Positions 1 through 64,000 of a stretch of DNA of 64,000 nucleotides are shown here, piece by piece. The position numbers and the translations under genes are program-made. A model generated the notes under the pieces. It worked only from the letters and a program-made list of their open reading frames with translations. It searched no databases and was not told where the DNA came from. The DNA is taken from assembly GCA_028874985.1 (NCBI GenBank), contig JAPPGI010000218.1, positions 1 to 64,000 of the forward strand, in the 5' to 3' direction. Positions within the stretch are counted from its first letter, which is position 1; every line of letters starts with the position of its first letter. The DNA comes from Gemmatimonadota bacterium. GTDB taxonomy: Bacteria; Gemmatimonadota; Gemmatimonadetes; Longimicrobiales; Gaopeijiaceae.

Positions 1-72
1 CGTTCGTGGTAGTGCGCCGGATGCGGACCCCATATCCGATCCGGCGTTCTCCATTTGAGGTTACGGTCATCG

Positions 73-99
73 TTCACGTTGTCAAGTCAGGGGTATAAT
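73..99 (+). promoter_or_regulatory. Candidate promoter upstream of the ABC-2 exporter
   Basis: A perfect TATAAT hexamer lies at 94-99 inside a GGGG/CCCC palindrome. A weak -35-like TTCACG is at 73-78 with a short 15-base spacer. It sits about 107 bases upstream of the ATPase start. Positions 1-205 hold no other gene that I can support. A minus-strand ATG at 52-54 opens a frame leaving the left edge, but it has no ribosome binding site. Confidence 0.35.
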
Positions 100-205
100 C
101 CCCTTAGCATTCCCCCTCGGAGTTGCCCGCGCCGAAACCCGTGACCCGCCGAGATCCGTACGCTTCCACGTCCCCCCATCCAATCCGCCAACCGGTTGCC
201 CACCC

Positions 206-1144
206 ATGCCCGTCATCGAAACCCGCGAACTCACCAAACGCTACGGCCTGCGCCGCGCGAAGTCCGTGCTGGCGGTGGACCAGGTCTCGTTCGCCGTGGA
301 AGAAGGCCAGGTATTCGGCTTCCTGGGTCCCAACGGCAGCGGCAAGACCACCACCATCGGCATGCTGGTGGGCATCATCAACCCCACCGGAGGCAGCTTC
401 CGGCTCTTCGGCGCCTCCGACCCGAAGGGGCTCCTGGCCGCCCGCTCGCGCGTCGGAGCCACCCTGGAGACCCCCAACTTCTACCCGTACATGAGCGGCC
501 GGGACAACCTGCGCATCGCCGCCGCGATCAAGGGGGTCGGGCGGGCGCGCATCGAGGAGTGTCTGGAACTGGTCGGCCTGGCGGACCGCGCGAAACACCG
601 CTTCGGCACCTATTCGCTCGGCATGAAGCAGCGGCTCGCGCTGGCGGCCACCATGCTGAACGATCCCGAGCTGGTCATCCTCGACGAGCCGGCCAACGGC
701 CTCGACCCGCAGGGCATGCGCGAGATCCGCGAGATCATCCGGATCCTGGCCGATCGCGGCAAGACGATCTTCCTGTCCAGCCACCTGCTGTGGGAGGTGG
801 AGCGCACCTGCACGCACGTGGCGATCGTGCGCAAGGGGCGGATCGTGGCGCGGGGGACGGTGGAGGAGGTGGTGAGCGCGGGGAAGTCGGCGCTGCTGCG
901 CGCCGGGGACGAGGCCGCGCTGGCCGCCGCGCTGGAGGGCTGCCCGGAGGTGACGTCGGTGCGCCGGTCGGAGGAGGGGGTGGTCGTCGGTCTCCGCAGC
1001 GACGACCTGGCCTCCGTCAACCGCTACCTGGCCGCGCGGGGGATCCACGTGTCGCATCTGGCGCCCCATCGCCCGAGTCTGGAGGAGGTTTTCATCGACC
1101 TCACCAGAGGGGATTTCGACTCGATGACGGAGATCGCGTCGTGA
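206..1144 (+). CDS. ABC-2 type transporter, ATP-binding protein
   Basis: This is a cytoplasmic ATPase that would power export through the permease encoded directly downstream. The protein is 312 residues, usual for the family. Walker A is GPNGSGKT at residues 41-48, the signature YSLGMKQR is near 136-143, and Walker B LVILDEP with the following NGLDP is near 157-168. The switch histidine lies in SSHLLWEVE. A C-terminal extension of about 90 residues, ending in the SLEEVFIDLTRG motif, is typical of ATPases paired with ABC-2 permeases of the antibiotic, multidrug or Na+ export type. The substrate cannot be told from sequence. Its stop codon overlaps a possible GTG start of the permease, so the two are almost certainly one operon. 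Confidence 0.93.
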   Translation: MPVIETRELTKRYGLRRAKSVLAVDQVSFAVEEGQVFGFLGPNGSGKTTTIGMLVGIINPTGGSFRLFGASDPKGLLAARSRVGATLETPNFYPYMSGRDNLRIAAAIKGVGRARIEECLELVGLADRAKHRFGTYSLGMKQRLALAATMLNDPELVILDEPANGLDPQGMREIREIIRILADRGKTIFLSSHLLWEVERTCTHVAIVRKGRIVARGTVEEVVSAGKSALLRAGDEAALAAALEGCPEVTSVRRSEEGVVVGLRSDDLASVNRYLAARGIHVSHLAPHRPSLEEVFIDLTRGDFDSMTEIAS

Positions 1145-1254
1145 GCGGGGCGGAAGGTGGGTGGACAGCGACACCTCACGGAGATCGCATCGTGAGCGAA
1201 GCGACGGGTGGGGGACCCTCGGCGCGGGCCCGTGTGGGCCGAAACCGCGCCGGG

Positions 1255-2073
1255 ATGGTGGGCGTCCTTCTGCGAATCGAGCTGCTCAAGGCGGTGAAGC
1301 GCCGGGCGTTCTGGGTGGCGTGGGGGGCGTTCGCCGCCTTGAACACCATCTCCACCGTCGAGAGTGTCCGCAGTGCACACCGATACGACTGGGCGTCCTA
1401 CGCCCTGCCCGAAGCCTGGTCGGACATCGTGTTTTCCTTGACCGGGCCCGGAACGCTGTTCATTGCCGCGCTGATGATTCTGCTCTTCGCACCCGAGTTC
1501 TCCTGGCGCACCGGCAGGCAGAACGTGATCGACGGGCTCAGCAAGGAGCGGCTCTACGCCGGTAAGGTCATGGTGCTGGCCGGACTTGTCCTGCTGTTCC
1601 TGGTTACGACGGTCTCCATCGGCGTTGGCGGTACGTTGTTCAGCCCAAGCGAGAGCGGTCCGGAGATCGTCCGATCGACCGACCTGAGCTATCTGGCCGG
1701 GGCTGTCCTGAACCTGCTGGTCCTCGGGAGCGCGGGCTTGATGCTCTCGGCCCTGATCCGCTCCGCGGGGCCGGGACTCGGCGTCCTCTTCCTGTACATC
1801 ATCGTCGAAGAGGGAATCGTCGGGTTGATGCAGCGCGGGGGCGAGGCGTTGAAGCGACTCACCGAGTACCTTCCATTCAACCTGGTGCAGGACCTCGGAG
1901 ACGACCTGGCGCACTACCCGGAGGTGCTCGCCCGTGTCAACGCCGACCGCGCCGAGCGGGGAGTCGCGCCGCTGGAGTACCTCGATGTCGAGGTAATGGC
2001 CATTGCGGTGCTGGCCTACAGCGCCATCTTCCTGTTGATCGCATTCCTGAGCATGCGGAGACGCGACCTGTAG
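1255..2073 (+). CDS. ABC-2 type transporter, permease protein
   Basis: This is the membrane partner of the preceding ATPase, 272 residues from the chosen ATG. It opens with the usual short cytoplasmic segment (GVLLRIELLKAVKRRAFW) and has about six hydrophobic segments. A final helix ends in SMRRRDL. The start is uncertain. In-frame GTG codons at 1141 (overlapping the ATPase stop as GTGA) and at 1192 both follow a GGAG box, and would add 38 or 21 low-complexity residues. Those two candidate starts sit in a near-identical direct repeat (ggagatcgcgtcgtgagcg and ggagatcgcatcgtgagcg), so one may be a duplication of the other. I chose 1255 because the family normally begins just before the first helix. 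Confidence 0.85.
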   Translation: MVGVLLRIELLKAVKRRAFWVAWGAFAALNTISTVESVRSAHRYDWASYALPEAWSDIVFSLTGPGTLFIAALMILLFAPEFSWRTGRQNVIDGLSKERLYAGKVMVLAGLVLLFLVTTVSIGVGGTLFSPSESGPEIVRSTDLSYLAGAVLNLLVLGSAGLMLSALIRSAGPGLGVLFLYIIVEEGIVGLMQRGGEALKRLTEYLPFNLVQDLGDDLAHYPEVLARVNADRAERGVAPLEYLDVEVMAIAVLAYSAIFLLIAFLSMRRRDL

Positions 2074-2137
2074 CGCGACGGCGGGGGAGGGCCTCGCCGG
2101 CGACGTGCGGGCGCGCGGTGAAGGAGGCAACAGGACG

Positions 2138-3388
2138 ATGGACTCGAACCGGCGGACCTTTCTGAAGACCACTGTGGCCGCCGGCGGCGCAATGGCGGCG
2201 GGGCTGGCCGCGCACCGTCCGCCGACGGGGGCGGATTCGGCTGCCGCGGCCTCGGACCCATCCCCGACCGACACCCGCCCCCCGCCCCCCCGCTCCCTGA
2301 GGATCCTGATCCTGGGCGGGACGGGCTTCATCGGTCCCCACCAGGTCGAATACGCCCTGTCGCGCGGCCACGAAGTCACCCTCTTCAACCGGGGCCGCAC
2401 CAACACGCACCTCTTCCCCGATGTGGAGAAGCTCGTCGGGGATCGCGCAGACGACCTGTCCGCGCTGGAGGGGCGAAGCTGGGACGCGGTGGTGGACAAC
2501 TCGGCGACCAATGCTCCGCAGTGGGTGGAACTGAGCGCGAACCTGCTCAGGAACACCTGCGAGCGCTACATCTTCGTGTCCACGCGGTCCGTGTACGCGG
2601 ACACCAGCCGGGTCCCCATGACCATTGCCGCGCCCGTCTGGACGCATGAGCGCGCGGGGGTCGAGCCGGGGGCCGCGCGGCTTCCCTACGGCCTCGGCAA
2701 AGCGCTGTCCGAGCAGATCGCCCGGGACGCCTTCGGCCCCGATCGCACCCTCGTCTTCCGCCCCGGCCTGATCATCGGTCCCGGCGACCCCACCGACCGC
2801 TTCACCTACTGGCCCGTCCGCATCCACCGCGGCGGCGAGGTCCTCGCCCCCGGCGACGGCACCGACCCGGTACAGATCATCGACGTGCGCGATTTCGGCG
2901 AATGGCTGGTCGAGATGGCCGAGGCGGGAGAGTCCGGCACCTACAACGTCGTCGGGCCGCGCACGCCGCGCCCCATGACGGAGCTGCTGTACGGGATCCG
3001 CGCCGTGACGACGGCCGAGACGACCTTCACCTGGGTGGACACGGACTTCCTGATCAACGCGGGGCTGCGCCCGTACCGGGAGCTGCCGGTCTGGCGGCCC
3101 GCCCGGGACGGTGCCGAGGGTTTCGCCCGGTTCGACCTCACGCCCGAGGTCGAGAAGGGTCTGACGTTCCGGTCGCTGGCGGACACGACCGCGGCGACGC
3201 TGGAGTATCATTTCTCGCGGTCGGAGGAACGGCAGGCGGCGCTGAGGGCGGGGGTGAGTGCGGAGCGCGAGAGGGAGGTGCTGGATCTGTGGCAGGCGTT
3301 TCGGCGGGCGGGGCGCGCAAAGGACGCCGGACATCGAGCCGGAGTGAGCCACGCACTCCACAACCGAGAGGAAGACGGAAACCGATGA
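2138..3388 (+). CDS. Tat-exported NAD-dependent epimerase/dehydratase family protein
   Basis: This 416-residue protein has a twin-arginine signal (NRRTFLKTTVAAGGAMAAG, residues about 4-22), so it is probably exported folded to the periplasm. The mature part is an extended short-chain dehydrogenase. The nucleotide-binding motif GGTGFIG is near residue 65, and the strand YIFVSTRSVYAD is followed by a YGLGK motif matching the YxxxK catalytic pair. The sugar or other substrate is unknown. The ATG at 2138 follows a strong AAGGAGG box at 2121-2127. An upstream in-frame start at 2105 would place the box inside the gene. The stop overlaps the next start as ATGA, indicating translational coupling with the amidohydrolase. 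Confidence 0.88.
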   Translation: MDSNRRTFLKTTVAAGGAMAAGLAAHRPPTGADSAAAASDPSPTDTRPPPPRSLRILILGGTGFIGPHQVEYALSRGHEVTLFNRGRTNTHLFPDVEKLVGDRADDLSALEGRSWDAVVDNSATNAPQWVELSANLLRNTCERYIFVSTRSVYADTSRVPMTIAAPVWTHERAGVEPGAARLPYGLGKALSEQIARDAFGPDRTLVFRPGLIIGPGDPTDRFTYWPVRIHRGGEVLAPGDGTDPVQIIDVRDFGEWLVEMAEAGESGTYNVVGPRTPRPMTELLYGIRAVTTAETTFTWVDTDFLINAGLRPYRELPVWRPARDGAEGFARFDLTPEVEKGLTFRSLADTTAATLEYHFSRSEERQAALRAGVSAEREREVLDLWQAFRRAGRAKDAGHRAGVSHALHNREEDGNR

Positions 3389-5130
3389 GACACTCCGCAA
3401 TGCCGGCCCGGCGGCCCGTGCGCACGGCCTCCCTCGCCGCCTGCATCCTCCTCCTCGCCGCCTGCGCCGACTCACAGCCAAGCGACGCCGCCCCCGCCGA
3501 CCTCGTGCTTCGCGGCGGCATCGTCGCAACCGTCGACGCCGACAACACCATGGCCGAGGCCCTCGCCATCGACGGCGGCCGGATCGTGGCGGTGGGCGGC
3601 AACGAGGAGGTGGACGGCTACATCGGCGACGATACCGAAGTCATCGAACTCGACGGCCGCTTCGCCGCGCCCGGCTTCATCGAGGGGCACGGCCACTACA
3701 TGAGCCTCGGCAACTCGAAGACGATCCTGGACCTGAACGGCGCCGCCAACTGGGCCGCCATCGTGGAGATGGTGGCCGAGGCGGTCGCAGCGGCGGAGCC
3801 CGGCCAATGGATACGCGGGCGCGGCTGGCACCAGGAGAAGTGGGACCGGCCGCCGGATCCCGCCGTCGAGGGCAACCCGACGCACTCATCCCTCTCGGCC
3901 GTGAGTCCCGACAACCCGGTCCTGCTGGGCCACGCCTCCGGCCACGCCGCCTTCGCCAACGCCGCCGCCCTGGCCGCCGGCGGCTACGACCGCGACTCCG
4001 AACCCCCGCCGGGCGGGGAACTCGTCCGTGACGGGAACGGCGACCTCACCGGCCTCCTGCGCGAGACCGCCCAGCGACCCGTATCCGCCGCCTTCGCCCG
4101 CTCCCGGTCAGGCCGCACGACCGACGAGATCGACGCCCAGTTCCGTCGCGAGGTCGCCCTGGCCGCCGAAGAGGCCCTCTCCAAGGGAGTCACCTCGTTC
4201 CACGACGCGGGCGCGTCCTTTGCCACCATCGACCGGCTCAGGCAGCTGGAAGACGAGGGCGCGCTCCCGGTCCGCCTCTACGTCATGGTGCGCGGCCAGT
4301 CCAACGATGAGATGGACGCGCGCCTGGCCGACTACTACATGCCGTCCGACGGCGACGACTACCTGACCGTGCGCTCCATCAAGCGCCAGATCGACGGCGC
4401 GCTCGGCTCGCACGGCGCGTGGCTGCTCGAACCGTACGAGGACATGCCCTCCTCGACCGGGCTGGTACTGGAGACGGTCGAGGACATCACCGGCACGGCC
4501 CACGTCGCCATCAAGCACGGCTACCAGGTCAACACGCACGCGATCGGCGACCGCGCCAACCGCGAGGTCCTCGACATCTACCAGTCCGTCTTCGACTCGG
4601 CGGGCGCGGGGGACGATCTGCGCTGGCGCATCGAGCACGCGCAGCACGTCCACCCCGACGACGTGGCGCGCTTCGCCGAACTCGGCGTGATCGCCTCGAT
4701 GCAGGGCGTCCACGCCACCTCCGACGCGCCCTGGATCCCGGCCCGGCTGGGCGACGACCGCGCCGAGAAGCGGACCTACCTGTGGCGCTCGTTCCTGGAC
4801 GCCGGCGTGCTCATCAACAACGGAACGGATGTTCCCGTCGAGGACATCGACCCGCTCGCCTGCTTCCGCGCCTCGGTCACGCGCCAGACCGCGGACGGAT
4901 CCATCTTCTACCCCGAGCAGAACATGACCCGCGTCGACGCGCTTCGCAGCTACACGATCAACAACGCCATCGCGGCCTTCGAGGAGGCGTACAAGGGGTC
5001 GCTCGAGGTCGGGAAGCTGGGCGATGTGGTGGTGATCGACCGCGATATCCTGACCGTGCCCGACGCGGAGCTGGCCGATGCTCGCGTGGAGGTGACGATC
5101 GTGGGCGGGGAGGTGCGGTATGCGCGGTAG
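3385..5130 (+). CDS. Amidohydrolase family lipoprotein (YtcJ-like, amidohydrolase 3)
   Basis: This 581-residue metal-dependent hydrolase is probably anchored as a lipoprotein (hydrophobic segment ending LLAAC, with Cys near residue 26). Family hallmarks are the N-terminal strand DLVLRGGIVATVDADNTM, the metal-binding APGFIEGHGHY (HxH), the mid-protein HAIGDRAN and RIEHAQ motifs, and NNGTDVPVEDIDP near the end. YtcJ-type enzymes hydrolyse amide or ester bonds in small molecules. The actual substrate is not predictable. The start is the ATG of an ATGA overlap with the preceding dehydrogenase. The next gene begins 11 bases before this stop. This supports a three-gene envelope operon. Confidence 0.9.
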   Translation: MRHSAMPARRPVRTASLAACILLLAACADSQPSDAAPADLVLRGGIVATVDADNTMAEALAIDGGRIVAVGGNEEVDGYIGDDTEVIELDGRFAAPGFIEGHGHYMSLGNSKTILDLNGAANWAAIVEMVAEAVAAAEPGQWIRGRGWHQEKWDRPPDPAVEGNPTHSSLSAVSPDNPVLLGHASGHAAFANAAALAAGGYDRDSEPPPGGELVRDGNGDLTGLLRETAQRPVSAAFARSRSGRTTDEIDAQFRREVALAAEEALSKGVTSFHDAGASFATIDRLRQLEDEGALPVRLYVMVRGQSNDEMDARLADYYMPSDGDDYLTVRSIKRQIDGALGSHGAWLLEPYEDMPSSTGLVLETVEDITGTAHVAIKHGYQVNTHAIGDRANREVLDIYQSVFDSAGAGDDLRWRIEHAQHVHPDDVARFAELGVIASMQGVHATSDAPWIPARLGDDRAEKRTYLWRSFLDAGVLINNGTDVPVEDIDPLACFRASVTRQTADGSIFYPEQNMTRVDALRSYTINNAIAAFEEAYKGSLEVGKLGDVVVIDRDILTVPDAELADARVEVTIVGGEVRYAR

Positions 5131-6529
5131 ACGCTTGTGGTCAGGTCCCGAGACCGCCCGCACGCTCCGCCATGGCCGGGAGCGGGCCGGCGCCCGGGGC
5201 GAGACGCTCTCGACGGGAACGCGGCTGCGCGTCCTCCGACCCGTGGCCGGGTGTTGCACGGGGCTGATGGCCATTGCGTTTTCGGGTTGCGGGGGCGCTG
5301 ATCAAGGCGAGCCGGAAGGTGAGACCCTGATCGCAGGCGCGATCCGCGACAGCGCCGGTATCCCGATCGTCGAAAACCGGGCACCGCCGCCCGGTTCCCG
5401 GCTGGGATGGGTGGTCGGAGACGCGCCCGTCGTGTCCATTGGCACCCGCGACGCTTCCGACGCATTCCAGTTCCACCGGGTCGGCGACGCGACCAGGCTC
5501 GACGATGGTAGGATCGTCGTCGCCAACGGCGGCTCGAACGAACTGCTGGTCTTCGACGCGGACGGGAGCCACCTCGGCGCCTGGGCGGGTGAGGGCGATG
5601 GACCCGGAGAGTTCTGGGACCTCTCCACCGTGCGACCGTGGCCCGGGGACTCCCTGATCGCCGGGGATTCGCAGCAGGGCCGAGCCTCCATCTTCGACCT
5701 GGCCGGTGCGCACGGCCGGACGATGTCGTTGCGCGGCCCACCCGATCCCGCCACACGGGAGGTGGCGGCGGCGGGCGAGGCGGCGGACGCCGAACCGGTG
5801 GATGCCGAGCCTCACGTGGTCCTCCGCGTGTTGCCCGACGGCACTTTGCTCACACGCACTCCCCGGGGTTACGCCCAGGGATTCCACCGCTGGGAATCGG
5901 CGTATGCGCTGATCGACGCCGATGGGTCCACCCGCGCGGCGCTCGGGAACTACCTCGGCATCGAGACCTACTCCGCGTTCCACCAGCAGGATGACGGGAA
6001 TTATGCCGTCATTCCGCTGTGGCATCCCTTCGGCAAGACGACTGTCACCACCGCATGGGGAGATCTGGCTGCGATCGGCGACACCGAGACTTACGAGATC
6101 AGGGCCTATCGGAGCGACGGATCGCTGGCCCGGATCGTCCGCCGCGACCATGAGACGAGGATACCGACCCAGGCTGAACAGGACGAGTCCTTCCGGGACC
6201 GGTTCGCGGGACTCTCGGACGACGACCGCGAACCCTGGATGACGGCCGCCGCCGACGTCCCGCTGGTGGAGAGCTTCCCGGCCTATTCCAGACTCCGCGG
6301 CGACGCGCTGGGCCACCTCTGGGCGGCCGAATTCAAGCATCCCGACGCCGAATACGAGGGGACGCTGTGGACGGTCTTCGACCCGGACGGCCTGGCACTC
6401 GGGTTCCTGGAGACGCCCGGTGGCTTCCACGTCTTCGAGATCGGCGCCGACTACATCCTGGGGAGCACGACCGACGATTTCGGGGTGGAGTATGTGGAGT
6501 TGTGGTCACTCACGCGGTCGAGTTCCTGA
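5120..6529 (+). CDS. 6-bladed beta-propeller lipoprotein
   Basis: This 469-residue exported protein has an unusually long, arginine-rich N-terminal region before a hydrophobic segment ending in a lipobox (IAFSGC, Cys near residue 57). The rest has repeated strands of the type RLDDGRIVVANGGSNELLVFDADG, with aromatic and GDGPGEF turns. These are characteristic of the 6-bladed beta-propeller family common in Gemmatimonadota and Bacteroidota. No catalytic motif is seen, and a binding or sensing role at the envelope is inference. The ATG at 5120 is well supported by a GGGGAGG box six bases upstream, inside the end of the amidohydrolase gene. Translation is therefore coupled. Confidence 0.8.
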   Translation: MRGRRLWSGPETARTLRHGRERAGARGETLSTGTRLRVLRPVAGCCTGLMAIAFSGCGGADQGEPEGETLIAGAIRDSAGIPIVENRAPPPGSRLGWVVGDAPVVSIGTRDASDAFQFHRVGDATRLDDGRIVVANGGSNELLVFDADGSHLGAWAGEGDGPGEFWDLSTVRPWPGDSLIAGDSQQGRASIFDLAGAHGRTMSLRGPPDPATREVAAAGEAADAEPVDAEPHVVLRVLPDGTLLTRTPRGYAQGFHRWESAYALIDADGSTRAALGNYLGIETYSAFHQQDDGNYAVIPLWHPFGKTTVTTAWGDLAAIGDTETYEIRAYRSDGSLARIVRRDHETRIPTQAEQDESFRDRFAGLSDDDREPWMTAAADVPLVESFPAYSRLRGDALGHLWAAEFKHPDAEYEGTLWTVFDPDGLALGFLETPGGFHVFEIGADYILGSTTDDFGVEYVELWSLTRSSS

Positions 6530-6584
6530 CGTCAGCCGCCGGGCACCCGTCATCGCCCGGGGACCCCATCCTTCTCTCGCCCCC

Positions 6585-7580
6585 TCACGCCGTCAGGAAG
6601 AGCACCAGGAAGAATCCGGGAAGCAGGACGACCATGTACAGCCACCACACCGCGAACCCCTTGACCAGCGTCCGTACCCACCCGTCGCCGTAGTAGCGCC
6701 GCAGGGCGACCAGGTAGTACACCGGCGGCACGACGATGAGGAACAGCTGGAACCATCTCCCTGCCGACCCCTGCGGCACCAGCAGCGCGACCGCCAGACA
6801 CAGGAAGGTGAACGTCTGGTTGTGCATGCCGAAGACCAGGTGTTCGATGAAGAACCGCTTCTTGCGGAGGTAGCAGAGCGCCAGGGCCAGGGCCAGAAAC
6901 GGCAGCAGGAAGAACATCGCGATCGGCAGGTTCCCGATCACGCGCTGTACGAAGACTTCGGGATCGTGGAGTAGGTCGACCATGCTCGCGAGGAACATCC
7001 CCATGAGCTTATTCGGCCGCTCCGGAGATGTGCCATCGGCCAGCGCCACCAACACGGCCCTCCCGACATTCCGGGCCGGACGCCCCAGGATATCGTCGAC
7101 CCTGCGGGCACGCCCGGTCCCGACTGCCGCCTTCAGCGCGTCGATCTCGGTCACGGTCAGCGACCGACGCGACGACACCGCCACTTCTCCCTCCCCGTCG
7201 CCATCCCCTCCGATCACCATTTCCGATTCCGAGAACGAGTCCGGCATCACCAAAGACAGGACGAGGACGAAAAGGAAGCTCGCGAAGAGATACAGTCTGA
7301 CCGGCGACATGTACCGAGCCCGGCGGTCATCGGAAAACTCGCTCGTGAGGCGACCCGGCCTGAAGAGCAGAAGCTTCAGGGTCTGGATCAGGCGCCCGTC
7401 CACCTCGAAGCTCTCGCGGCAAAGGTCCCACGTCACCGACCCCAGGCCCCGCGTGTAGCTTCGGTCGTTCTGTCCGCAGGTGGCGCAGAAGCGACCCGAC
7501 CGCGCGTCTCCGCAGTTCGGACAGTCCGGCCTGTCAGCGGAACCTTCGTGCGAAACGCTGTGGAGACCGCTCTCGGACAT
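6585..7580 (-). CDS. DUF3667 domain membrane protein with zinc ribbon
   Basis: This 331-residue protein starts at the ATG at 7580. A zinc ribbon of two CxxC pairs (CPNCGDARSGRFCATCGQ) occupies residues about 20-37. It is followed by the amphipathic segment and YMSPVRLYLFASFLFVLVL helix that define DUF3667. There are about five hydrophobic segments, with the last three packed at the C-terminus (LAVALLVPQG, LFLIVVPPVYYLVALRRYYG, and the final helix). The function of the family is unknown. A much longer open frame extends upstream to 8900, but it is the shadow of the MFS gene. The neighbouring MFS gene lies 89 bases upstream on the same strand, so co-transcription is possible. Confidence 0.82.
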   Translation of the reverse strand: MSESGLHSVSHEGSADRPDCPNCGDARSGRFCATCGQNDRSYTRGLGSVTWDLCRESFEVDGRLIQTLKLLLFRPGRLTSEFSDDRRARYMSPVRLYLFASFLFVLVLSLVMPDSFSESEMVIGGDGDGEGEVAVSSRRSLTVTEIDALKAAVGTGRARRVDDILGRPARNVGRAVLVALADGTSPERPNKLMGMFLASMVDLLHDPEVFVQRVIGNLPIAMFFLLPFLALALALCYLRKKRFFIEHLVFGMHNQTFTFLCLAVALLVPQGSAGRWFQLFLIVVPPVYYLVALRRYYGDGWVRTLVKGFAVWWLYMVVLLPGFFLVLFLTA

Positions 7581-7669
7581 CGTCCTCCCCGTGTCGAATG
7601 ACGTGACGTGCCGCGCCAAATCTGGCTGGCGGGGAAGGAACCCGCCAGAATCGGTTCCGCGCTGCCCCC

Positions 7670-8896
7670 CTACCCCGGCATCCTCCTGAACAGCCGCAAC
7701 AGCGACCAGAACGCGAGAGCGTACATCACCGCCCCCAGCAGGAACGGCGCTCCCGGTAGTTCGACCGGCGCACTCGGCGACGTGAAGTAGCTGAAGAGCC
7801 CCGCCGTGAAGATCAGCGGCGCGAGGATGCCGGTCAGGCTCATGAGAGAGGTGATACCCCCCTGCACCTTTCCCTGGTCCTCGGGGGGTACGGCGCCGGC
7901 CACGAGACTCTGAATGGCCGGTCCCGCCACCCCGCCGATCGACCCGAAGACGATGAACGCGAAGAGCATCCACCCCGCCGTCGCCAGTCCGTAGCCCAGG
8001 TAGGTGACGACCGCGACGACCAGGCCGTACAGGATCGCGCGGCGTTCGCCGAGACGGCCGACAATGGGGCGGACCAGCCCACCCTGCACGATGGTGGCCA
8101 TCAGCCCCACCAGCATCAGCGAAAGGCCGTTCATCTGCTCGTCCCAGCCGAACCTGTGGCCCGTGTACAGCACCCAGACCGTCTCGAGGCCCCGTTGCGC
8201 CAGCACCACGAACACGAAGACCGCGGTCAGCCCCGCGACCAACGGATAGGAGCCGAGCACATGCAGGCTCCCGACCGGGTTCGCCTTCCTCCAGCTGAAA
8301 GCATCCCGCTTTTCCGGGGGGAGCGACTCGGGAAGCACGAAGAAGCCGTAGAGCCAGTTCACCAGGGCAAGCCCCGCCGAGACGAAGAACGGCAGCCTCA
8401 GGTCGATCCCACCAAGGAGACCTCCCAGGCCGGGGCCGAAAATGAACCCGAGTCCGAAGGCCACCCCGATCAGCCCGAAATTCCGGGCCCGGTCCTCCGG
8501 CCTGGAGATGTCCGCGATGTAGGCGTTGGCCGTGGTGATGCTCGCGCCCATCACGCCGGCGACGAGCCGTCCCGCGAAGAGCCACCCCAGCGAAGGCGCA
8601 TGGCCCATGATGATGTAGTCCACCCCGAGCCCGAAGAGCGAGATCAGGATCACGGGCCTTCGACCCACCCGGTCGGACAACGCCCCGAGCAGCGGCGCAA
8701 AGACGAACTGCGTGAGCGCGTAGGTGGAGGCCAGCACGCCGAACCAGCGACCGGCCAGCGGGGTGTCGCCCCCCGCGAACTCCTTGATCAGCTCGGGAAG
8801 AATGGGGATGATGATCCCGATCCCCAGCACATCGATGAAGACCGTGACGAGGATGAAGATCATGGCCGCCCGGCGGCCCTGCTCGGGCTTTCTCAA
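7670..8896 (-). CDS. MFS transporter, TetA-like (DHA1 family)
   Basis: This 408-residue inner-membrane transporter has about 12 transmembrane helices and would export small molecules by proton antiport. The first helix is ILVTVFIDVLGIGIIIPILP, close to TetA-type transporters. The loop 2-3 motif GALSDRVGRRPVILIS is intact near residue 75-90. The substrate is unknown, and family membership alone does not show drug resistance. I chose a TTG start at 8896 because GGGAGG lies five bases upstream at 8902-8907 on the minus strand. The internal ATG at 8863 has no ribosome binding site. The gene diverges from the zincin gene, so the 118-base gap should hold promoters for both. Confidence 0.88.
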   Translation of the reverse strand: MRKPEQGRRAAMIFILVTVFIDVLGIGIIIPILPELIKEFAGGDTPLAGRWFGVLASTYALTQFVFAPLLGALSDRVGRRPVILISLFGLGVDYIIMGHAPSLGWLFAGRLVAGVMGASITTANAYIADISRPEDRARNFGLIGVAFGLGFIFGPGLGGLLGGIDLRLPFFVSAGLALVNWLYGFFVLPESLPPEKRDAFSWRKANPVGSLHVLGSYPLVAGLTAVFVFVVLAQRGLETVWVLYTGHRFGWDEQMNGLSLMLVGLMATIVQGGLVRPIVGRLGERRAILYGLVVAVVTYLGYGLATAGWMLFAFIVFGSIGGVAGPAIQSLVAGAVPPEDQGKVQGGITSLMSLTGILAPLIFTAGLFSYFTSPSAPVELPGAPFLLGAVMYALAFWSLLRLFRRMPG

Positions 8897-9014
8897 GCAA
8901 ACCTCCCGCGAACTCGCTTCATGTGCGAAAATAGCTGGCGCCGGACAGGTTCTGACAAGACTCCTCCGGTACGGCCCCCGAAACCCGGACCGAGACACCG
9001 AACACGCCCACGCC

Positions 9015-9743
9015 ATGGACTTCGACGCCTTCGAGCAGGAATCGCGCCGCGTCTTCGAGAAGATTCCCGAGCGCTTCCGCGACGGGGTCGACGGCCTCAC
9101 CGTCCACCGCCGAGCCCTTCCGCACCCCCGCTTCGACGGAGTCTTCACCCTGGGGGAGTGCGTGACGGAGTCATACCCGTCGAGCTGGGAGGGACCCGAA
9201 ACGGTGCGTTCGCTGGTCCTGCTCTACTGGGGGTCCTTTCACGCCCTCGCCCGGCTCGACCCCGGGTTCGACTGGGGGGAGCAGATCTGGGAGACCCTCA
9301 CCCACGAACTCCGGCACCACCTCGAGTCTCTCGCCGACCTGGATGACCTGACAGGCGTCGACTACGCCATGGAGCAGACCTTTCTACGAAGGGACGGCCT
9401 GGACTTCGACCCTGGCTACTACCGCCACGGGAACCGCATCGCACCCGATGCCTACGCCGTCGAGGACGAAGTCTACATCGAGCAGCTCTGGAGCCCCGCC
9501 GACTTCGAGAGGGCGGAGGGCATCTCGTTCTCGTGGGCGGGTCGAACCTACGAGACCGGACACCCGGCCGAGCTTGGAGACGTCCATTTCATTCGCATCG
9601 TGGACGGGATCGCGGCACCACCGTACATTGAAGTGGTGATCCTGCGCAGATCGTCCTGGCGGGAGCGGCTCCGGCGGGCACTGGCTAGCGAGGGACTCGA
9701 GATCCACGAGTCCGACGCCGTTGTCCGCGAGGTGGTGGCGTAA
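9015..9743 (+). CDS. Zincin-type metallopeptidase family protein (HELRH motif)
   Basis: This 242-residue protein carries HELRHH in the helix WETLTHELRHHLESLADLDD (residues about 98-117). That matches the zincin HExxH signature seen in minimal metallopeptidases of the MMP-like family. No signal peptide is visible, so it is probably cytosolic. The C-terminal half has a beta-rich stretch (GISFSWAGRTYE, IEVVILRRSSW) that I do not recognise, and it makes the protein about twice the usual minimal-zincin length. The ATG at 9015 is followed by an acidic helix that looks like a natural N-terminus, although the ribosome binding site is weak. Peptidase activity is inferred from the motif only. Confidence 0.7.
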   Translation: MDFDAFEQESRRVFEKIPERFRDGVDGLTVHRRALPHPRFDGVFTLGECVTESYPSSWEGPETVRSLVLLYWGSFHALARLDPGFDWGEQIWETLTHELRHHLESLADLDDLTGVDYAMEQTFLRRDGLDFDPGYYRHGNRIAPDAYAVEDEVYIEQLWSPADFERAEGISFSWAGRTYETGHPAELGDVHFIRIVDGIAAPPYIEVVILRRSSWRERLRRALASEGLEIHESDAVVREVVA

Positions 9744-9846
9744 CGCCGGCGCGCTCGCAGGTGTCAAGATAGGTAAGGAAGGTGCGGCGGGCGGGCCAAC
9801 CGCCGTAAGGCCGGACGGAAACACCCACAGGAAGGAGAGTCGAAAG

Positions 9847-10443
9847 ATGAAGCAGATGTACACCGGCCATGTCGGATCCGACCTGCATGCCCTGAGGATC
9901 GTGGCGATGGCCGCCCTCTTGGCCGGAGCGGGGTGCGTCTCCGCTCCTCAGGAAGAGGACGCCACCGCCATGGGCGGCCTCTCGACCGTGAACCTCGCCG
10001 GTTTCCTCACCCAGCAGATCGCCAACGATGTCGAGACGATCGAAAAAACGCTGCCGGTGGAACTGGATCTGGTCTGGCGCGTTCTGCCGGGCGTGTACCA
10101 GGAGCTCGGGATTCCGGTGGCTACGAGCAATCCCCAGAAGCATCAGCTGGGCAACCTCCAGTTCGAGGTTCAGCGGGTCAACGGAAAGCGCATGAACCAC
10201 TTCATCGACTGCGGCACCAGCCGGACGGGACCGATGGCCAACGCCTACCAGGTCACGCTGACCGTGATGACGACGCTCGAAGCCGTGGAGGAAACCGGCG
10301 GTACCAAGATGTCCAGCATCGTCGACGGGACCGCCGTGAACCGGAGCACCGCCGGATACCCCGTTCCGTGCACGAGCCGGGAAACCCTGGAAGAGCTGAT
10401 CGCCGACAAGGTGGCGGAGGTGCTGGGGGTCTCCGGATCCTGA
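9847..10443 (+). CDS. Putative lipoprotein, unknown function
   Basis: This 198-residue protein has a long N-terminal hydrophobic segment ending in a lipobox (LLAGAGC, Cys near residue 30). It should be a lipid-anchored envelope protein. The mature part is a compact mixed alpha/beta sequence with one Cys pair candidate (HFIDCGTSRTG and YPVPCTSRETL). I do not recognise the family. The ATG follows an AAGGAG box nine bases upstream. A strong hairpin just after the stop separates it from the next lipoprotein gene, which has the same design but no obvious sequence similarity. Confidence 0.75.
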   Translation: MKQMYTGHVGSDLHALRIVAMAALLAGAGCVSAPQEEDATAMGGLSTVNLAGFLTQQIANDVETIEKTLPVELDLVWRVLPGVYQELGIPVATSNPQKHQLGNLQFEVQRVNGKRMNHFIDCGTSRTGPMANAYQVTLTVMTTLEAVEETGGTKMSSIVDGTAVNRSTAGYPVPCTSRETLEELIADKVAEVLGVSGS

Positions 10444-10448
10444 GCCCC

Positions 10449-10476
10449 CCGTCCGGCAGGCCACCTTGCCGGACGG
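10449..10476 (+). terminator. Hairpin terminator after the 198-residue lipoprotein
   Basis: A perfect 10-base-pair stem (CCGTCCGGCA at 10449-10458 with TGCCGGACGG at 10467-10476) with an 8-base loop starts five bases after the stop. There is no U-tract. A second small hairpin, CCCTTG-CCGA-CAAGGG, follows at 10514-10529. Confidence 0.55.
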
Positions 10477-10604
10477 AACTTAGAGCGAAGCCGGGCGTAT
10501 GAAACCGAAGCGGCCCTTGCCGACAAGGGTCTCGTAGGAGTACGTTGTGTCCTGACACTCGTCCAATTGTTGCTGCGATCCGCCGCAGGAAGGAGCTGGT
10601 TCCG

Positions 10605-11090
10605 ATGGCCAAGGATTATCGTTCAATCTCATTCACGGTCGTCTGCGCCCTCCTCCTGATGAGCGGTTGCGACTGGCTGCGGCCCGGTGGTCCTCCGGAC
10701 GAGGCGCTGATAGAGATTTCGAGTGCGGACGCGGAAAAGGCGACGTTCGTCCTATCCCAGAGGTTTGAATGGGTCGAGGACTCCGACTGCGCCGGGGAAC
10801 CGGGGTGTGGCACCTCCGTCAGCATCGTCTCGGCGGACACGAGCATCGTCGACCTCCCCTACAGCGTGACCGTCAAGTTCACGTCGACCCAGCAGCTGAT
10901 GGTCGAGACCTATCCGGTCGGCCAGGACACGGCGAGGATCGGCATGCGCGTCCTCATCGACGGCACCGAGAAGTACAACGCCTTCAAGCTGCTCGGTCCT
11001 CCTGAAGGCGACGATCCCCGCGAGACCATGTTCTACGTGTACCAGTTCGGCGGCAGACCGCTCAATCCCGGTGTCGTCGGGGAGGGATAG
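10605..11090 (+). CDS. Putative lipoprotein, unknown function
   Basis: This 161-residue envelope protein has a short signal peptide and a lipobox (LLLMSGC, Cys near residue 22). The mature domain is mostly predicted beta strand and contains a short disulfide candidate (CAGEPGC near residues 60-66). It looks like a small Ig-like or immunoglobulin-fold domain, but I cannot place the family. The ATG at 10605 is supported by GAAGGAG about ten bases upstream. It lies downstream of another small lipoprotein gene with two hairpins between, so the two are probably separate transcription units or an attenuated operon. Confidence 0.72.
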   Translation: MAKDYRSISFTVVCALLLMSGCDWLRPGGPPDEALIEISSADAEKATFVLSQRFEWVEDSDCAGEPGCGTSVSIVSADTSIVDLPYSVTVKFTSTQQLMVETYPVGQDTARIGMRVLIDGTEKYNAFKLLGPPEGDDPRETMFYVYQFGGRPLNPGVVGEG

Positions 11091-11511
11091 AAAAGGCCCT
11101 CGGGCCGCGCTCCACCGGCCGGGAACCTGTGTCCGCGCTCGGTTTCCGTTTACCTCCTTCACCTCCCGGGTCTACCCCTCACCGCGCCCGGATCACGAGG
11201 GCGATCTCGTTCCGTAGCCTGTAGAACCTTCCCGCCGCATAAGGGTCGTGGTCCTATAAAGGGGGGGCTGCTGTCCGTGGAACGCGCTTACCTCCAAGTG
11301 CGTCCCGCGGGCCGAAGTCCGAAGTGGCCCTTCTCGAAATGAGCCAGCGTGTCGGTCGCGGGCGGTGCGCTCCGTCCATCGCCCAGCTCCATAACGAAGG
11401 CGGGGCCCGGGGCGATTTTCAATAGTCCCCCGCCCCGCCACCGTCTCTCCCTGAATGCGCTGGCCGCTACGGAACCACCCCGTCCGGCTCTGCGCCAGGG
11501 CGCTCTACGTA
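11091..11511. other. Convergent intergenic region, 421 bases, no gene seen
   Basis: Neither strand has a convincing coding sequence or tRNA-like fold. It contains a GC-rich hairpin (GGCGGGG at 11399-11405 pairing with CCCCGCC at 11433-11439, with further inner pairing) that may end transcription from the susD side. A second weak stem (GGCCC/GGGCC) follows the lipoprotein stop. Confidence 0.5.
11399..11439 (-). terminator. GC-rich hairpin downstream of susD-like gene
   Basis: A seven-base-pair outer stem GGCGGGG/CCCCGCC encloses a further CGGGG/CCCCG stem and the loop ATTTTCAATAG. It lies about 75 bases beyond the susD stop on the minus strand and may act from both sides. Confidence 0.4.
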
Positions 11512-12888
11512 CTAGGCCACCGGCTCACACCGTATCGTCCGCTCGTTTTCGATCTCGGGGTTGAGCTGCGCTTCCCGAGAACTGCCCGGGAACTTGGTCG
11601 GCCGGCCGGCACCTGGCCGAACCGGGTCCTCGAACCCGTCGAAAAGATCAAGCGTCAGGTCGTAACGATAGAGATCGACCGCTCGGTATCCCTCCATGAA
11701 GAGCTCCGCAAAGCGCTCATTCAGGAGGAACTCCATCATGTCTTCCTCGTTGGTCGGAACATCGATCGGCCTGAGGTCCACACGGCTCCTCAGCTTGTTC
11801 AGGATCGCGGTCGCCCCGGCATAGTCGCCGGACTTCACCTTCGCCTCGGCCTCGATCAACCGCGCGTGGTCGGAGTGCAGCATCGGGATGGGGTCATCCC
11901 TGAGCTCATACTTCATCTGGCTGTAGTGCGGTGTCTCACCGTCGTACCCGAGGGAGAACGGCCTCTTGAGGGCCGGCATGCGCATGTCGTATTCAGCCAC
12001 ATCCACCGGATCCATCAGGTCCTTGATGTAGGTCGAACTGTAACCCTCTTCGATCCGGTCCCACAGCCACGGCATCAGTCCAGCGTTCCTGGCGTAGTTG
12101 GTCGAATAGACCACGACCGCGTTGTTCTGCAGCCAGGTCGAGGTGGTGTGAAGCGCATCGTAGCTGAAACCATCGGGGACCGCCGCCGCCTCAGCCGCCG
12201 CCGCATCGTAGTCCTCCATGAGCATGAGCATCAGGGCCCGTCCCGTCCGTGCCGCGTTCATGTAATCGGGCCTCTTCTCGAGCACCTCCGGATCCACGTT
12301 CGGCACCAACTCCATGACCCTCGAGAAGGTCTCCGCCGCCTTGTGGTAGATCTGGATGTCGGCTGCCATCGGGGATGGCGACTTTTCGAGTGGGCCTTCG
12401 CAGGAGAACAGTCCCAGGTACATGTCGAGCAGAGCGTCACCCAGCAGCACCTGAACGCTTCTCACATCGCTGTTGACCTCGGCCTCGGTGAGAAGAACCC
12501 TTTTGAGCCTGTCCCAGGATTCCCTCGCAAACCACCGGTGCGCCGTCATTCCGTCCGGGAAGTTCCGCTTGAACGAACTGTAGACGAAATTCTCCTGAGA
12601 GGTCGGATAGGTGCCGTAGTGGCTACGGCCCTCGTCGACGATGCCGAAGGTGGTCGTGTACCACCCGGTCGACATGTACACGTCCGAGAGGAGCGACTGC
12701 CAGAGCACGTACCAGTCGACGTAGTCCTGTCCGGAGCCCTCGACGGTGTTCGCAACCGCGTCCAGGGCGTCGTCGAGATCCTCGTTGTCGTAGCGGCCCG
12801 GGTCGCGCACGGTGAGAATGTCGCAGGCACTGAGAGCCACCACGATCGGCAGCGCGCTCAGCACGCCCGCTTTCCGTATCCTATTCAT
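11512..12888 (-). CDS. SusD/RagB-like nutrient-binding lipoprotein
   Basis: This 458-residue outer-membrane lipoprotein should form the surface lid of the SusC-like channel encoded upstream. The signal peptide ends in VVALSAC (Cys near residue 22). Helix-rich repeats with the pattern RLIEAEAKVKSGDYAGATAILNKLR and the C-terminal ERFAELFMEGYRAVDLYRYD motif are typical of the SusD/RagB family. The protein is somewhat shorter than many Bacteroidota homologues. It lies 56 bases after the susC-like stop, in the same order as canonical Sus-like loci. No glycoside hydrolase or protease gene is adjacent, so the ligand (glycan, peptide or other) is undetermined. Confidence 0.88.
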   Translation of the reverse strand: MNRIRKAGVLSALPIVVALSACDILTVRDPGRYDNEDLDDALDAVANTVEGSGQDYVDWYVLWQSLLSDVYMSTGWYTTTFGIVDEGRSHYGTYPTSQENFVYSSFKRNFPDGMTAHRWFARESWDRLKRVLLTEAEVNSDVRSVQVLLGDALLDMYLGLFSCEGPLEKSPSPMAADIQIYHKAAETFSRVMELVPNVDPEVLEKRPDYMNAARTGRALMLMLMEDYDAAAAEAAAVPDGFSYDALHTTSTWLQNNAVVVYSTNYARNAGLMPWLWDRIEEGYSSTYIKDLMDPVDVAEYDMRMPALKRPFSLGYDGETPHYSQMKYELRDDPIPMLHSDHARLIEAEAKVKSGDYAGATAILNKLRSRVDLRPIDVPTNEEDMMEFLLNERFAELFMEGYRAVDLYRYDLTLDLFDGFEDPVRPGAGRPTKFPGSSREAQLNPEIENERTIRCEPVA

Positions 12889-12944
12889 TTTTCTTCTCTT
12901 CCTTTCTTGAAGAAATCGGAGTTTCGGTTTCCTGGGTCGCCACC

Positions 12945-15932
12945 TCAGAACCGTGTCCTGACCGACAGAAGGAACCTTCTCGGTTGTGGAACGCCCAGGA
13001 AGTCGACCGTCGAGCCGCTCCCGTCGTCATCGGCTAGGTACTTGTTGTTCGGGTCCTGACAGTTGCAGTCGTCCCACCAGTGCAGGTTGTATCCCGAAAG
13101 CGTGATGGTCGTACGCTCCAATCCCAGCGATCCGGCGATCGCCTGCGGGACGGTGTATACGATCGAGAGATCCTGGAGACGGATGTGGTCCCGCTTGTCG
13201 ACCTCGCGTATGGAGTGCGCATCCCAGACCGAGTCGGACTTGAAGGTGGAGTTCCCTTCCTCGTCGAAGTGCTTCAGGATCTCGTCGTAGCCCTGCGTGA
13301 TCCGCACGCCGTACCAGCGATCCCAGTTCCACGTCGACGCGCCCACTTCACCCCTGAACTGGAAGGACACCCTCAGGTCGTTCCCGATCTGGAAGCTGTT
13401 GAAGATCGAGCCCATGTGACGGGGCTGGGCCAGGCCGACGAAGAACGGGTGGGGGGTCCACTGGTGCCGGTTCTCGTTGCGGTCGTAGCTGTACAGATCG
13501 TAGTAGTAGATGTTGTCGAGGGGCTCCCCTTCCCACCAGCCGCCGAGCCGCTTGGCGTAGCGCCAACCGACGTGCTCCCAGAACCCGTCGTCCTTCTGGC
13601 GGTAGAGGGGCATCGAATCGTCCTGGGCCTGCGGGCCGAAGCTGATGATTCGGTTCCGGTTCCACTCGTAGGCGAGGTTCATGTTCCAGCGGAAGGACGG
13701 CAGGTCGACCAACGACGCCGAAAGAGCCGTTTCGATTCCACGGTTCATGAACTGGCAACAGTTCTCGATCCTTCTCGAGACCCCTTTGCTGGCGGGCACG
13801 GCGCTCGGATACAGGCCGTTGACGACATGCGCATCGTAGTAGGTCAGCTCGAGCCCCATCCTGTTGCTGAAGAGACCGATATCGAGACCGGTCTCGAATT
13901 CCCGCTTGTTCTCCGGCCCGAGATCTTCGTTGCCGGGCGCCGAGATACGGACGCCGGACTCGTCGCCCAGGACCGTGGTGGGCACGTAGGACTGGAGCTT
14001 GTCGAACGGACCGGGGGCCTTGCCGGCCCAGCCGTAGGCTGCCCGGAACTTGAGGTTGGAGAACCCGGGGGGCAGGAACGCCTGGGGCAGGTTGTAGGCG
14101 ACGTCCGCCTTCGGGTAGGTCTGCAACCCGTAGTTCTCGCCGAAGGCCGAGTTTCCGTCCGCCCGCACGGCCATCGTCAGGAAGAGGTCGTCGGTGAGGT
14201 CGAAGCGGTTCTGCATGAAGAACCCGACGTTGATCAGTTCCTCGAAATCCTCGTCGCCGAAGGTCTGCGCGGCGGCCTCGATCGACTCCATTCCCGGTGC
14301 GGCGAAGCGCTTCCCGGTCGCCATCGACATTGACGCGACATCCCAGTAGCCCTGCCCGCCCGCCGAGATGCTCCCCGTCAGGAAGTTCACGCCGAAGAGC
14401 TTGTCGTAGTCGAATGTCGTCAGGTAGTCGGTCGTGAACTTCCGTGACCGGCGATACCCGAGGTTCCTTTCGCCCACCTGGCCGAGGTAGGTGTAGAATT
14501 TGCCGTACGGAAGGTGCCGGCTCTTCTGATCGGTCACCGCGTCGAGCCCGAAGGTCACCTGGTGCGTGAAGTTCGGGATCGGCGTGTAGTTGAACTGGAG
14601 ACGGCCGGTCCAGCGGTCGGTGTCCGAGAACGTCTTGATCTCCTTGGCGCTCTCGACGCCCACACCGCCTATCCCGCCGCCGTACGGCCAATCCTCACTC
14701 GCGTTCTTCGGGTTGCTCAGCAACGCGTTGGTGTACACGCCGAGCCAGTTGTTGCCGGCCTGAACCACCCAGATCCTGTTACGGACGAACCCGGAGGTCA
14801 CACCCACGAACAGCTTGTCGGCCGCGGTCCAGTTGAGGTTGACGCGGATGTTGCCGCGGGTCTGGTCGTTGGGCTTGACCGATCCCTCCTCGTAGGTCAG
14901 GCCGCTGGACACGAAATAGGTCACGTCTTCGCCGCCGCCGGAGACCGTGAGGTCGTAGCTGTTGATGAGACCGTTCTCGATCAGCGTCTCGTTGGGATCC
15001 CAGGCCGGGAAGGTCAGATTGCCGTCCTTGTCCTTTTCCCCGAAGTTCGGGCGCAGCGTGGTCGGGAGGTTGGCGCGGAGGCGGTGCCGCCCCAGGCTGG
15101 TGTTGAGGGTGAAGGTGGACGGGGTGTTGCTGCGGCCGCGCTTGGTGAACACCTGGACCACACCGCCGGACGCCTCGGCGCCGAACAGCGTCGCCGCCGC
15201 CGGTCCCTTGAGCACCTCGATGCGATCGATCTCCTCGGGATTGAGGTCGGAAAGACGGTCCTCGCCCGCTCCCCCGGAGAAGAAGCAGCAGGTGACGCCC
15301 CGCATCCAGCCCCAGTCCTCCTTGTTGGCGTCGACCCGGACGCCGTCGATGTACACCACCGGACGCTGGGCGGTGAAGCCGAACGAGTCGGTTCCGCGAA
15401 TGCGAAGTTCGCGGCCCGATCCGACGCCACCGCTCGTCCCCATGGACTTGACGCCGGGCACGCGCCCCTCCAGCACCTGGGTGATGCCGGCGACCGGAAT
15501 GGCCTTCTTCAGCTCCTCGACATCGACTGAGGGGAGCGAGACACCGAGCTTCTTGCGCTCGACGCCCTGAGCCCCGTAACCCACGAGCTCATCGAGGCCG
15601 ACCGCGTCGATCTGGAGCTTGAAGTCGATCACCTGGGTGCTCCCGGGCGTGACGGTGACCTGCTTTTCCTGCACCCCGTACCCGAGTATCTGCACCCTCA
15701 CGGTGTACACACCCACGGGAACGCCCTGGAGGACGTAGCGCCCCTCGGTGTTGGTCAGTTGGCCCTTCGTGGTCCCCATGAGGTCCACGACGGCTTCGAC
15801 AAGGGCCGAACCGTTGGTGGCATCCGTGACCTCTCCGGTCACGGTGCCGGTTTGGGCGGCGAGATTCGAGACTCCAAACACGCCGAGCGCGAGAGCCGTA
15901 ATCACACCGCTGAGGCAGTAGCGATTGGACAT
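12945..15932 (-). CDS. SusC/RagA family TonB-linked outer membrane receptor
   Basis: This 995-residue energy-dependent importer spans the outer membrane. The signal peptide ends at NLAAQ. A carboxypeptidase-regulatory-like domain (TGTVTGEVTDATNG... residues about 28-110) precedes the plug domain with the SusC-type ELVGYGAQ segment, the VVYIDGVRVDAN strand and IEVLKGPAAATLFGAEASGGVV. The barrel ends in the aromatic-terminated LLSVRTRF needed for BAM insertion. Two adjacent cysteines (VTCCF) sit in the plug and are uncommon. The start ATG follows AAAGGAG eight bases upstream. The SusD partner is directly downstream. The gene is divergent from a PQQ-type dehydrogenase across 420 bases. Confidence 0.93.
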   Translation of the reverse strand: MSNRYCLSGVITALALGVFGVSNLAAQTGTVTGEVTDATNGSALVEAVVDLMGTTKGQLTNTEGRYVLQGVPVGVYTVRVQILGYGVQEKQVTVTPGSTQVIDFKLQIDAVGLDELVGYGAQGVERKKLGVSLPSVDVEELKKAIPVAGITQVLEGRVPGVKSMGTSGGVGSGRELRIRGTDSFGFTAQRPVVYIDGVRVDANKEDWGWMRGVTCCFFSGGAGEDRLSDLNPEEIDRIEVLKGPAAATLFGAEASGGVVQVFTKRGRSNTPSTFTLNTSLGRHRLRANLPTTLRPNFGEKDKDGNLTFPAWDPNETLIENGLINSYDLTVSGGGEDVTYFVSSGLTYEEGSVKPNDQTRGNIRVNLNWTAADKLFVGVTSGFVRNRIWVVQAGNNWLGVYTNALLSNPKNASEDWPYGGGIGGVGVESAKEIKTFSDTDRWTGRLQFNYTPIPNFTHQVTFGLDAVTDQKSRHLPYGKFYTYLGQVGERNLGYRRSRKFTTDYLTTFDYDKLFGVNFLTGSISAGGQGYWDVASMSMATGKRFAAPGMESIEAAAQTFGDEDFEELINVGFFMQNRFDLTDDLFLTMAVRADGNSAFGENYGLQTYPKADVAYNLPQAFLPPGFSNLKFRAAYGWAGKAPGPFDKLQSYVPTTVLGDESGVRISAPGNEDLGPENKREFETGLDIGLFSNRMGLELTYYDAHVVNGLYPSAVPASKGVSRRIENCCQFMNRGIETALSASLVDLPSFRWNMNLAYEWNRNRIISFGPQAQDDSMPLYRQKDDGFWEHVGWRYAKRLGGWWEGEPLDNIYYYDLYSYDRNENRHQWTPHPFFVGLAQPRHMGSIFNSFQIGNDLRVSFQFRGEVGASTWNWDRWYGVRITQGYDEILKHFDEEGNSTFKSDSVWDAHSIREVDKRDHIRLQDLSIVYTVPQAIAGSLGLERTTITLSGYNLHWWDDCNCQDPNNKYLADDDGSGSTVDFLGVPQPRRFLLSVRTRF

Positions 15933-16352
15933 TGGGACAACTCCTTTCCATAGGGTTAACAGTGTCCTCGCTGACGGCGGCCGCCTCCTGCAGGCGGCAC
16001 TGCCGACAGGTACATAGTACGGACCTTGCTCGCAGGACGCAAATCGGACCTTCCCCGGAGAGCCCGGGTGTGAAGCCGGCGCAAGGGGTCCCGCCGCGGG
16101 AACTCGGGCCTCCGGTACCCTCGGCGCCGTCCCGAATCCCGGCCTTCACCGGTCCCGCCTTTAGCTGCCGATGCCCGGGCGACCGGACGGTAGCAGGTCG
16201 CTAAGTGACTGCCATAACACACTTTACGTCCTGGATTAGGATGAGAATCACCCCTTCGTGCACCCCGTGGCGGGTGGCCGCGCACCCCCAACGGCGGTAT
16301 CCATTCCCAATCGTATTCCGCAATCGCAACCGCTGAAGAAGGCTCAAGAACG
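15933..16352. other. Divergent regulatory region, 420 bases
   Basis: No gene is seen here. It holds the promoter candidate of the SusC/SusD operon, a 5'-leader hairpin (GCCGCC at 15980-15985 with GGCGGC at 15993-15998) and the upstream region of the sugar dehydrogenase. Confidence 0.5.
16014..16042 (-). promoter_or_regulatory. Candidate promoter of the susC/susD operon
   Basis: On the minus strand TTGCGT (16037-16042) is followed by a 17-base spacer and TACTAT (16014-16019). It lies about 80 bases upstream of the susC start. The hexamers match the sigma-70 consensus at 4 of 6 positions or fewer, and promoter rules in this lineage are uncertain. Confidence 0.35.
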
Positions 16353-17513
16353 ATGACCCGAACCGTGTCGGTACCCGTTTCGACCGCGGCCCTGGCCGTG
16401 GTTTGCTCCCCCGTTGCCGCCCAGCCGGACCTCCGACGCACGGCGCTGCATGACTATCGAGTGGTCACGGTGGCCGACGGGCTGGTGGTCCCGTGGTCGA
16501 TCGCCTTCCTTCCGGGCGGGGACATTCTGGTGACCGAGCGGGCGGGAAGACTGCGCATCATTCGCGACGGCGAACTCCTTCCCGACCCCGTCCCCGGCAT
16601 TCCCGCGGTGGTGGCCCGCGGTCAGGGCGGGCTGATGGATGTTGTTCCCCACCCGGACTTTGGGTCCAACCGGATGATCTACCTCAGCTACTCGAAGCCC
16701 GGGGAGGACCTCGGCCGGATGGGCACGACGGCGGTGATCCGGGGAACCCTCGAAGACGATCGTTTCACCCCGGTCGACGAAGTCTTCGAGGCCGTGTCCC
16801 GCGGCAACAGCCACTACGGCTGCAGGCTGGCCTTCGACGCCGGCGGCTACCTCTTCATCTCGGTGGGCGACCGTCAGATCCCTCCCCGGGGAGACCTCGC
16901 CGCCCACCCGGCCCAGGACCTTTCCAATCACCACGGGGTGATCGTGCGGCTTCACGACGACGGGCGGGTGCCCGCGGACAATCCCTTCGTGGGGCGGGAA
17001 GGTGCTCGGCCCGAAATCTGGAGCTACGGCCACCGCAATCCGCAGGGACTGGCGGTTCACCCCGGGACCGGGGCGGTGTGGCTGACCGAGCACGGGCCGC
17101 GCGGCGGCGACGAGGTCAATGTCTCCACCCCCGGCGCCAACTACGGCTGGCCGGTGATCGGCTACGGCGTGAACTACCGGGGAGGGACGGCGATTCACGC
17201 ATCGACGCACGCCGAGGGGATGGAGCAGCCCCTGCACTTCTGGGTACCCTCCATCGGTGTGTCCGGCCTGACCTTCTACTCCGGTGACAGGTTCCCCCGG
17301 TGGCGGGGCAGCCTCTTCGCGGGAGGACTTTCGGGCCGGCGTGTCGACCGGCTCACGCTGGAGAACGGGCGGGTCGTCGCCCGCGAGACGATCTTCCAGG
17401 GCATGGGCCGGGTGCGGGACGTGCGCGAGGGGCCCGACGGCTACCTCTACGTGGCCCTTGAAGCCCGCGGTGGCGGGAAGACGCCGATCGTGCGCCTGGA
17501 GCCGGTCGGGTAG
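16353..17513 (+). CDS. PQQ-dependent sugar dehydrogenase (soluble aldose dehydrogenase family)
   Basis: This 386-residue exported beta-propeller enzyme should oxidise aldose sugars in the periplasm using pyrroloquinoline quinone. The signal peptide ends near PVAAQ. Family motifs in order are VPWSIAFLPGGDILVTER, GQGGLMDVVPHPDFGSN, the active-site GNSHYGCRL with the conserved His, SNHHGVIVRLHDDGRVPADN, WSYGHRNPQGLA, TEHGPRGGDEVN and NYGWPVIGYG. Length is normal for the YliI-like group. No PQQ biosynthesis gene is in the window, so the cofactor must come from elsewhere. It is monocistronic and divergent from the SusC/SusD operon, which may supply or sense a related substrate; that link is only suggested by position. 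It ends with a TAG stop. Confidence 0.9.
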   Translation: MTRTVSVPVSTAALAVVCSPVAAQPDLRRTALHDYRVVTVADGLVVPWSIAFLPGGDILVTERAGRLRIIRDGELLPDPVPGIPAVVARGQGGLMDVVPHPDFGSNRMIYLSYSKPGEDLGRMGTTAVIRGTLEDDRFTPVDEVFEAVSRGNSHYGCRLAFDAGGYLFISVGDRQIPPRGDLAAHPAQDLSNHHGVIVRLHDDGRVPADNPFVGREGARPEIWSYGHRNPQGLAVHPGTGAVWLTEHGPRGGDEVNVSTPGANYGWPVIGYGVNYRGGTAIHASTHAEGMEQPLHFWVPSIGVSGLTFYSGDRFPRWRGSLFAGGLSGRRVDRLTLENGRVVARETIFQGMGRVRDVREGPDGYLYVALEARGGGKTPIVRLEPVG

Positions 17514-17592
17514 GAGTCGGGGGAGCGCCTCGGGAACGGCGGGCGAATGGGGCGGGGTGCGCGCCCATGGGTGGGACTGCAAGACGAGGCTC

Positions 17593-17631
17593 CCCGGCCC
17601 CGGGCCGGCACGAAGCCGGGCCGGGGCCGGG
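17593..17631. terminator. Bidirectional hairpin between convergent genes
   Basis: A 17-base-pair stem with one mismatch (17593-17609 against 17615-17631) closes a five-base loop ACGAA. It lies between the sugar dehydrogenase and the oppositely oriented TonB receptor. A second 7-base-pair hairpin, GCCGGTC-TGA-GACCGGC, at 17642-17658 abuts the receptor stop codon. Neither has a U-tract. Confidence 0.6.
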
Positions 17632-17657
17632 AGAGGAATCCGCCGGTCTGAGACCGG

Positions 17658-20555
17658 CTACCAGGAATAGCCCAGCCGGGTGTAGAAGTAGGCGCCGTTG
17701 AAGCCGAAGGGCGTAAACTGGCCGTAGCGGTTGCCGACACCGGCGGCCGCGCCGGGATACTCCTCCGGATAGGTGTTGAGCACGTTCTGCCCGCCCACCG
17801 TCAGGGTCCAGCGGTCGGCGACGGTCTGGGCCGCCTCGAGGTCGAAGAGGATTCTGGGTGGGTAGTCGATGAGAGTCTTGTCATCGGGCGGCTTGTAGTA
17901 GGGCTGCTCACCGTCGTAGTACCCGCCCCAGAAGCTGGCGCGCGCCATGAGGCGGGTGCCCCACGGGAAGTAGTGGTTCGCCGTGAAGTTGCCGCGGACG
18001 TTGGGAAGCCCCTCCTGCAGGATCCGGATGCGGGTCGAGTCCAGCGTCTCCTCGTTGAACTCGGTGACCTCAGTCATCGTGAAGTTCCACGCGCTGGTCA
18101 GCGAGGTCGAGCCGTGGGGATTGTCGATCTGGTAGGTCCACACCAGGTCGATCCCGGCCGTGCGCGTCGAGAAGTCGTTGATGAAGAAACGGAAGCGTTT
18201 CAGGACCCCGCCGGGACGGATGATCTCCTCTCTCAGTAGACGTTCGATGTCCTCGGCGCTGAGCGTGAAGTTCCTGCTGGTCGTCAGTCGATCGTTGACA
18301 TCGATCAGGAAAGCGTCCGCCGAGAAACTCGATCTGCGGCCCGTGTACACCAGCCCCATCGCGACATTGACCGACCTTTCGGGCGTCAGGGCCAGACCGC
18401 CGTATTCGAGCGCCAGCAGCGAGGTCGAAGGAATCGTGCCGTTGTTGGTCAGATCCATGATCTCCGGGTCGTATATCGTCGAGATGTTGAAGGCGTTCTG
18501 CTGGCCAGGGGTGGGAGCCCGGAAGCCGGCGCTCACGCTGGCCCGGAGACCGACATCGTCGGAAATGCCGACCCGGCCGGCGAACTTGCCGTTGGCCGTA
18601 AACCCGAAGTCGGAGAAATACTCGACACGCTGCGCGAAACCCAGGGTCCAGCCGGCTTCGGGATCATCGATCTCGATATCGCCGTAGGCCGCGAGGTTGC
18701 CCCGGTTCCACACGCCCTGCGTCAGAGGCCCGAAGCCGGTGAAGCCGTTGGAGCCCGGGGTGAACCCCTGCTCGGCAAGAGGTCCTTCCGTCCACGACTC
18801 CCTGTCCCCCTGGACGATCTCGAAGCGCTCGTTCCGGAACTCGGCGCCGCCCGCCACGTTGACCCGGTCCTCGAGCCGGTAGGTGAGATCCAGGTTCAGG
18901 TTTATCTCCTGCTGGTCGTAGACGCCCGGATTGAACCAGGGGGTGCAGTCCTGTTCCGGAACGACGAACGACAGATCCCTGTTCTCGCCGGCGCACGGCT
19001 GGTCCGCCCCCAGGGAAGCGTTGACCGTGTTGTACATGTAGAAGTCCATGTTGGACTTGCCCCACGACGCGCTGACGTCCCAGGCCAGCTTCTCGCCGGC
19101 GCCCTTCAACCCCGTCACCAGGGATGCGTCGAGCACGTACGCGCCGAACTGCGGGGTGAACCCTCCGGGGAAGAGCTTCTGGAAGGTGAAGCAGTTGGGG
19201 TCGGTGAGAACCTGGTTCCAGTTGGCCCGGTTGTCCGCGTCGGGAGAAACCACCCCCCCGACGATCCGGACTTCGGGGCAACCGGCCGAGCCGTCGATCT
19301 CCCCGTCGCGCGCGTCGATCATGTCGCCGACCAGCAGAATCGGGTCGCCCCTGGCGTTCGAAGTCCCGAAGACGCCGCTCCGCGTGTTCGGGTTGCGGAA
19401 GTAGAAGCCGCCTTCGACCTGCTTGCTCACGAAGCCGCCGTGCGAATACAGCTGCCTGTCGCCACCGAGCAGGTATCCCATGTTCGCCCACAGCTTGATG
19501 TCGTCGGACACCTGGGGGGAGCCCCAGATCTGCGCCGGCTCGCGAACATGCTCGTTGCCCGCCCTCTTCAGCGCGAGGGCGTCGTTACGCTGCGTGCTGC
19601 GGTCGGTGTTGTTGGCGTTGCCGTACTCCCCGGTCAGGTTCAGGAAGCCGGTCTCGCCGAGCGGCAACCCGATATTCCCCGACACCGTGTACATTTCGCC
19701 GTCGCCCGGTACCTGGCCACCCTGAAAGCGCACGCTGGTGACGTCTTCGGCGAGGAGGTGCCCTCCTGTCTTGACCTCGATCGACCCGCCGGAGCGGTCG
19801 TTCTTGAGCACGAAGTTCATGACGCCCGCGATCGCGTCGGAGCCGTACTGGGCGGAGGCCCCGTCGCGGAGCACCTCGGCCTGCTCGAGGGCCATCCCGG
19901 GAATGAGGGCGATGTCGGGTCCCTGGGAGCCGTCCGCGAGCCCGTTGCCGTACCAGGTGATGACCGCGGTGCGGTGGCGCCGCTTACCGTTCACCAGCAC
20001 GAGAGTGTGGTCGGGCGCGAGGCCGCGCAGGTTCGCGGGCCGCGCGAAGGTGGCCGCGTCGCTGATCGGCTGGATGTTCACGTTGAACGACGGCACCACG
20101 TTGCGGATCATGTTGGCGAAGTCGGTGTCGCCCTGGTTGACGATCTCCGGGGTCCGGATCACGTCGACCGGAACCGGCGATTCGGTCACCGTTCTGGGCT
20201 TGGCCCGGCTCCCCACCGCGACCAGTCCCCCCAGCTCGAGAGCCCCCACGGAGAGATCGACGTCCAGCCCGGTGGTCTGTCCGTTCGTGATGACGACCTC
20301 GAGCCACACGGTCTGGTAGCCGATCAGCTCGATCTCCAGCTCGTGCGTCCCGGCCGGGATGTCCGGGATGGTGTACGAGCCATCCCCGAGGGTGGTGGCA
20401 GACAGGTTCAGCTCTTTCACCACGACCCGTGCGCCGGCGATCGGATCGCCGGTGTCCGTAGCCGTCACGGTGCCCTGAAGCGTTCCCTGGGCCACTGCAA
20501 CCCCGGGCTGGGCGAGCGCGGCCAGCATCCCGATCAGTAACAGTTTCAGTCTCAT
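17658..20555 (-). CDS. TonB-dependent receptor with carboxypeptidase-regulatory-like domain
   Basis: This 965-residue outer-membrane receptor has a signal peptide ending GVAVAQ, then a carboxypeptidase-regulatory-like domain (TLQGTVTATDTGDPIAG..., residues about 25-105). The plug follows with TLVLVNGKRRHRT and AQYGSDAIAGVMNFVLKN. A 22-strand-type barrel finishes in YFYTRLGYSW. The substrate is not predictable; the family includes siderophore, peptide and glycan importers. The ATG lies only three bases after the stop of a decayed aminotransferase reading frame. Translation may thus depend on ribosomes ending there. No SusD partner is adjacent. Confidence 0.92.
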   Translation of the reverse strand: MRLKLLLIGMLAALAQPGVAVAQGTLQGTVTATDTGDPIAGARVVVKELNLSATTLGDGSYTIPDIPAGTHELEIELIGYQTVWLEVVITNGQTTGLDVDLSVGALELGGLVAVGSRAKPRTVTESPVPVDVIRTPEIVNQGDTDFANMIRNVVPSFNVNIQPISDAATFARPANLRGLAPDHTLVLVNGKRRHRTAVITWYGNGLADGSQGPDIALIPGMALEQAEVLRDGASAQYGSDAIAGVMNFVLKNDRSGGSIEVKTGGHLLAEDVTSVRFQGGQVPGDGEMYTVSGNIGLPLGETGFLNLTGEYGNANNTDRSTQRNDALALKRAGNEHVREPAQIWGSPQVSDDIKLWANMGYLLGGDRQLYSHGGFVSKQVEGGFYFRNPNTRSGVFGTSNARGDPILLVGDMIDARDGEIDGSAGCPEVRIVGGVVSPDADNRANWNQVLTDPNCFTFQKLFPGGFTPQFGAYVLDASLVTGLKGAGEKLAWDVSASWGKSNMDFYMYNTVNASLGADQPCAGENRDLSFVVPEQDCTPWFNPGVYDQQEINLNLDLTYRLEDRVNVAGGAEFRNERFEIVQGDRESWTEGPLAEQGFTPGSNGFTGFGPLTQGVWNRGNLAAYGDIEIDDPEAGWTLGFAQRVEYFSDFGFTANGKFAGRVGISDDVGLRASVSAGFRAPTPGQQNAFNISTIYDPEIMDLTNNGTIPSTSLLALEYGGLALTPERSVNVAMGLVYTGRRSSFSADAFLIDVNDRLTTSRNFTLSAEDIERLLREEIIRPGGVLKRFRFFINDFSTRTAGIDLVWTYQIDNPHGSTSLTSAWNFTMTEVTEFNEETLDSTRIRILQEGLPNVRGNFTANHYFPWGTRLMARASFWGGYYDGEQPYYKPPDDKTLIDYPPRILFDLEAAQTVADRWTLTVGGQNVLNTYPEEYPGAAAGVGNRYGQFTPFGFNGAYFYTRLGYSW

Positions 20556-20558
20556 GGT

Positions 20559-20849
20559 CTAGATCCATCCCTTTCTGCGGAATCCGCGTAAGGTGTCACA
20601 AGAGCGGCCCATGTCCTCGGGCAGCACTAAGGATAGCCGGTTCCAGTCCGGCATGGGCGGAAAGTCCCGCCCCACGAGAAACCCGCCTCGGCCATGCGGC
20701 CGCGGTAGCTGGCAAGCTCCCCGTTTATCCGGTGCATCAGGAAGTTCGTCTGCGTGGGCATGTACTCCAGCCCCCGCACCCACGGCGACTCCCGCGACCG
20801 CACCGGTTCTGATGAAGTCACGTCTTCGCATCCGCGGAACCCGGTTCAT
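20559..20849 (-). pseudogene. Remnant of a Tat-exported PLP aminotransferase (HisC-like)
   Basis: The frame opens with an intact twin-arginine signal (MRRRDFIRTGAVAGVAVGAG). The next segment makes sense only in the +1 frame, where it reads YMPTQTNFLMHRINGELASY and RGRMAEAG. It then returns to the first frame with FLVGRDFPPMPDWNRLSLVL and PEDMG. Joined, the last 65 residues match the C-terminal domain of histidinol-phosphate aminotransferase-like enzymes. The roughly 300 residues that should lie between signal and C-terminus, including the PLP lysine, are missing. So there was a large internal deletion plus two compensating frameshifts. The leftover frame stays open for 96 codons and ends three bases before the TonB receptor start, which may be why it persists. 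Confidence 0.75.
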
Positions 20850-21189
20850 GCGGTGGCTCTCCCGTGGCCGGAAAACGAAGGGACGATCATGGAACAATGA
20901 TAACCCCATGGCCAACTGACGGTTACCGCCTGCCGAACCCGGCTGCGCCTCACACTCCGAACCGATATCCGGTGTGGACCCGGACCGGACCGGGGGCCGT
21001 CTCCTCCGTGCCGTGGCTACGCTTGCGGAATGCATCCTCCAAGATATTGTCCGCATCCCGATTGCGCACGGGATCGGGGGTGGCGGCGCACGCGGGTCCC
21101 GCGGCTCCCGCCCATCGGTCGGAGCCCCGACCACGGCGGCGTCACCCCGTTCATTAGCAGGCGAATCACCCGGCCGGGGGTGCTCTCGC
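20850..21189. other. Intergenic region, 340 bases, no gene seen
   Basis: It lies between the end of the MsbA-like exporter gene and the start of the aminotransferase remnant, both on the minus strand. It should contain the promoter of the remnant and TonB receptor unit. I see no convincing hexamer pair or coding sequence in it. Confidence 0.4.
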
Positions 21190-23028
21190 CTACCGTCCGC
21201 CGGGACGGGGACTTCCGGGAAGCCCGGAACGTACTCCTCCGTCCGCGGGCACCACCGGATCCTCCCCCGGGTTCACGAAGCGGTTCATTTCGATGCGGTA
21301 CTGCCGGTCGTGCAGCTCCCTGTAGCGCCCCGCCGCCTCCATCAGCTCCTCGTGGGTACCCCGTTCCACCACGTTCCCGTCTTCGATGACGAGGATCTGG
21401 TCGGCGCTGCGGATCGTCGAGAGCCGATGGGCGATGACGAAGGTGGTGCGGCCGCGCCGCAGCGCGCGCAGGCCCTCCTGAATCTGGGCTTCGCTCTCGG
21501 AGTCGAGGCTCGAGGTGGCTTCGTCCAGTACCAGGATTCTGGGATCGGCCAGGATCGCCCGTGCGATCGCCAGCCGCTGGCGCTGGCCACCGGACACCCT
21601 GACGCCGCGCTCGCCGATGACCGTGTCGTAGCCGTCGGGGAACGTCGTGATGAATTCGTGGCAGTGCGCGAGCTTCGCTGCCCGCACGACGTCCTCCTCC
21701 TTCGCGCGCGCGCGCCCATATCTGATATTGTAGGCGATGGTGTCGTCGAAGAGGAAGTTGTCCTGGAGCACGACACCCACATGGCGCCGGTAGTCGGCCA
21801 CGCGGACCCGGGCCAGATCGCGGCCGTCCACCAGCACGCGTCCCGAATCGGGGCGGTTGAAGGAGAGAACGAGGCTGGCCAGGGTGCTCTTGCCCGAGCC
21901 GGACGACCCAACCAGGGCCGTCGTGGACCCCGGCGGCGCGTCGAGCGACACGCCCCGCAGGACGGGAACCTCGTTCTCATAGGCGAAGGCGACGTTCTCG
22001 AAGGTGATGCGGCCCTCGACCTGCGGGAGCCGCTCCTTCCCCCCGTCGCCATCCGCCTCGGTCGCCATCGAGCGCAGCTCCCGAATGCGGTCGAGCCCGG
22101 CGAAGGCGTCGGCGATCTGCGTGCCGATGCTCGCCATCTGAACCAGCGGGCCGACCATCATGCCGGTCAGAATGAGGTACATCACGAAGTCGCCCACGGT
22201 CATGTCGCCGCCGATGAGCGCTCCGCCCCCCACCACTATCATCACCGCGCTGATGACCCCGATCACGACCGAAGAGAACGAAGTCACCCCCGTCACCGCC
22301 CTGGCCACGTTGCGCAGGAGCCGGTGCGCTCCTCTCGCGAAGACCAGGTCCTCCTTTCGTTCGGCGGTGTACGCCTTGACGATGCGCACCCCCGCGAAGC
22401 TCTCGCCCAGCCGTCCCGTCACTTCGGCGTTGATGCGGCCACGCTCGCGGAAGAGTGGCCTCAGGCGCCGGAAGGCGAAGGCCATCGCTCCCCCGAACAG
22501 GAGCAGCGCCGCCGTTGTGAAGACGGTCAGCCGCCAGTTGAGGTAGAGCAGGATCGCGAAGCAGGTCGCCGACGTGACCACGCCTCCGGCGAGCTGCACG
22601 AGACCGGTCCCCACCAGGTTCCTTATCCCTTCGGCGTCGGTCATGACGCGCGAGATCAGCACGCCGGACCTGGTGGAGTCGAAGTAGCCCACCGGCAGCC
22701 GGGCCACGTGGGCCTGGACCGTCTTGCGCATCTCGGTGATCGCCCGCTGGGCCGTGACACCGAGGATCTGCGACAGGGCGAACGAGCCCGCCCCCTGGAT
22801 CAGCGCGGCCACCCCGACGACGACGGCCAGCGGCACCAGGAGATCCACTCGTCCCCCCGTCACGACATCGTCGATCAGGAACTTCGACGACGCCGGCGGA
22901 ACCAGCCCCGCCAGCCTGCCGACGACCATGACGACCAGGCCGAAGGCCACCCGGCGGCGATAGCGCCAGACGATCTCGCGGGCCTCCCTCCAGACCCGGG
23001 AAAGCTCCGGTTTTTTCCTGTCCGCCAC
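21190..23028 (-). CDS. ABC exporter, fused permease/ATPase (MsbA-like)
   Basis: This 612-residue half-transporter should dimerise in the inner membrane and export lipid or a hydrophobic compound. Residues about 20-320 form six transmembrane helices. The nucleotide-binding domain follows, with Walker A GSSGSGKS near 376, the Q-loop VVLQDNFLFDDTI, the signature VSGGQRQRLAIARAI near 479, Walker B ILVLDEATSSLDSE near 500 and the H-loop AHRLSTI. The layout matches MsbA and related lipid A flippases. LPS core genes 8-12 kb away make lipid A export plausible, but a peptide or drug exporter is not excluded. A proline- and glycine-rich tail follows the ATPase. Confidence 0.9.
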   Translation of the reverse strand: MADRKKPELSRVWREAREIVWRYRRRVAFGLVVMVVGRLAGLVPPASSKFLIDDVVTGGRVDLLVPLAVVVGVAALIQGAGSFALSQILGVTAQRAITEMRKTVQAHVARLPVGYFDSTRSGVLISRVMTDAEGIRNLVGTGLVQLAGGVVTSATCFAILLYLNWRLTVFTTAALLLFGGAMAFAFRRLRPLFRERGRINAEVTGRLGESFAGVRIVKAYTAERKEDLVFARGAHRLLRNVARAVTGVTSFSSVVIGVISAVMIVVGGGALIGGDMTVGDFVMYLILTGMMVGPLVQMASIGTQIADAFAGLDRIRELRSMATEADGDGGKERLPQVEGRITFENVAFAYENEVPVLRGVSLDAPPGSTTALVGSSGSGKSTLASLVLSFNRPDSGRVLVDGRDLARVRVADYRRHVGVVLQDNFLFDDTIAYNIRYGRARAKEEDVVRAAKLAHCHEFITTFPDGYDTVIGERGVRVSGGQRQRLAIARAILADPRILVLDEATSSLDSESEAQIQEGLRALRRGRTTFVIAHRLSTIRSADQILVIEDGNVVERGTHEELMEAAGRYRELHDRQYRIEMNRFVNPGEDPVVPADGGVRSGLPGSPRPGGR

Positions 23029-23130
23029 GGCCCGGTCGCCCTTTTCGCAGGTCGGGTTGGATGCGGCAACTGCTCAGCTGCCGGAGACGGACGACAACGG
23101 TAGCCCCGGGGGAGCGGGCGGCCAAGTGCG

Positions 23131-24102
23131 TTACCAGGGACACTTGGCGGGGCCGGGTTCCTCCCTTGCCTGGGTGCCCTGCAATTCCCGCCGAAAGTCG
23201 CCCGCCAGGAGAGACGTGTCCACCTCGCGGACGCCGCCTTCGCCCACCAGCTCTCGCAGACGGACCGCATTCGCGGCCGCGCGCTCGTGGCCGGGGTCGA
23301 GGGCGGCTGCCTCGTTGAAGCTCTCTAGGGCCGCCACCGGGTATCCCGCACCCTCCAGGGCGACGCCCAGATTGGCGCGGAACCGCGCGCTTGCGCTGTC
23401 GAGTTCGGCCGCCAGGGCCAGCGGGCCGACCGCCTCGACGTGCCGGCCGCGCAGGATGAGCAGGTATCCCATGTTGTTGAGCGACCAGCGATCATCGGGG
23501 TCGATCCGGAGCGCCTCTTCGTACATCGCGAGCGCCGCCGCCCGGTCCCCGTCCTCGGCGAGCGCCCGGGCCAGGGTCCGCTTCGCCGCGGCCGAGGCCG
23601 GGTCGAGGTTCACCGCATGGGTCAGGTGTTCCTTCGCATCCCGCGGGCGCCCGAGTTCGATGAGGGCGCGGGCGAGGTTCACGCGGCCCTTGACATGGTC
23701 GGGCGCGTGTGAGATCCACGCCCGCAGATGTTCCTCCGCCGCAGCCGGTTCGCCGGCCTGCCAGGCCGAGATCCCGAGGTCGTATCTTTCCTGGGGGGTC
23801 ACCCCGTCCTGACCCGTAGCCGGCGCCGCGGATTCGTCCGTGACCGGTCCCCGGACCCCACCGGTGTCCGCCCGAGGGGGCTCGTCGTGCCGGACCGGCG
23901 GCGGCCGTCCGTCCGCAAGCGGCGCTCCCGGCTCCTGCGCCGGGAGCAGTGCAACCCCGCCGAACGCGACTCTCCCGACTTCACCATCGGGCCCCTCCCT
24001 TCCGCACGACACGACGCCCCCGAAGAACGCCAGCGCCATCCCCACGGCAGCCCACCTCAGCATTGCTTCCGAACGATCGTTTCCCGCTCTCCTGTTCTCC
24101 AT
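23131..24102 (-). CDS. TPR-repeat lipoprotein
   Basis: This 323-residue protein has an N-terminal hydrophobic segment (AAVGMALAFFGGVVSC, Cys near residue 29) that fits a lipoprotein signal. A proline-rich linker covers about residues 30-95. At least five tetratricopeptide repeats follow, such as AWISHAPDHVKGRVNLARAL and AAALAMYEEALRIDPDD, and they end near residue 300. TPR arrays bind partner proteins, and the partner is unknown. The ATG at 24102 follows GGGAGG six bases upstream. An earlier ATG at 24177 adds 25 basic residues without a better site. It lies 102 bases upstream of the MsbA-like exporter on the same strand and may be co-transcribed with it. Confidence 0.8.
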   Translation of the reverse strand: MENRRAGNDRSEAMLRWAAVGMALAFFGGVVSCGREGPDGEVGRVAFGGVALLPAQEPGAPLADGRPPPVRHDEPPRADTGGVRGPVTDESAAPATGQDGVTPQERYDLGISAWQAGEPAAAEEHLRAWISHAPDHVKGRVNLARALIELGRPRDAKEHLTHAVNLDPASAAAKRTLARALAEDGDRAAALAMYEEALRIDPDDRWSLNNMGYLLILRGRHVEAVGPLALAAELDSASARFRANLGVALEGAGYPVAALESFNEAAALDPGHERAAANAVRLRELVGEGGVREVDTSLLAGDFRRELQGTQAREEPGPAKCPW

Positions 24103-24411
24103 CCTTGGCCTCCCGAGCCGGGCCCCGCCCACGAGACGGATCCGTTTCCGTGGTCGCGGTCGCAAGGCCGTTTTCACTTGAGTGCCAGCAGGGGCAAAGG
24201 ACGGGCCAGCAGGGAGCTACTTATGTACCGGATCGCTAAATCGTTGCAGCAATGTTACTTGCAAAGATGCGACCAAGCGCGGGCACCGGGCTCGCAGTTC
24301 GGGACCCGTGTCCCGTTGGACACCGCTTTCCGGTCGATCCGGTGGTCGGCGGGCCACCGGTGGGGCCGGACGGAAACCTCGGGGGACCGCTCTTGCCGCG
24401 CCCGGGCGCAA
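24103..24411. other. Intergenic region, 309 bases, no gene seen
   Basis: It separates the response-regulator stop from the TPR lipoprotein start, both on the minus strand. It is locally AT-richer around 24215-24260, where a promoter for the TPR gene could lie, but no hexamer pair is persuasive. Confidence 0.4.
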
Positions 24412-25794
24412 TCAGCCCTCCGGACGACGGATCGCCAGACGGTTCATGATCTTCAGAAGGCTGGAGTGGTCGGCCAGGCCGAGTTCCCGGGCCGTCTTCC
24501 CGATCTTCCAGCCATTGGCCTCCAGCGCCCGGCGCACGATGCGGGTCTCGGCGGCCAGCTTCTGCTCGCGGAACGTCCCGCCGACGCCCCCCCCGGGCGC
24601 GGCCGGCTCCGCGGCGCCACCGCCGCCCCGCCCCGGATCGGGCGGCACGTGCGCGGCATCGAGCGCGGGCCCCTCCGACGCGATGATCATGCGCTCGATG
24701 GTGTTGCGCAGCTCCCTCACGTTGTTCCGTTCCCAGCGACGCGCCCGGAGCACGGCCAGCGCCTCGTTCGACACCGGCCTGGGCGACCAGCCGAGCCGGG
24801 CCGGCAGGGTCGCCGCGAAGTGCCCGGCCAGGAGGGGAATGTCGTCGGGCCGCTCCCGCAGAGGGGGAACCTGCAGTACGTGCACGTTGAGCCGGTAGAG
24901 CAGGTCCTGCCGGAAAGACCCCCGCTCCACCTCCGCGTCGAGATCGCGGTGCGTGGCGGCGACGACCCGCGCACCCACCACGATCGGGTCCTCACCTCCC
25001 AGGCGCGTCACCTCGCCGCCCTCCAGGACGCGCAGCAGCCGGGCCTGAACACCACCGGGCAACTCGCCGATCTCGTCCAGGAACAGGGTCCCGGCGGAGG
25101 CCCTTTCAAAGGCGCCGCGCCGTGCCTTGACGGCCCCCGTGAAGGCGCCCCGGGTGTGGCCGAAGAGATCGCTGTCGACCAGGCCCTCGGAGATGCCGCC
25201 GCAGTTGACGGCCACGAACGCCTCGTCGCGCCGCGGACTCAGGCGATGCAGTTCCCCGGCCACAAGTTCCTTGCCGGTGCCGCTCTCGCCCAGCACCAGC
25301 ACGGGACTCGGAATGCGTGCCAGGCGCGCGATGGCGCTGCGCAGACGCATCATGGCCTCGCTCTCGCCGATCAGGGGCGAGATCGGCGCGGCACGCTCCT
25401 CCAGTTCGTCCACGCGTGCCCGCAGATCGGACTGCCGGAGCGCCAGGCGCACCTCGTGCACCACCCGTTCCATCGGTTCGGCCTTGTCGATGAAGCCGAA
25501 GGCCCCGAGGCGGACCGCCTCCACGCAGCGGTCGAAGGTGCCGGTTCCGGTGTAGACGATGACCGGGACGTCGATCTGCTGGTGCTCCATGGCCCGGAGA
25601 ACGTCGAACCCGTCGAGGCCGGGCATCTCGAGGTCCAGGATCATGCAGTCCACGACGTCGCGGGTGAGAATGTCCAGCGCTTCCGCTCCCCCGCCCGCCA
25701 CCCGTGTCCGGAAGCGGCCCAGCCTCTCCAGGTCGTAGGCGTACTGCTCGGCCAGGGGACGCAGATCATCCACTATCAGCACCAGTCTTCGCAT
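24412..25794 (-). CDS. Sigma-54-dependent response regulator (NtrC family)
   Basis: This 460-residue transcription activator has three domains. The receiver domain (residues 1-120) has the phospho-acceptor in ILDLEMPG near residue 53. The AAA+ domain (about 140-370) has Walker A GESGTGKE near 171, the sigma-54 contact loop GAFTGA near 216, and LFLDEIGELP. The C-terminal Fis-type helix-turn-helix includes GWKIGKTARELGLADHSSLL. It should activate RpoN promoters once phosphorylated by the kinase encoded immediately upstream. Its ATG overlaps the kinase stop by one base (TGATG). A glycine- and proline-rich linker of about 25 residues precedes the DNA-binding domain. Target genes are not evident. 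Confidence 0.93.
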   Translation of the reverse strand: MRRLVLIVDDLRPLAEQYAYDLERLGRFRTRVAGGGAEALDILTRDVVDCMILDLEMPGLDGFDVLRAMEHQQIDVPVIVYTGTGTFDRCVEAVRLGAFGFIDKAEPMERVVHEVRLALRQSDLRARVDELEERAAPISPLIGESEAMMRLRSAIARLARIPSPVLVLGESGTGKELVAGELHRLSPRRDEAFVAVNCGGISEGLVDSDLFGHTRGAFTGAVKARRGAFERASAGTLFLDEIGELPGGVQARLLRVLEGGEVTRLGGEDPIVVGARVVAATHRDLDAEVERGSFRQDLLYRLNVHVLQVPPLRERPDDIPLLAGHFAATLPARLGWSPRPVSNEALAVLRARRWERNNVRELRNTIERMIIASEGPALDAAHVPPDPGRGGGGAAEPAAPGGGVGGTFREQKLAAETRIVRRALEANGWKIGKTARELGLADHSSLLKIMNRLAIRRPEG

Positions 25795-27536
25795 CACGAC
25801 TCCCCGCGCGGCGTTTCCTGTTGCGGGCCGTCCGCGGGGACCGCCGCCCCGAGGGTCACATGTACCCGCGTCCCCCGTCCTTCGTCGCTCTCGAGTGCGA
25901 TCCTCCCACCGACATCGGTGACCAGCCGGCGAGCGATCGCCAGACCCATGCCCGTGCCCTCCCGCCGGGTGGTGAAGAAGGGTTCGAAGACCCGGGCGCG
26001 CAATTCGGCGGCGATTCCCGGTCCGTCGTCGGCCACGGTCAGACGGTATGCGCGAGGTCCTTCCCCGGCGACCTCCGCAACGGCGACATCGATCCGCCCC
26101 CCCTCCCCCTCCACCGCCGCCACCGCGTTCGCGATCAGGTTCTCGACCACGCGCCTGAGCGACACCGCGTCCATCTCGACCCACGCCGGCGCCGCCGGCG
26201 GCGACGCGACCATGCGCACACGCGCCGGCAACGCCGCGTGCGACGCGACGACCGCCCGGGCGACCCCTCTCAGGTCCGCCCGCTCCCTGACGCCGTGCAC
26301 CGCCACCGCCCCGTACTGCTCCGCCAGATCGCCCAGGTAGTCGAGGCTCTCGCCGAGCGTGCGCGAACGGGCCGCGAACGCCTCGGCCAGTACTCCGGGA
26401 CCATCCCGGTGCGCCTCCCCCAGGTGGTCCAGCACGTTGCGTATCGGGACCAGTCCGTTGCGCACATCGTGGTTCACCTGGCGCGCCAGCTCCCCCACCG
26501 TCGCGCGCTTCTCGGCGTCGCGCACCTTCGCGAGTCCCTCGCGGATGCGGTTCAGCATGCCGTTCAGAAAGAAGGCGAGCCGGTCCAGCTCGCGTCCTCC
26601 GCCGCGCCCGAAGCGCGTGTCCAGCCGCCCCAGGTGCACGCGCCGCGCCGTCGCCGCCAACCTCTCCACCGGGTCCGAGAGGCGGCGGGCCAGGATTCTC
26701 CCGAGCAGGAGCGCCAGTACGGCCGAGACCGCCAGGGAGAGCAGCAGCGCCCGGTCCCAGGAGCGCACCATGGCCGCGAGCACCGGGTCCCGCCACGCGA
26801 TGAACAGCTCGACCCGTGACGCAGCCCCCCCGTCCCCCCACCCCAGCCAGCGCACGACCGCGATTCGGCGCCGCCCCTCGATCTCCGCCGTGTCGGGAAG
26901 CGCGCCCTCCCCCCCGGCCACCACCCGCTCCCCCCCATCCACAACCCCTGGCGCACGGCCCAGCAGCCACACGTCACCCCCGGCCGACACGGCATCCAGC
27001 TCCGCCAGCCGGGTTCCCACGACAGCGACCGCTTCAACCCCTCCCACATCCACCCGCCGAGCCCTCAGCACGGCGACTTCATCGCCCCGCGGCAGCGCCA
27101 CCACGCCCGCGACGGGCCCGTCTCCCTCGTCCGCCAGTGCGGCGAGAACGGGGTCGCGGCGCCCCGCGTCACCCGGGAAATGGCTGGCTGCCAGGATGGT
27201 GCCGGCGGCGTCCAGGACACAGGCGACGTCGACGCCGCCCGCGGCCGCGAACCGGGCCATCGCGTCGTGCAGCGCGGGCCCCGAACCCGTGCGCAGGGCC
27301 ACCCTGACCTCGTTCTCCTCGGCAAGGAGACGCGCCAGGCCCTCCAGCCGGTCCCCCAGTTCCCGCATGTCTTCGCGCCAGGCGGCGGCTAGCGCGTCGC
27401 CACGTTCACCCATGCGCAGATCGTTGGCCTCGGTGAGCCTTCTCGCACCGACCGAGCGCACCAGCAGCCCCAGACAGAGGACCGGCACCCACGCCACCAC
27501 CAGCGCGGCGATCACGAGCCGGGTCCGGAAGCTCAC
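25794..27536 (-). CDS. Membrane sensor histidine kinase (NtrB-like ATPase, HAMP)
   Basis: This 580-residue kinase would sense an envelope signal and phosphorylate the adjacent sigma-54 regulator. A first transmembrane helix lies at residues about 5-27, followed by a periplasmic sensor region of about 215 residues, a second helix (LLLSLAVSAVLALLLGRILA), and a HAMP domain. The dimerisation helix has ARQVNHDVRNGLVPIRN with the phospho-His near residue 355. N-box VVENLIANAVAAV, G1 ADDGPGI and G2 GTGMGLAI are intact. The GTG start overlaps the stop of the upstream lipoprotein gene as GTGA, so the three genes form one coupled operon. The signal is unknown. Confidence 0.92.
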   Translation of the reverse strand: MSFRTRLVIAALVVAWVPVLCLGLLVRSVGARRLTEANDLRMGERGDALAAAWREDMRELGDRLEGLARLLAEENEVRVALRTGSGPALHDAMARFAAAGGVDVACVLDAAGTILAASHFPGDAGRRDPVLAALADEGDGPVAGVVALPRGDEVAVLRARRVDVGGVEAVAVVGTRLAELDAVSAGGDVWLLGRAPGVVDGGERVVAGGEGALPDTAEIEGRRRIAVVRWLGWGDGGAASRVELFIAWRDPVLAAMVRSWDRALLLSLAVSAVLALLLGRILARRLSDPVERLAATARRVHLGRLDTRFGRGGGRELDRLAFFLNGMLNRIREGLAKVRDAEKRATVGELARQVNHDVRNGLVPIRNVLDHLGEAHRDGPGVLAEAFAARSRTLGESLDYLGDLAEQYGAVAVHGVRERADLRGVARAVVASHAALPARVRMVASPPAAPAWVEMDAVSLRRVVENLIANAVAAVEGEGGRIDVAVAEVAGEGPRAYRLTVADDGPGIAAELRARVFEPFFTTRREGTGMGLAIARRLVTDVGGRIALESDEGRGTRVHVTLGAAVPADGPQQETPRGES

Positions 27537-28666
27537 GCCCCCCGCCCCACTCCGGCTCCTATCGCAAAGGCCGCCGCCTCGCCCACCGGAAGCACGGCGG
27601 CGCCCCGCCGCGGGGGTACCTCGCGCCACCCGGCGAGCTCCCGGAGGACTTCGGCGTACAACGAACACGGATGCACCGGCCCGGCGCGCGCTCCCACCAC
27701 CGCGGCCACGTCCGTCTCACTCCACCTGCCGCCGCCGTCGGCAACCGGCCGGACCGCCATCCGCCCTTCCGACCCCGCCAATTCCGCGACCACCGCCGCC
27801 AGCGGCCCTTCCCGCATCCCGCCCGAAACCACGCGTTCCGCGAGCTGGCGCGCCGCGTCGTCTCCATGGCGATAGCTCACGGTCGGGAGAAGGGTGACGG
27901 AGGACCCCGCGGTGGGACCCGCCCCGGCCGGCTCCCTCGCCGCCGCGGCGCCCGTATCCGCTTCCTCCGCCCCGTCCCCGCAAGCCATTTCGAGATCCCG
28001 CCAGCCCAGCGAGGGCAGACGCCTCGCCCCCGCCGCCCCCATCCCGACCCAGTCCCTGCCTACGTCGGCCGCCAGTGCGCCGACCTTCGCGGTATCGGCC
28101 CCGCGGGCAAACGCCACCACGTACAGCCGGTCGTAGGCGAGCAGCCGCACCGTCCTCCCCAGCGACCGGGCGTATTCGATCGACGCGTCGTGTCGCGACA
28201 CGATCTCCGCTTCGTTGGCGTCGATGGCGTCGCGCACGTCGCCGTCCCGCGGCAACGTGCCCGCTCCGGCCAACCTGGGGTCGGCGAAGAGGCGGGCCGG
28301 ATCGGCGACCCGGTCCCCGAACTCCACCCGGATACTCCCCCCGGAGAGAACTACGATGCGCCGCACCCGGTGCCCGAGCCACGGCGGCTCGTCCAGCGGC
28401 GGCCACGAAGTCACGAGTTGCGCGCCCTTCGGCCCCGGCTTCTCCGGGGGAAAGACGAGGGTCACGGCCCCATCGGAGACCGTCCAACTCGCCCGGCCGG
28501 GCTGCAGCGTGCCATCGCACCCTACGCTCAGCAGCGCCTGGACGAAGCCCGTACCGACATCGGAGTCCTCGCACGGCGGGAGCGCGGGCCCGGCCCCGGG
28601 TGGAGGCGATCCCCGTCCGCACGCCGACAGCCAGGAGAGGAGCGCGATCCGGATCCATGACTTCAT
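27533..28666 (-). CDS. Putative lipoprotein, first gene of a two-component operon
   Basis: This 377-residue protein has a short signal peptide with a lipobox (SWLSAC, Cys near residue 16). I do not recognise the family. The mature part has a segment of strands (RRIVVLSGGSIRVEFGDRVA), a helical stretch containing EIVSRHDASIEYARSLG, and a central YDRLYVVAFA strand. It looks like a periplasmic binding or substrate-recognition fold rather than an enzyme. Its stop overlaps the kinase GTG start, so it is made in proportion to the kinase. An accessory role, presenting a ligand to the kinase sensor domain, is inference from this coupling. A divergent sulfurtransferase gene lies 80 bases upstream. Confidence 0.72.
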   Translation of the reverse strand: MKSWIRIALLSWLSACGRGSPPPGAGPALPPCEDSDVGTGFVQALLSVGCDGTLQPGRASWTVSDGAVTLVFPPEKPGPKGAQLVTSWPPLDEPPWLGHRVRRIVVLSGGSIRVEFGDRVADPARLFADPRLAGAGTLPRDGDVRDAIDANEAEIVSRHDASIEYARSLGRTVRLLAYDRLYVVAFARGADTAKVGALAADVGRDWVGMGAAGARRLPSLGWRDLEMACGDGAEEADTGAAAAREPAGAGPTAGSSVTLLPTVSYRHGDDAARQLAERVVSGGMREGPLAAVVAELAGSEGRMAVRPVADGGGRWSETDVAAVVGARAGPVHPCSLYAEVLRELAGWREVPPRRGAAVLPVGEAAAFAIGAGVGRGA

Positions 28667-28746
28667 GGAGGTACTGTAACGAAGTGCGGGACTCGCCGCT
28701 CCCGCCGAGCGCGCGGATTCATCGACGGACCGTTAGACTCCCACCC

Positions 28747-29730
28747 ATGACGGACCACCGGAACGACCCCGATCCCGGGGGGGGCGAGAGCATCGCCCTG
28801 CCCGGTCCCTCCGTCGAGGCCGGCTGGCTGGCCGCCAATCTCCGGCGGGACGGCCTCGTCGTCCTCGACGGGTCCTGGTATCTGCCCGGCTCCGGCCGCG
28901 ATCCGGCCCGCGAGTTCGCGGAGCGCCGGATCCCCGGCGCCCGCTTCTTCGACATCGACGCGTGCAGCGACCCCGGCTCCGAGCTGCCGCACGCCATCCC
29001 CCCACCCGGTCACTTTCGCCGGTGCGCCGAGGCGGCCGGCGTGTCGCACCGTTCAGCGGTGGTGGTCTACGACGGCTCCGGGGCGAATCTCAGCGCGGCG
29101 CGCGTCTGGTGGACCTTTCGCTATTTCGGGCACCGAAGCGTCGCCGTGCTGGACGGAGGTCTCGGGCACTGGGTTGCGTCGGGACATGCCACCGAGTCGG
29201 GAGCGCCCATGCGCACGCCGGAAGCCCCCGTCCCCTTCACCCCCCGGCCCCAGCCCCACCTGGTTCGCACCGCCGCGGATATCCTCGCGGCAATCGGCGA
29301 GGCGGACGTGCAGCTCGTGGACATGCGTGCGGCCGGACGCTTCGCGGGTACCGAGCCCGAACCGAGGGCGGGACTCCGGCGCGGCCATGTGCCTGGGAGC
29401 CGGAACGTCCCCTTCACGGAGCTCGTGGACCCGCGCACCGGACTGGCCATCGGCGACGGCGCCTTGGCGCGGCTGCTGGCGCGGGCAGGGGTGGATCCGG
29501 GCGGGGAGCTCGTGGGAACGTGCGGTTCGGGAACCAGCGCCTGCGCCTTCGCCTGGAGAATGGCGTGCGCGGGCCGTGGAGACGTCGCGATATACGACGG
29601 GTCCTGGTGCGAATGGGGATCCCGCGAGGACCTCCCGGCCGACACCGGACCGCCGGCCGCGGGCCGGCCGGCCGTTGTGGGTGCCGTCACTTTCCGCCAG
29701 CGGTTCTCCACGGGCCTGCCAGGCTGCTAG
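28747..29730 (+). CDS. Sulfurtransferase, two rhodanese domains (SseA/3-mercaptopyruvate type)
   Basis: This 327-residue cytosolic enzyme should transfer sulfur from thiosulfate or 3-mercaptopyruvate to an acceptor. The N-terminal inactive rhodanese domain contains FAERRIPGARFFDID and VVVYDGSGANLSAARVWW. The C-terminal domain has RRGHVPGSRNVPF and the active-site loop GTCGSGTSA with the catalytic Cys near residue 259. The loop CGSGTSA is closer to mercaptopyruvate sulfurtransferases than to classical rhodanese. A tail of about 45 residues after the active domain is poorly conserved. The ATG at 28747 has no clear ribosome binding site, so a leaderless or weakly translated message is possible. 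Confidence 0.9.
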   Translation: MTDHRNDPDPGGGESIALPGPSVEAGWLAANLRRDGLVVLDGSWYLPGSGRDPAREFAERRIPGARFFDIDACSDPGSELPHAIPPPGHFRRCAEAAGVSHRSAVVVYDGSGANLSAARVWWTFRYFGHRSVAVLDGGLGHWVASGHATESGAPMRTPEAPVPFTPRPQPHLVRTAADILAAIGEADVQLVDMRAAGRFAGTEPEPRAGLRRGHVPGSRNVPFTELVDPRTGLAIGDGALARLLARAGVDPGGELVGTCGSGTSACAFAWRMACAGRGDVAIYDGSWCEWGSREDLPADTGPPAAGRPAVVGAVTFRQRFSTGLPGC

Positions 29731-29741
29731 CAGGGAGCCGG

Positions 29742-29764
29742 ATCCGGGGCCGCCTCCCCCGGAT
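29742..29764 (+). terminator. Hairpin terminator after the sulfurtransferase
   Basis: A perfect 8-base-pair stem (ATCCGGGG at 29742-29749 with CCCCGGAT at 29757-29764) with a seven-base loop begins 12 bases after the stop. No U-tract follows. Confidence 0.5.
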
Positions 29765-29864
29765 TCGCCGGCGGTGCCTCCGCCCGCGGCCCCGGCGCCG
29801 CGATGCATCCGGCGACTAACAGGGTTGCGGGGATCGCACGCACGTCCGGGTGTTCGCCTCCGGC

Positions 29865-30131
29865 TCACCCCGACCGCGCGGTCGCAGCGATCCAGTCCGC
29901 CACCGCGCGGACCCCCGTCATCACCCCCTCCCCCACCGTCGCCAGCACGTTTCCGGCCACGGTCTCGTCGAGCAGCCCCGTCCAGACGGCCAGCCCCATA
30001 AGGATACCCGCCGGAATGATGATCCTGATCGCGATGCGCATGAACTCCCTGAACACGACCCAGACCAGAGCCACCGCCAAGACCAGGAACACCAGTTCAC
30101 CGATCAACGCGGGTGTAGCGAATTCGCTCAT
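29865..30131 (-). CDS. Small membrane protein, unknown function
   Basis: This 88-residue protein has two hydrophobic helices (residues about 10-28, LIGELVFLVLAVALVWVVF, and about 32-54, IAIRIIIPAGILMGLAVW) and a short C-terminal amphipathic segment. No family is recognised. The gene is convergent with the sulfurtransferase and lies 177 bases downstream of HU on the same strand. Coding quality is good (high GC in third positions, no better overlapping frame), but there is no strong independent evidence, so it remains a hypothetical protein. Confidence 0.6.
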   Translation of the reverse strand: MSEFATPALIGELVFLVLAVALVWVVFREFMRIAIRIIIPAGILMGLAVWTGLLDETVAGNVLATVGEGVMTGVRAVADWIAATARSG

Positions 30132-30243
30132 GAAATGCCTCCCATTCGACTTGAATCCACTACCGGCCTACGCAACCACGCCGGAAACGGTTTTCCCCGC
30201 CATCGGCCGAATGCCGTGGAGGGACTTCCAAGCGGCTGACAGG

Positions 30244-30278
30244 GGACGGGGCGGCCCCGAGTCGGAGCCACCCCGTCC
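30244..30278 (-). terminator. Candidate terminator of the HU gene
   Basis: On the minus strand an eight-base-pair stem (GGACGGGG/CCCCGTCC; plus-strand positions 30244-30251 and 30271-30278) lies about 30 bases after the HU stop. The loop can pair further. There is no U-tract. Confidence 0.4.
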
Positions 30279-30308
30279 GGAAACCGCCAGGCGCGTTGTC
30301 CGCGATTG

Positions 30309-30593
30309 CTAGGAAACGCGATCCTTCAGGCCCTTTGCGGCCTTGAAGGCGGGATATCTCTTGGCGTCGATCCGGATCGACTCGCCGGTTCGCGGGTTGC
30401 GTCCGGACCGCGCCGCACGCTCGCGCGTCTCGAAGGTCCCGAATCCACCGATCGCGACCTTTCCGCCCGCGCCGAGTTCGTCGGCGATGACACCATGCAC
30501 TGGATCGAAGATCTTCTCCAGCACCTCTGCCGACCGGGCCTGGGTCAAGTCGGCTCTCGCCGCGAGCTTCCTGGCCATCTCGGACTTGTTCAT
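30309..30593 (-). CDS. hup: HU family DNA-binding protein
   Basis: This 94-residue nucleoid protein binds and bends DNA as a dimer. It begins MNKSEMARKLAARADLTQ, the usual HU start, and keeps the core VAIGGFGTFETRERAARSGR followed by NPRTGESIRI, with the arm-tip proline and the ending PAFKAAKGLKDRVS. Length is standard. AAGGAG lies seven bases upstream of the ATG. It is probably transcribed alone from a promoter in the 277-base gap upstream. Whether it is HU or an IHF subunit cannot be settled from sequence alone, but the single-gene setting and sequence favour HU. Confidence 0.93.
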   Translation of the reverse strand: MNKSEMARKLAARADLTQARSAEVLEKIFDPVHGVIADELGAGGKVAIGGFGTFETRERAARSGRNPRTGESIRIDAKRYPAFKAAKGLKDRVS

Positions 30594-30766
30594 GCAACTG
30601 CTCCTTGCTGGGTTGTGTCCCGAACTCGGCCCCCGAGCCGGGACTGGTGAGGCGGCGCGCACCGAGCACGCCCTGGTTGTGGTTCCTGTCTTTCCCTCAA
30701 CCGCCTGTCGGTTCCGGTGTTCCCGGCCCCCGAATCCCCAACTTCCGTCAAGCGCGTTCGCAGTAA

Positions 30767-30794
30767 TGTGTACCAGAACGTGCGCGAATGTAAA
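30767..30794 (-). promoter_or_regulatory. Candidate promoter of the HU gene
   Basis: On the minus strand TTTACA (30789-30794) is followed by 16 bases and TACACA (30767-30772), about 175 bases upstream of the HU start. The -35 is a 5/6 match and the -10 is weak. The local sequence is AT-richer than its surroundings. Confidence 0.35.
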
Positions 30795-30870
30795 GGTGCG
30801 GGCAATGCCGCCCCGCGCCTGGCCCGGCAGCCCATGGCTGTCCGTGAACGAGCCCGCATCTTCACCGGGT

Positions 30871-31683
30871 TCACGGGGTGGGATCGATCCCGTAGGGAGT
30901 GCGCGTACTGCGCTGTGACCGGGTTTGTTCCCGTATCCGGATGTTCCTGCGAACGGTCTCCGGGGTCCGGTAGGGTTTTTCGTGGTCCAGGTGGACGCAG
31001 AGGGCACGGTAGCGGATCTGGTAGCCGCGCAGCCCCGCGTTCTCCATCCGGTCCCCGAATTCACGGTCCTGGCGGTAGTATCCCATGCGCTCGTCGAATC
31101 CGTTCACGGCCACGATATCGTCGCGCCAGCCCGAGGCGTTGTGCCCGTTCCAGTTCGCGCGGGTGACGGACACGCGGTCGGCCGCCGCCGCCGCGAAGGC
31201 GGGCACCCCGAGCTTTGCCGTGCGCCGCAGGTTGCGTCCCCCGTGTCGCCAGATCCAGGGGACCGAGAAGGCGCGGCCAGCCTCCACGTCGTCCCGGGTG
31301 ATGGCGCGGCTCGCCTCCATCGGCAACCTCACGTAGCCTCCCGAAAGGAAGCGGCCCCTGCGCGCCAGCGTCGCGTGCGCCGCCAGGAAGTCGCTCCTGG
31401 GGATGCAGTCGCCGTCCGAAAACACCAGGTAGTCCGCCCTCGCCGCGACGATCGCCTTGTTGAGGATGCGGCACTTGCGAAAGCCGTCATCCCTCTGCCA
31501 GACGTGGCGAATCGGGATCCCTTCGCTTGCGTAGCGCGCGATCATCCGTGCGGTCTCGTCCGTCGATCCGTCGTCGGCGATCAGCAGCTCGAAGTCGCGG
31601 TGCGTCTGCGCGAGGTATCCCCAAAGGACCTTTTCGAGCCACTCGGGCGACTGGTAGGTACTCACGATGACCGAGAGGCGCAT
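30871..31683 (-). CDS. Glycosyltransferase family 2
   Basis: This 270-residue GT-A fold enzyme would add a sugar to a growing glycan at the cytoplasmic face of the inner membrane. The N-terminus MRLSVIVSTYQSPEWLEKVL and LIADDGSTDETARMI are the nucleotide-sugar binding region. DGDCIP near residue 93 is the metal-binding DxD-type motif, and RQDREFGDRMENAG near 200 fits the catalytic-base region. The C-terminal HLDHEKPYRT motif resembles GT2 enzymes of LPS core synthesis. I use the ATG at 31683. A TTG at 31689 overlapping the upstream stop (TTGA) is an alternative. It is the third gene of a GT9-GT4-GT2 operon. Confidence 0.88.
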   Translation of the reverse strand: MRLSVIVSTYQSPEWLEKVLWGYLAQTHRDFELLIADDGSTDETARMIARYASEGIPIRHVWQRDDGFRKCRILNKAIVAARADYLVFSDGDCIPRSDFLAAHATLARRGRFLSGGYVRLPMEASRAITRDDVEAGRAFSVPWIWRHGGRNLRRTAKLGVPAFAAAAADRVSVTRANWNGHNASGWRDDIVAVNGFDERMGYYRQDREFGDRMENAGLRGYQIRYRALCVHLDHEKPYRTPETVRRNIRIREQTRSQRSTRTPYGIDPTP

Positions 31684-31685
31684 GG

Positions 31686-32789
31686 TCAACCCGGTCCGTT
31701 ACCGCGGGCCCGGACAACCTCGCGGTACACGTCGAGGTTCCCCTCGACCATGGCGCCCACCGAGAAGCGTGCCTCGATCCGGGCTCGCGCACGCCGGCCC
31801 ATGGCCCGAGCAGCCTCCCTGTCCTTCACTATCCGCGTGATCGCCGTAGCCAACGCACCCGCGTCGCCCGGTGGAAAGAGGACACCCGTCCTGCCGTCTT
31901 CGATGATCTCGGGGATACCGCCAACGCGTGCGCCAACGACCGGAATCCCCGCCGCGCCCGCCTGCAGCACCGCCACTCCCAGAGCTTCGCGAAACGACGG
32001 ATGCACACAGAAGTCGAAGCTCCCGAGCCACCGGTGCAGGTCGTGCCGGAAGCCCGCGAAGCGAATCTGCCCGGCCACGCCGGCCGCCTCTGCAAGCGCC
32101 ATCACGTTCTGCTCCAGCCGACCCCGACCGAAGAGCACGACGTTCGGTGTGAGACCGCGGCGCTTGAGGATCGCCAGCGCGTCGATCAGCACCCAGTGGC
32201 CCTTGATGGAGATCAGCTGCGCCACCATCGCCCCGGCCAGGACTCCCGTTTCGAGGTCGAACTCCCTGTCGCGTTCCGCAACGCTGAATGGTTCCTGCCA
32301 GTCCGAGGAATCCACCGCCGAATGCACCAGAGCGATCTTCTCGCCGGGAACTCCCTGCTCGACGAGAACGTCGCGCACGGCGGCCGAGACCGCAACGACC
32401 CGCCTGTAGAGCCCGTACTTCGCACCCACGAGCCACCCGACCTCCCGGCTTTCCACGCGACGCGTCAGGATCATCGGTGCGCGGCCCAGGTAGGCGGCAA
32501 CCGCTCCGAAGGTGTCCGCTCCCCGTCGCGAATGGAGATGGACGAGTTCGACATCGGCCCGGCTGAAACGCCAGGCCAGCCGTGGCAGCGCCATCAGGTC
32601 ACCTTCGCCCCGATACGGGAACTCCTCCACACGCAGCCACCGCTGCTTCGCGGCGCGCGCCACTTCCGACCCCTTCGGCGCCATGACCACCGATTGCACT
32701 CCCCTCTCCTGAAGCCCCTGGGCGAGGTACAGGACCTGCAGGGCCCCACCGTAGATGTGCCGGCTGGTTTCGAGGTGGATGACGCTCAC
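31686..32789 (-). CDS. Glycosyltransferase family 4
   Basis: This 367-residue GT-B enzyme probably builds the LPS core or a surface glycan. The N-terminal domain has HIYGGALQVLYLAQGL, typical of acceptor-binding glycine-rich loops. The C-terminal nucleotide-binding domain has FGRGRLEQ, HPSFREALGVAVLQAGAAGI and GGIPEIIEDGRTGVLFPPGD. In the usual E-x7-E motif the second Glu is replaced by Gln (EALGVAVLQ), a notable but not necessarily inactivating change. The GTG start overlaps the GT9 stop as GTGA, so it is coupled to the upstream heptosyltransferase-like gene. The GT2 gene follows after two bases. Confidence 0.88.
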   Translation of the reverse strand: MSVIHLETSRHIYGGALQVLYLAQGLQERGVQSVVMAPKGSEVARAAKQRWLRVEEFPYRGEGDLMALPRLAWRFSRADVELVHLHSRRGADTFGAVAAYLGRAPMILTRRVESREVGWLVGAKYGLYRRVVAVSAAVRDVLVEQGVPGEKIALVHSAVDSSDWQEPFSVAERDREFDLETGVLAGAMVAQLISIKGHWVLIDALAILKRRGLTPNVVLFGRGRLEQNVMALAEAAGVAGQIRFAGFRHDLHRWLGSFDFCVHPSFREALGVAVLQAGAAGIPVVGARVGGIPEIIEDGRTGVLFPPGDAGALATAITRIVKDREAARAMGRRARARIEARFSVGAMVEGNLDVYREVVRARGNGPG

Positions 32790-33850
32790 GCGAGCTGCGC
32801 CTCCACCGCGGCGAGTACCCGTGCCACCGCGATGTCGGTCATGCAGTCGAGGCGTCCGTCGCAGACGAGCCTGCCCCGGCAAGGCGAACACGGGCGTCCG
32901 GAATGCAGGATCACGACCTCCGGGCCCGGCGGATCCAGGTACGGCGTGTGGGAGCCGAAGATCAGCACCGAGGGCCGGCCGTAGGCGTACGCCATGTGAC
33001 TGAGACCCGTGTCGACGCCGACCAGAACACTGCATCGGGAGACGACGGCCGACGCTTCACCCAGCGTCGTTCCACCCACCAGGTCCACCAGTGGCGCGGT
33101 CGGTCCCGGCAACTCGGCCACGCGCCCCAGGATCCGGTTGGCGGCGGTTCGGTCGGCGGGTCCGCCCAACAGCACCACACCCAGCCCGGTGCATTCGCGG
33201 ATCTGCTGGATCAGAACCGCCCAGCGGTCCTCCAGCCAGTGCTTGTGGAAGAGGGTCGTGAACGGGCACGCGACGACGAATCCCGCCCCCAACCCCTCCT
33301 TCCTCACGACTCTGTCGACCATCTTCACCTCGTCCGCACCCCTCGGGATTTCCATCTCGAAAGAGCCGGTGTCGAGCTTGAGTGCCTCGGCCAGGTGAAT
33401 GTTGTCGGAGGCGATCCGGCGCGGGTCGCCTCCTCGTTCGACCACCTGGGTCATGAGCAGGCGCGACCCCTCGCGCGGCGACAGTCCGATCCGCACCGGA
33501 GCGCCCGACAGAAAGGCCAGAAGTCCGCTGCGCAACAGCCCCTGTGGGTCGATCGCCACATCGAAGCGGCGGTCGCGCAGTTCGGTGAAGAAGTCCACCG
33601 CCACCCGGAAGAGCGCCCCCCAGCGGCCGCTGCGCCGCATCCGCTTCCACTCCGCTCGCTCCCACACGATCACCTCGTCCAGGTGCGGATTGTGGCGGAT
33701 CACGTCGGCGGTGCGTTCTTCCACCGCCCACGCGATGTGGGCATCCGGGTGGCTGCGCCGCAGGGCCCCTGCCAGGGGCGACGCGAAGACCACATCCCCC
33801 CGCGCGGAGAGGCGCACTACGAGGATCTTCCCGACATCGCGAGGAATCAT
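32786..33850 (-). CDS. Glycosyltransferase family 9 (heptosyltransferase-like)
   Basis: This 354-residue enzyme belongs to the WaaC/WaaF family, which transfers ADP-heptose to the inner core of LPS. The N-terminus GKILVVRLSARGDVVFASPL contains the family SALGDV-like loop. IDPQGLLRSGLLAFLSGAPV, CPFTTLFHKHWLEDRWAVLI and VGVDTGLSHMAYAYGRPSVL are characteristic. The C-terminus has a Cys-rich segment (CSPCRGRLVCDGRLDC) seen in many GT9 proteins. It heads the GT9-GT4-GT2 operon and diverges from waaA across 264 bases. Together they suggest LPS inner-core assembly. Which heptose position it modifies, or whether it uses another sugar, is unknown. Confidence 0.9.
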   Translation of the reverse strand: MIPRDVGKILVVRLSARGDVVFASPLAGALRRSHPDAHIAWAVEERTADVIRHNPHLDEVIVWERAEWKRMRRSGRWGALFRVAVDFFTELRDRRFDVAIDPQGLLRSGLLAFLSGAPVRIGLSPREGSRLLMTQVVERGGDPRRIASDNIHLAEALKLDTGSFEMEIPRGADEVKMVDRVVRKEGLGAGFVVACPFTTLFHKHWLEDRWAVLIQQIRECTGLGVVLLGGPADRTAANRILGRVAELPGPTAPLVDLVGGTTLGEASAVVSRCSVLVGVDTGLSHMAYAYGRPSVLIFGSHTPYLDPPGPEVVILHSGRPCSPCRGRLVCDGRLDCMTDIAVARVLAAVEAQLA

Positions 33851-34114
33851 GCGGGCGGCACCGGGAGGGGGCGGCTTCGGCCCAGGAGCTTCCGCAAGCT
33901 GCGAGGACTCATGAATTCAAGGTTACTATTGTTCATTCCCGTCACAACTCCCGCCTCCCGGAGGGCGTCCCGGGAATACTCGGAGGTTTCCCGGAGGGAA
34001 AGAGAATCGTGGTGGCTCCCCGGGGCCTGATCCGGGTTGGAATCAGGCGACGGAGACAACCCCGACAGGAGGCCACCACGATGAATGCAACGTACAAGAA
34101 GGGATCGTGCCGAC

Positions 34115-35470
34115 ATGACCGGACCGCTCCGCGACCTGGCCCTCGCCCTGGGCATCGTCGCCTACGCCGCGCGGAAGCGCCTGCGGACGGGAGCCTGGCA
34201 CGCGGGTGTGCGCGGCCGCAACGGCAGGGTGGCCCGGCCACGCCGCCGCGCCCCGGGGCCGCGCATCCTGGCGCACGGGGTCAGCGTCGGCGAGACCAAC
34301 GCGCTGGAACCCTTCGTCGAAGCGCTGGCGGCCTCCCCGCTCGCGCCCGACGTGGTGGTGAGCGCGAGCACGGCCACGGGGTTCGAACGCGCGGAGCGGA
34401 TCCACGCGGGCCGCCGCGAAGTCGTGCGCTTCCCCCTCGACTTCACCTGGATGGCCGCCCGCTTCCTCGACACGGTGCGCCCCGAACTGGTGGTACTCGC
34501 GGAACTGGAGCTCTGGCCCTCGTTCCTGGCGGCGTGCACGCGCCGGGGGATTCCCGTGTGCGTGGTGAACGGACGGCTCTCGGACCCCAGCTACAGGGGG
34601 TATCGCCGGTGGCGGCCGTTGGCGCGGCCCATGTTCCGGCGCCTGGCCTGGGTGAGCGCACAGACGCAGGTCTACAGGGACCGGTTCGTGGCGCTGGGGG
34701 TGCCCGCCGACCGGGTGGTGGTGGGAGGGAGTCTGAAGTGGGACGCGGCGCTCAAGGTGCCGGACGCCGGGGATGCGGAGGCGCTGGCGGCGGCGTTGGG
34801 GATCGACCCGGGAAGGCCGCTCATCGTGGCCGGGTCGACGGGGCCGGGTGAGGAGGAGGCGCTGCTGCGCGGGCTGCCCGAGGGATGCCAGCTGCTGCTC
34901 GCGCCGAGGAGGCCGGAGCGGTGGGGCGAGGTGGCGGGGCTGGTGCCGGGGATGCGGCGGCGGAGTGCGGGAGGGGGCCGTGCAGGTGCGTCCACGGCAC
35001 GACAGGGTGGTGACGGTGAGTGCGAGGGAAAGGGCGGTGGGATGACAGAGTATGATCAGGGCATGACAGAGTATGATTGTGGTATGCGTGAGGGTGGGCG
35101 GAGTATAAATGGGGATGGGACCGTGTTTCTGCTCGATACCATCGGGGAATTGCCGGCGGCATACCGGCTCGCCGACGCGGTCTTCGTGGGGCGGAGCCTG
35201 GTTCCGATGGGCGGCTCCAACCCGCTGGAACCGGTCGCCCTGGGCAAACCAACCGTGATCGGGCCGCACCACGAGAACTTCGCGGGTGTGGTGGCCGAAC
35301 TGGTGGCCGCGGGGGGACTGGTGGTCAGCGGGGACCCGATGGGTGTGATCGCGGGGTGGCTGGAAGACCCGGGTGCGGCGCTGGCGGTGGCGGAGGGGGG
35401 GAGGCGGGCGCTGGAGCGGAATCGCGGCGGCGCCGGGAGGGCGGCGGGGGGGGTGGCGGGGCTGCTGTGA
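34115..35470 (+). CDS. waaA: 3-deoxy-D-manno-octulosonic acid (Kdo) transferase
   Basis: This 451-residue inner-membrane enzyme attaches Kdo to lipid IVA, the first step of LPS core assembly. Family features are the N-terminal hydrophobic segment, ILAHGVSVGETNALEPFVEAL, the ELELWPSF motif, VNGRLSDPSYRGYRRWRP, and the C-terminal FVGRSLVPMGGSNPLEP with IGPHHENFAGVV. Between PGMRRRS and TVFLLDTIGEL there is an insertion of roughly 30-40 residues containing two copies of MTEYD; the DNA there is much AT-richer than the rest of the gene. Starts at 34085 or 34115 are possible, and I chose the one closer to the first helix. It is divergent from the GT9-GT4-GT2 operon. Confidence 0.9.
   Translation: MTGPLRDLALALGIVAYAARKRLRTGAWHAGVRGRNGRVARPRRRAPGPRILAHGVSVGETNALEPFVEALAASPLAPDVVVSASTATGFERAERIHAGRREVVRFPLDFTWMAARFLDTVRPELVVLAELELWPSFLAACTRRGIPVCVVNGRLSDPSYRGYRRWRPLARPMFRRLAWVSAQTQVYRDRFVALGVPADRVVVGGSLKWDAALKVPDAGDAEALAAALGIDPGRPLIVAGSTGPGEEEALLRGLPEGCQLLLAPRRPERWGEVAGLVPGMRRRSAGGGRAGASTARQGGDGECEGKGGGMTEYDQGMTEYDCGMREGGRSINGDGTVFLLDTIGELPAAYRLADAVFVGRSLVPMGGSNPLEPVALGKPTVIGPHHENFAGVVAELVAAGGLVVSGDPMGVIAGWLEDPGAALAVAEGGRRALERNRGGAGRAAGGVAGLL
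35042..35083 (+). repeat. 21-base tandem repeat inside waaA
   Basis: Two 21-base units (35042-35062 and 35063-35083) begin with the same 15 bases, atgacagagtatgat, and differ in the last six. They keep the waaA frame and add MTEYDxG twice in an otherwise variable linker. Confidence 0.8.
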
Positions 35471-35584
35471 CCGCTGCCCCGGCGGCGCCCTGCACTACCG
35501 CTGGTTCGCCCTGTCTCATCCCGGGTACGTCGGACACGGTCTCGGCGAAGGCCCTACCGGCGCCGGCAGCCGGCCTCGAGCCCC

Positions 35585-36832
35585 TCAGAAAAACCAGTTC
35601 ACCGACCCGAAGACCACACGCGGCAGCCCTCCGAACTCCGACCCCAGCCTCAACTCCGTCCCACTAATTGCGACCCCCTCCCCCACTCCGAAGTACGCGC
35701 CTGCGCGAGCCGTCACGCTCTCCGACGCCGACCAGCTCACCCCCGGGGACACGATGAACGACCCGTCGCGCAGGTTCCCCAGCACCAGTCCGCTCGCCGA
35801 CACAAGCGGGTCCAGCGTGTACGACAGCTGCACGGCCCCCACCTCGCGCCCCAGCACCTGCATCTCGCCCTGGGAGAAGGCCAGGCTCGTCCCCGCAACG
35901 AGCAACCCCGCCGGCGAGGCCGCGCCGAGGCCGTCGCGCTGCACCTCGACCGCCAGGTACAGGTCCCGCCCGACCATCGTGAAGGTGCGGTCCATCCCGA
36001 CCGCACCCCGCAACGCGACCGAGCTGCCGTCCTCGCGCGCCGCGACCTCCGCCCTGAGCGCCCACATGCCCGCCGACCCGCTCAGGAAGGCGGCCGTGCC
36101 GAAGGTACCGTGCACCGCGCCGCCCCATGCGCCGAGGTCCCAGCCGCGGTGGTTGCCGCTCACACGTCCCAGCAGCGTGAAGGTCTCCCGTTCGCCCGCC
36201 CCGTCCCCAAACCGCGCCGGACGCAACACCACCTCGAACTGCGTGAACGCTCCCCGGTAGACGCGCAGGCGGGCCGCGTCGATGCCGGCCCGGTACTCGC
36301 GGAACGGTTCTTTCGGATCGAAGGGGGAGAAGGGGTCGGCGGGGGTGAGGAAGAGCGTCGTCGCCCACGAGACCGGCTGCCGTCCCACGATCAGATCGGC
36401 GTCGGCGCCCAGGTCGATCCGCACGCTGAACCGGTCCACCCGGTGGCGCCACACCATGCGCTCGTCCGAATCGAGTTCGCCGTCGAGCGGCAGCCAATCA
36501 CCCCCGGACTCGGTCCCCGCCGCCGTGAAGAGCCGCGCCCCCGGGGCTGCCCCGGCCTGGCGCAGCGTGAGTGTGTGCTCGTAGGCCGCGTCGATCCCGA
36601 GCGGCCCCGCCGACCCGTTCCACATCACCCGCAACCGCTGCACGTCCGACGTCCCGGTCGTTCCGGGAAGACTCCCCTCGACGCGCGTGAGCACGTTCAG
36701 GTAGTAGCCGGAGAGCCCGGGCGGCTGGGCCGCGGCCGGGCAGGCGAGGCGAAGCACGGCCCACGCGACGAAAACGGCCGTCCGCTGGGCCGGCAAGGCG
36801 CGAGAGGGGAATGTCGGCGGGACCATGTCCAC
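35585..36832 (-). CDS. Putative outer membrane beta-barrel protein
   Basis: This 415-residue protein has a signal peptide (hydrophobic run ending PAAAQ) and a regular alternation of amphipathic strands. Examples are FSVRIDLGADADLIVGRQPV, FEVVLRPARFGDGAG and SVTARAGAYFGVGEGVAISG. It ends with an aromatic FGSVNWFF, the typical C-terminal signal for BAM insertion. The strand containing VGRQPVSWATTLFLTPADPF resembles porin-like proteins that carry a GRQ motif. The exact family is not recognised. The gene begins six bases after the remnant of an ABC transporter operon, so it may once have been the outer-membrane partner of that transporter. Confidence 0.72.
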   Translation of the reverse strand: MDMVPPTFPSRALPAQRTAVFVAWAVLRLACPAAAQPPGLSGYYLNVLTRVEGSLPGTTGTSDVQRLRVMWNGSAGPLGIDAAYEHTLTLRQAGAAPGARLFTAAGTESGGDWLPLDGELDSDERMVWRHRVDRFSVRIDLGADADLIVGRQPVSWATTLFLTPADPFSPFDPKEPFREYRAGIDAARLRVYRGAFTQFEVVLRPARFGDGAGERETFTLLGRVSGNHRGWDLGAWGGAVHGTFGTAAFLSGSAGMWALRAEVAAREDGSSVALRGAVGMDRTFTMVGRDLYLAVEVQRDGLGAASPAGLLVAGTSLAFSQGEMQVLGREVGAVQLSYTLDPLVSASGLVLGNLRDGSFIVSPGVSWSASESVTARAGAYFGVGEGVAISGTELRLGSEFGGLPRVVFGSVNWFF

Positions 36833-36838
36833 GGCCCG

Positions 36839-37169
36839 CTACTCCTCCACCCGCCCGTCCACCAGCCGGACCAGCCTCCCCGCCCACTTCATCACCATCG
36901 GGTCGTGGGTCGAGAAGACGAAGCGGCTACCGTCGTGCACCACGGGCTCCACCTCGATGACCGGCACCATGACCGGGTCGCAGGCGATGTCCCGAACCCA
37001 GGCGTACACCCGCGTCGATCCAGTCCTCGTGAGCACCGTCGGCGATGGTGCGCGAAAAGATGAGGAGGGCGAGGCCCACCGCCATGGCGGCGGCGGTGAG
37101 CGCGCTCCGGCGCAGTTCGCGGCCCAGGTTGCGGAGCGCGAGCCAGGTCAGGGTCGGGAGGCGTTCCAC
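36839..37169 (-). pseudogene. Remnant of an ABC transporter: permease N-terminus joined to ATPase C-terminus
   Basis: The first frame begins at an ATG at 37169 and encodes about 58 residues typical of a LolC/FtsX-type permease N-terminus ([20 protein letters not shown] followed by a hydrophobic helix and [15 protein letters not shown]). It then loses similarity. A second frame, shifted by one base, reads [20 protein letters not shown] and VDGRVEE. This is the H-loop and C-terminus of the partner ATPase. Everything between (most of the permease and the front of the ATPase) is missing. The most economical reading is one large deletion in a permease-ATPase operon. The downstream outer-membrane barrel gene appears intact. 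Confidence 0.75.
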
Positions 37170-37170
37170 C

Positions 37171-39603
37171 TCACCAGGTTCGCTTCACCGCAACCGACCA
37201 CTCGAACGGTCTTCCGTACACCTGCTCGATGTAGGCGGCGGCGGTCCCCCAGGCGGATGTCCCGGTCACGAGATAGCGTTCGTCCGTCAGGTTGCGGAAC
37301 GCGGACAACACCTCCCACCCGCCGTCCGCGCTCGCCAGGCCGACCGTGGCGTGGAGCAGGTGATACCCCTCCTGAAACAGCTGGGGCGTGTTGACGGGGT
37401 CGTGAAACTGCGACGCCGTGTACGTCCAGTGGAGCCGGGGGGTGACGGGCAGACCGCGGACGTCGAATGTCCTGCCGATCCGGAGCGAATGGTTGAAACG
37501 GGGTGTCTTGGTCAGCTTGTAGTCCGGCAGCACCGGGCTGTTCTTGCGCACGGCGTCGCTCAAGCTGTCGTACTCCGCGCTCAATACACCGACGCTGGCC
37601 GCGATGTCCCACCCGCCGGCCGGTATCCACGCCGCCTCCAGTTCGGCACCCTGGAGATCGGCCGACCCGCCGTTGACGGTGATGGGATTGATCGACTCGC
37701 GGATCACGACCTGCAGGTCCTCGTAGTCGGCCCGGAAGAGCGCCAGATTCAGCCTGAGACGACCATCGCCGGTACTCGACTTCAGGCCGATTTCGTAGCT
37801 GGCGACCGTTTCGGGCTCGTAGTCGGTCGGGGGGGCGTCGGGCGAATTCGGTTCGTAGCCGGGTGGGGGGGACGGAACCCGCGCGTCGAAGCCGCCGCTC
37901 TTGAATCCCTCGGCGAATCCGACGTAGGCGATCGTGTTGTCGTTCAATCGATGGGCGAGGTTGGCCATCACGGTCAGCGCATCGAAATCCCTGGTGAACT
38001 CCTTGTTGGCGAGGATGCGGTCCCCGCGCTTCATCGGCCCGGTGGCGGCTCGGAAGATCCCCCTGGCCAGGGGCCACGTGGGTCCGTGGATGCTTCCCCT
38101 GCCCTGCGATGCGTCACCCACCGCGTGGACATCCGGCGTCACGGCCTTCCAGTCCCTCGTGTAGCGTGCGCCGACCGTCAGCGAAACCGCCTCCGTCACG
38201 TCGGCCGTGGCCTGGGCGAACCCGGCCATCGACGAGTTGACCAGGTCCCAGTTGCTGTCGAACGCCCCGGTCGGGAGCGTCACGGCGCCCAGATAGTACC
38301 CCGTTTCGCGCACGAGGTAGAGGCCGGTCTGCCAGTGTATGCGGTCGTCGAGGCCGAAGCCGCTCAACTGCAACTCCTGGCTGAGCTGCTCGGATTCGAC
38401 CGTGATCTGGATCTGCAGGATGTTGGCGGGCGTGTTGTCCGCGTCCCGGGAGCTCCGCATGTCCAGTCCCCGGTAGCCCGTGAGAGACCGGAGCGTGACG
38501 CCCCCGCCGAGCGACCAGGAGACCCTGGCGCCGGTGCCCCACGAGTCCAGGCTGTCGAATGCCGGAAAGGTGCCTTCCGAGATGTACTCTCCAGCGAAAC
38601 TGTCGGGCCCGTAGCAACCCTCGGCGCCTCCCGCGCCCTGCCCGGGCGGGGGGAAGGTCGGCGGCCCCATTGCGGGGAAGTTGGGGTTGATCGTGATCGC
38701 GGTGCAGCCGGGCAGCGCCGCGTTGCCGAACGTCCCGAAGGCCTGCTTGTCGTTCACGCCCCCGTTGACGGTGGGTGCCCCGTTCTCCCGCCTGCGGGAA
38801 TAGTCGGCCGTCGCAAGGACCTCGAAGGTCGCCGAGGGACGCCAGACGATCGCGCCGCGGGCCGCCTGTCCGTTGTCGTCGCCCATGTCGAGTTCGTCGT
38901 CGTGGATGCGCGTCACGTACCCGTTCCGCTTGCGCAGCCCCAGCGCCACGCCCCCGAACAGCCCGTCTCCCAGGGCACCGTTTGCGGACGCGGTCAGGTT
39001 TGTCATCCGGTCGTCGCCGAACTGTACGCGCATGCTTCTGCGCGCTTCGGCGTCCGGCCTCCTGGAGTGCACCGACACGGCTCCCCCGACCGCGTTGCGC
39101 CCGAAGAGCGTGCCCTGCGGTCCGCGCAGCACCTCGACGCGTTCCACGTCGATGAGGTCCATCACCGCTCCCACCGAGCGCGGCATGTATATCCCGTCGA
39201 CGTAGACCGCGACTCCGGGATCCGTCACCGGCAGGAAGTCACGCTGCCCCACGCCCCGGATGTAGAACTGTGCCGCGGACTTCGTGCCCGAGAGAGCGCC
39301 GGAGTGGTTGAAGTTGACGTTCGGCATGACCTGGCCGAGCCGATCGGTCGTTCCGACCTGGCCAATCTCCAGATCGCGGCCGGACAGGGCCGAAACCGCC
39401 AGCGGGACGCTCTGAAGGCGTTCCTCCCGGTTCCTGGCGGTCACGACCAGCGGTTGCAGCCTGACGACCGAGTCGGGTTCGGGTGGGGGATCCTGGGCCC
39501 GGGCGGGCGGCACGGCGACGGATGCTGCAGCCGCCGCGATCCCGGCGACGGGGAGCCCGCGGATGAATCCGCGCGAGCACCGAGAGCGTGCGGGCCTGTC
39601 CAC
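37171..39603 (-). CDS. TonB-dependent receptor (iron-complex receptor type)
   Basis: This 810-residue outer-membrane receptor imports a small ligand using TonB energy. The signal peptide ends near PPARAQD. A TonB-box-like start and plug follow, with VVTARNREERLQSVPLAVSA, AVYVDGIYMPRSVGAVMDLI and VEVLRGPQGTLFGRNAVGGA. The barrel ends FEWSVAVKRTW. There is no carboxypeptidase-like domain, unlike the other two receptors here. The start is a GTG without a good ribosome binding site. The first 18 or so codons (RSRCSRGFIRGLP) are translated from a fragment of the dispersed repeat described separately. A DUF1330 gene ends six bases upstream, so the two are likely co-transcribed. Confidence 0.9.
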   Translation of the reverse strand: MDRPARSRCSRGFIRGLPVAGIAAAAASVAVPPARAQDPPPEPDSVVRLQPLVVTARNREERLQSVPLAVSALSGRDLEIGQVGTTDRLGQVMPNVNFNHSGALSGTKSAAQFYIRGVGQRDFLPVTDPGVAVYVDGIYMPRSVGAVMDLIDVERVEVLRGPQGTLFGRNAVGGAVSVHSRRPDAEARRSMRVQFGDDRMTNLTASANGALGDGLFGGVALGLRKRNGYVTRIHDDELDMGDDNGQAARGAIVWRPSATFEVLATADYSRRRENGAPTVNGGVNDKQAFGTFGNAALPGCTAITINPNFPAMGPPTFPPPGQGAGGAEGCYGPDSFAGEYISEGTFPAFDSLDSWGTGARVSWSLGGGVTLRSLTGYRGLDMRSSRDADNTPANILQIQITVESEQLSQELQLSGFGLDDRIHWQTGLYLVRETGYYLGAVTLPTGAFDSNWDLVNSSMAGFAQATADVTEAVSLTVGARYTRDWKAVTPDVHAVGDASQGRGSIHGPTWPLARGIFRAATGPMKRGDRILANKEFTRDFDALTVMANLAHRLNDNTIAYVGFAEGFKSGGFDARVPSPPPGYEPNSPDAPPTDYEPETVASYEIGLKSSTGDGRLRLNLALFRADYEDLQVVIRESINPITVNGGSADLQGAELEAAWIPAGGWDIAASVGVLSAEYDSLSDAVRKNSPVLPDYKLTKTPRFNHSLRIGRTFDVRGLPVTPRLHWTYTASQFHDPVNTPQLFQEGYHLLHATVGLASADGGWEVLSAFRNLTDERYLVTGTSAWGTAAAYIEQVYGRPFEWSVAVKRTW
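39552..39603. repeat. Repeat fragment forming the start of the TonB receptor gene
   Basis: The plus strand reads gagcccgcggatgaatccg followed by cgcgagcaccgagagcg. This matches the terminal segment of the dispersed repeat (compare 42377-42414 in reverse complement). It encodes the receptor signal-peptide n-region on the minus strand. Confidence 0.65.
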
Positions 39604-39609
39604 GTACTG

Positions 39610-39897
39610 CTACGAGACACCCTCGACAATCACGACCTGCCGGGTGCAGGCGCCGCCTACGGTGCTCAGGGCCTCCTGATACTCGGGGTGGTCGTAGTAC
39701 GCCTGCGCCGACCCCATGTCGGGAAAGCGCTGGATGACGACGATATCGGGCGCCTCGCCCTCGCGCGTCACGCACCTGTTGGCCCGCACCGCGAATTCGC
39801 CGCCGAATTCGGGCATCAGGGCCGTCACTCTCTCCACGAATGTCGAATAGGCTTCGGGATCGTGAACCTTCGTCCTGATCACTGTGTAGGCTGCCAC
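39610..39897 (-). CDS. DUF1330 domain protein
   Basis: This 95-residue protein has the compact ferredoxin-like DUF1330 fold: an opening strand AAYTVIRTKVHDPEAYSTFV, a central FGGEFAVRANRCVTREGE, and VIQRFPDMGSAQAYYDHPEY before the final strand QVVIVEG. The family is widespread and cytosolic, with no assigned reaction. I use the GTG at 39897 because GGAGGA lies eight bases upstream. The longer frame from 39978 has no ribosome binding site. It sits six bases before the TonB receptor, but no functional link is known. Confidence 0.85.
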   Translation of the reverse strand: MAAYTVIRTKVHDPEAYSTFVERVTALMPEFGGEFAVRANRCVTREGEAPDIVVIQRFPDMGSAQAYYDHPEYQEALSTVGGACTRQVVIVEGVS

Positions 39898-40045
39898 CTT
39901 GAGACTCCTCCGGAATTTGCGAGTTGGTTTGTCGGGGTGTGCGGGAGCTGCGTCCGCTTGCCGCGTGGATATGGCCAAGTGTACGATACCGACTCAGCGT
40001 GGAGCACCGCAAGTTACCTGATGACAAGGACATACTCCGGGTGAG

Positions 40046-40291
40046 CAGTCCGTGGATAAAGCCCCGCGAGCACCGAGAGCGGCGAGGCGCCGGGCTGGCA
40101 AGGCGCGACGACAGGGGAATAGCAGCGCTATTCGCCCGAGGAGCAACGCAGAGCGTAGCCGTGGAGCTGCCGAATGTATGCTGTGATTGACAGAATGTAA
40201 TGTTGTCTTTACATCGTGAATGGGTGAAGCGTAGCGTCCAGCCCGGATGCATCGCCGTTCGAATGCCGGGGGGATTCTGTCCACGGGCTGC
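40046..40291 (+). repeat. Dispersed repeat, copy 1
   Basis: This is a near-complete copy (about 246 bases). Module A (40046 to about 40170) begins cagtccgtggataaagcccc and contains the hairpin GAATAGC-AGC-GCTATTC (40117-40133). An AT-rich middle shares about 40 bases with copy 2. Module B (about 40228-40291) carries cggatgcatcgcc and gaatgccggggggat. It fills most of the 406-base space between the DUF1330 gene and the NCS2 permease, and no other gene is seen there. Confidence 0.8.
40187..40215 (+). promoter_or_regulatory. Candidate promoter inside repeat copy 1
   Basis: A perfect TTGACA at 40187-40192, a 17-base spacer and TACATC at 40210-40215 lie in the AT-rich middle of the repeat, 89 bases before the permease start. 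The matching region of copy 2 keeps the spacer and TACGTT, but has ATCACA in place of TTGACA. Confidence 0.4.
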
Positions 40292-40303
40292 CAGGGGAGC
40301 CAC

Positions 40304-42076
40304 TTGAAGCGTTCGCGGCCGCGTTCCAACGAAGACCTGCGCTACGAAGCCGCCGACCGGATTCCCGGGCCGCTCGCGCTTGCGCTCGGCGCGCAGCTCG
40401 CCGCCCTGGCTCTCAATGGGGCGGTGCTGATGCCGACGATCGTGTTTCGCGCGGCCGGCGCCGAGGAACTTGTCGTGTGGGCGGTTTTCGCATCGGTCCT
40501 GGCTTGCGGCGTATCGGCGATCCTGCAGGGAGCGCGGGTGGGACGCATCGGGTCGGGCTACGCTCTCACGCACATCAGTTCGGCGATCTTCATCGCGGTC
40601 TGCGCGGAGGCGCTCATTCAGGGGGGACAGGGACTGCTCGCCACCCTGGTCGTCATCTCGGCGGTCGCCCAGGGGGCGCTTTCCGCGCGGCTATCGCTGC
40701 TGCACCGGGTTCTCACGCCCATCGTCACGGGGACGGTGATCATGCTCCTTCCCGTCACCGTGATGCCGATTCTCTTCGACATGCTGAACGAGGTGCCGTC
40801 CGGAGCCCCCGCGTACGCCGGGCTGGTGAGTGCCGTCGTAACGATCTCGACCATCGTGGGGATCGCCTTGAAGGCGAAGGGGACATTGCGTCTCTGGGCC
40901 CCCGCCGCCGGCATTGTCGCCGGTTCTCTCGTGAGCGCCTTCTTCGGAATCTACGACACCGCGCGCGTCGCCGATGCCGCGTGGTTCGGCACCCCGCCGG
41001 GCCGGCCGCCCGGGCTGGACCTCGGCTTTGGTCCGCCGTTCTGGACGCTGCTGCCGGCATTCCTGTTCGTCGCGCTGGTCGGCTCGACGAAGTCGATCGC
41101 CGTCGCGGTCGGGGCCCAGCGCGTGGCGTGGCGCCGGCCGCGGGCGGTGGACTATCGCGCGGTGCAGCGGGCCGTGGCCGCCGAGGGGGCCGGGAATCTG
41201 CTGGCCGGGCTGGCGGGAACGATGCCCAACACACCCCATGCGGGTGCGGTGGCCGCCGTCGAGGTCACCGGCGTCGCGGCGCGCGGCATCGGAGTTGCGG
41301 CCGGGCTGGTCTTCCTCGCGTTGGCCTTCCTGCCGAAGGCGCTCGCGCTCTTTCTCGCCATACCCGCCGGCGTGGTGGCCGCCTCCATCGCCGTGGTCAT
41401 GGCCACGCTGTTCGCGGTCGGGATGCGCGAGGCAGTTAGGAGCATGGGCGCCAACCCCCGCAACGGCCTCATCGCGGGCGTCTCGTTCTGGACGGGTGTC
41501 GCATTCGAATTCGACATGATCCTTCCCGCCTTCTTCGCGGAGTTCGCGGGCGGTCTGTTGAGCAACGGACTGACCACGGGGGGGCTGTTGGCACTGGTCC
41601 TCACGGCCCTCTCGGTTCGGCGAAAGAGCCGGTTCAGGGGCAGGCTCGATGTGGCCGAACTGCCCCGGATCCGGGGGTTCATCGAGGCGTTCGCCGCGCA
41701 CAACGGCCTGGAGGCGATCGGGGAGCGGCTCGATGCGGCCAGTGAGGAGACCTTGCTCACCCTCATGCAGTCCCGCGGGGAAGTGGACGGTGCGGAGGGG
41801 GGGGCCGGGGGTGCGAGTCGCGAATTGCTATTGACCGCGCGCGAGGACGAAGGCGAGGCCGTGCTGGAATTCAGGGTGGGCGCGGCCGGCAGTGGCGAAC
41901 TCAATCTTCAGGACCGCCTGGAATGGCTCGAGGAGCAGACCAGGGCGGCCCGGGTGGAGCATGAGATCTCCCTCCGGCTGCTCAGACACCTCGCTTCCTC
42001 GGTCCGGCACCAGCAGTTTCACGACATGGACATCCTGACTCTCCGCGTTTCCTCCGCTGCCGGGGACGGGTCGTGA
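40304..42076 (+). CDS. NCS2 family nucleobase/xanthine-type permease with C-terminal extension
   Basis: This 590-residue inner-membrane transporter belongs to the nucleobase-ascorbate (NCS2) family. The start region RIPGPLALALGAQLAALALN, the glycine-rich IGSGYALTHISSAIFIAV and the FVALVGSTKSIAVAVGAQRV segment with GTMPNTPHAG fit that family and indicate 12-14 helices up to about residue 450. The last 130 residues form a soluble domain (EISLRLLRHLASSVRHQQFH) that most NCS2 proteins lack. I place the start at TTG 40304, just after a GGGGAG box. An ATG at 40247 would add 19 residues translated purely from the repeat. The substrate is unknown. Confidence 0.82.
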   Translation: MKRSRPRSNEDLRYEAADRIPGPLALALGAQLAALALNGAVLMPTIVFRAAGAEELVVWAVFASVLACGVSAILQGARVGRIGSGYALTHISSAIFIAVCAEALIQGGQGLLATLVVISAVAQGALSARLSLLHRVLTPIVTGTVIMLLPVTVMPILFDMLNEVPSGAPAYAGLVSAVVTISTIVGIALKAKGTLRLWAPAAGIVAGSLVSAFFGIYDTARVADAAWFGTPPGRPPGLDLGFGPPFWTLLPAFLFVALVGSTKSIAVAVGAQRVAWRRPRAVDYRAVQRAVAAEGAGNLLAGLAGTMPNTPHAGAVAAVEVTGVAARGIGVAAGLVFLALAFLPKALALFLAIPAGVVAASIAVVMATLFAVGMREAVRSMGANPRNGLIAGVSFWTGVAFEFDMILPAFFAEFAGGLLSNGLTTGGLLALVLTALSVRRKSRFRGRLDVAELPRIRGFIEAFAAHNGLEAIGERLDAASEETLLTLMQSRGEVDGAEGGAGGASRELLLTAREDEGEAVLEFRVGAAGSGELNLQDRLEWLEEQTRAARVEHEISLRLLRHLASSVRHQQFHDMDILTLRVSSAAGDGS

Positions 42077-42128
42077 ACATGGTGACGACGAGTCCGACCC
42101 CGGAAGGCCGTGCGAGTCCGGCGCCTCG

Positions 42129-42414
42129 CAGTCCGTGGATAAGGCCCCGCGCGCACCGAGAGCGGCGAGGCGCCGGGCTGGCAAGGCGCGACGAGGGCTC
42201 AATAGCAGCGCTATTGGGCTGAGGAGCAACGCAGAGCGAAGCCTTGGAGCCAACAAATGTATACTACAGATCACATAATGTAATGTTGTCTTTACGTTGT
42301 GGGAAAGTGGGGCGAAGCGTCCAGGCCGGATGCATCGCCGGTCGAATGCCGGGGGGATCTTGTCCACGGGCTGCTAGCCGCTCCCGGTGCTCGCGGCGGT
42401 TCATCCACGGGCTC
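42129..42414 (+). repeat. Dispersed repeat, copy 2, with inverted ends
   Basis: This is the longest copy (about 286 bases). The left end cagtccgtggataaggcccc is matched by an imperfect inverted copy at 42377-42414. The internal hairpin is CAATAGC-AGC-GCTATTG (42200-42216). Modules A and B and the AT-rich middle are as in copy 1. The right end lies within the start of the TRAP binding-protein gene. Confidence 0.8.
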
Positions 42415-43392
42415 CTCGCCCTCGCGGCCGGATTGCCGTCCGCGTCCGGATGCCGGCCGGCGCCCGACACCAGAGAGCTGTCGCTGGCGCACTTCCTGTC
42501 GGCGGATCACGCCCTGAACGAGGCGATGTTCACGCCGCTGGCCCAGGACCTCTCGGAGCTCTCGGGCGGCAGGTTGACCGTCAGGCAGTTTCCCGCGGGG
42601 GCACTCAACTCGTCCGCGCCGGCCCAGTATTCGATGCTGCTCGGCGGCGTGGCCGATATCGCCCTTGCCGTCCCGGCCTACACCGCCGACCTCTTTCCGA
42701 AGACCGACCTGATCGCCTACCCGGGCGTCTGCAAGACGGCGAGGGAATGCACCGAGGCCATCCGGCGTGCCCGGCCGGTGCTGGAGCCGGAGTACGAGGC
42801 CAGGGTCCTGGCGATCTGGGCCAACGACGCCCCGGTGCTGCTGACCCGAGACAGACCGGTGCGCACGCTCGAAGACATGCGCGGACTCAAGATCCGCGTC
42901 TCGACCCGGAGCGCCATCCCGTTCATCGAAGCGCTCGGTGCAAGCGCGGTCATGCAGCCCGGTACGGTTGTCCACCAGAGCCTCACGACCGGGGTCATCG
43001 ACGGGGTCGCCATCTCCCCTTCGGGGATCGTCGCGTTCCAGCTCCACGAGCCGGCCTCCTACCTGACCACCTGGCTTCCCTTGTCCGGGCTCCCGTTCGT
43101 CCTGCTGATGAACCAGGGGGTATACGATGCCCTTTCTTCGAAGGAGCAGGGTTGGATCGACGAAGTTGCCGATGACTCCCTGTCCCTGGCCGGGGCCGCG
43201 GCATGGGCGCGAGCGGCAGCCGAGGGCCTGCGGATGGCCGTGGAGGCGGGTGTCGAGATCATCGATCTTGCGGAAAGCGAAAAGAGCCGGTTCGAACTGG
43301 CTGCCGCCTCTCTCCGTGAAGCAGGGCTTGCGCGCCAGGCGGGCGACATGACCGTCGGCGAGGTCATCCGCCTGTTCAGCGGGGCACGGTGA
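42346..43392 (+). CDS. TRAP transporter solute-binding protein (DctP family)
   Basis: This 348-residue protein captures a carboxylate-type solute for the TRAP permease encoded downstream. The lipobox-like end of the signal is ASGC (Cys near residue 36). The mature part follows the DctP fold: LSLAHFLSADHALNEAMFTP, VRQFPAGALNSSAPAQYSML, the conserved-arginine region GLKIRVSTRSAIPFIEALGA, and QSLTTGVIDGVAIS. The N-terminal signal region (SRSRCSRRFIHGLL) is translated from the right end of repeat copy 2. The start is uncertain: ATGs at 42244, 42286 and 42346 all lie in repeat sequence. I chose 42346 as giving the most ordinary signal-peptide length. The ligand is not predictable. Confidence 0.88.
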   Translation: MPGGSCPRAASRSRCSRRFIHGLLALAAGLPSASGCRPAPDTRELSLAHFLSADHALNEAMFTPLAQDLSELSGGRLTVRQFPAGALNSSAPAQYSMLLGGVADIALAVPAYTADLFPKTDLIAYPGVCKTARECTEAIRRARPVLEPEYEARVLAIWANDAPVLLTRDRPVRTLEDMRGLKIRVSTRSAIPFIEALGASAVMQPGTVVHQSLTTGVIDGVAISPSGIVAFQLHEPASYLTTWLPLSGLPFVLLMNQGVYDALSSKEQGWIDEVADDSLSLAGAAAWARAAAEGLRMAVEAGVEIIDLAESEKSRFELAAASLREAGLARQAGDMTVGEVIRLFSGAR

Positions 43393-43477
43393 GTGAGCGT
43401 CGCGCGGCGCGGCGTGCCGGAAAACGCGGGGCACGGAGTCGAGACCGCTCCACTGCGCGGAGAGCCGTGACCGTCTC

Positions 43478-44017
43478 GTGACCGTCTTCGGGAACTGCCG
43501 GGACCGTTTCGAGCGGGCCGAAACGTATTGCCGCCGATTGGGGACGGCGTTCCTGGCCGCAGGCGGGATAGCGCTCGCCGTGCTGTTGGGAGTGACCGTA
43601 GCCGAGGTCTTCCGGCGCTATGCGATGAACGACTCGCTGCTCTGGATCGAGGATATCTCCACGATGTCGCTCACCGTGGTGGTGGCGGCTGCGATCGCCT
43701 ACGGCGGGGGCGCGGGCTCTCACGTCTCCGTAAACCTGATCGCGCGCTTCCTGGGCCGGCCCGTGACCAGAATCACGGACGCGGTCGCGCGACTCCTGGG
43801 CGTGGGAGTGACCGCGGTGGCTGCCTACGCCCTGTTCGCACACGGCAGTTGCGGCCTTCCCTGCGGTGCCGTAACCGGCAGCGTGTCGATCCCCCACAGG
43901 CCGTTCTACTACGCGCTGGGCGCGTCTCTGGCCACCTACGGTCTGTTGCTCGCGACCCAGCTCCTCCTGGGGTTGGCGGCTTGGCACACCGAGGATCCCA
44001 ACGAACCGGCCGAATGA
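43478..44017 (+). CDS. TRAP transporter small permease (DctQ family)
   Basis: This 179-residue protein has four hydrophobic helices. The first is LGTAFLAAGGIALAVLLGVT, followed by VAEVFRRYAMNDSLLWIED, a family-typical motif with the conserved aromatic and acidic positions. It forms the complex with DctM. The GTG start at 43478 lies 85 bases after the binding-protein gene. The stop overlaps the DctM start (ATGA). A pair of cysteines (SCGLPC) in the loop before the last helix is unusual for the family. Confidence 0.88.
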   Translation: MTVFGNCRDRFERAETYCRRLGTAFLAAGGIALAVLLGVTVAEVFRRYAMNDSLLWIEDISTMSLTVVVAAAIAYGGGAGSHVSVNLIARFLGRPVTRITDAVARLLGVGVTAVAAYALFAHGSCGLPCGAVTGSVSIPHRPFYYALGASLATYGLLLATQLLLGLAAWHTEDPNEPAE

Positions 44018-45321
44018 TGGACGGAACGGGCATCGCCCTGCTGGGTTTCCTCGCTCTCCTCGTTCTGCTTCTGATCCGCATGCCCGTGGGGCTGGCGATG
44101 CTGATCGTCGGTGCGGCGGGAATCGCCCTGATCCGCCCCGGCGCCGCGGTGCCGGTCCTGGCGGGGGAGATCTTCGCGGTGGCCTCGCGATATCCCCTCA
44201 CCATCCTGCCGCTGTTCATGCTGATGGGCAACCTGGCCGTGGTCTCCCGGATGAGCCAGGACCTGTACCGCGCCGCTCACAGCTGGCTCGGGCGTGTTCG
44301 CGGCAGCCTCGCGTCCGCGTCCATCGTCGCGTGTGCCGGATTCTCGGCTCTTTCGGGCTCGTCGCTGGCCGCCGCGCTGACCATGGGCCGGGTGTCGCTG
44401 CCCGAGATGCGGCGCTACGAATACGATGACTCGCTGGCGACTGGTGCGATCGCCGCCGGTGGAACACTCGGCATACTGATCCCGCCGTCGGCGGGCCTCG
44501 TGATCTACGGGATCATCACCGAAGAGAGCATCGGGCGCCTGTTCATGGCCGGGGTGATTCCCGGGATTCTGCTCACCCTTCTGTTCGTGCTCGCCGTTTC
44601 GATCGTCGTGAGACGCGATCCGGACAAGGCGCCGCACGCCGAGGAGCCCGCGGCGTGGCGGGATCGGCTCCGGGCGACCGCAGGAGCCGTGTGGATCGTG
44701 GGGATCGTCATCGTGACCATCGGCGGGATCTACGCCGGCGTATTCTCCGCCATCGAGGCGGCGGGAGTGGGAGCGCTGCTGACGCTGATCGCCGCCTGCG
44801 CGCGGCGCGCGCTGAACCGGGAGACCCTGATCGAGGTGGTCGGTGCCACCCTGAAGGCCAGCGGCACCGCCTTCCTGGTGCTGTTCGGGGCATTCGTCTT
44901 CAAGGTCTTCCTCGGATTGACCGGCGTGGCGTTCGTCGCCTCCCAGTGGGTCGGCGAACAGGGGTTCTCGGGTGCTCAGGTAGTCATGCTGGTACTGGTC
45001 ATGTTCATCGTGCTTGGCACCTTTCTCGACGGATTCGCGATGCTGGTGCTGACCGTACCTCTCGTTCAGCCGATTCTCGAGTCCCTGGGCGTCGACATGA
45101 TCTGGTTCGGCGTGATGGTCGTCATCACGCTGGAGATGGGCCTGATCTCGCCCCCGGTCGGGCTGAACATCTTCGTCGTGAAGGGAGTCGCTCCCGACGT
45201 GCCGGTCCGCACGATGTTCCGGGGCATCATACCCTTCTGGCTTGCCCTGCTCGCGGCGCTGATACTGATCGCCTTGTCGCCGGGCCTCGCCACATTCCTG
45301 CCCAACGCCATGTACGGATGA
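44014..45321 (+). CDS. TRAP transporter large permease (DctM family)
   Basis: This 435-residue protein is the ion-coupled transport channel of the TRAP system, with about 12 helices. Family motifs include IRMPVGLAMLIVGAAGIALI, the conserved GGTLGILIPPSAGLVIYGII around residue 150, and LGTFLDGFAMLVLTVPLVQP and GLISPPVGLNIFVVKGVA near the end. The ATG at 44014 overlaps the DctQ stop and is followed at once by a second ATG. With DctP and DctQ it forms a complete three-gene TRAP operon. Nothing in the window names the solute. Confidence 0.92.
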   Translation: MMDGTGIALLGFLALLVLLLIRMPVGLAMLIVGAAGIALIRPGAAVPVLAGEIFAVASRYPLTILPLFMLMGNLAVVSRMSQDLYRAAHSWLGRVRGSLASASIVACAGFSALSGSSLAAALTMGRVSLPEMRRYEYDDSLATGAIAAGGTLGILIPPSAGLVIYGIITEESIGRLFMAGVIPGILLTLLFVLAVSIVVRRDPDKAPHAEEPAAWRDRLRATAGAVWIVGIVIVTIGGIYAGVFSAIEAAGVGALLTLIAACARRALNRETLIEVVGATLKASGTAFLVLFGAFVFKVFLGLTGVAFVASQWVGEQGFSGAQVVMLVLVMFIVLGTFLDGFAMLVLTVPLVQPILESLGVDMIWFGVMVVITLEMGLISPPVGLNIFVVKGVAPDVPVRTMFRGIIPFWLALLAALILIALSPGLATFLPNAMYG

Positions 45322-45406
45322 GCGAACAGTCCGCCAAAACGGCCGGCGGGCGCCCGCCCGGTGCGGATCACAGATTCCGTTCGCCGTCCCCGGCTGTCCC
45401 GGTCCT

Positions 45407-46259
45407 TCATCGTCTCGCCCGCAGGTTCCGCAAGCCGAAGAAGTCCTTCTCCAGGCCCACGTCGAACTCCAGCTCGAGGTAGATCACGACCGTTCGCTCC
45501 TCCCCCTCCGCGGGCTGGATGACCGTGCGGGCCGGCACCATGCGGCCGCCCATCATGGCGAAGTCCGAAAAGGTGATGGTGCGCGAGAGGGTCCCGTCCT
45601 CGTCGTAGTAGTGCGCCCAGAGGGGCATGCGGTCCCGCTTGCGGATCTGCTGTTCGATCCGGCCCCAGATCACCGGCGCCTCGGGCCTGGGCGTCATCGT
45701 GAACTCCCACACCTCCTCGCCGTCTCGGTCGCCCTCGAAGGATATGACGATGGTCGTAGTCCTCGATCAGACGGCTCTCCTTGACCAGGTCGTCGTTGGT
45801 GAAGTGGGAGCCCATCCACGAGCCGAGCATCATCGAGGGCGGGATCCTGATGGTGCGGTCGGCGCGGGGCAGGTAGTTCCAGACCTCGTTATCGACCTTG
45901 AGGGTCGCGGTGCCGGCCTCGCGCGGCGGACTCTCGACGCGGATCAGCGAGTACTCCGTGCCGAGCGACCAGACGCTCATCTCGAGCGAGCGCGACCAGT
46001 TCTCGGTGTCGATCTCCATGCGCATGCGGCCCGTGCTCGACTCGCCCCGCATGAGGCGGTCCACCTCGTCGATGATCTCGAGGACGCGGGGGTCGGTCTG
46101 GGCGGTGGCGGGGGCGGGGGCGAGGGCCGTTGCGGTGAATGCCAGCATTGACAGCGCATGCGTTGCCATCACCGATGCTTTCGACCGGCCCGCTTCCCTT
46201 CCCGGCGAGGCGTGCTCGCGTGAATCGTGGGCTTGTGAACCGTGGGTGATCGTCGTCAT
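45407..46259 (-). pseudogene. Frameshifted outer membrane lipoprotein-sorting-like protein
   Basis: The 5' part (46259 down to about 45752) encodes a signal peptide (FTATALAPAPATAQ) and the N-terminal domain of the outer-membrane lipoprotein-sorting-like family, with VLEIIDEVDRLMRGESSTGR and LKVDNEVWNYLPRADRTIRI. After LIEDYD the frame is lost. The rest (VWEFTMTPRPEAPVIWGRIE, then LWAHYYDEDGTLSRTITFSD and YLELEFDVGLEKDFFGLRNL) continues in the +1 frame to 45407. One extra base near 45750-45753 explains the break, and no homopolymer is present there. If real, the gene is inactive; if an assembly error, the intact protein would be about 283 residues. Confidence 0.8.
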
Positions 46260-46417
46260 TTCCCGCCTTTCGGATTCGCCGGCGGCCGCAGGACTGGCCA
46301 CCGCGGCCCCGGAACACTATCGTTGCCGCGCGCGGGGGTCCAGTTCTCCGGTCTCCGGTCCGCGGATCCCGCAAACCGTTGTCGGAACCTGTCATCGCCC
46401 GCCTTAGGAGGACACGC

Positions 46418-46978
46418 TTGATCCCGCTCACCGCCCTGTGGCTTCCCATCCTGCTCTCCGGCATGGTCGTCTTCGCCGTGAGCGCGATGATCTGGATGGT
46501 CATGCCGCACCACAAGCAGGACTTCGCCGCGGCCGACGACGAAGACGCGCTCATGGACGCGGTCCGCTCCACCGTCCCCGGGCCCGGCATGTACACCTTT
46601 CCCAGGGCCCCGGACGGCGAGACGTCCGGCGAGGCCTACCGGGAAAGGCTGGCCGCCGGTCCGGTGGGGATCCTGCGCGTGCGAGACCCCGAAACCGTGA
46701 TCGACATGAGGCCGGCGATGGCCAAGTCGGTCCTTCTCCACCTCGTCATCGCGGTCTTCGTGGCCTGGCTGGCGTCGAGTACGCTGGAGGTGGGCGCGTC
46801 GCATGCGTCCGTCTTCCAGGTCGCGGGCACGGCCGCCTTCATGGCCCACGGGTTCATCGGCTTCCAGGAGAGCATCTGGTTCGGTCTCCCGGGCAGGGTC
46901 GCCTTCAAGCACGCTCTCGACGGGCTCGTCTACGCCCTGCTCACGGCCGGCATCTTCGGATGGCTGTGGCCCGCATGA
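46418..46978 (+). CDS. Conserved membrane protein, unknown function
   Basis: This 186-residue protein has one N-terminal helix (TALWLPILLSGMVVFAVSAM), a soluble segment of about 65 residues that starts MVMPHHKQDF, and three C-terminal helices ending in LLTAGIFGWLWPA. The order MPHHKxDF, then a linker, then FGLPGR and IFGWLWP is a conserved hypothetical pattern that I recognise from other bacteria, without an assigned role. The TTG at 46418 has AGGAGG six bases upstream and is preferred over the longer frame from 46379. It diverges from the frameshifted gene across 158 bases. Confidence 0.78.
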   Translation: MIPLTALWLPILLSGMVVFAVSAMIWMVMPHHKQDFAAADDEDALMDAVRSTVPGPGMYTFPRAPDGETSGEAYRERLAAGPVGILRVRDPETVIDMRPAMAKSVLLHLVIAVFVAWLASSTLEVGASHASVFQVAGTAAFMAHGFIGFQESIWFGLPGRVAFKHALDGLVYALLTAGIFGWLWPA

Positions 46979-47136
46979 GCTCCCCGGTACCCCCCACGCG
47001 ACATACGGCTTGGCGCACGGCTCCGTCGCCGTATCGGGACTACAACGGGACTGGACGCCGCAATAGGGGGATGCGTGCCTCGGCTGGCGCGGCGCAAGCG
47101 CGTGGTGAACCTTTGAACGACCGTGGCTCGTGCGGA

Positions 47137-47165
47137 ATCCCGGTTGGTTCCCGGAGGGCCGGGAT
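47137..47165 (+). other. Hairpin upstream of the 20-residue peptide gene
   Basis: ATCCCGG (47137-47143) pairs with CCGGGAT (47159-47165) around a 15-base loop, 30 bases before the peptide start. It could end transcription from the membrane-protein gene or structure the leader. There is no U-tract. Confidence 0.35.
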
Positions 47166-47195
47166 CCCCCGCGCGGTCCGCAGAGGAGGAGACCG

Positions 47196-47258
47196 ATGGC
47201 ACAGATTCTGAAGCGCCTGGTGCGCTGGGTGCTGGAGTGGTTGTTGAAGAAGATCTGA
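47196..47258 (+). CDS. 20-residue amphipathic cationic peptide
   Basis: This tiny frame encodes 20 residues, beginning MAQILKRLVR and ending EWLLKKI. It has a very strong ribosome binding site (GAGGAGGA at 47183-47190, five bases before the ATG). It ends 13 bases before the next gene, in a space with its own AAGGAGAG box. Lys and Arg (five) and one Glu fall on one face of an alpha helix, with Ile, Leu, Val and two Trp on the other. Such peptides can be membrane-active, toxin-like or simply coupling leaders. No family is recognised and nothing here chooses between these. It has no signal peptide and no adjacent antisense RNA gene that I can see. Confidence 0.5.
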   Translation: MAQILKRLVRWVLEWLLKKI

Positions 47259-47271
47259 AGGAGAGAATCCA

Positions 47272-48525
47272 ATGGGCCCGACATCCCGCCCTCGACACTC
47301 GACCGCGGTGCGCCCCGGAAACCTGCCGGGACGCTCGGCGATCCCGGCGATCGTCGCTTTCATTGCCGCGTGCGACAACCCGCAGCCGCCGACCGCCTGC
47401 AACACCATCGCGCAACAGACGCTGCACGTGGGCCAGACCGCGACGGTGGATCCCTGCTTCGAAGACCCCAACATGGACGAGCTCGCCCTCACGGTGGAGT
47501 CGTCCGACCGCGGGGTCGCCACGGCCGATCTCCGGGGCGGCGGGGTCTCTCTGCGGGGCGTGTCTCCCGGCACCACCAAGGTGACGGTTACGGCGACGGA
47601 TCCGGACGAGATGACGGGCACCATGAGTTTCGACGTGGTGGTGCCCAACCGGCCGCCTAGCGGCAAGGGGAAGATGCCGCCGGCACGGCTCATTCCCCGG
47701 GGTACGGCGCGATGGGACCTTGCGCAGTACTTCGAAGAGCCCGACGGCGAGGTGCTGTTCTACTCGGCCGCGTCGTCGAATGACGCGGTCGCGTCGCCGA
47801 CCGTCACTGACTTCGCCCTGGGCGTGTTCGCACGGGCCGAGGGAACTGCGACGATCACCGTAACCGCCACCGATCCCGGCGGCCTGACGGCCACGCAGGA
47901 GGTCGGGGTGACTGTGGTCGAGCCCGTCCGGCTGTTGCGGGACGATTTCGCGTCGAAGGAGAGCCTGGACGACTGGCTCTTCACCGACGCAAACAGGGAG
48001 GTGCGCGACGGAAAGCTGCGGATGACGACCAGCAAGGCGGACGCGCTGGCCCTGGCCAGGACGCCATTGTCGGCAACGGAGTGGGAGATCACGGCATCGA
48101 TGGGCAACGGGACGGGAGACAGCTGGGCTCAGATCCTGATGTTCACCACGGACAGCCGGTACACGGCCTACGCCTTCCAGCTCGGCGCGGACACGACCGG
48201 CACCTTCGACGACCTCACGGGGAACTCCGAAACGAACTACCGCCTGCTGGTGTGGGACGCGAACGCCGGGTGGTGGACGGCCCCTCCGGACGCATACGGC
48301 ACGTCGGACGCCGTCAAGAACGTGAACGAGCTGATGCAGGTGACCTTTTCGGCACAGCGTGGACATTTCTCGGCGAAGGTGGACGACGAGGAGCTGTTTC
48401 GGATCCCGCACGCGCCCTACCCGGACGAGGTCGCCATCCTCGGCCTCGCGGTATGGGGACTGCGGGGGACGACCGGAAAGTTGGGTATCTTCGACTGGGT
48501 GGAGGTCTTCGGCCTCGACCCGTAG
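47272..48525 (+). CDS. Ig-like repeat lipoprotein with concanavalin-like C-terminus
   Basis: This 417-residue surface protein has a lipobox-like IAAC near residue 34. Two beta-sandwich domains follow: the first is BIG2-like (VESSDRGVATADLRGGGVSL, GTTKVTVTATDPDEMTG) and the second is cadherin-like (FYSAASSNDAVASPTVTDF, TATITVTATDPGGLTATQEV). The last 180 residues (LLRDDFASKESLDDWLFTD through KLGIFDWVEVFGLDP) form a jelly-roll resembling laminin-G or concanavalin domains that bind glycans. A binding role at the cell surface is inferred. The ATG follows AAGGAGAG. The 20-residue peptide gene is directly upstream and could be in the same message. Confidence 0.78.
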   Translation: MGPTSRPRHSTAVRPGNLPGRSAIPAIVAFIAACDNPQPPTACNTIAQQTLHVGQTATVDPCFEDPNMDELALTVESSDRGVATADLRGGGVSLRGVSPGTTKVTVTATDPDEMTGTMSFDVVVPNRPPSGKGKMPPARLIPRGTARWDLAQYFEEPDGEVLFYSAASSNDAVASPTVTDFALGVFARAEGTATITVTATDPGGLTATQEVGVTVVEPVRLLRDDFASKESLDDWLFTDANREVRDGKLRMTTSKADALALARTPLSATEWEITASMGNGTGDSWAQILMFTTDSRYTAYAFQLGADTTGTFDDLTGNSETNYRLLVWDANAGWWTAPPDAYGTSDAVKNVNELMQVTFSAQRGHFSAKVDDEELFRIPHAPYPDEVAILGLAVWGLRGTTGKLGIFDWVEVFGLDP

Positions 48526-48535
48526 CGGTCGTTGG

Positions 48536-48597
48536 ACGGACCCGCCCGGGCACCGGGAGTGGCGAGGCGGGGTTTCCCCACGGGTCCACGGGCTAGT
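48536..48597. repeat. Degenerate short copy of the dispersed repeat
   Basis: Between the convergent Ig-like and permease genes the plus strand reads ccgggcaccgggagtggcga followed by ggcggggtttccccacggg and tccacgggct. This matches the outer ends of the repeat (gcgagcaccgagagcggcga and gtccacgggctg) with the middle missing. Confidence 0.5.
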
Positions 48598-50317
48598 GCG
48601 CCCAGCCCAACCCTTCCCTCAACTCGCCCACGAAGCGGCGCGGTCCCCGCCGCACGACCGAGCCCAGGAACAGACCGCCAAGCAGGACCAGGCTGACCAG
48701 CTGAAGCAGGCCCGGCGGGTCTTCGGTGAGCGCCTCGAGAGACGGCACCGGGAGTGTGCCGAACGCGGTGTTGACCGCGATGCCCGCCACAACCGCGAGC
48801 GTCACCATCACCGCGGCGAAGGCGACGGCCGCCCGCCGCCCGTGCAGGCTGCTGATCAGCCCCAGCGTGGAGATGTTGGTGGCCGGTCCGGTAATGAGAA
48901 AGGCTATGCCCGCCCCCGGTGAGAGTCCGGTGGCAAGGAACGCGGCAACCAGGGGCGTGGCCGAGGCGGCGCACACGTAGGTGGGGAAGCCCAGCAGCGC
49001 GAAGAGGAAGACATCCGCAACCGGGGGAAGGCCTCCCAGCCAGCCGCTCTCCAGGAAGGGGGTCACGAGGGCGGCGACGCCCAGCCCCAGTACGATCCAG
49101 GGGGCCGTGTGGTCGACCACCTCCCCGGTCCCGGTGCGCAGGGCGGCGACCAGACGTTCACGGGTGCTCGGCGTTTCTCCGGGCGGGCGGCTCCCCTCGT
49201 CGGCGCGTTCCGCCTTTTTGAGGCGTCCCCCCACCCACCACCCCACCAGGAGCGCCACGAGAGCGGCCGTGACGAGGCGCAGCACCGTGACCCGGGGCCC
49301 CAGCAGCGGGATCGACAGAAGCACCGCGTCGAGGCCCAGTTCCGGGGTGGCCACGAGGAACGCCATCGCGGCGGCAGGCGGGGCGCCCCGCCGAATCAGG
49401 CTGCGGTACAGGGGCACGACCCCGCACGAGCAGATGGGGAAGGGGAGACCGATCGCCATGCCGCGCGCGGCCTGGGACGCCCCGCCGCCCTGTTCCATCC
49501 ACCGCACGGAACGCTGCGGCAGGAACGCACTGAGGAGCCCCGCGCAGACGTAGGCGAGCAACAGGGCGGGCGCGCTCTCGGCGGTGAGCACGTGGAGCCT
49601 CGACATGAACCCGGCCGGCCCGCTTCCGCCGGTTTCCACACCGACGACGAACACGGCCAGGAGCAGCGCCAGCGCGAGGACCGCTCCCCAGCCTTCCCAG
49701 CGTCGGTCGGCCGGGCTCGAGGCGGTTCCGTGCTGATGCACCACAACATGCACGAGCGACCCCGCGACGGCGGCCTGGTACAGCGTCAGGGCCCCGGAGT
49801 CGGACGCCGTCCCCTCCAGCACTCCACCGAACAGATACCCGCCCATTGTGCCGAGCATGAGGGCCGCCAGTGCACCGATTCCGGCGCGCGTGTCCATCTC
49901 CCTGGTCACCAGCCACCAGACCGCGACACCCACCGGGAGCCGGTGCAGCACCACGGCCAGGGGGAACGACGGGTCCGCATCGGGTGGAAGGGTGGCCAGC
50001 GCCGCTCCGTCCAGCGCGGCGTGAACGACGAATCCGGAGAGACCGGCCAGCAGGGCCAGGCGGTGGGTTGGCCGGGTGGCCCGCTGCGAGGTTCGCTCGG
50101 CTGCGACGGGGACAAGGAACCCGGCCACGAGGGCCAGCACCACGGCCCATTCCCCCTCCCCGACCGCCGCGGGAACGAACGCCAGGAAGACCAGCCCCGG
50201 GATCGCGGTCCTGGACAGGCCGTCGAGCAGCGAGGCGAGGCCGCGCCGATTGCCGGCACCCGCGTGGAGAAGCGGTCCGCCGGCGAGGGCCGCGAGGGCG
50301 GCGATCAGGTAGAGCAT
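48593..50317 (-). CDS. ZIP-like domain fused to a DUF318/SO_0444-type permease (metal efflux candidate)
   Basis: This 574-residue inner-membrane protein is a fusion. Residues about 1-240 look like a ZIP-type metal transporter, with HRLALLAGLSGFVVHAALDG and VVLHRLPVGVAVWW. Residues about 250-574 form a permease of the DUF318/ArsP-like group with PICSCGVVPLYRSLIRRGAP, LVATPELGLDAVLLSIPLL and a second Cys motif FPTYVCAASATPLVAAF. The SO_0444 family has been linked to copper/zinc efflux. The two Cys motifs fit a soft-metal path. No metal regulator is adjacent. The start is the ATG at 50317. Which metal it moves is inference. Confidence 0.82.
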   Translation of the reverse strand: MLYLIAALAALAGGPLLHAGAGNRRGLASLLDGLSRTAIPGLVFLAFVPAAVGEGEWAVVLALVAGFLVPVAAERTSQRATRPTHRLALLAGLSGFVVHAALDGAALATLPPDADPSFPLAVVLHRLPVGVAVWWLVTREMDTRAGIGALAALMLGTMGGYLFGGVLEGTASDSGALTLYQAAVAGSLVHVVVHQHGTASSPADRRWEGWGAVLALALLLAVFVVGVETGGSGPAGFMSRLHVLTAESAPALLLAYVCAGLLSAFLPQRSVRWMEQGGGASQAARGMAIGLPFPICSCGVVPLYRSLIRRGAPPAAAMAFLVATPELGLDAVLLSIPLLGPRVTVLRLVTAALVALLVGWWVGGRLKKAERADEGSRPPGETPSTRERLVAALRTGTGEVVDHTAPWIVLGLGVAALVTPFLESGWLGGLPPVADVFLFALLGFPTYVCAASATPLVAAFLATGLSPGAGIAFLITGPATNISTLGLISSLHGRRAAVAFAAVMVTLAVVAGIAVNTAFGTLPVPSLEALTEDPPGLLQLVSLVLLGGLFLGSVVRRGPRRFVGELREGLGWAH

Positions 50318-50511
50318 TCCGGGAACTCAGTGCGTGAATGTGGTCGGGACCGCATGATCGCCTCCCGGGGCCGGTTTGGGAAGCGAACCCGAAGACCGGG
50401 ATACCCATTGGTTCGACAAACTGCTAGCTTACGTGTCGTAACCTCGCGCGTCATCGGAACTGGCGCGGACGGCATCCATCAGCAAACACACTTGGAAGGA
50501 GCAAACCCAGG

Positions 50512-50745
50512 ATGTCTACGACCTCTGATCGTCTCGTGTCCATGATCAAGGAGCATCTGGATCTCGATCGTCAACCGGATCTGAACAGGAGATTCGAGGA
50601 TGCCGGCATCAATTCCCTGGTCTGCGTCGAGTTCGTCAGACTCGTCGAGGCCGAGTTCGGGCTCAGTTTCACGCCTGAAGAATGCACCCGGATGGGTTCC
50701 TTGCAGAGCTTTTGCGATCTGATCGATTCGCGGCTGGCCAACTGA
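50512..50745 (+). CDS. Free-standing acyl carrier protein (paralogue 1)
   Basis: This 77-residue four-helix carrier has the phosphopantetheine site in EDAGINSLVCVEFVRLVE, with the Ser near residue 35. It would carry acyl or ketide intermediates as thioesters in the cytosol. It shares layout and much sequence with the ACP at 62325-62555, showing a duplication that now flanks the polyketide gene on opposite strands. GGAAGGAG lies upstream of the ATG. Its gene points toward the 3' end of the PKS locus (convergent). Partnering with the PKS is inference from position. Confidence 0.85.
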   Translation: MSTTSDRLVSMIKEHLDLDRQPDLNRRFEDAGINSLVCVEFVRLVEAEFGLSFTPEECTRMGSLQSFCDLIDSRLAN

Positions 50746-50784
50746 CAGGTTCATCTCCCCGGTTCCCGGTCACGAGCCGGGTCG

Positions 50785-50799
50785 GGCTTGGCCCAAGCC
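50785..50799. terminator. Hairpin between convergent ACP and PKS ends
   Basis: GGCTTG (50785-50790) pairs with CAAGCC (50794-50799) over a three-base loop. A CCCGG/CCGGG stem precedes it. It could stop transcription from both sides, but there is no U-tract. Confidence 0.35.
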
Positions 50800-50813
50800 G
50801 GGGTCCACGCTGT

Positions 50814-52646
50814 TCACCTGTCCGGTTCGATCCAGTGCCGTCGGCGCTCGAACGGGTATCCGGGGAGTGATATCCGGCTGCGCTTCTCGCCCGCGAACAG
50901 GCCGGCGAACGAGACCGGAAGGCCGGCTTCGTAGGCCAGCGCCACGGACTCGGCGAACTCCGCGTCGTGCCTGGCCGGCGTCTCCGGCCAGCCGTCAAGC
51001 CGGACCGGACCTGTAGTCCCACCCGCAGTGATCTCCAGCACCCGCTGTACGTTCAGCTCCGCCAGCCGGGCTTTCAAACGCCCGTCCCGCGGCCGGGCAC
51101 GAATCTGCCTCAGCCACCACGCCGGATCGGGAACCTCGTCGGATCCCATGGCTTGACCATCACCCGGGTTGACGAGGGTCAACGAGGGCACGCACGTCTC
51201 GATGCCGGCGACCGCGGCTTCCAGCTCGCCGAATGGGTCCTCGTGGCCCGTGGTCGCGCCGCCACTTCCGGGTACGGCCGCCGCCATCCGGGTCCTGGGC
51301 CGGGCCATCAATGTTCCCCGTGCGGCGGCGATACGCAGTCCGTCGTCCAGGCTGAAGACTCCTGCGGCCCAGGCCGCCGCCAGCTCTCCGACGCCGTCAC
51401 CGACCGCCGTCCCGGGGCGAATGCCCACGCTCTTCCAGAGTGCGGTCAGCGCGCACTGGATGCAGAACAGTGCGGGATGCGCCCACTCCGGGTCCCGCAG
51501 CCGTCCACCTGCGCGCTCCCGCCCGAACATCACGCCCAGCAGCGACGCTCCTTCGCGCTCCTCCCGGATCACGGCGTCGCAACGGTCCAGAACGGCTCGC
51601 ACCACCGGCTCGGAATCGTACAGCTCCCGCCCCATGCCGGTCCGTTCGCCGCCTTCGCCGGTGTAGAGGAAGGCGACCCCGGGTGAGGTAGCGGGACCTC
51701 GATCGTAGGAATCCGAGCCGTCGGCCCCCGCCCCGGCGACGGCGCCCAGGGCGGCGCGCAGGGATTCCAGGTCGCGGAACACGATCCCGGCCCGGTGAGC
51801 GAAATGGCTCCTCCCGACCCCCGCGGTCCAGGCCATGTCGGCCAGGTGGGGCTCGGTGGCCGCACCGTTCCCGCCGCCGCCGATCCGCTCCAGCCACGCG
51901 AGGTACCGTTCCGCCAGCTCGCCAAGAGCCTGCCGCGACTTGCCGGAGAGCGGCAGCACGCGGGCCTCGCGCGGATCGAACGCACCCGAGGAGTCGCCAA
52001 GCGCTCCCGCCCCCTCCGGCAGGCGGACCTCGACGGCGCGGGCCGCACCCGCGGGCCGGATGCCGTCGACTGCCGGCACGCCTTCGACGACCACATGCGC
52101 ATTGGCCCCCGAAAGGCCGAACGAGCTCACCGCGGCACATGGAGGACGATCGGGATGAGCCGGCCACGCAGTGGCCTCTCCGGTGACCCGGACGCGGATC
52201 CGGCCCCAGTCGACGTGCGGGTTGGGGTTGCGGTAGTGCAGCTGCCTCGGAATGCGGCCTTCGTTCATGGCCAGGACGGCCTTGATGAGGCCGGCGAGGC
52301 CGGACGCCGACTCCAGGTGGCCGATGTTGGTCTTCACGGAGCCGATGAGCAGCGGTCTCTCCGGATCCCGTCCGCGGCCGTAGACGGCCGCCGCGGCCCG
52401 AACCTCGATCGGGTCCCCCAGATCCGACCCGACGCTGTTGGCCTCCAGGTAGTCGACCTCCGCCGGCGAAACCCCCGCCCGCGACAGCGCCTCCTCGATC
52501 ACCCGCTCCTGCGCCGGTCCGTTCGGAACCGTCAGCGCGGCGGCCGACCCGTTGTGGTTGACCGCGGTACCCCTGACGACTCCCCAGATGCGGTCGCCGT
52601 CGGCCCGCGCGTCGTCCAGGCGCCTGAGGACCACGACACCGCAGCC
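50814..52646 (-). pseudogene. Continuation of the PKS frame after an in-frame stop: second-half KS and decayed AT
   Basis: After the TAG at 52647-52649 the frame stays open for 611 codons. It resumes exactly where a KS should (GCGVVVLRRLDD). The KS second half has EANSVGSDLGDPIEV instead of EAHGTGT, so the first catalytic His is lost, while KTNIGHLESASG keeps the second. The AT domain reads VGDGVGELAAAWAAG where GHSVGE is expected, losing the catalytic Ser. The small subdomain with the second AT catalytic His is missing between MAAAVPG and LEAAVAG. It ends with the usual post-AT motif ISLPGYPFERRRHWIE. A GTG at 52634 could restart translation, but a half KS would not fold alone. Confidence 0.8.
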
Positions 52647-55600
52647 CTATCCCCGAACGAATCCGTCCGCAGCCGCATCGAAGGAGCTGCAGCGCCCGTT
52701 TGCGGAGAGCATTCCCGCCTCGTTCATGAAGTCCGTGATGTCGGCGGACACAACCGCGTGCACTCCGCCGACGAGAGCCGTTTCGACCTCACCACGCTGC
52801 AGGGCGCACACCGCCTGGTGAACCGCCGCCAGCGAAGAGGCGCACGCCAGGTCCACCGGCATGGCCGGGCCGTTGAGCCCCAGCGCGAAGGAGATCCGGC
52901 CCGCCGTCAGGCTGACGCTGCCGCCGAGGTATCCGAGCACCTGACCCGCCGCCAGAGCCAGGTCCTTGTAGTCCCCGTCTCCGACGCCGGTGAACACTCC
53001 CGTACGGCTGCCGCGCAGCGTCTCCGGATCGACGCCCGCGTCTTCGAGTGCGTGCCAGGTCGTTTCGAGCAGCAGCCGCTGCCTCGGATCCATCGACCGC
53101 GCTTCGATGGGAGGAATGCCGAAGAACCTGGCATCGAACTTGTCGAGGTCCTCAAGGTAGGCGCCCCGATTCCGAGCGCCGTCGGGGGCCTCGGGGTCCC
53201 CGTCCACGCCGTGCCACGGACCTGCGTCGCGCCGCCCGTCCGTGACCATGTCCACCCCGGCTTCGAGGAGGCGCCAATAGTCGTCGAGATCGGGGGCGCC
53301 GGGGAAGCGGCACGCCATGCCCACGATCGCGATGCCGTCGTCCCCGGGCCGCTCCGGTGGATCCGGCGCGGAAACCGGCTCGGGCTCCGTCCCTGGAACG
53401 GGCGCCGCGCCGTCCTCCTCGAGCTCCTCGGCCAGGTGGTCCGCCAGCGTCACTATGTCCGGGTAGTCGAAGACCAGGGTGTTGGGCGCGGTGTAGGTTC
53501 CCGCGAATGCGCGGTTGAGCCGGTTGCGCAGCTCGACGGCCATCAGCGAGTCCATGCCCAGGTCGAAGAAGCCCACGGTGGGGGCCGGCGGCGATGGCAG
53601 CCGCAGGACGGCCTGCACCTCGGCCTGGAGGAACGAAACCAGCACGTTCTCACGCTCCCCCGACGGAGCCTGCCCCAGCCGGGTCAGCACGTCCTGCGAC
53701 GAAGCCGCGGCCTCCGCCTCGGTCTCCGCGGTCGCTGCGAGCAGCTCCTCGAGCAGGGGCGGCCGCCGGTCCACGGCCTCTTCGAACACGGCCCAGTCCA
53801 TCGCCATCACCACGGCCGAGGTCGCGTCCTGGCGCACCAGCCGGTCGAATGCCCGAATGCCCTGCTGCGGTGTGAACCAGCGGCCTCCGAGCGCCGAGCG
53901 GCGCCGGTCGATGCGCTCGCGCTGCTCCGCCGCCTCGCCGATCTCCGACCAAGCCCCCCAGGCGATGGCCTGCCCGGCGAGTCCCAGTGCCCGCCGATGG
54001 CCGGCGAGCTGGTCTAGGAAGGCGTTGGCCGCGCCATGGTTCGTCTGCCCCGGGTTGCCCATCACCCCTACGCGGCTCGAGAAGAGGACGAACATGTCCA
54101 GGTCGCGGTCCAGCGTTGCGCGGTGAAGGTGCCACGCGCCGAGGATCTTCGGGGACAGGACCCGTTCGAACCGGTCCCAGCTCTGGTTGGTGAGCGCCCC
54201 GTCCGAAAGCACTCCCACGCTGTGAACGATGCCGCCGAGGGGAGGCAGATCGCGGTCGATGCGCTCCAGCATCCGGTCGATCCCGTCCGTGTCGGTGACG
54301 TCCGCCAATTCCACCTGAACGGTCACGCCGCGGTCACGCAACGCCCGGATCGTCTCTTCGGCTTCGGCGTCCGGGCCGCGACGTCCGTTCAGCACGATCG
54401 CCCCCGCCCCCCGCTCGGCCATCCACTCGGCCACGGCGCACCCGATCCCGCCGAGGCCGCCCGTCACGAGGTAGGTTCGGTCCCGCCGCAGCCGACCCAC
54501 GGTGATGGGCGGGGCCGAAACCACGATCTTGCCCAGGTGGCGCGCGGATCGCATGAAGCTGAGCGCGGTTCCGGCCTCGGCCAGCGGCCAGCGGCTGTGG
54601 ACGATGGGATCGAGTTCGCCGGTGGAGATGCGCGCCATGATGTCCCGCAGAACCCGCCCCGCCCACTCAGGGTCCGTCTTCTTCACCACGTCCAGCTCCA
54701 GGATGTGGTAGGGCACGTCGGGACGCGCCGCCGCCATCTCCTCGTAGCTCAGAATGTCCCTCCTGGCCATTTCCACGAACCGGCCGCCGGGTTTGAGACA
54801 GGCCAGGCTGGCGTCGATGAAGCCTTCGCTCGTCAGGCTGTTGAGCACCACGTCCACACCCTCGCCGTTCGTCGCCCGCATGATCTCTTCGCCGAAAGCC
54901 GTCGTGCGGCTGTCGAATATGTGCCTGACGCCCAGTGACCTGAGGTAGTCCTGCTTGGGCGCGCTCGCGGTGGCGAACACTTCGGCGCCCGCCGAGTGCA
55001 CCAGCTGGACCGCGGCGAGACCCACACCTCCCGCGGCGGCATGCACGAGTACGCGCTCGCCGGGTTCCAGACCCGTGAACTCGAAGGAGAGAGCCGCCGA
55101 CACGAACGCGCTCGGGATGGTAGCGAGCCCGGTTGCCGAGATCCCTCCGGGTGCGGGCGCGACCAGCTCCTCGTGCGTGACCATGTCCGGCCCGAACGCG
55201 CCGAATCCCATTCCGACCACGTGATCGCCGACGGAGACGTTGGACACCTCGGAGCCGACCTGGATGATGCGCCCGCACATCTCCCGGCCCAGCAGTCCCT
55301 CTTCGATGAATCCGAGAGACCGGAAAACGTCCCAGAAGTTCAGTCCGGCGGCCTCGACTTCGACGCGGACCTCGCGCGGCTCGAGGGCGGTCGCGGGAAG
55401 CTGATGCACGTACGGCCTGTCGAACACGCCGCCCCGGTCGGGGGCGAGCACCCACCCCGCTTCGTCGGGAAGAACCAGCCGCGGTGCCCCCTCTTCGGTT
55501 CGGACCAGGCGCGCCACCATGCGGCGGCCGCGACGGTACGCGATGTGATTCTCGAGGTCGGGGTACATCAGCTCGTTCGCGAGGTCCGGTGCGGGGGACA

Positions 55601-58600
55601 GAGGGGCGGGGTCGAGATCGAGCATCCCGGGCCCGAGGTGCGGGGCCTCGCGCTCCACGCCCTTGCCGAAGCCCCACAGCGCCGCGCCGGCCAGGTTGCC
55701 TCCGCGCTCGCGCTCCAGCACCTGCGCGCCGCTCGTCACGAACCACAGTCCCTTTTCGGGAGTCGCGCCCGCATCGCCCACGCCCTGAACCATGGCCAGG
55801 GCGCTCTCGCCCGCGCGCGTCACGTCCCGCCACATCTCCTCGGTGGTGGCCTCTTCCCCGGCACCGTCCAGAGCCACGAGGTGCACCACCCCGCGGAAGG
55901 GAACATCGGCCGGGAGGTCGTCGATGAGCGACCGCCACGACTCTCGCCGCCGCATCTCGACGGCGACGGCGGCCATGCCCGGAGCGGTCGCGTCCCGCCG
56001 TTCCGCGTCCGTTCCCTCCGGGCACGCCAGCACCACCGTCTGGTTGCGGGCCCGCAGGTCCCCGGCCAACCGCGCCGCCCGCCCGGCGGAGACACCGCTC
56101 GCCCCTCCCGCCACCACCCACGCCCCCGCGGGTTCGGTGACCTGCGCCGGCCCCTGCGCCACAATGACGCCCTTGTCGGGCACGGTGTCGGTGTCGGCCT
56201 CGTCCACGCCCAACACCTCCACCTCCTCGAAACCGGCGTTGCCCAGCGCCTGCCTCCATACCGCGGGGCTCGCGAGCGCGTGGCGGGGCCGGTAGTCGTC
56301 GGCGAACCTCCACCACCCGTCGAGCTGTCCGAAGGTCAGGTCCATCCACCCCAGGCCGCTGAGGTTCTCCAGCGCGACCAGCTGTCCGGAGGGCGCGAGG
56401 AGGCGGCGGCAGTGGTCCAGCGTCTCGTCCAGGGAGCGCGTGGCGTGCAGCACGTTGGACGCGATGATGAGGTCGTATCCGTGCAGGTCGAAGCCCTGCG
56501 CGACCGGGTCCTTCTCGATGTCGAGCGGCCGATACTCGATGCATCCGCCGCCGTCGCCGAAGCGCGCCTCGGCCTCCGCGAAGAAGCCGGCGGAGATGTC
56601 GGTGTACATGTAGTCGAACCCGCCGTCCGGGAGCACCGGAAGGATGGAAGCGGTCGCCGATCCGGTGCCGGCTCCCACCTCGATCACGCGCAGACGCCTT
56701 CCCCGGGGCAGAGTGTCGACCAGGGCGCGGACCGCCACCTCCAGCATGCGGTTCGCGGCCCGCGCGACCGGAGCCTTGAGGTAGAGATCGGCTGCGGTGG
56801 GCTCACCGCTGCTGAAGAGGAGGGTCAGGGGGTCTTCACGGCCGTGCAGGACTTCGGGCAGCGCGGCCGCCGACCGCCGGAACAGCCCGGTCTCGGTCCG
56901 GCCGTGCGCGTACCGACCGAGCATGACCGCGGCGTGCGCGTCCGGATCGGCGGGCAGATCCGGGGGCCACGGATCCCCGGATCCCAGTTCGACGACGAAG
57001 CTCCCGTCCGCTCTTTCGCGCAGCGCACCCGCTCGGGCCGCCATCTCCAGGATTCGCCTGAAGAGACGGCCGTGTTCGGCCAGGACGCCGAGTCGTTCCC
57101 TCAGCTCCCCGGAGTCGACGACCGCACCCGGGCTGCGTTCCCAGCCCAACCGGTCCAGCGTCCTGAGGGCGTAGGACCACGACCAGACCTCCAGATCCCG
57201 CAGCAGGGAGTTCCGGTCGTCATGGTCGACTCCCGCCTCGGCCAGGTACTCCGACCAGGTCCGCGCTCCGGCCTTCACCGTCACCGGAGCCGGGAAGAAG
57301 TCCGCGGCCGGCATGCCCTCGGCGAGCGCGCATTCCCGCCACACGACCTCATAGAGGAGGTCGCGGACACCTTCGCCGGCAGAGAGCAGCGAGGCGCGGG
57401 TCGCCCGTTTCACCGTGTACCCGCCGATGGTCCCGAGCAGCAGGCCGTCGGGATCGCAGATGCGCATTTCGCCGGTCAGGACCTCGGGAGGTTCGCCCGG
57501 CTGCGATTCCGCCTCGCGGGACGCGTCGCTCAAGCGTACGTGGCAGAACACCCGCCGCGGCAGCCGGCCGGTCGTGAGCGACAGCCGCTCCCAGCCGAAG
57601 GGCAGGAAGGTTGTTCCGCCATGGGGTCCGTCCAGGTCGCGAGCCGAGCCCATGACCTGGAAACACCCGTCCAGGACCAAGGGGTGGACGTCCAACCCGC
57701 TTCCCCCCGCCCCCTCGGGCAGGCTCACCTCGCCCAGCGCCTCGCCCGGACCGGACCAGAGGCCGCGCAAGGTCTGAAGGAACGGGCCCAGGCCGACGCC
57801 GGTTTCCGCGCGGGCGCGGTAGTAGCCCGCCACATCGGACGGGGAGAGCCTCGCCCTGAGCTCCCCCAGGTCTATTCGCCGGGCAGGATCGGGTGCCGTG
57901 CCGCCCGGCGGCAACCTGCCCTCCACATGCACCGTCCAGTCGCCGCCCGCCGTGCTGTAGATCCGGAAGCGCCTCGGCGGATCCGGGTCCGCCGGGTCCA
58001 CGACGAACTGGATCGTCCTGCCCTCGTCCCCGGCTTCGGCGCTCTTCGGGAATACCAGCGCGCTGTGCAGCTGCATGTCCTCCACGATCACCGGCCCGCC
58101 GCTCAGGAGGGCGGACGCCGAGGCGGCCATGGCTCCGTACAGCGCCCCGGGCACGACCACCTGGCCGAACACCCGGTGGTCTTCGAGCCACCGCGGGTCC
58201 GCCACGAAAATCTCCGACTCGAAGGCAACCTCGCCGCCCGCCGAGTCGTGGCGAAGACCGAGCAGCGGGTGCCCGGCGCCTCCGCGGCGGCGTTTCGGCG
58301 CTTCGAGCCAGTGGTGCGTCCGTTGGAATGCGTAGCCGGGCAGCGAGATCCGCCTGCGGGATTCCCCGGCGAAGAGGGCCTCGAAGCGGAGCGGGAGCCC
58401 CGCCTCATACGCGCCGGCGGCCGCGGCGGCGAAATCACCGCCGCCGCCTGCTCCGGCACCCTCTTCGGGCGGCCCGGCCAGCGTCGCCAGGACACGCGGG
58501 GCCGGCGTGCCGGAAGATTCCGGCCAGGCGGCGAGCGCCATGGGTACGAGCACCGAACGCGGGCCGATCTCGACGACCATGTCCACGCCGGAGTCGGCCA

Positions 58601-61121
58601 GGGTCCTGACTCCGCCGGCGAAGGAGACCTTCTCGCGGGCGTGCCGCCTCCAATAGGCCCCGTCCAGCCGCTGGCCGGACTCGACCGCGCGGCCCGTCAG
58701 GTTGCTGACGAAGGTCACGCCCGGTTGCCCGACGGCGACGCCGTCCAGGGAAGCCTCGAGGTCGTCCAGGATCGGGTCGGCCAGCGCACTGTGGAACGCC
58801 TTCGCCGTGTTGAGGCGCACCACGCGTACGCCCTCCGAAACGAAGCGCTCCGAGATCGCATCGATGCCCGCCACGCGGCCGCTCACCACCTGGTGGGTGC
58901 CGTTGTCCCCCGAAATGCTCACCGGGACTCCGGAAGACGCGGCGTTGAAGGCCTCGACCTCGGCTGCCACTCTGTCCGGCGGCGCAAACACCGCGGCCAT
59001 GGCTCCCGCTTCCATTCCGGACATCAGCTCCCCGCGCGCGCGCGCAAACCGCATTCCGTCCTCTAGGCTGAACACCCCCGCCGCCTGCGCCGCGGCGATC
59101 TCCCCGACGCTGTGGCCCAGCACCATGTCCGGGCGCACGCCCAGGCTGAACCAGAGCGCCGTCAGCGCACACTCCAGCGCGTAGAGGGCAGGTTGCTCCC
59201 AAGCCGTATCGCCAAGGTCACCCACCGCCCCGGCCCTTCCGAACATGACGTCGAGCAGGGAGGTTCCCCGCACCTCCCGGAACACCTCTTCGCAACGATC
59301 CAGCACCGCCCTTGCCACCGGCTCGCTCTCGTGGAGCGCACGGCCCATCCCGGCCCACCGGCTCCCCTGACCGGTGTACGCAAAGGCCACCCTGGACGAT
59401 GCCCGCACCGCCTCGCGGCCGGTCCCTTCGGCCACGGCCTCCAACCCCGCCCGCAGCGACCCGGCATCGCGAAACAGGACTCCGGCGCGGTGATCGAAGT
59501 GGCGCCGACCCACGCTCGCCGTCCACGCCGCGTCCGCAAGCGGCGACTCCGGCGGCGTCCCTCCGCCGGCGGCCTCGACCTCAAGTTCGTCGAGCCACGC
59601 CAGGTACCGGCCGGCCAACTCGCGCAGCGCGGAGCTCGACCTCGCCGACAAGGGCAGCAAGCGCCTGCCGCGGGGTTGGGCCGCATCCCCGGGCAACGGC
59701 ATGTCAGCCGCCCCGGGAGGCGGCGAAACGGCGACGGTTTGCGGGGCTCCCGCAGGTTTGGGACCACAGTCGGCACCGACGACCGTCGCGGCCGGCCGCG
59801 CCCCCCCCGGACCCACGTACTCCTCCACCACCGCGTGCGCGTTGGTGCCCGAAATGCCGAAGCAGTTGATCCCCGCGATGCGCGGTCTCCCCGTCCTGTC
59901 CGGCCACTCCATCGTGCTCGTGGTAACCCGGAGCGGCAGATTCTCCCATTCGATCGCGGGATTGGGGTCCCGAAAGTGCAGGTGCTTCGGAATCACCCCG
60001 CGCCGCACGGCCAACGCCGCCTTGATCAGGCTGACCACGCCCGCCGCCGATTCCAGATGACCGACGTTGGTCTTGACGGAACCGATCAGGAGCGGTCGGT
60101 CCGCCGTGCGGCCCCGGCAGTAGACGCCGGACACGGCGTCGATCTCGATGGGATCGCCCACCTCCGTGCCCGTACCGTGCGCCTCGACGTAGTCCACGTC
60201 CAGCGGATCGATCCCGGCGGCGGCAAGCGCGTCCACCATGACCTCTTCGAGCGCGGGGGTGTTGGGAACGGTAAGCCCCGCCCCGGTGCCTCCGTGGTTC
60301 ACCACAGAGCTCCGGATCACGGCCCAGATCCTGTCTCCGTCCCGCTCCGCCTCGCCGAGCCGCTTCAGGACGACGACCCCGCATCCCTCCGTGCGCACGT
60401 ACCCGTCCGCCGACGCGTCGAAGGTCTTGCACCGCCCGACGGGGGACAGCATCATCGCGTCGGCGCGCAGTTCGTAGATGCGGCCGTTGAGGATGGCCTG
60501 CACGCCGCCGGTGATCGCCAGGTCGGCCTTGCCCTGCTGCAGATCCGCCACCGCGTCGTTGATCGCCACCATCGCCGACGCGCAAGCGGCGTCCACCGCC
60601 TTGCACGGACCTCGCAGACCGAGGTTGAAGGACACCCGCCCGGCGGTGCCGTTCAGATTGGTGCCGCTGAGGGCGTAGAGGCAGGACGCGGCATCGGCGG
60701 GCTTTTCCGACTCCACGACCAGCATGCGGTACTCGTCGTTGCTGATCCCCATGTAGACGCCCGTACGGCTCTCCCTGAGCGTCTCGGGATCGATGCCGGC
60801 GTCTTCCAATGCCTGCCAGGAGACCTCCAGAGCCATCCTCTGCTGAGGGTCGAGCAGCTTGGCCTCGACCGGAGAGATCCGGAAGAACGACTCGTCGAAG
60901 TGTTCGATGTCGTCGACGAAGGCTCCGAAGCGGCACCCCTCGCCGTGATGGGACTCATCGCCGAAGAGCATCCCCCAACGCCCTTCGCTCGAACCCGCCA
61001 CCCGTTCGGTGACGGCGTCGCCCCCCTCCTCCAGGAGACGCCAAAAGGACTCGATGTCGTTGGCGCCGGGGAATCGGCACGCGATGCCCACGATCGCGAT
61101 GGGTTCTGAAGCACGGGACAT
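52647..61121 (-). CDS. Type I polyketide synthase KS-AT-DH-cMT-ER-KR-ACP-(KS, truncated)
   Basis: This 2824-residue protein builds a reduced, probably C-methylated acyl chain. Domains: KS 1-430 (DAACASA Cys near 177, EAHGTGT and KTNVGHLE intact); AT about 555-870 (GHSVGEIAAA near 670); DH about 935-1200 (LEDHRVFGQVVVPG His near 982, HPLVLDGCFQ Asp); C-methyltransferase about 1290-1640 (VIEVGAGTGSATASILP near 1480); ER about 1850-2150 (HAAAGGVGLAAVQL); KR about 2200-2410 (VTGGLGGIG, FVLFSSRVG; the Tyr position reads TNHGAANAF, so His replaces Tyr); ACP with DLGMDSLMA near 2525; then a second KS from about 2600 with DLACASSLAA. The second KS stops at FVRG before its RGEGCG motif. The ATG at 61121 has AAGGGGG five bases upstream. 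A hydrolase and an ACP lie upstream on the same strand. There is no thioesterase domain. Confidence 0.92.
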   Translation of the reverse strand: MSRASEPIAIVGIACRFPGANDIESFWRLLEEGGDAVTERVAGSSEGRWGMLFGDESHHGEGCRFGAFVDDIEHFDESFFRISPVEAKLLDPQQRMALEVSWQALEDAGIDPETLRESRTGVYMGISNDEYRMLVVESEKPADAASCLYALSGTNLNGTAGRVSFNLGLRGPCKAVDAACASAMVAINDAVADLQQGKADLAITGGVQAILNGRIYELRADAMMLSPVGRCKTFDASADGYVRTEGCGVVVLKRLGEAERDGDRIWAVIRSSVVNHGGTGAGLTVPNTPALEEVMVDALAAAGIDPLDVDYVEAHGTGTEVGDPIEIDAVSGVYCRGRTADRPLLIGSVKTNVGHLESAAGVVSLIKAALAVRRGVIPKHLHFRDPNPAIEWENLPLRVTTSTMEWPDRTGRPRIAGINCFGISGTNAHAVVEEYVGPGGARPAATVVGADCGPKPAGAPQTVAVSPPPGAADMPLPGDAAQPRGRRLLPLSARSSSALRELAGRYLAWLDELEVEAAGGGTPPESPLADAAWTASVGRRHFDHRAGVLFRDAGSLRAGLEAVAEGTGREAVRASSRVAFAYTGQGSRWAGMGRALHESEPVARAVLDRCEEVFREVRGTSLLDVMFGRAGAVGDLGDTAWEQPALYALECALTALWFSLGVRPDMVLGHSVGEIAAAQAAGVFSLEDGMRFARARGELMSGMEAGAMAAVFAPPDRVAAEVEAFNAASSGVPVSISGDNGTHQVVSGRVAGIDAISERFVSEGVRVVRLNTAKAFHSALADPILDDLEASLDGVAVGQPGVTFVSNLTGRAVESGQRLDGAYWRRHAREKVSFAGGVRTLADSGVDMVVEIGPRSVLVPMALAAWPESSGTPAPRVLATLAGPPEEGAGAGGGGDFAAAAAGAYEAGLPLRFEALFAGESRRRISLPGYAFQRTHHWLEAPKRRRGGAGHPLLGLRHDSAGGEVAFESEIFVADPRWLEDHRVFGQVVVPGALYGAMAASASALLSGGPVIVEDMQLHSALVFPKSAEAGDEGRTIQFVVDPADPDPPRRFRIYSTAGGDWTVHVEGRLPPGGTAPDPARRIDLGELRARLSPSDVAGYYRARAETGVGLGPFLQTLRGLWSGPGEALGEVSLPEGAGGSGLDVHPLVLDGCFQVMGSARDLDGPHGGTTFLPFGWERLSLTTGRLPRRVFCHVRLSDASREAESQPGEPPEVLTGEMRICDPDGLLLGTIGGYTVKRATRASLLSAGEGVRDLLYEVVWRECALAEGMPAADFFPAPVTVKAGARTWSEYLAEAGVDHDDRNSLLRDLEVWSWSYALRTLDRLGWERSPGAVVDSGELRERLGVLAEHGRLFRRILEMAARAGALRERADGSFVVELGSGDPWPPDLPADPDAHAAVMLGRYAHGRTETGLFRRSAAALPEVLHGREDPLTLLFSSGEPTAADLYLKAPVARAANRMLEVAVRALVDTLPRGRRLRVIEVGAGTGSATASILPVLPDGGFDYMYTDISAGFFAEAEARFGDGGGCIEYRPLDIEKDPVAQGFDLHGYDLIIASNVLHATRSLDETLDHCRRLLAPSGQLVALENLSGLGWMDLTFGQLDGWWRFADDYRPRHALASPAVWRQALGNAGFEEVEVLGVDEADTDTVPDKGVIVAQGPAQVTEPAGAWVVAGGASGVSAGRAARLAGDLRARNQTVVLACPEGTDAERRDATAPGMAAVAVEMRRRESWRSLIDDLPADVPFRGVVHLVALDGAGEEATTEEMWRDVTRAGESALAMVQGVGDAGATPEKGLWFVTSGAQVLERERGGNLAGAALWGFGKGVEREAPHLGPGMLDLDPAPLSPAPDLANELMYPDLENHIAYRRGRRMVARLVRTEEGAPRLVLPDEAGWVLAPDRGGVFDRPYVHQLPATALEPREVRVEVEAAGLNFWDVFRSLGFIEEGLLGREMCGRIIQVGSEVSNVSVGDHVVGMGFGAFGPDMVTHEELVAPAPGGISATGLATIPSAFVSAALSFEFTGLEPGERVLVHAAAGGVGLAAVQLVHSAGAEVFATASAPKQDYLRSLGVRHIFDSRTTAFGEEIMRATNGEGVDVVLNSLTSEGFIDASLACLKPGGRFVEMARRDILSYEEMAAARPDVPYHILELDVVKKTDPEWAGRVLRDIMARISTGELDPIVHSRWPLAEAGTALSFMRSARHLGKIVVSAPPITVGRLRRDRTYLVTGGLGGIGCAVAEWMAERGAGAIVLNGRRGPDAEAEETIRALRDRGVTVQVELADVTDTDGIDRMLERIDRDLPPLGGIVHSVGVLSDGALTNQSWDRFERVLSPKILGAWHLHRATLDRDLDMFVLFSSRVGVMGNPGQTNHGAANAFLDQLAGHRRALGLAGQAIAWGAWSEIGEAAEQRERIDRRRSALGGRWFTPQQGIRAFDRLVRQDATSAVVMAMDWAVFEEAVDRRPPLLEELLAATAETEAEAAASSQDVLTRLGQAPSGERENVLVSFLQAEVQAVLRLPSPPAPTVGFFDLGMDSLMAVELRNRLNRAFAGTYTAPNTLVFDYPDIVTLADHLAEELEEDGAAPVPGTEPEPVSAPDPPERPGDDGIAIVGMACRFPGAPDLDDYWRLLEAGVDMVTDGRRDAGPWHGVDGDPEAPDGARNRGAYLEDLDKFDARFFGIPPIEARSMDPRQRLLLETTWHALEDAGVDPETLRGSRTGVFTGVGDGDYKDLALAAGQVLGYLGGSVSLTAGRISFALGLNGPAMPVDLACASSLAAVHQAVCALQRGEVETALVGGVHAVVSADITDFMNEAGMLSANGRCSSFDAAADGFVRG

Positions 61122-61170
61122 GGAAACCCCCTTGTAAGGCCGCGTTCTGTCGCCAATGGAATAAAGCTGG

Positions 61171-62166
61171 TCAGTCAAGCGCGGCGGTCCAGGCCGGATG
61201 CACCGCCGGCCGAAAGGCGCGCGGTGGCCGTCCGGAGGGAACGGCGACCGCTACAGAACCCCGCAATGCCCCAGGAAAGCCCGCATCTCCCGCGCACACT
61301 CCTCCGGTTTCTCGACCTAGAAAGTGCGTCGTCTCGGGTACGAAGTCGTACTCGATGGCTACGACATGACTGAGGTCGAGGGTGGGCAGATAGGAGTACG
61401 GCACCGTGGGATCCGCTCCGATGACCTTCGTGGGACAGGGCAGGCCGGCGAAGTCCACCAGGCACGAATAGGTCCTGACGTACTGGGCGATCTGCGCTTC
61501 GTAGTCGCGGGGACAACGGAGTTCCCACCACCGGCCGTCGGCCGACTTCCGGAGCACGGTCCTGGCCATCAGTTCGCCAGCCCCGGGAACCGCCCGGATG
61601 AGGAGAGGCATGAACTTCAGGACGTCGGCGAAGTCCTCCCTCATGTGGAACCGCCGGGAGCGCGTGAGGACCATCCGCGCCGCTCTCTCGGTCGCCTCGT
61701 CGAACTCCCGATCGCCGATGCCGGGCTTGTGCACGGGAGGATCGAACAGAATGCACGCCGACAGCCGGTGCAGGGCGCGCGAACCGAGAGAAGGCGAGAC
61801 GAGGGCCGTGAGGGCCGACAGGGAGTGGAACACCCCGATGGTGGGCTTGTCCCCGTAGCTCTCGAGCACCGCCGCGACGACCTCGTCCTGATCCCGCACC
61901 AGGTTCGGGAAATTGTGGTCGCTTCGGGTCCCCACCGCATTCCACCCGTGGTTCCTCAGATCGTAGACAACCAGATCGAAGTCCCGGAGGAGAAGCGACC
62001 AGAAGGGGTAGTAGAAGTCGATCGCGAGCCCGTTGCCGTGGCAGAGCAGCAGCCGCGGGCCGGCGGCGTTGCCGTGGCGGCGGACGATCGTGACCGTGCC
62101 GTCGCCATGGCGTACCTCGCACACCGAGCGCGGTTCGGGCAACCGCCACACCGGCTCCGTGGTCAT
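61171..62166 (-). CDS. Alpha/beta hydrolase, possible PKS product-release enzyme (3' frameshift)
   Basis: The protein has an alpha/beta hydrolase core: the oxyanion strand LLLCHGNGLAIDFYYPFW, VVYDLRNHGWNAVG, a nucleophile elbow GVFHSLSALTALVS (Ser near residue 129) and a late His in PETTHFL. It could release or edit the polyketide, since the PKS has no thioesterase domain; this is inference from position. Near 61314-61318 one extra base shifts the frame. In the +1 frame the sequence continues VEKPEECAREMRAFLGHCGV and stops at 61251, a natural C-terminus. The annotated frame instead runs on to 61171 through a repeat fragment (PPRAFRPAVHPAWTAALD). The start is the ATG at 62166, next to repeat copy 3. 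Confidence 0.75.
   Translation of the reverse strand: MTTEPVWRLPEPRSVCEVRHGDGTVTIVRRHGNAAGPRLLLCHGNGLAIDFYYPFWSLLLRDFDLVVYDLRNHGWNAVGTRSDHNFPNLVRDQDEVVAAVLESYGDKPTIGVFHSLSALTALVSPSLGSRALHRLSACILFDPPVHKPGIGDREFDEATERAARMVLTRSRRFHMREDFADVLKFMPLLIRAVPGAGELMARTVLRKSADGRWWELRCPRDYEAQIAQYVRTYSCLVDFAGLPCPTKVIGADPTVPYSYLPTLDLSHVVAIEYDFVPETTHFLGRETGGVCAGDAGFPGALRGSVAVAVPSGRPPRAFRPAVHPAWTAALD
61187..61232. repeat. Module B fragment of the dispersed repeat
   Basis: The plus strand reads gtccaggccggatgcaccgc followed by cggccgaaaggcgcgcggtgg. The first part matches module B of copies 1 and 2 (gtccaggccggatgcatcgccggtcgaa) with a few changes. It lies between the hydrolase and PKS genes and is read into by the frameshifted hydrolase frame. 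Confidence 0.6.
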
Positions 62167-62174
62167 GCTGCTAC

Positions 62175-62294
62175 CAGTCCGTGGATAGAGCCCCGCGAGC
62201 ACCGAGAGCGGCGAGGCGCCGGGCTGGCAAGGCGCGACGAGGGGCCAATAGCAGCGCTATTGGGCTGAGGAGCAACGCAGAGCGCAGCCTTGGA
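62175..62294 (+). repeat. Dispersed repeat, copy 3 (module A only)
   Basis: This 120-base copy starts cagtccgtggatagagcccc and carries the hairpin CAATAGC-AGC-GCTATTG (62246-62262). The AT-rich middle and module B are absent here. It fills the space between the ACP and hydrolase genes of the polyketide locus. Confidence 0.8.
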
Positions 62295-62324
62295 AGTGTA
62301 AACTGCACCCCGTGCCGGCAGGGC

Positions 62325-62555
62325 TCAGGCGGTATGCGAATCAAGATGATCCACGAGACTTCGCAGGGTCCCGATCCCGGCCCACTGCTCGGCGGAGATC
62401 GACACGCCGAACTCCTTCTCGACGATCTTCATGAATGCGACCGCATTCAGCGAGGACACACCCGCGTCGGCAAAGCTGCCGTCGAAGTTGGGCGAGCGCC
62501 CAAGATCGAGATTCTCGTCAACGAGGGTCCTGAGACGGCTTTCATTGGACGACAT
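62325..62555 (-). CDS. Free-standing acyl carrier protein (paralogue 2)
   Basis: This 76-residue carrier has the phosphopantetheine site in ADAGVSSLNAVAFMKIVE (Ser near residue 34) and closely parallels the ACP at 50512-50745. Examples are RLVSMIKEHLDLDR against RLRTLVDENLDLGR and the shared VEKEFG/VEAEFG segments. It is the first gene of the polyketide locus on the minus strand, upstream of the hydrolase and PKS and separated from them by repeat copy 3. It would load or hold an acyl starter or product, but that role is not shown by the sequence. There is no good ribosome binding site. Confidence 0.85.
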   Translation of the reverse strand: MSSNESRLRTLVDENLDLGRSPNFDGSFADAGVSSLNAVAFMKIVEKEFGVSISAEQWAGIGTLRSLVDHLDSHTA

Positions 62556-62608
62556 ACGCGGGCTCGGCTTTCGTGATGGGGAATCGCAACGGGGCCGGGG
62601 ACCCGGCT

Positions 62609-62637
62609 ATCTTCAACTCCCGCAACGCGGTTGTCAA
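62609..62637 (-). promoter_or_regulatory. Candidate promoter of the polyketide locus
   Basis: On the minus strand a perfect TTGACA (62632-62637) is followed by 17 bases and a weak GAAGAT (62609-62614), about 55 bases upstream of the ACP start. Transcription could run through ACP, hydrolase and PKS. Confidence 0.4.
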
Positions 62638-62807
62638 GGAACACCGGTCGCGCCACCCCGGTCGCGCCGCCCGGTTTCGTCGCAACCGGCGGACCTCCGT
62701 CCCGGCCCCCGCACTTGCCGCCGGCCTGAGTCGTCAATACTGGTAAGACTCTCGCCGCAAACCGCGGCGGGTGTTCCGGCCGGCAAGGCCTGACACGAAA
62801 GGAGCAC

Positions 62808-64000
62808 ATGGCACGCCGTCCCAGAATCCTCCCCGCTCTGCTCCTCGGGCTTTCCTCGGCATGCGGCGATCCGGCCACCCCTCCCGCGCCACCCGTTCCC
62901 ACGACCCTCGAACTGACCCCGGAGTCGCTGAACCTGGACGCCCTCGCCGCCACCGCAAGGTTCGCGGCCACGGTCTTCGATCAGCATGGACAGGAAATGA
63001 CGGGCGTACCCGCTTCGTGGCGCTCGACCAGCCCCGCGGTCGCCACCGTCGACCAATCGGGGCTCGTGACCGCCGCCGGCAACGGATCGGCCTACGTCAC
63101 GGCGACGGCCGGAGACGCGAAGGACTCGGCCCGGGTCGTCGTGCGGCAACGGCCCGCGTCTCTGTGGATCCGGCCGGGTCATCCCCAGCGAATGGAAGCG
63201 CTCGCCGATACCGTTCCCCTCACCGCCGAAGTGCTCGATCCCAACGGCCGGGCGATCGCCGGAGCCCCCGTCACCTGGTCCGCCGGCGACACCACGGTCG
63301 CGACGGTCAGCCAGTGGGGGCTGGTAACCGCCGTCGCCAACGGCTACACGACCGTCAAGGCGACCTCCGGCAGCCTGGTGGACTTCGTCGAGGTACGGGT
63401 GAGGCAGGTGCCGGCGGTGGTTCGGATGTCCCCCGCCGACGACACGCTGAGATTCGAATCCCTCGGTGACACCGTTCGGCTCTCGGCCGAAGTGCTGGAC
63501 GCAAACGGCCACGCGGTCGAAGGCGTGCAGGTCGCGTGGTCCACCAGCGACCTGCATGTGGCCACCATCGACCGCGACGGGCTCGTAACCGCCAGGGGCA
63601 ACGGCACGGCGGCCATTTCCGCGACCACCCATACCGTGACCGCGTCGACCCTGGCCGTGGTGGACCAGGTGCCGGTGATCCTCGAGTTGTCGTCGACGGG
63701 TGACCTGCTGGCCGTCGGCGACTCGGTCCGGATGACCGCGCGGGCTTTCGACGCGGGAGGTTCTCCCATCCTGGACGCCGGCTTCACCTGGACTTCCAGC
63801 GACATCGGGGTCGCGACCGTGAACGCGGAAGGATGGGTCCACGCCGTAGGCGAGGGGATGGCGGAGATCACGGTCACTCTGAAGGGACTGAGCGCATCCG
63901 CCACGGTGGTCACGGCGAGCCCGGACGAGATCGCGTTGCTGGCCTTCTTCCGGTCGACCGGCGGGCCGGCGTGGACCGAGAACGCCGGCTGGGCGACCGA
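62808..64000 (+). CDS. BIG2/Ig-like repeat surface lipoprotein, partial at right edge
   Basis: The frame opens at an ATG with AAAGGAG three bases upstream and runs off the window with no stop in 397 codons. A signal peptide ends in a lipobox-like SSAC (Cys near residue 19). Four repeats of about 85-90 residues follow, each with a WxSxxPxVATV core: WRSTSPAVATVDQSGLVTAA, WSAGDTTVATVSQWGLVTAV, WSTSDLHVATIDRDGLVTAR and WTSSDIGVATVNAEGWVHAV. These are bacterial Ig-like (BIG2) domains. The last visible residues (ALLAFFRSTGGPAWTENAGW) are the usual N-cap of a leucine-rich-repeat domain. The whole is probably a large surface adhesion or binding protein. Confidence 0.85.
   Translation, partial: MARRPRILPALLLGLSSACGDPATPPAPPVPTTLELTPESLNLDALAATARFAATVFDQHGQEMTGVPASWRSTSPAVATVDQSGLVTAAGNGSAYVTATAGDAKDSARVVVRQRPASLWIRPGHPQRMEALADTVPLTAEVLDPNGRAIAGAPVTWSAGDTTVATVSQWGLVTAVANGYTTVKATSGSLVDFVEVRVRQVPAVVRMSPADDTLRFESLGDTVRLSAEVLDANGHAVEGVQVAWSTSDLHVATIDRDGLVTARGNGTAAISATTHTVTASTLAVVDQVPVILELSSTGDLLAVGDSVRMTARAFDAGGSPILDAGFTWTSSDIGVATVNAEGWVHAVGEGMAEITVTLKGLSASATVVTASPDEIALLAFFRSTGGPAWTENAGWAT

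Follow-up and report, generated by a model that had tools for sequence, protein, structure and literature searches.

Miniature mobile elements predicted to be read in frame as signal-peptide n-regions in a Gemmatimonadota genus

The N-terminal pattern RSRCSR-x-F-I-x-G-L, carried by exported proteins that are otherwise unrelated, is the translation of one end of a mobile element, referred to below as the A end. A family of mobile elements whose miniature copies land in frame in signal peptides, with a nearly neutral effect on the host, is the probable explanation of the whole pattern. The window, that is, the complete stretch of DNA analysed (bases 1-64000 of contig 126 in a 4.25-Mb draft genome of 230 contigs, G000), holds two such fusions, one in a TonB-dependent receptor and the other in a TRAP solute-binding protein. 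Relatives in the genus that were matched by a PstS-like protein are Gemmatimonadota MAGs, and their isolate labels may point to marine sponges as the sampled material.

The repeat in the window and its relation to a recombinase family

The TonB-dependent receptor gene (37171-39603, minus strand; PF07715 and PF00593) has its predicted GTG start at 39603, and the protein begins with MDRPARSRCSRGFIRGLPVAGIAAAAASVAVPPARAQ. The A end (39550-39588, minus strand), with an exact 17-bp core at 39588-39572, is translated in frame as RSRCSRGFIRGLP and forms the n-region of the predicted signal peptide, while the start codon (39603-39601) lies in the other terminal inverted repeat (TAGCAGTACGTGGACAGGCC; 39593-39612, minus strand) of a minimal copy of about 63 bp. 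Between the in-frame stop and the repeat core there is room for just seven codons, of which the terminal-repeat GTG is the sole ATG, GTG or TTG (CGTGGACA). The TAG stop (39612-39610) of a short open reading frame upstream (39610-39978, minus strand) lies 6 nt before this GTG, a spacing at which translation of the receptor may be coupled to that of the short gene.

The TRAP solute-binding protein gene (DctP, 42346-43392, plus strand; PF03480) would start with the ATG at 42346, giving the N-terminus MPGGSCPRAASRSRCSRRFIHGLLALAAGLPSASGC, whose native core runs from ALAAGLPSASGC onwards. Its A end (42379-42417, plus strand), translated in frame as RSRCSRRFIHGLL, is the n-region of a lipoprotein signal. 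Between the native start region and this A end lies a 250-bp miniature (42128-42377, minus strand), which appears to interrupt an older A end and to supply, from its right end, the ATG that is now the nearest start. Another miniature of the 250-bp class, 84% identical to it by sequence comparison, occupies 40045-40294 (minus strand, with a left-facing A end at 40081-40043), within the spacer preceding an NCS2-type permease gene; this gene is bracketed by the two copies in the same orientation (40045-42377). A further A end (62172-62210, minus strand) precedes a gene with its own start and shows no signal-peptide fusion. The first-pass annotation had proposed that the receptor and the TRAP protein are unrelated and owe their n-regions to one repeat end, read alike in orientation and frame, and both points are borne out, the former by the different domains and the latter by coordinates and in-frame translation. 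Judging from the sequence, start codon and n-region come from mobile DNA in both genes, and hydrophobic core and cleavage region are native.

The repeat is abundant in the genus. Allowing up to two mismatches, the 17-bp core matches G000 104 times, as against 12 matches of a reversed-pattern control, and a longer A-end pattern finds 93 copies and none in its control. The total for G000 is about 76-93 A ends. The same longer pattern found 96 A ends in G021, 165 in G010, 62 in G006, 55 in G003, 45 in G007 and 16 in G001. Numbers are therefore very uneven within the genus, from 165 in the 2.8-Mb G010 to 16 in the closed 4.1-Mb G001, and beyond the genus the repeat is mostly missing or rare. At its two ends the element carries imperfect terminal inverted repeats (TAGCAGYCCGTGGAYA / TCCACGGRCTGCTA), and the miniature copies fall into two main size classes, with net insertions of 174 and 249 bp. 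The RSRCSR frame is open in all but one of 30 short copies and in 20 of the 35 long ones; in this G+C-rich DNA the remaining frames of the element are also often open. The conserved sequence is bounded by CTGCTAG at one margin and by CTAGCAG at the opposite one, and the flank is CTRG-like. A 2-bp duplication is possible, TG/TA flanks being compatible with it at one locus described below (M16) and degenerate at another (PstS). The target-site duplication of MITEs is usually TA, and a 2-bp TA/TG duplication would also suit a transposase of the IS630/Tc1 type.

In their small size, high copy number and terminal inverted repeats, as well as in having no transposase of their own and yet the ends of an autonomous element, the short copies agree with what defines a MITE. 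The putative autonomous element carries a tyrosine recombinase (PF00589). An A-end-like sequence lies 114-117 bp past the recombinase stop codon in 10 of 12 copies that are at least 86% identical, in several genomes; among eight copies with at most 82% identity, none had a clear A end, one weak match with seven mismatches lying at another distance. The more divergent recombinase copies have differing downstream sequences. In the closed genome G021, the two ends known from the miniatures bracket a larger element of about 5.3 kb that holds cargo genes and the recombinase; two tandem miniature copies at 171-bp spacing come after it. The short copies look like internally deleted derivatives of such an element, and the recombinase probably moves them, to judge from the shared ends. 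This recombinase family (386 aa; for example G021:C1:2851345-2852499, L345 and L328) has 4-54 copies per genome in all 23 genomes of the genus and is a large, unexplored mobile family with cargo genes.

Two further arrangements were observed among the copies. Tandem miniature arrays with a spacing of 171 or 174 bp and up to five copies occur at G021:C1:3738395-3739209 and 4079258-4079736 and at G003:C38:121343, which suggests repeated integration into one site. In other copies ATGGAGTG... takes the place of the final A-end bases (G021:C1:2232542, 3355232, 3508021 and 3972118; G007:C103:10214), and the four G021 copies carry an identical longer sequence, ATGGAGTGGACGCCCCCTCCCGACGGCATCGCAATGTGCCAAGATGGTA; these A ends are composites with a second repeat.

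Frame and end specificity of the fusions

A copy was scored as a signal-peptide fusion when an open frame led from the repeat end into a nearby uncharged hydrophobic stretch, a lipobox or A-x-A motif and coding-like sequence downstream, and this rule was applied to every outward frame. Among 204 non-tandem copies, part of which had been fetched for their fusion-like look, the SRCSR frame gave 28 signal-peptide read-throughs. The second A-end frame, in which a built-in stop is usual, gave none among the same 204, and the third gave two matches, both false positives. At the other element end, five weak matches over scattered frames were found in 94 copies, with no convincing case. The sets from G000 and the closed G021 are unselected and, after one false match had been taken out of each, contain 9 fusions in 75 copies (L003, L011, TonB, L043, L052, L056, L071, L080 and TRAP) and 6 in 80, respectively. 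The resulting 15 to 0 for the SRCSR over the third frame has p of about 3e-5 (binomial, frames equally likely), or p = 0.001 when the two third-frame false positives are counted.

Several candidates were discarded along the way. The "frame-2" matches L051 and L054, as well as L049 and L283, are false, reflecting downstream starts or antisense frames, and L254 and L276, which are flanked on either side by coding-like sequence, carry stops and do not count as insertions within a protein. Of 77 full-length copies, none proved to be an in-frame insertion into a mature protein. A G directly follows the final repeat codon in 37 of 42 fusions as against 118 of 182 other copies, an excess that would arise from a target consisting of an in-phase CTR and a subsequent G, which encodes Leu-Ala, Leu-Val or Leu-Gly.

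The open frames could also mean that translation begins downstream and that the repeat is upstream untranslated sequence, open by chance. High G+C content makes open frames common, and the start codons within the repeat mostly have no clear ribosome-binding site. Nevertheless, this explanation is very improbable given that, in the nine G000 cases, the repeat core is followed by no ATG, GTG or TTG before the hydrophobic core, or by such codons only inside the latter, that the repeat GTG is the one in-frame start before the core in the TonB receptor, and that the remaining frames show nothing comparable. Translation probably includes the repeat, and the products are predicted to follow a Sec-type route. 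Many of the fused signals end in a lipobox. Some fused n-regions are very long, with about 45-75 residues before the core, counted from predicted starts, and lengths of this order are unusual for Sec signals. Tat signals follow the consensus S/T-R-R-x-F-L-K; by eye, SRCSRGFIHGLL has no RR pair followed by hydrophobic positions, and Tat export was rejected on this basis.

Empty and filled sites and the neutral expectation

Clean comparisons come from two lipoprotein genes. When the parts flanking the insert in a PstS-like lipoprotein of G000 were joined and used as a query, they matched this protein in 21 of 23 genomes, and the 19 orthologues for which the N-terminus was inspected have short native signals, such as MKRIVRRIVALAALGVVACGGG. 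In G000, 58 extra codons (174 bp) stand at CTG-GGC, between Leu14 and the following Gly. In a lipoprotein of the M16 peptidase type, the CTG-GCC site is likewise occupied by an insert in G021 and free of it in G012 and G018, the difference being about 58 codons. At both sites the gain is in frame, at an in-phase Leu-Gly or Leu-Ala codon pair within the hydrophobic core.

The TRAP gene has native signals in G019 (VGKRRPTLALAAATALTAGC) and G007 (VRSRLTLALAVGLPVATGC), and longer or shorter repeat remnants in G016, G003, G018, G012 and G014; its counterpart in G098, from another genus and 86% identical, has a native n-region without the repeat. Full, shortened (MRTAVGLATVQARRSRCSRGFVHGLLAGVSLL in G013) and empty states also occur among the orthologues of a third fused family. 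The TonB gene of G012 was set aside as an empty site, since a piece of the other repeat end lies just upstream of it. The homologues that lack the repeat have native n-regions that differ from the repeat-derived ones. The result named by the first-pass annotation as a refutation, a homologue with this N-terminus but no repeat, did not turn up in the genus or in the readable TRAP matches from other genera of the family.

Between pairs of species that share an insertion, dN/dS over the rest of the gene is 0.12-0.28, which indicates that the repeat-bearing genes are working and under purifying selection. This value bears on the possibility that the insertions inactivate their hosts, so that the fused frames would be decaying pseudogenes with a leftover signal match. 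Insertion has moved native starts away by 58-83 codons or by the length of whole elements, and some orthologues in the genus are broken, as is TRAP in G022; given this selection and the intact state of the repeat-bearing frames checked, however, such decay is a highly unlikely general explanation.

The preferred explanation, insertion into a dispensable peptide, would work as follows. An element family, probably moved by its tyrosine recombinase, would shed miniatures bounded by TAGCAGYCCGTGGA...TCCACGGRCTGCTA that prefer CTRG as their insertion target. The common net lengths, 174 and 249 bp, are divisible by three, and most copies have an open frame; a copy that arrives at an in-phase Leu codon followed by a G-initial codon would therefore keep the reading frame. 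Leu-Ala, Leu-Val and Leu-Gly pairs are typical of the hydrophobic cores of signal peptides. In the core of a protein the insert would be destructive; in a signal peptide it would add Arg-rich residues (..PAPRRSRCSRGFIHGLL) to the n-region, and the repeat-encoded FIHGLL would join the native core. Signal peptidase would then remove all inserted residues, and the finished protein should stay unchanged. Later internal deletions may shorten the insert or, alternatively, a start codon of the element may take over, such as the right-end ATG in TRAP and the terminal-repeat GTG in TonB. In front of each of two unrelated lipoprotein genes, L071 (G000:C55) and L080 (C180), there is a large recombinase-bearing element with nothing in between. 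This puts the native starts of both genes far off, so that a usable start must lie within the element.

The frequency of fusions is close to what such insertion would give. In the window, predicted signal peptides hold about 7 in-phase CTR-G sites, against 54 intergenic CTRG orientations; if both kinds of target are equally tolerated, about 5-12% of copies would be expected in signal peptides, a crude estimate that comes from a single window and depends on a home-made gene caller and a lenient rule for signal peptides. The fused share seen is 12% in G000 and 7.5% in G021, which suggests near-neutral insertion into a peptide that is dispensable; the figures do not call for a benefit, although there may be one. 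Synonymous changes make up 26 of 98 A-end substitutions in fused copies and 77 of 315 in unfused ones, similar shares that give no clear sign of selection on the repeat-derived codons.

These figures bear on adaptive recruitment, in which the A end would be kept or selected as a ready-made positive n-region, with or without a start codon, that aids the gain or retention of export. The strong bias to one end and one frame, the persistence of insertions across species (TRAP in six genomes, the third fused family in seven) and the element-derived start codons of TonB and TRAP all speak for it. Against it, the genes of the clean comparisons had their own signals before insertion, the observed 7.5-12% lies inside the rough neutral expectation, the repeat-derived codons show no clear synonymous excess and shortened remnants are common, and recruitment is accordingly rated unlikely. 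The earlier proposal that the repeat helps displaced genes to gain or keep secretion survives in part. The A end does encode a positively charged n-region in many unrelated genes, but in the clean comparisons the element was inserted into an existing signal peptide, so that secretion was at best kept. The nearest cases to retention are TRAP, TonB, L071 and L080, where the element would supply the usable start.

A related idea, doubtful at present, is that the element itself has been selected to read as an n-region, as its frame-neutral length, open frame, Arg-rich end and FIHGLL might suggest. If true, a selfish element would have found shelter in export signals by adapting to a host peptide that is never kept. 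More generally, signal peptides may be a coding niche that tolerates in-frame mobile DNA, since cleavage takes away the residues it adds, and empty and filled sites over some twenty related species allow the process to be followed. Such insertions would provide a concrete route for the turnover of start codons and N-termini in exported proteins, and they are a warning for annotation, since N-termini in such genomes may be repeat-derived.

Comparison with known repeats and MITEs

A literature search among openly licensed papers returned none on the present repeat or its hosts' recombinases. An isolated precedent exists in Yersinia, where the RU-2/YPAL repeat forms part of one predicted signal peptide, that of YPO1552 (Delihas 2007, PMC2759123; PMC2229807), whose homologues elsewhere have unrelated signals (PMC2759123). 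That case is a single highlighted locus, and the mobiliser is unknown in Yersinia, whereas here at least 15 loci in two unselected genomes share one end and one frame, with empty sites, a target motif and a candidate recombinase.

The Rickettsia palindromic elements (RPE; Ogata et al. 2000, after PMC2229807 and PMC10969869), the standard example of mobile repeats in frame with genes, are short sequences lying in frame in many protein genes, where they stay open and the genes are functional. The insertions of about 58 codons in the PstS-like and M16 genes resemble them in being in frame within coding sequence. Set beside this description, the RPE are found inside proteins of many kinds, and the in-frame inserts reported here in signal peptides only.

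The bacterial MITEs Correia/NEMIS, ERIC and RUP (Table 1 of PMC2229807) share with the present repeat a size of 100-250 bp, terminal inverted repeats, TA-like termini, high copy number and a mostly intergenic location. Unlike them, the present repeat also forms tandem arrays of fixed spacing, and its ends are tied to a tyrosine-recombinase gene, whereas RUP is tied to a transposase of the IS630 type (PMC2229807). The present case works in the manner of the Yersinia and Rickettsia repeats; the differences are the restriction to signal peptides, the specificity for one end and one frame and the link to a tyrosine recombinase.

Follow-up and report, generated by a model that had tools for sequence, protein, structure and literature searches.

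The window, that is, the whole stretch of 64,000 nucleotides analysed here (contig JAPPGI010000218.1 of a Gemmatimonadota bacterium), carries three copies of a dispersed repeat. Copy 1 (40046..40290, plus strand) and copy 2 (42129..42373, plus strand) are complete long-form elements of 245 bp, and copy 3 (62175..62310, plus strand) consists of the left arm and core, with its 3′ part absent (model positions 1-136 of 245). They matched with E=9e-79, 2e-76 and 7e-39, respectively, a profile made from 11 copies of the source genome, which include copies 1 and 2 and do not include copy 3 or the fragments described below. The reversed window gave zero matches to the same profile. The sequence-only reading had placed three copies here, and their presence at these locations is far above chance. 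The extents have been redrawn: copies 1 and 2 are complete, copy 3 is truncated, and positions 42374..42414, earlier counted as the end of copy 2, form a separate, older solo left arm in inverse orientation (minus strand, E=0.003), inside which copy 2 lies.

Copies 1 and 2 are bounded by the terminal inverted repeats CAGYCCGTGGAYAA...TTRTCCACGGRCTG. In copy 1, whose ends read CAGTCCGTGGATAA and CTGTCCACGGGCTG, they occupy 40046..40059 (plus strand) and 40277..40290 (minus strand); in copy 2 they occupy 42129..42142 (plus) and 42360..42373 (minus). Allowing at most one mismatch, we counted 3 occurrences of ATAGCNNNGCTAT, where 0.18 would be expected. Both copies have the same orientation and flank a gene of xanthine/uracil-permease type. 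Two further fragments lie on the plus strand, a solo left arm at 39553..39602 (profile match 39554-39588, E=3e-4) and a right-arm fragment at 61171..61239 (profile match 61171-61227, E=4.5e-3). Both had been suggested earlier and were recovered by the profile; a third suggested fragment, at 48.54 kb, had no profile match and only 70-74% ungapped identity. The window also contains a large polyketide synthase gene (52647-61178) with ketoacyl synthase, acyltransferase, dehydratase, ketoreductase and methyltransferase domains.

Each copy has a core, which in copy 1 runs as GCAAGGCGCGACGA, tip hairpin, GGAGCAACGCAG (40098..40151, plus strand; core model R1, 63.4 bits). The cores of copies 2 and 3 lie at 42181..42234 (68.0 bits) and 62227..62280 (68.8 bits), both on the plus strand. 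The tip stems are as first described: copy 1 has GAATAGC-AGC-GCTATTC, copies 2 and 3 have CAATAGC-AGC-GCTATTG. This central hairpin is, however, only the tip of a larger folded element.

How widespread is the element in the genome and phylum? A genome-wide search with core model R1 returned 40 cores in the source genome. The end motif had about 210 matches in this genome versus 19 for the reversed control. The core model found matches in 23 of 23 genomes of the genus and, across the phylum, in 77 of the 395 examined. The end motif is abundant across the genus and is not so in most related genera; one genome, G010, has more than 200 exact ends. Many copies are reduced to a solo arm or to a very short end-to-end remnant, and among 74 profile matches in 2.0 Mb, 28 were left only and 17 right only. 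In some copies, of about 170 bp, the right arm has lost its middle part. In G010 (C28) and at loci L150 and L076 the element stands in tandem arrays, with spacers of 2 nt in L150. Open frames traverse element copies and none was established as the element's own gene. The element is thus multi-copy, has terminal inverted repeats and has no plausible gene of its own.

Arms of the element also appear to enter coding sequences. In the window, the minus strand of 39553-39602 appears to encode the signal-peptide start of a TonB-dependent receptor gene (37171-39603), and in the stretch 42374-42450 the inverted solo arm 42374-42414 appears to do so for a DctP lipoprotein (SRSRCSRRFIHGLLALAAGLPSASGC). 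When a solo left arm is read in the outward direction, it can specify an n-region like PAPRRSRCSRGFIHGLL with a hydrophobic stretch behind it. With thresholds set after the examples had been viewed, both were passed by 7 of 65 left-only and 0 of 38 right-only arms; in complete copies, 2 of 27 left ends and 1 of 27 right ends did so. At six other loci (L222, L042, L020, L058, L217 and L244), arm fragments appear to encode signal-peptide starts of exported proteins. Perhaps the element serves in places as raw material for signal peptides.

Relatives from the same genus have colinear DNA around copies 1 and 2, which allows the insertion of these copies to be seen against empty sites. Two of them, G014 and G006, lack copy 1 exactly where the window carries it. 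Copy 2 is absent from G012 and G014, which retain the solo arm that copy 2 entered. Therefore the element is, or was, mobile, and it is non-coding and MITE-like. The bases adjoining the ends are mostly G at the left and C at the right, so these were counted as part of the inverted repeat. Outside the ends, a T(N)A duplication of 3 bp was found 9 times versus 1.8 expected from shuffling, most flank pairs being non-identical; the 2-bp form, which copy 2 fits, was found 17 times versus 11.5 expected, a marginal excess.

The core is not confined to Gemmatimonadota. Among the matches listed for the exact core pattern in genome contigs were Acidobacteria, Eisenbacteria, Myxococcales, Binatia, Nitrospirae, Elusimicrobia, Omnitrophota, an actinobacterial bin, and beta-, gamma- and delta-labelled Proteobacteria. 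Metagenome bins, some possibly misbinned, make up a large part of these records; those of Pelomonas, Paucibacter and Denitromonas carry no bin label. Across phyla, many cores sit within palindromes of some 160 bp; the ends of these are lineage-specific and their flanks are often CTAG. These short forms have a core of 52-56 nt, and their palindrome ends lie 49-62 nt from it. The spacing between the core halves is 37-45, mostly 41-42. Invariance of the core letters in the alignments (A1 and A2) is partly built in, the loci having been fetched with the exact core pattern; arms, distances, pairing and flanks played no part in the choice of loci in that scan, yet 34 short forms were picked for their matching ends. 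Viral contigs had no match to the exact string GGCTGGCAAGGCGCGACGA or to the core pattern.

Models of structure show the whole element as one imperfect hairpin. In 25 aligned short-form elements two-sided changes were found at 35 of 41 pairs, and the covariation score was 0.633 against 0.199 in shuffled alignments (0 of 500). Pairing held in 88.9% of cells versus 33-43% in slid versions, a comparison that favours the structure predicted from the same alignment and in which the outermost pairs gain from the selection for matching ends. A structure-free check gave the same picture, with an element's own arms matching at 0.81 versus 0.59 when swapped between elements, and at 0.72 versus 0.58 in the inner arm part, which was not used in selection. 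Elements of the same layout with different end sequences thus occur in several phyla, and their pairing is maintained by two-sided changes.

The tip stem in Gemmatimonadota behaves likewise. In a varied set of 36 distinct cores, hand-chosen from 71 distinct sequences, 7 of 10 pairs have two-sided changes, and the covariation score was 0.251 versus 0.122 shuffled (0 of 500). The closing pair singled out in the sequence-only reading was G-C in 15 and C-G in 11 of the 36 cores; the counts for the full set of 71 agree, with 41 G-C and 19 C-G. Its proposal that this compensatory change reflects selection for structure is therefore supported, as further copies covary both at the tip and across phyla. 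Might the repeat instead be decayed debris, its hairpin arising merely from palindrome-correcting mutation? Template switching can match arms without selection, and solo arms and truncated copies are plentiful, as counted above. Nevertheless, conserved mismatches and a near-fixed arm length survive across phyla despite the divergence of the arms, and we regard this explanation as very improbable.

The two strands do not fold equally. On one of them, mismatches between the arms are mostly A.G, 139 versus 6 C.T, which makes it the better folder; the A.G excess includes loops inherited jointly by Acidobacteria and Gemmatimonadota, the counts not being independent events. G.T and A.C numbered 73 and 48. 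The folding energies of copy 2 are in accord, with -123.8 kcal/mol (z -6.9) for that strand and -91.1 kcal/mol (z -3.1) for the opposite one. In the core, GCGACGA stands opposite GAGGAGC, permitting two G.A/A.G steps. The mismatch asymmetry suggests that the better-folding strand takes up its fold as RNA or as single-stranded DNA. Some Elusimicrobia elements (L103, L108, L147, L180 and L084) contain an additional hairpin in which GAGGAGC and GCGACGA follow each other in reverse order.

It may be asked whether what is conserved is a structured RNA, with a regulatory role or a place in a ribonucleoprotein, that a MITE spreads. The covariation together with conserved non-canonical loops, the far better fold of one strand, and the excess of G.U over A.C (73 versus 48, p=0.03) would agree with this. 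On the other hand, Rfam has no family match for the repeat, and DNA can also form G.A-rich folds. Co-directional flanking genes mostly read the opposite strand, 33 versus 14, by crude gene calls and in non-independent copies. Moreover, the fold runs on into the terminal repeats, a continuity for which transposition by itself could select. A structured RNA therefore appears unlikely, though it deserves consideration.

Which enzyme could move the repeat? Long-range pairs of ends, in the loci sampled and in 2.0 Mb of genome G021, which was not an exhaustive set, included no coding element with matching ends. One pair, 2291 bp, encloses an open frame. A 1464-bp pair in locus L043 was considered as an autonomous element and rejected, as it encloses an ordinary-looking gene with no recognisable transposase, and end-like matches at a constant offset within one transposase gene were judged to be chance. 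A plasmid search with the end sequences of other lineages gave no parent element. Genes with DDE_Tnp_1 and rve domains are numerous in G021 and few or absent in the end-richest genomes, G010 and G014; G010 has 0 DDE_Tnp_1 matches and only 4 rve matches. In the source genome, which is 95% complete, DDE_3 (PF13358) had 0 matches, which does not agree with an IS630-type MITE. Y1_Tnp (PF01797) also had 0 matches there, and the suggestion in the sequence-only reading of a transposase of REP type (TnpA-REP) was not borne out.

The latter result bears on the possibility that the repeat is single-stranded DNA mobilised by an HUH enzyme of REP/RAYT type, which would read the folded core. The strand specificity of the fold is in line with this, and one CTAG flank could be an end of the element instead of a duplication. 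The 7+7 nt duplex GAGGAGC/GCGACGA is also present, in permuted order, in the widespread REP-like repeat TTGCGAGGAGCGAAGCGACGAAGCAA, which we found in 31 viral-contig stretches, mostly preceded by C/TGTCA. From its ends, this repeat may belong to the published CGTC families. However, Y1_Tnp was undetected in the source genome, and inverted-repeat ends with signs of a short duplication at the target are unexpected for HUH enzymes, which leaves such a mover quite unlikely.

Tyrosine recombinases have a different relation to the repeat. One family (PF00589 only) has 43 matches in the source genome, up to 45 in its congeners, and is present in 23 of 23 genomes of the genus. By inspection of 30 integrase loci (L190-L219), the sequence past the stop codon enters a left or right element half in 15, these loci being mostly the best-scoring copies and the fraction no genome-wide estimate. 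Other integrase copies adjoin tRNA genes or other sequence. On the complete chromosome of G021 a 5144-bp stretch with an integrase gene (2847465-2852609) interrupts an element, and each of the two joints carries CCGGGCTGGCA; therefore the island used the repeat as its integration site. Islands of this expanded integrase family thus insert in the core, and the element doubles as an integration site in the genus. At two loci of the same genus (L193 and L199), the element beside the island has other ends (AGTGTCCCGTCCCGGAAG) and the same inner arm, which suggests an exchange of ends.

The earlier hint of a tyrosine recombinase thus caught a real association, in which islands enter the repeat rather than demonstrably move it. 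An attC-like cassette mobilised by the integrase family itself might be imagined from the 43 matches and the islands entering the core, and from tandem arrays with 2-nt spacers (L150, L076). Yet the islands join at CCGGGCTGGCA within the core, away from the element ends, they are also located at tRNA genes and other sites, and the element extends to phyla beyond those where the integrase was examined. We consider this origin highly unlikely. Integron attC sites are likewise imperfect hairpins tied to tyrosine recombinases; the element differs from them in lacking GTTRRRY/RYYYAAC core sites (its ends are CAGYCCGTGGAYAA) and cassettes, and in that the integrase enters via the core.

The mover of the repeat is most likely a trans-acting transposase. 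On balance, we read the repeat as a probable MITE, a non-autonomous mobile DNA element moved in this way, whose folded core is widely conserved. A transposase encoded elsewhere would recognise the lineage-specific ends, and insertion would take place at CTAG-like sites, generating the short T(N)A duplication. The core would be retained since the GCGACGA/GAGGAGC strand must fold with consecutive G.A pairs, and the folding strand may work as DNA in mobilisation or replication, or as RNA.

With MITEs the element shares short length, multiple copies, the absence of a coding gene, terminal inverted repeats and insertion against an empty site. It differs from those described in its full-length fold, near-fixed geometry and one core across phyla under unlike ends. 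A close comparison may be drawn with MITEPsy1 of Pseudomonas syringae, which duplicates 4 nt, has ends almost the same as those of ISPsy2 and is restricted in its distribution (PMC3189936). Both are short and non-coding, have terminal inverted repeats and CTAG among their targets, and MITEPsy1 is trans-mobilised in its model (PMC3189936). In contrast, the present element folds as a whole, has one core in many phyla with different ends, and no parent turned up for it in the DNA searched.

The CGTC-tagged REPs and the GTAG REPs of REP/RAYT systems are 20-40 bp long, carry a tag at one end and lack terminal inverted repeats (PMC3733652). They resemble the element in being palindromic, dispersed and present in several phyla, and CGTC REPs are likewise without a known transposase (PMC3733652). 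A REPtron is a poor fit, as the source genome yielded no Y1 (HUH) transposase and the 245-bp element has inverted-repeat ends instead of an unpaired GTAG or CGTC tag. ERIC, YPAL, NEMIS and RUP are also small, dispersed, non-coding, gene-adjacent repeats, some of them palindromic (PMC3733652). The literature available under open licence contained no description of the repeat family or its core strings, and a description elsewhere is possible. To our knowledge, ERIC, YPAL, NEMIS and RUP occupy narrower host groups than the element.

A broader proposal, which we put forward only tentatively, is that these elements form a new superfamily of palindromic mobile elements over many phyla. Their ends would be exchanged or diverge with the transposase of each lineage, while the G.A-pair core would be read as a folded single strand by some factor, the duplex being common, in permuted order, to REP-like repeats, for which no transposase is known either.

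Ordinary MITEs have conserved ends and a drifting middle. Here it is the ends that vary from phylum to phylum and the middle that persists, a pattern that would indicate a cis-acting folded core outside the present models of MITE mobility. The core offers a concrete sequence with which to seek the factor that mobilises or binds palindromic repeats, and in this genus integrase islands of a large family use a dispersed repeat as a landing site.
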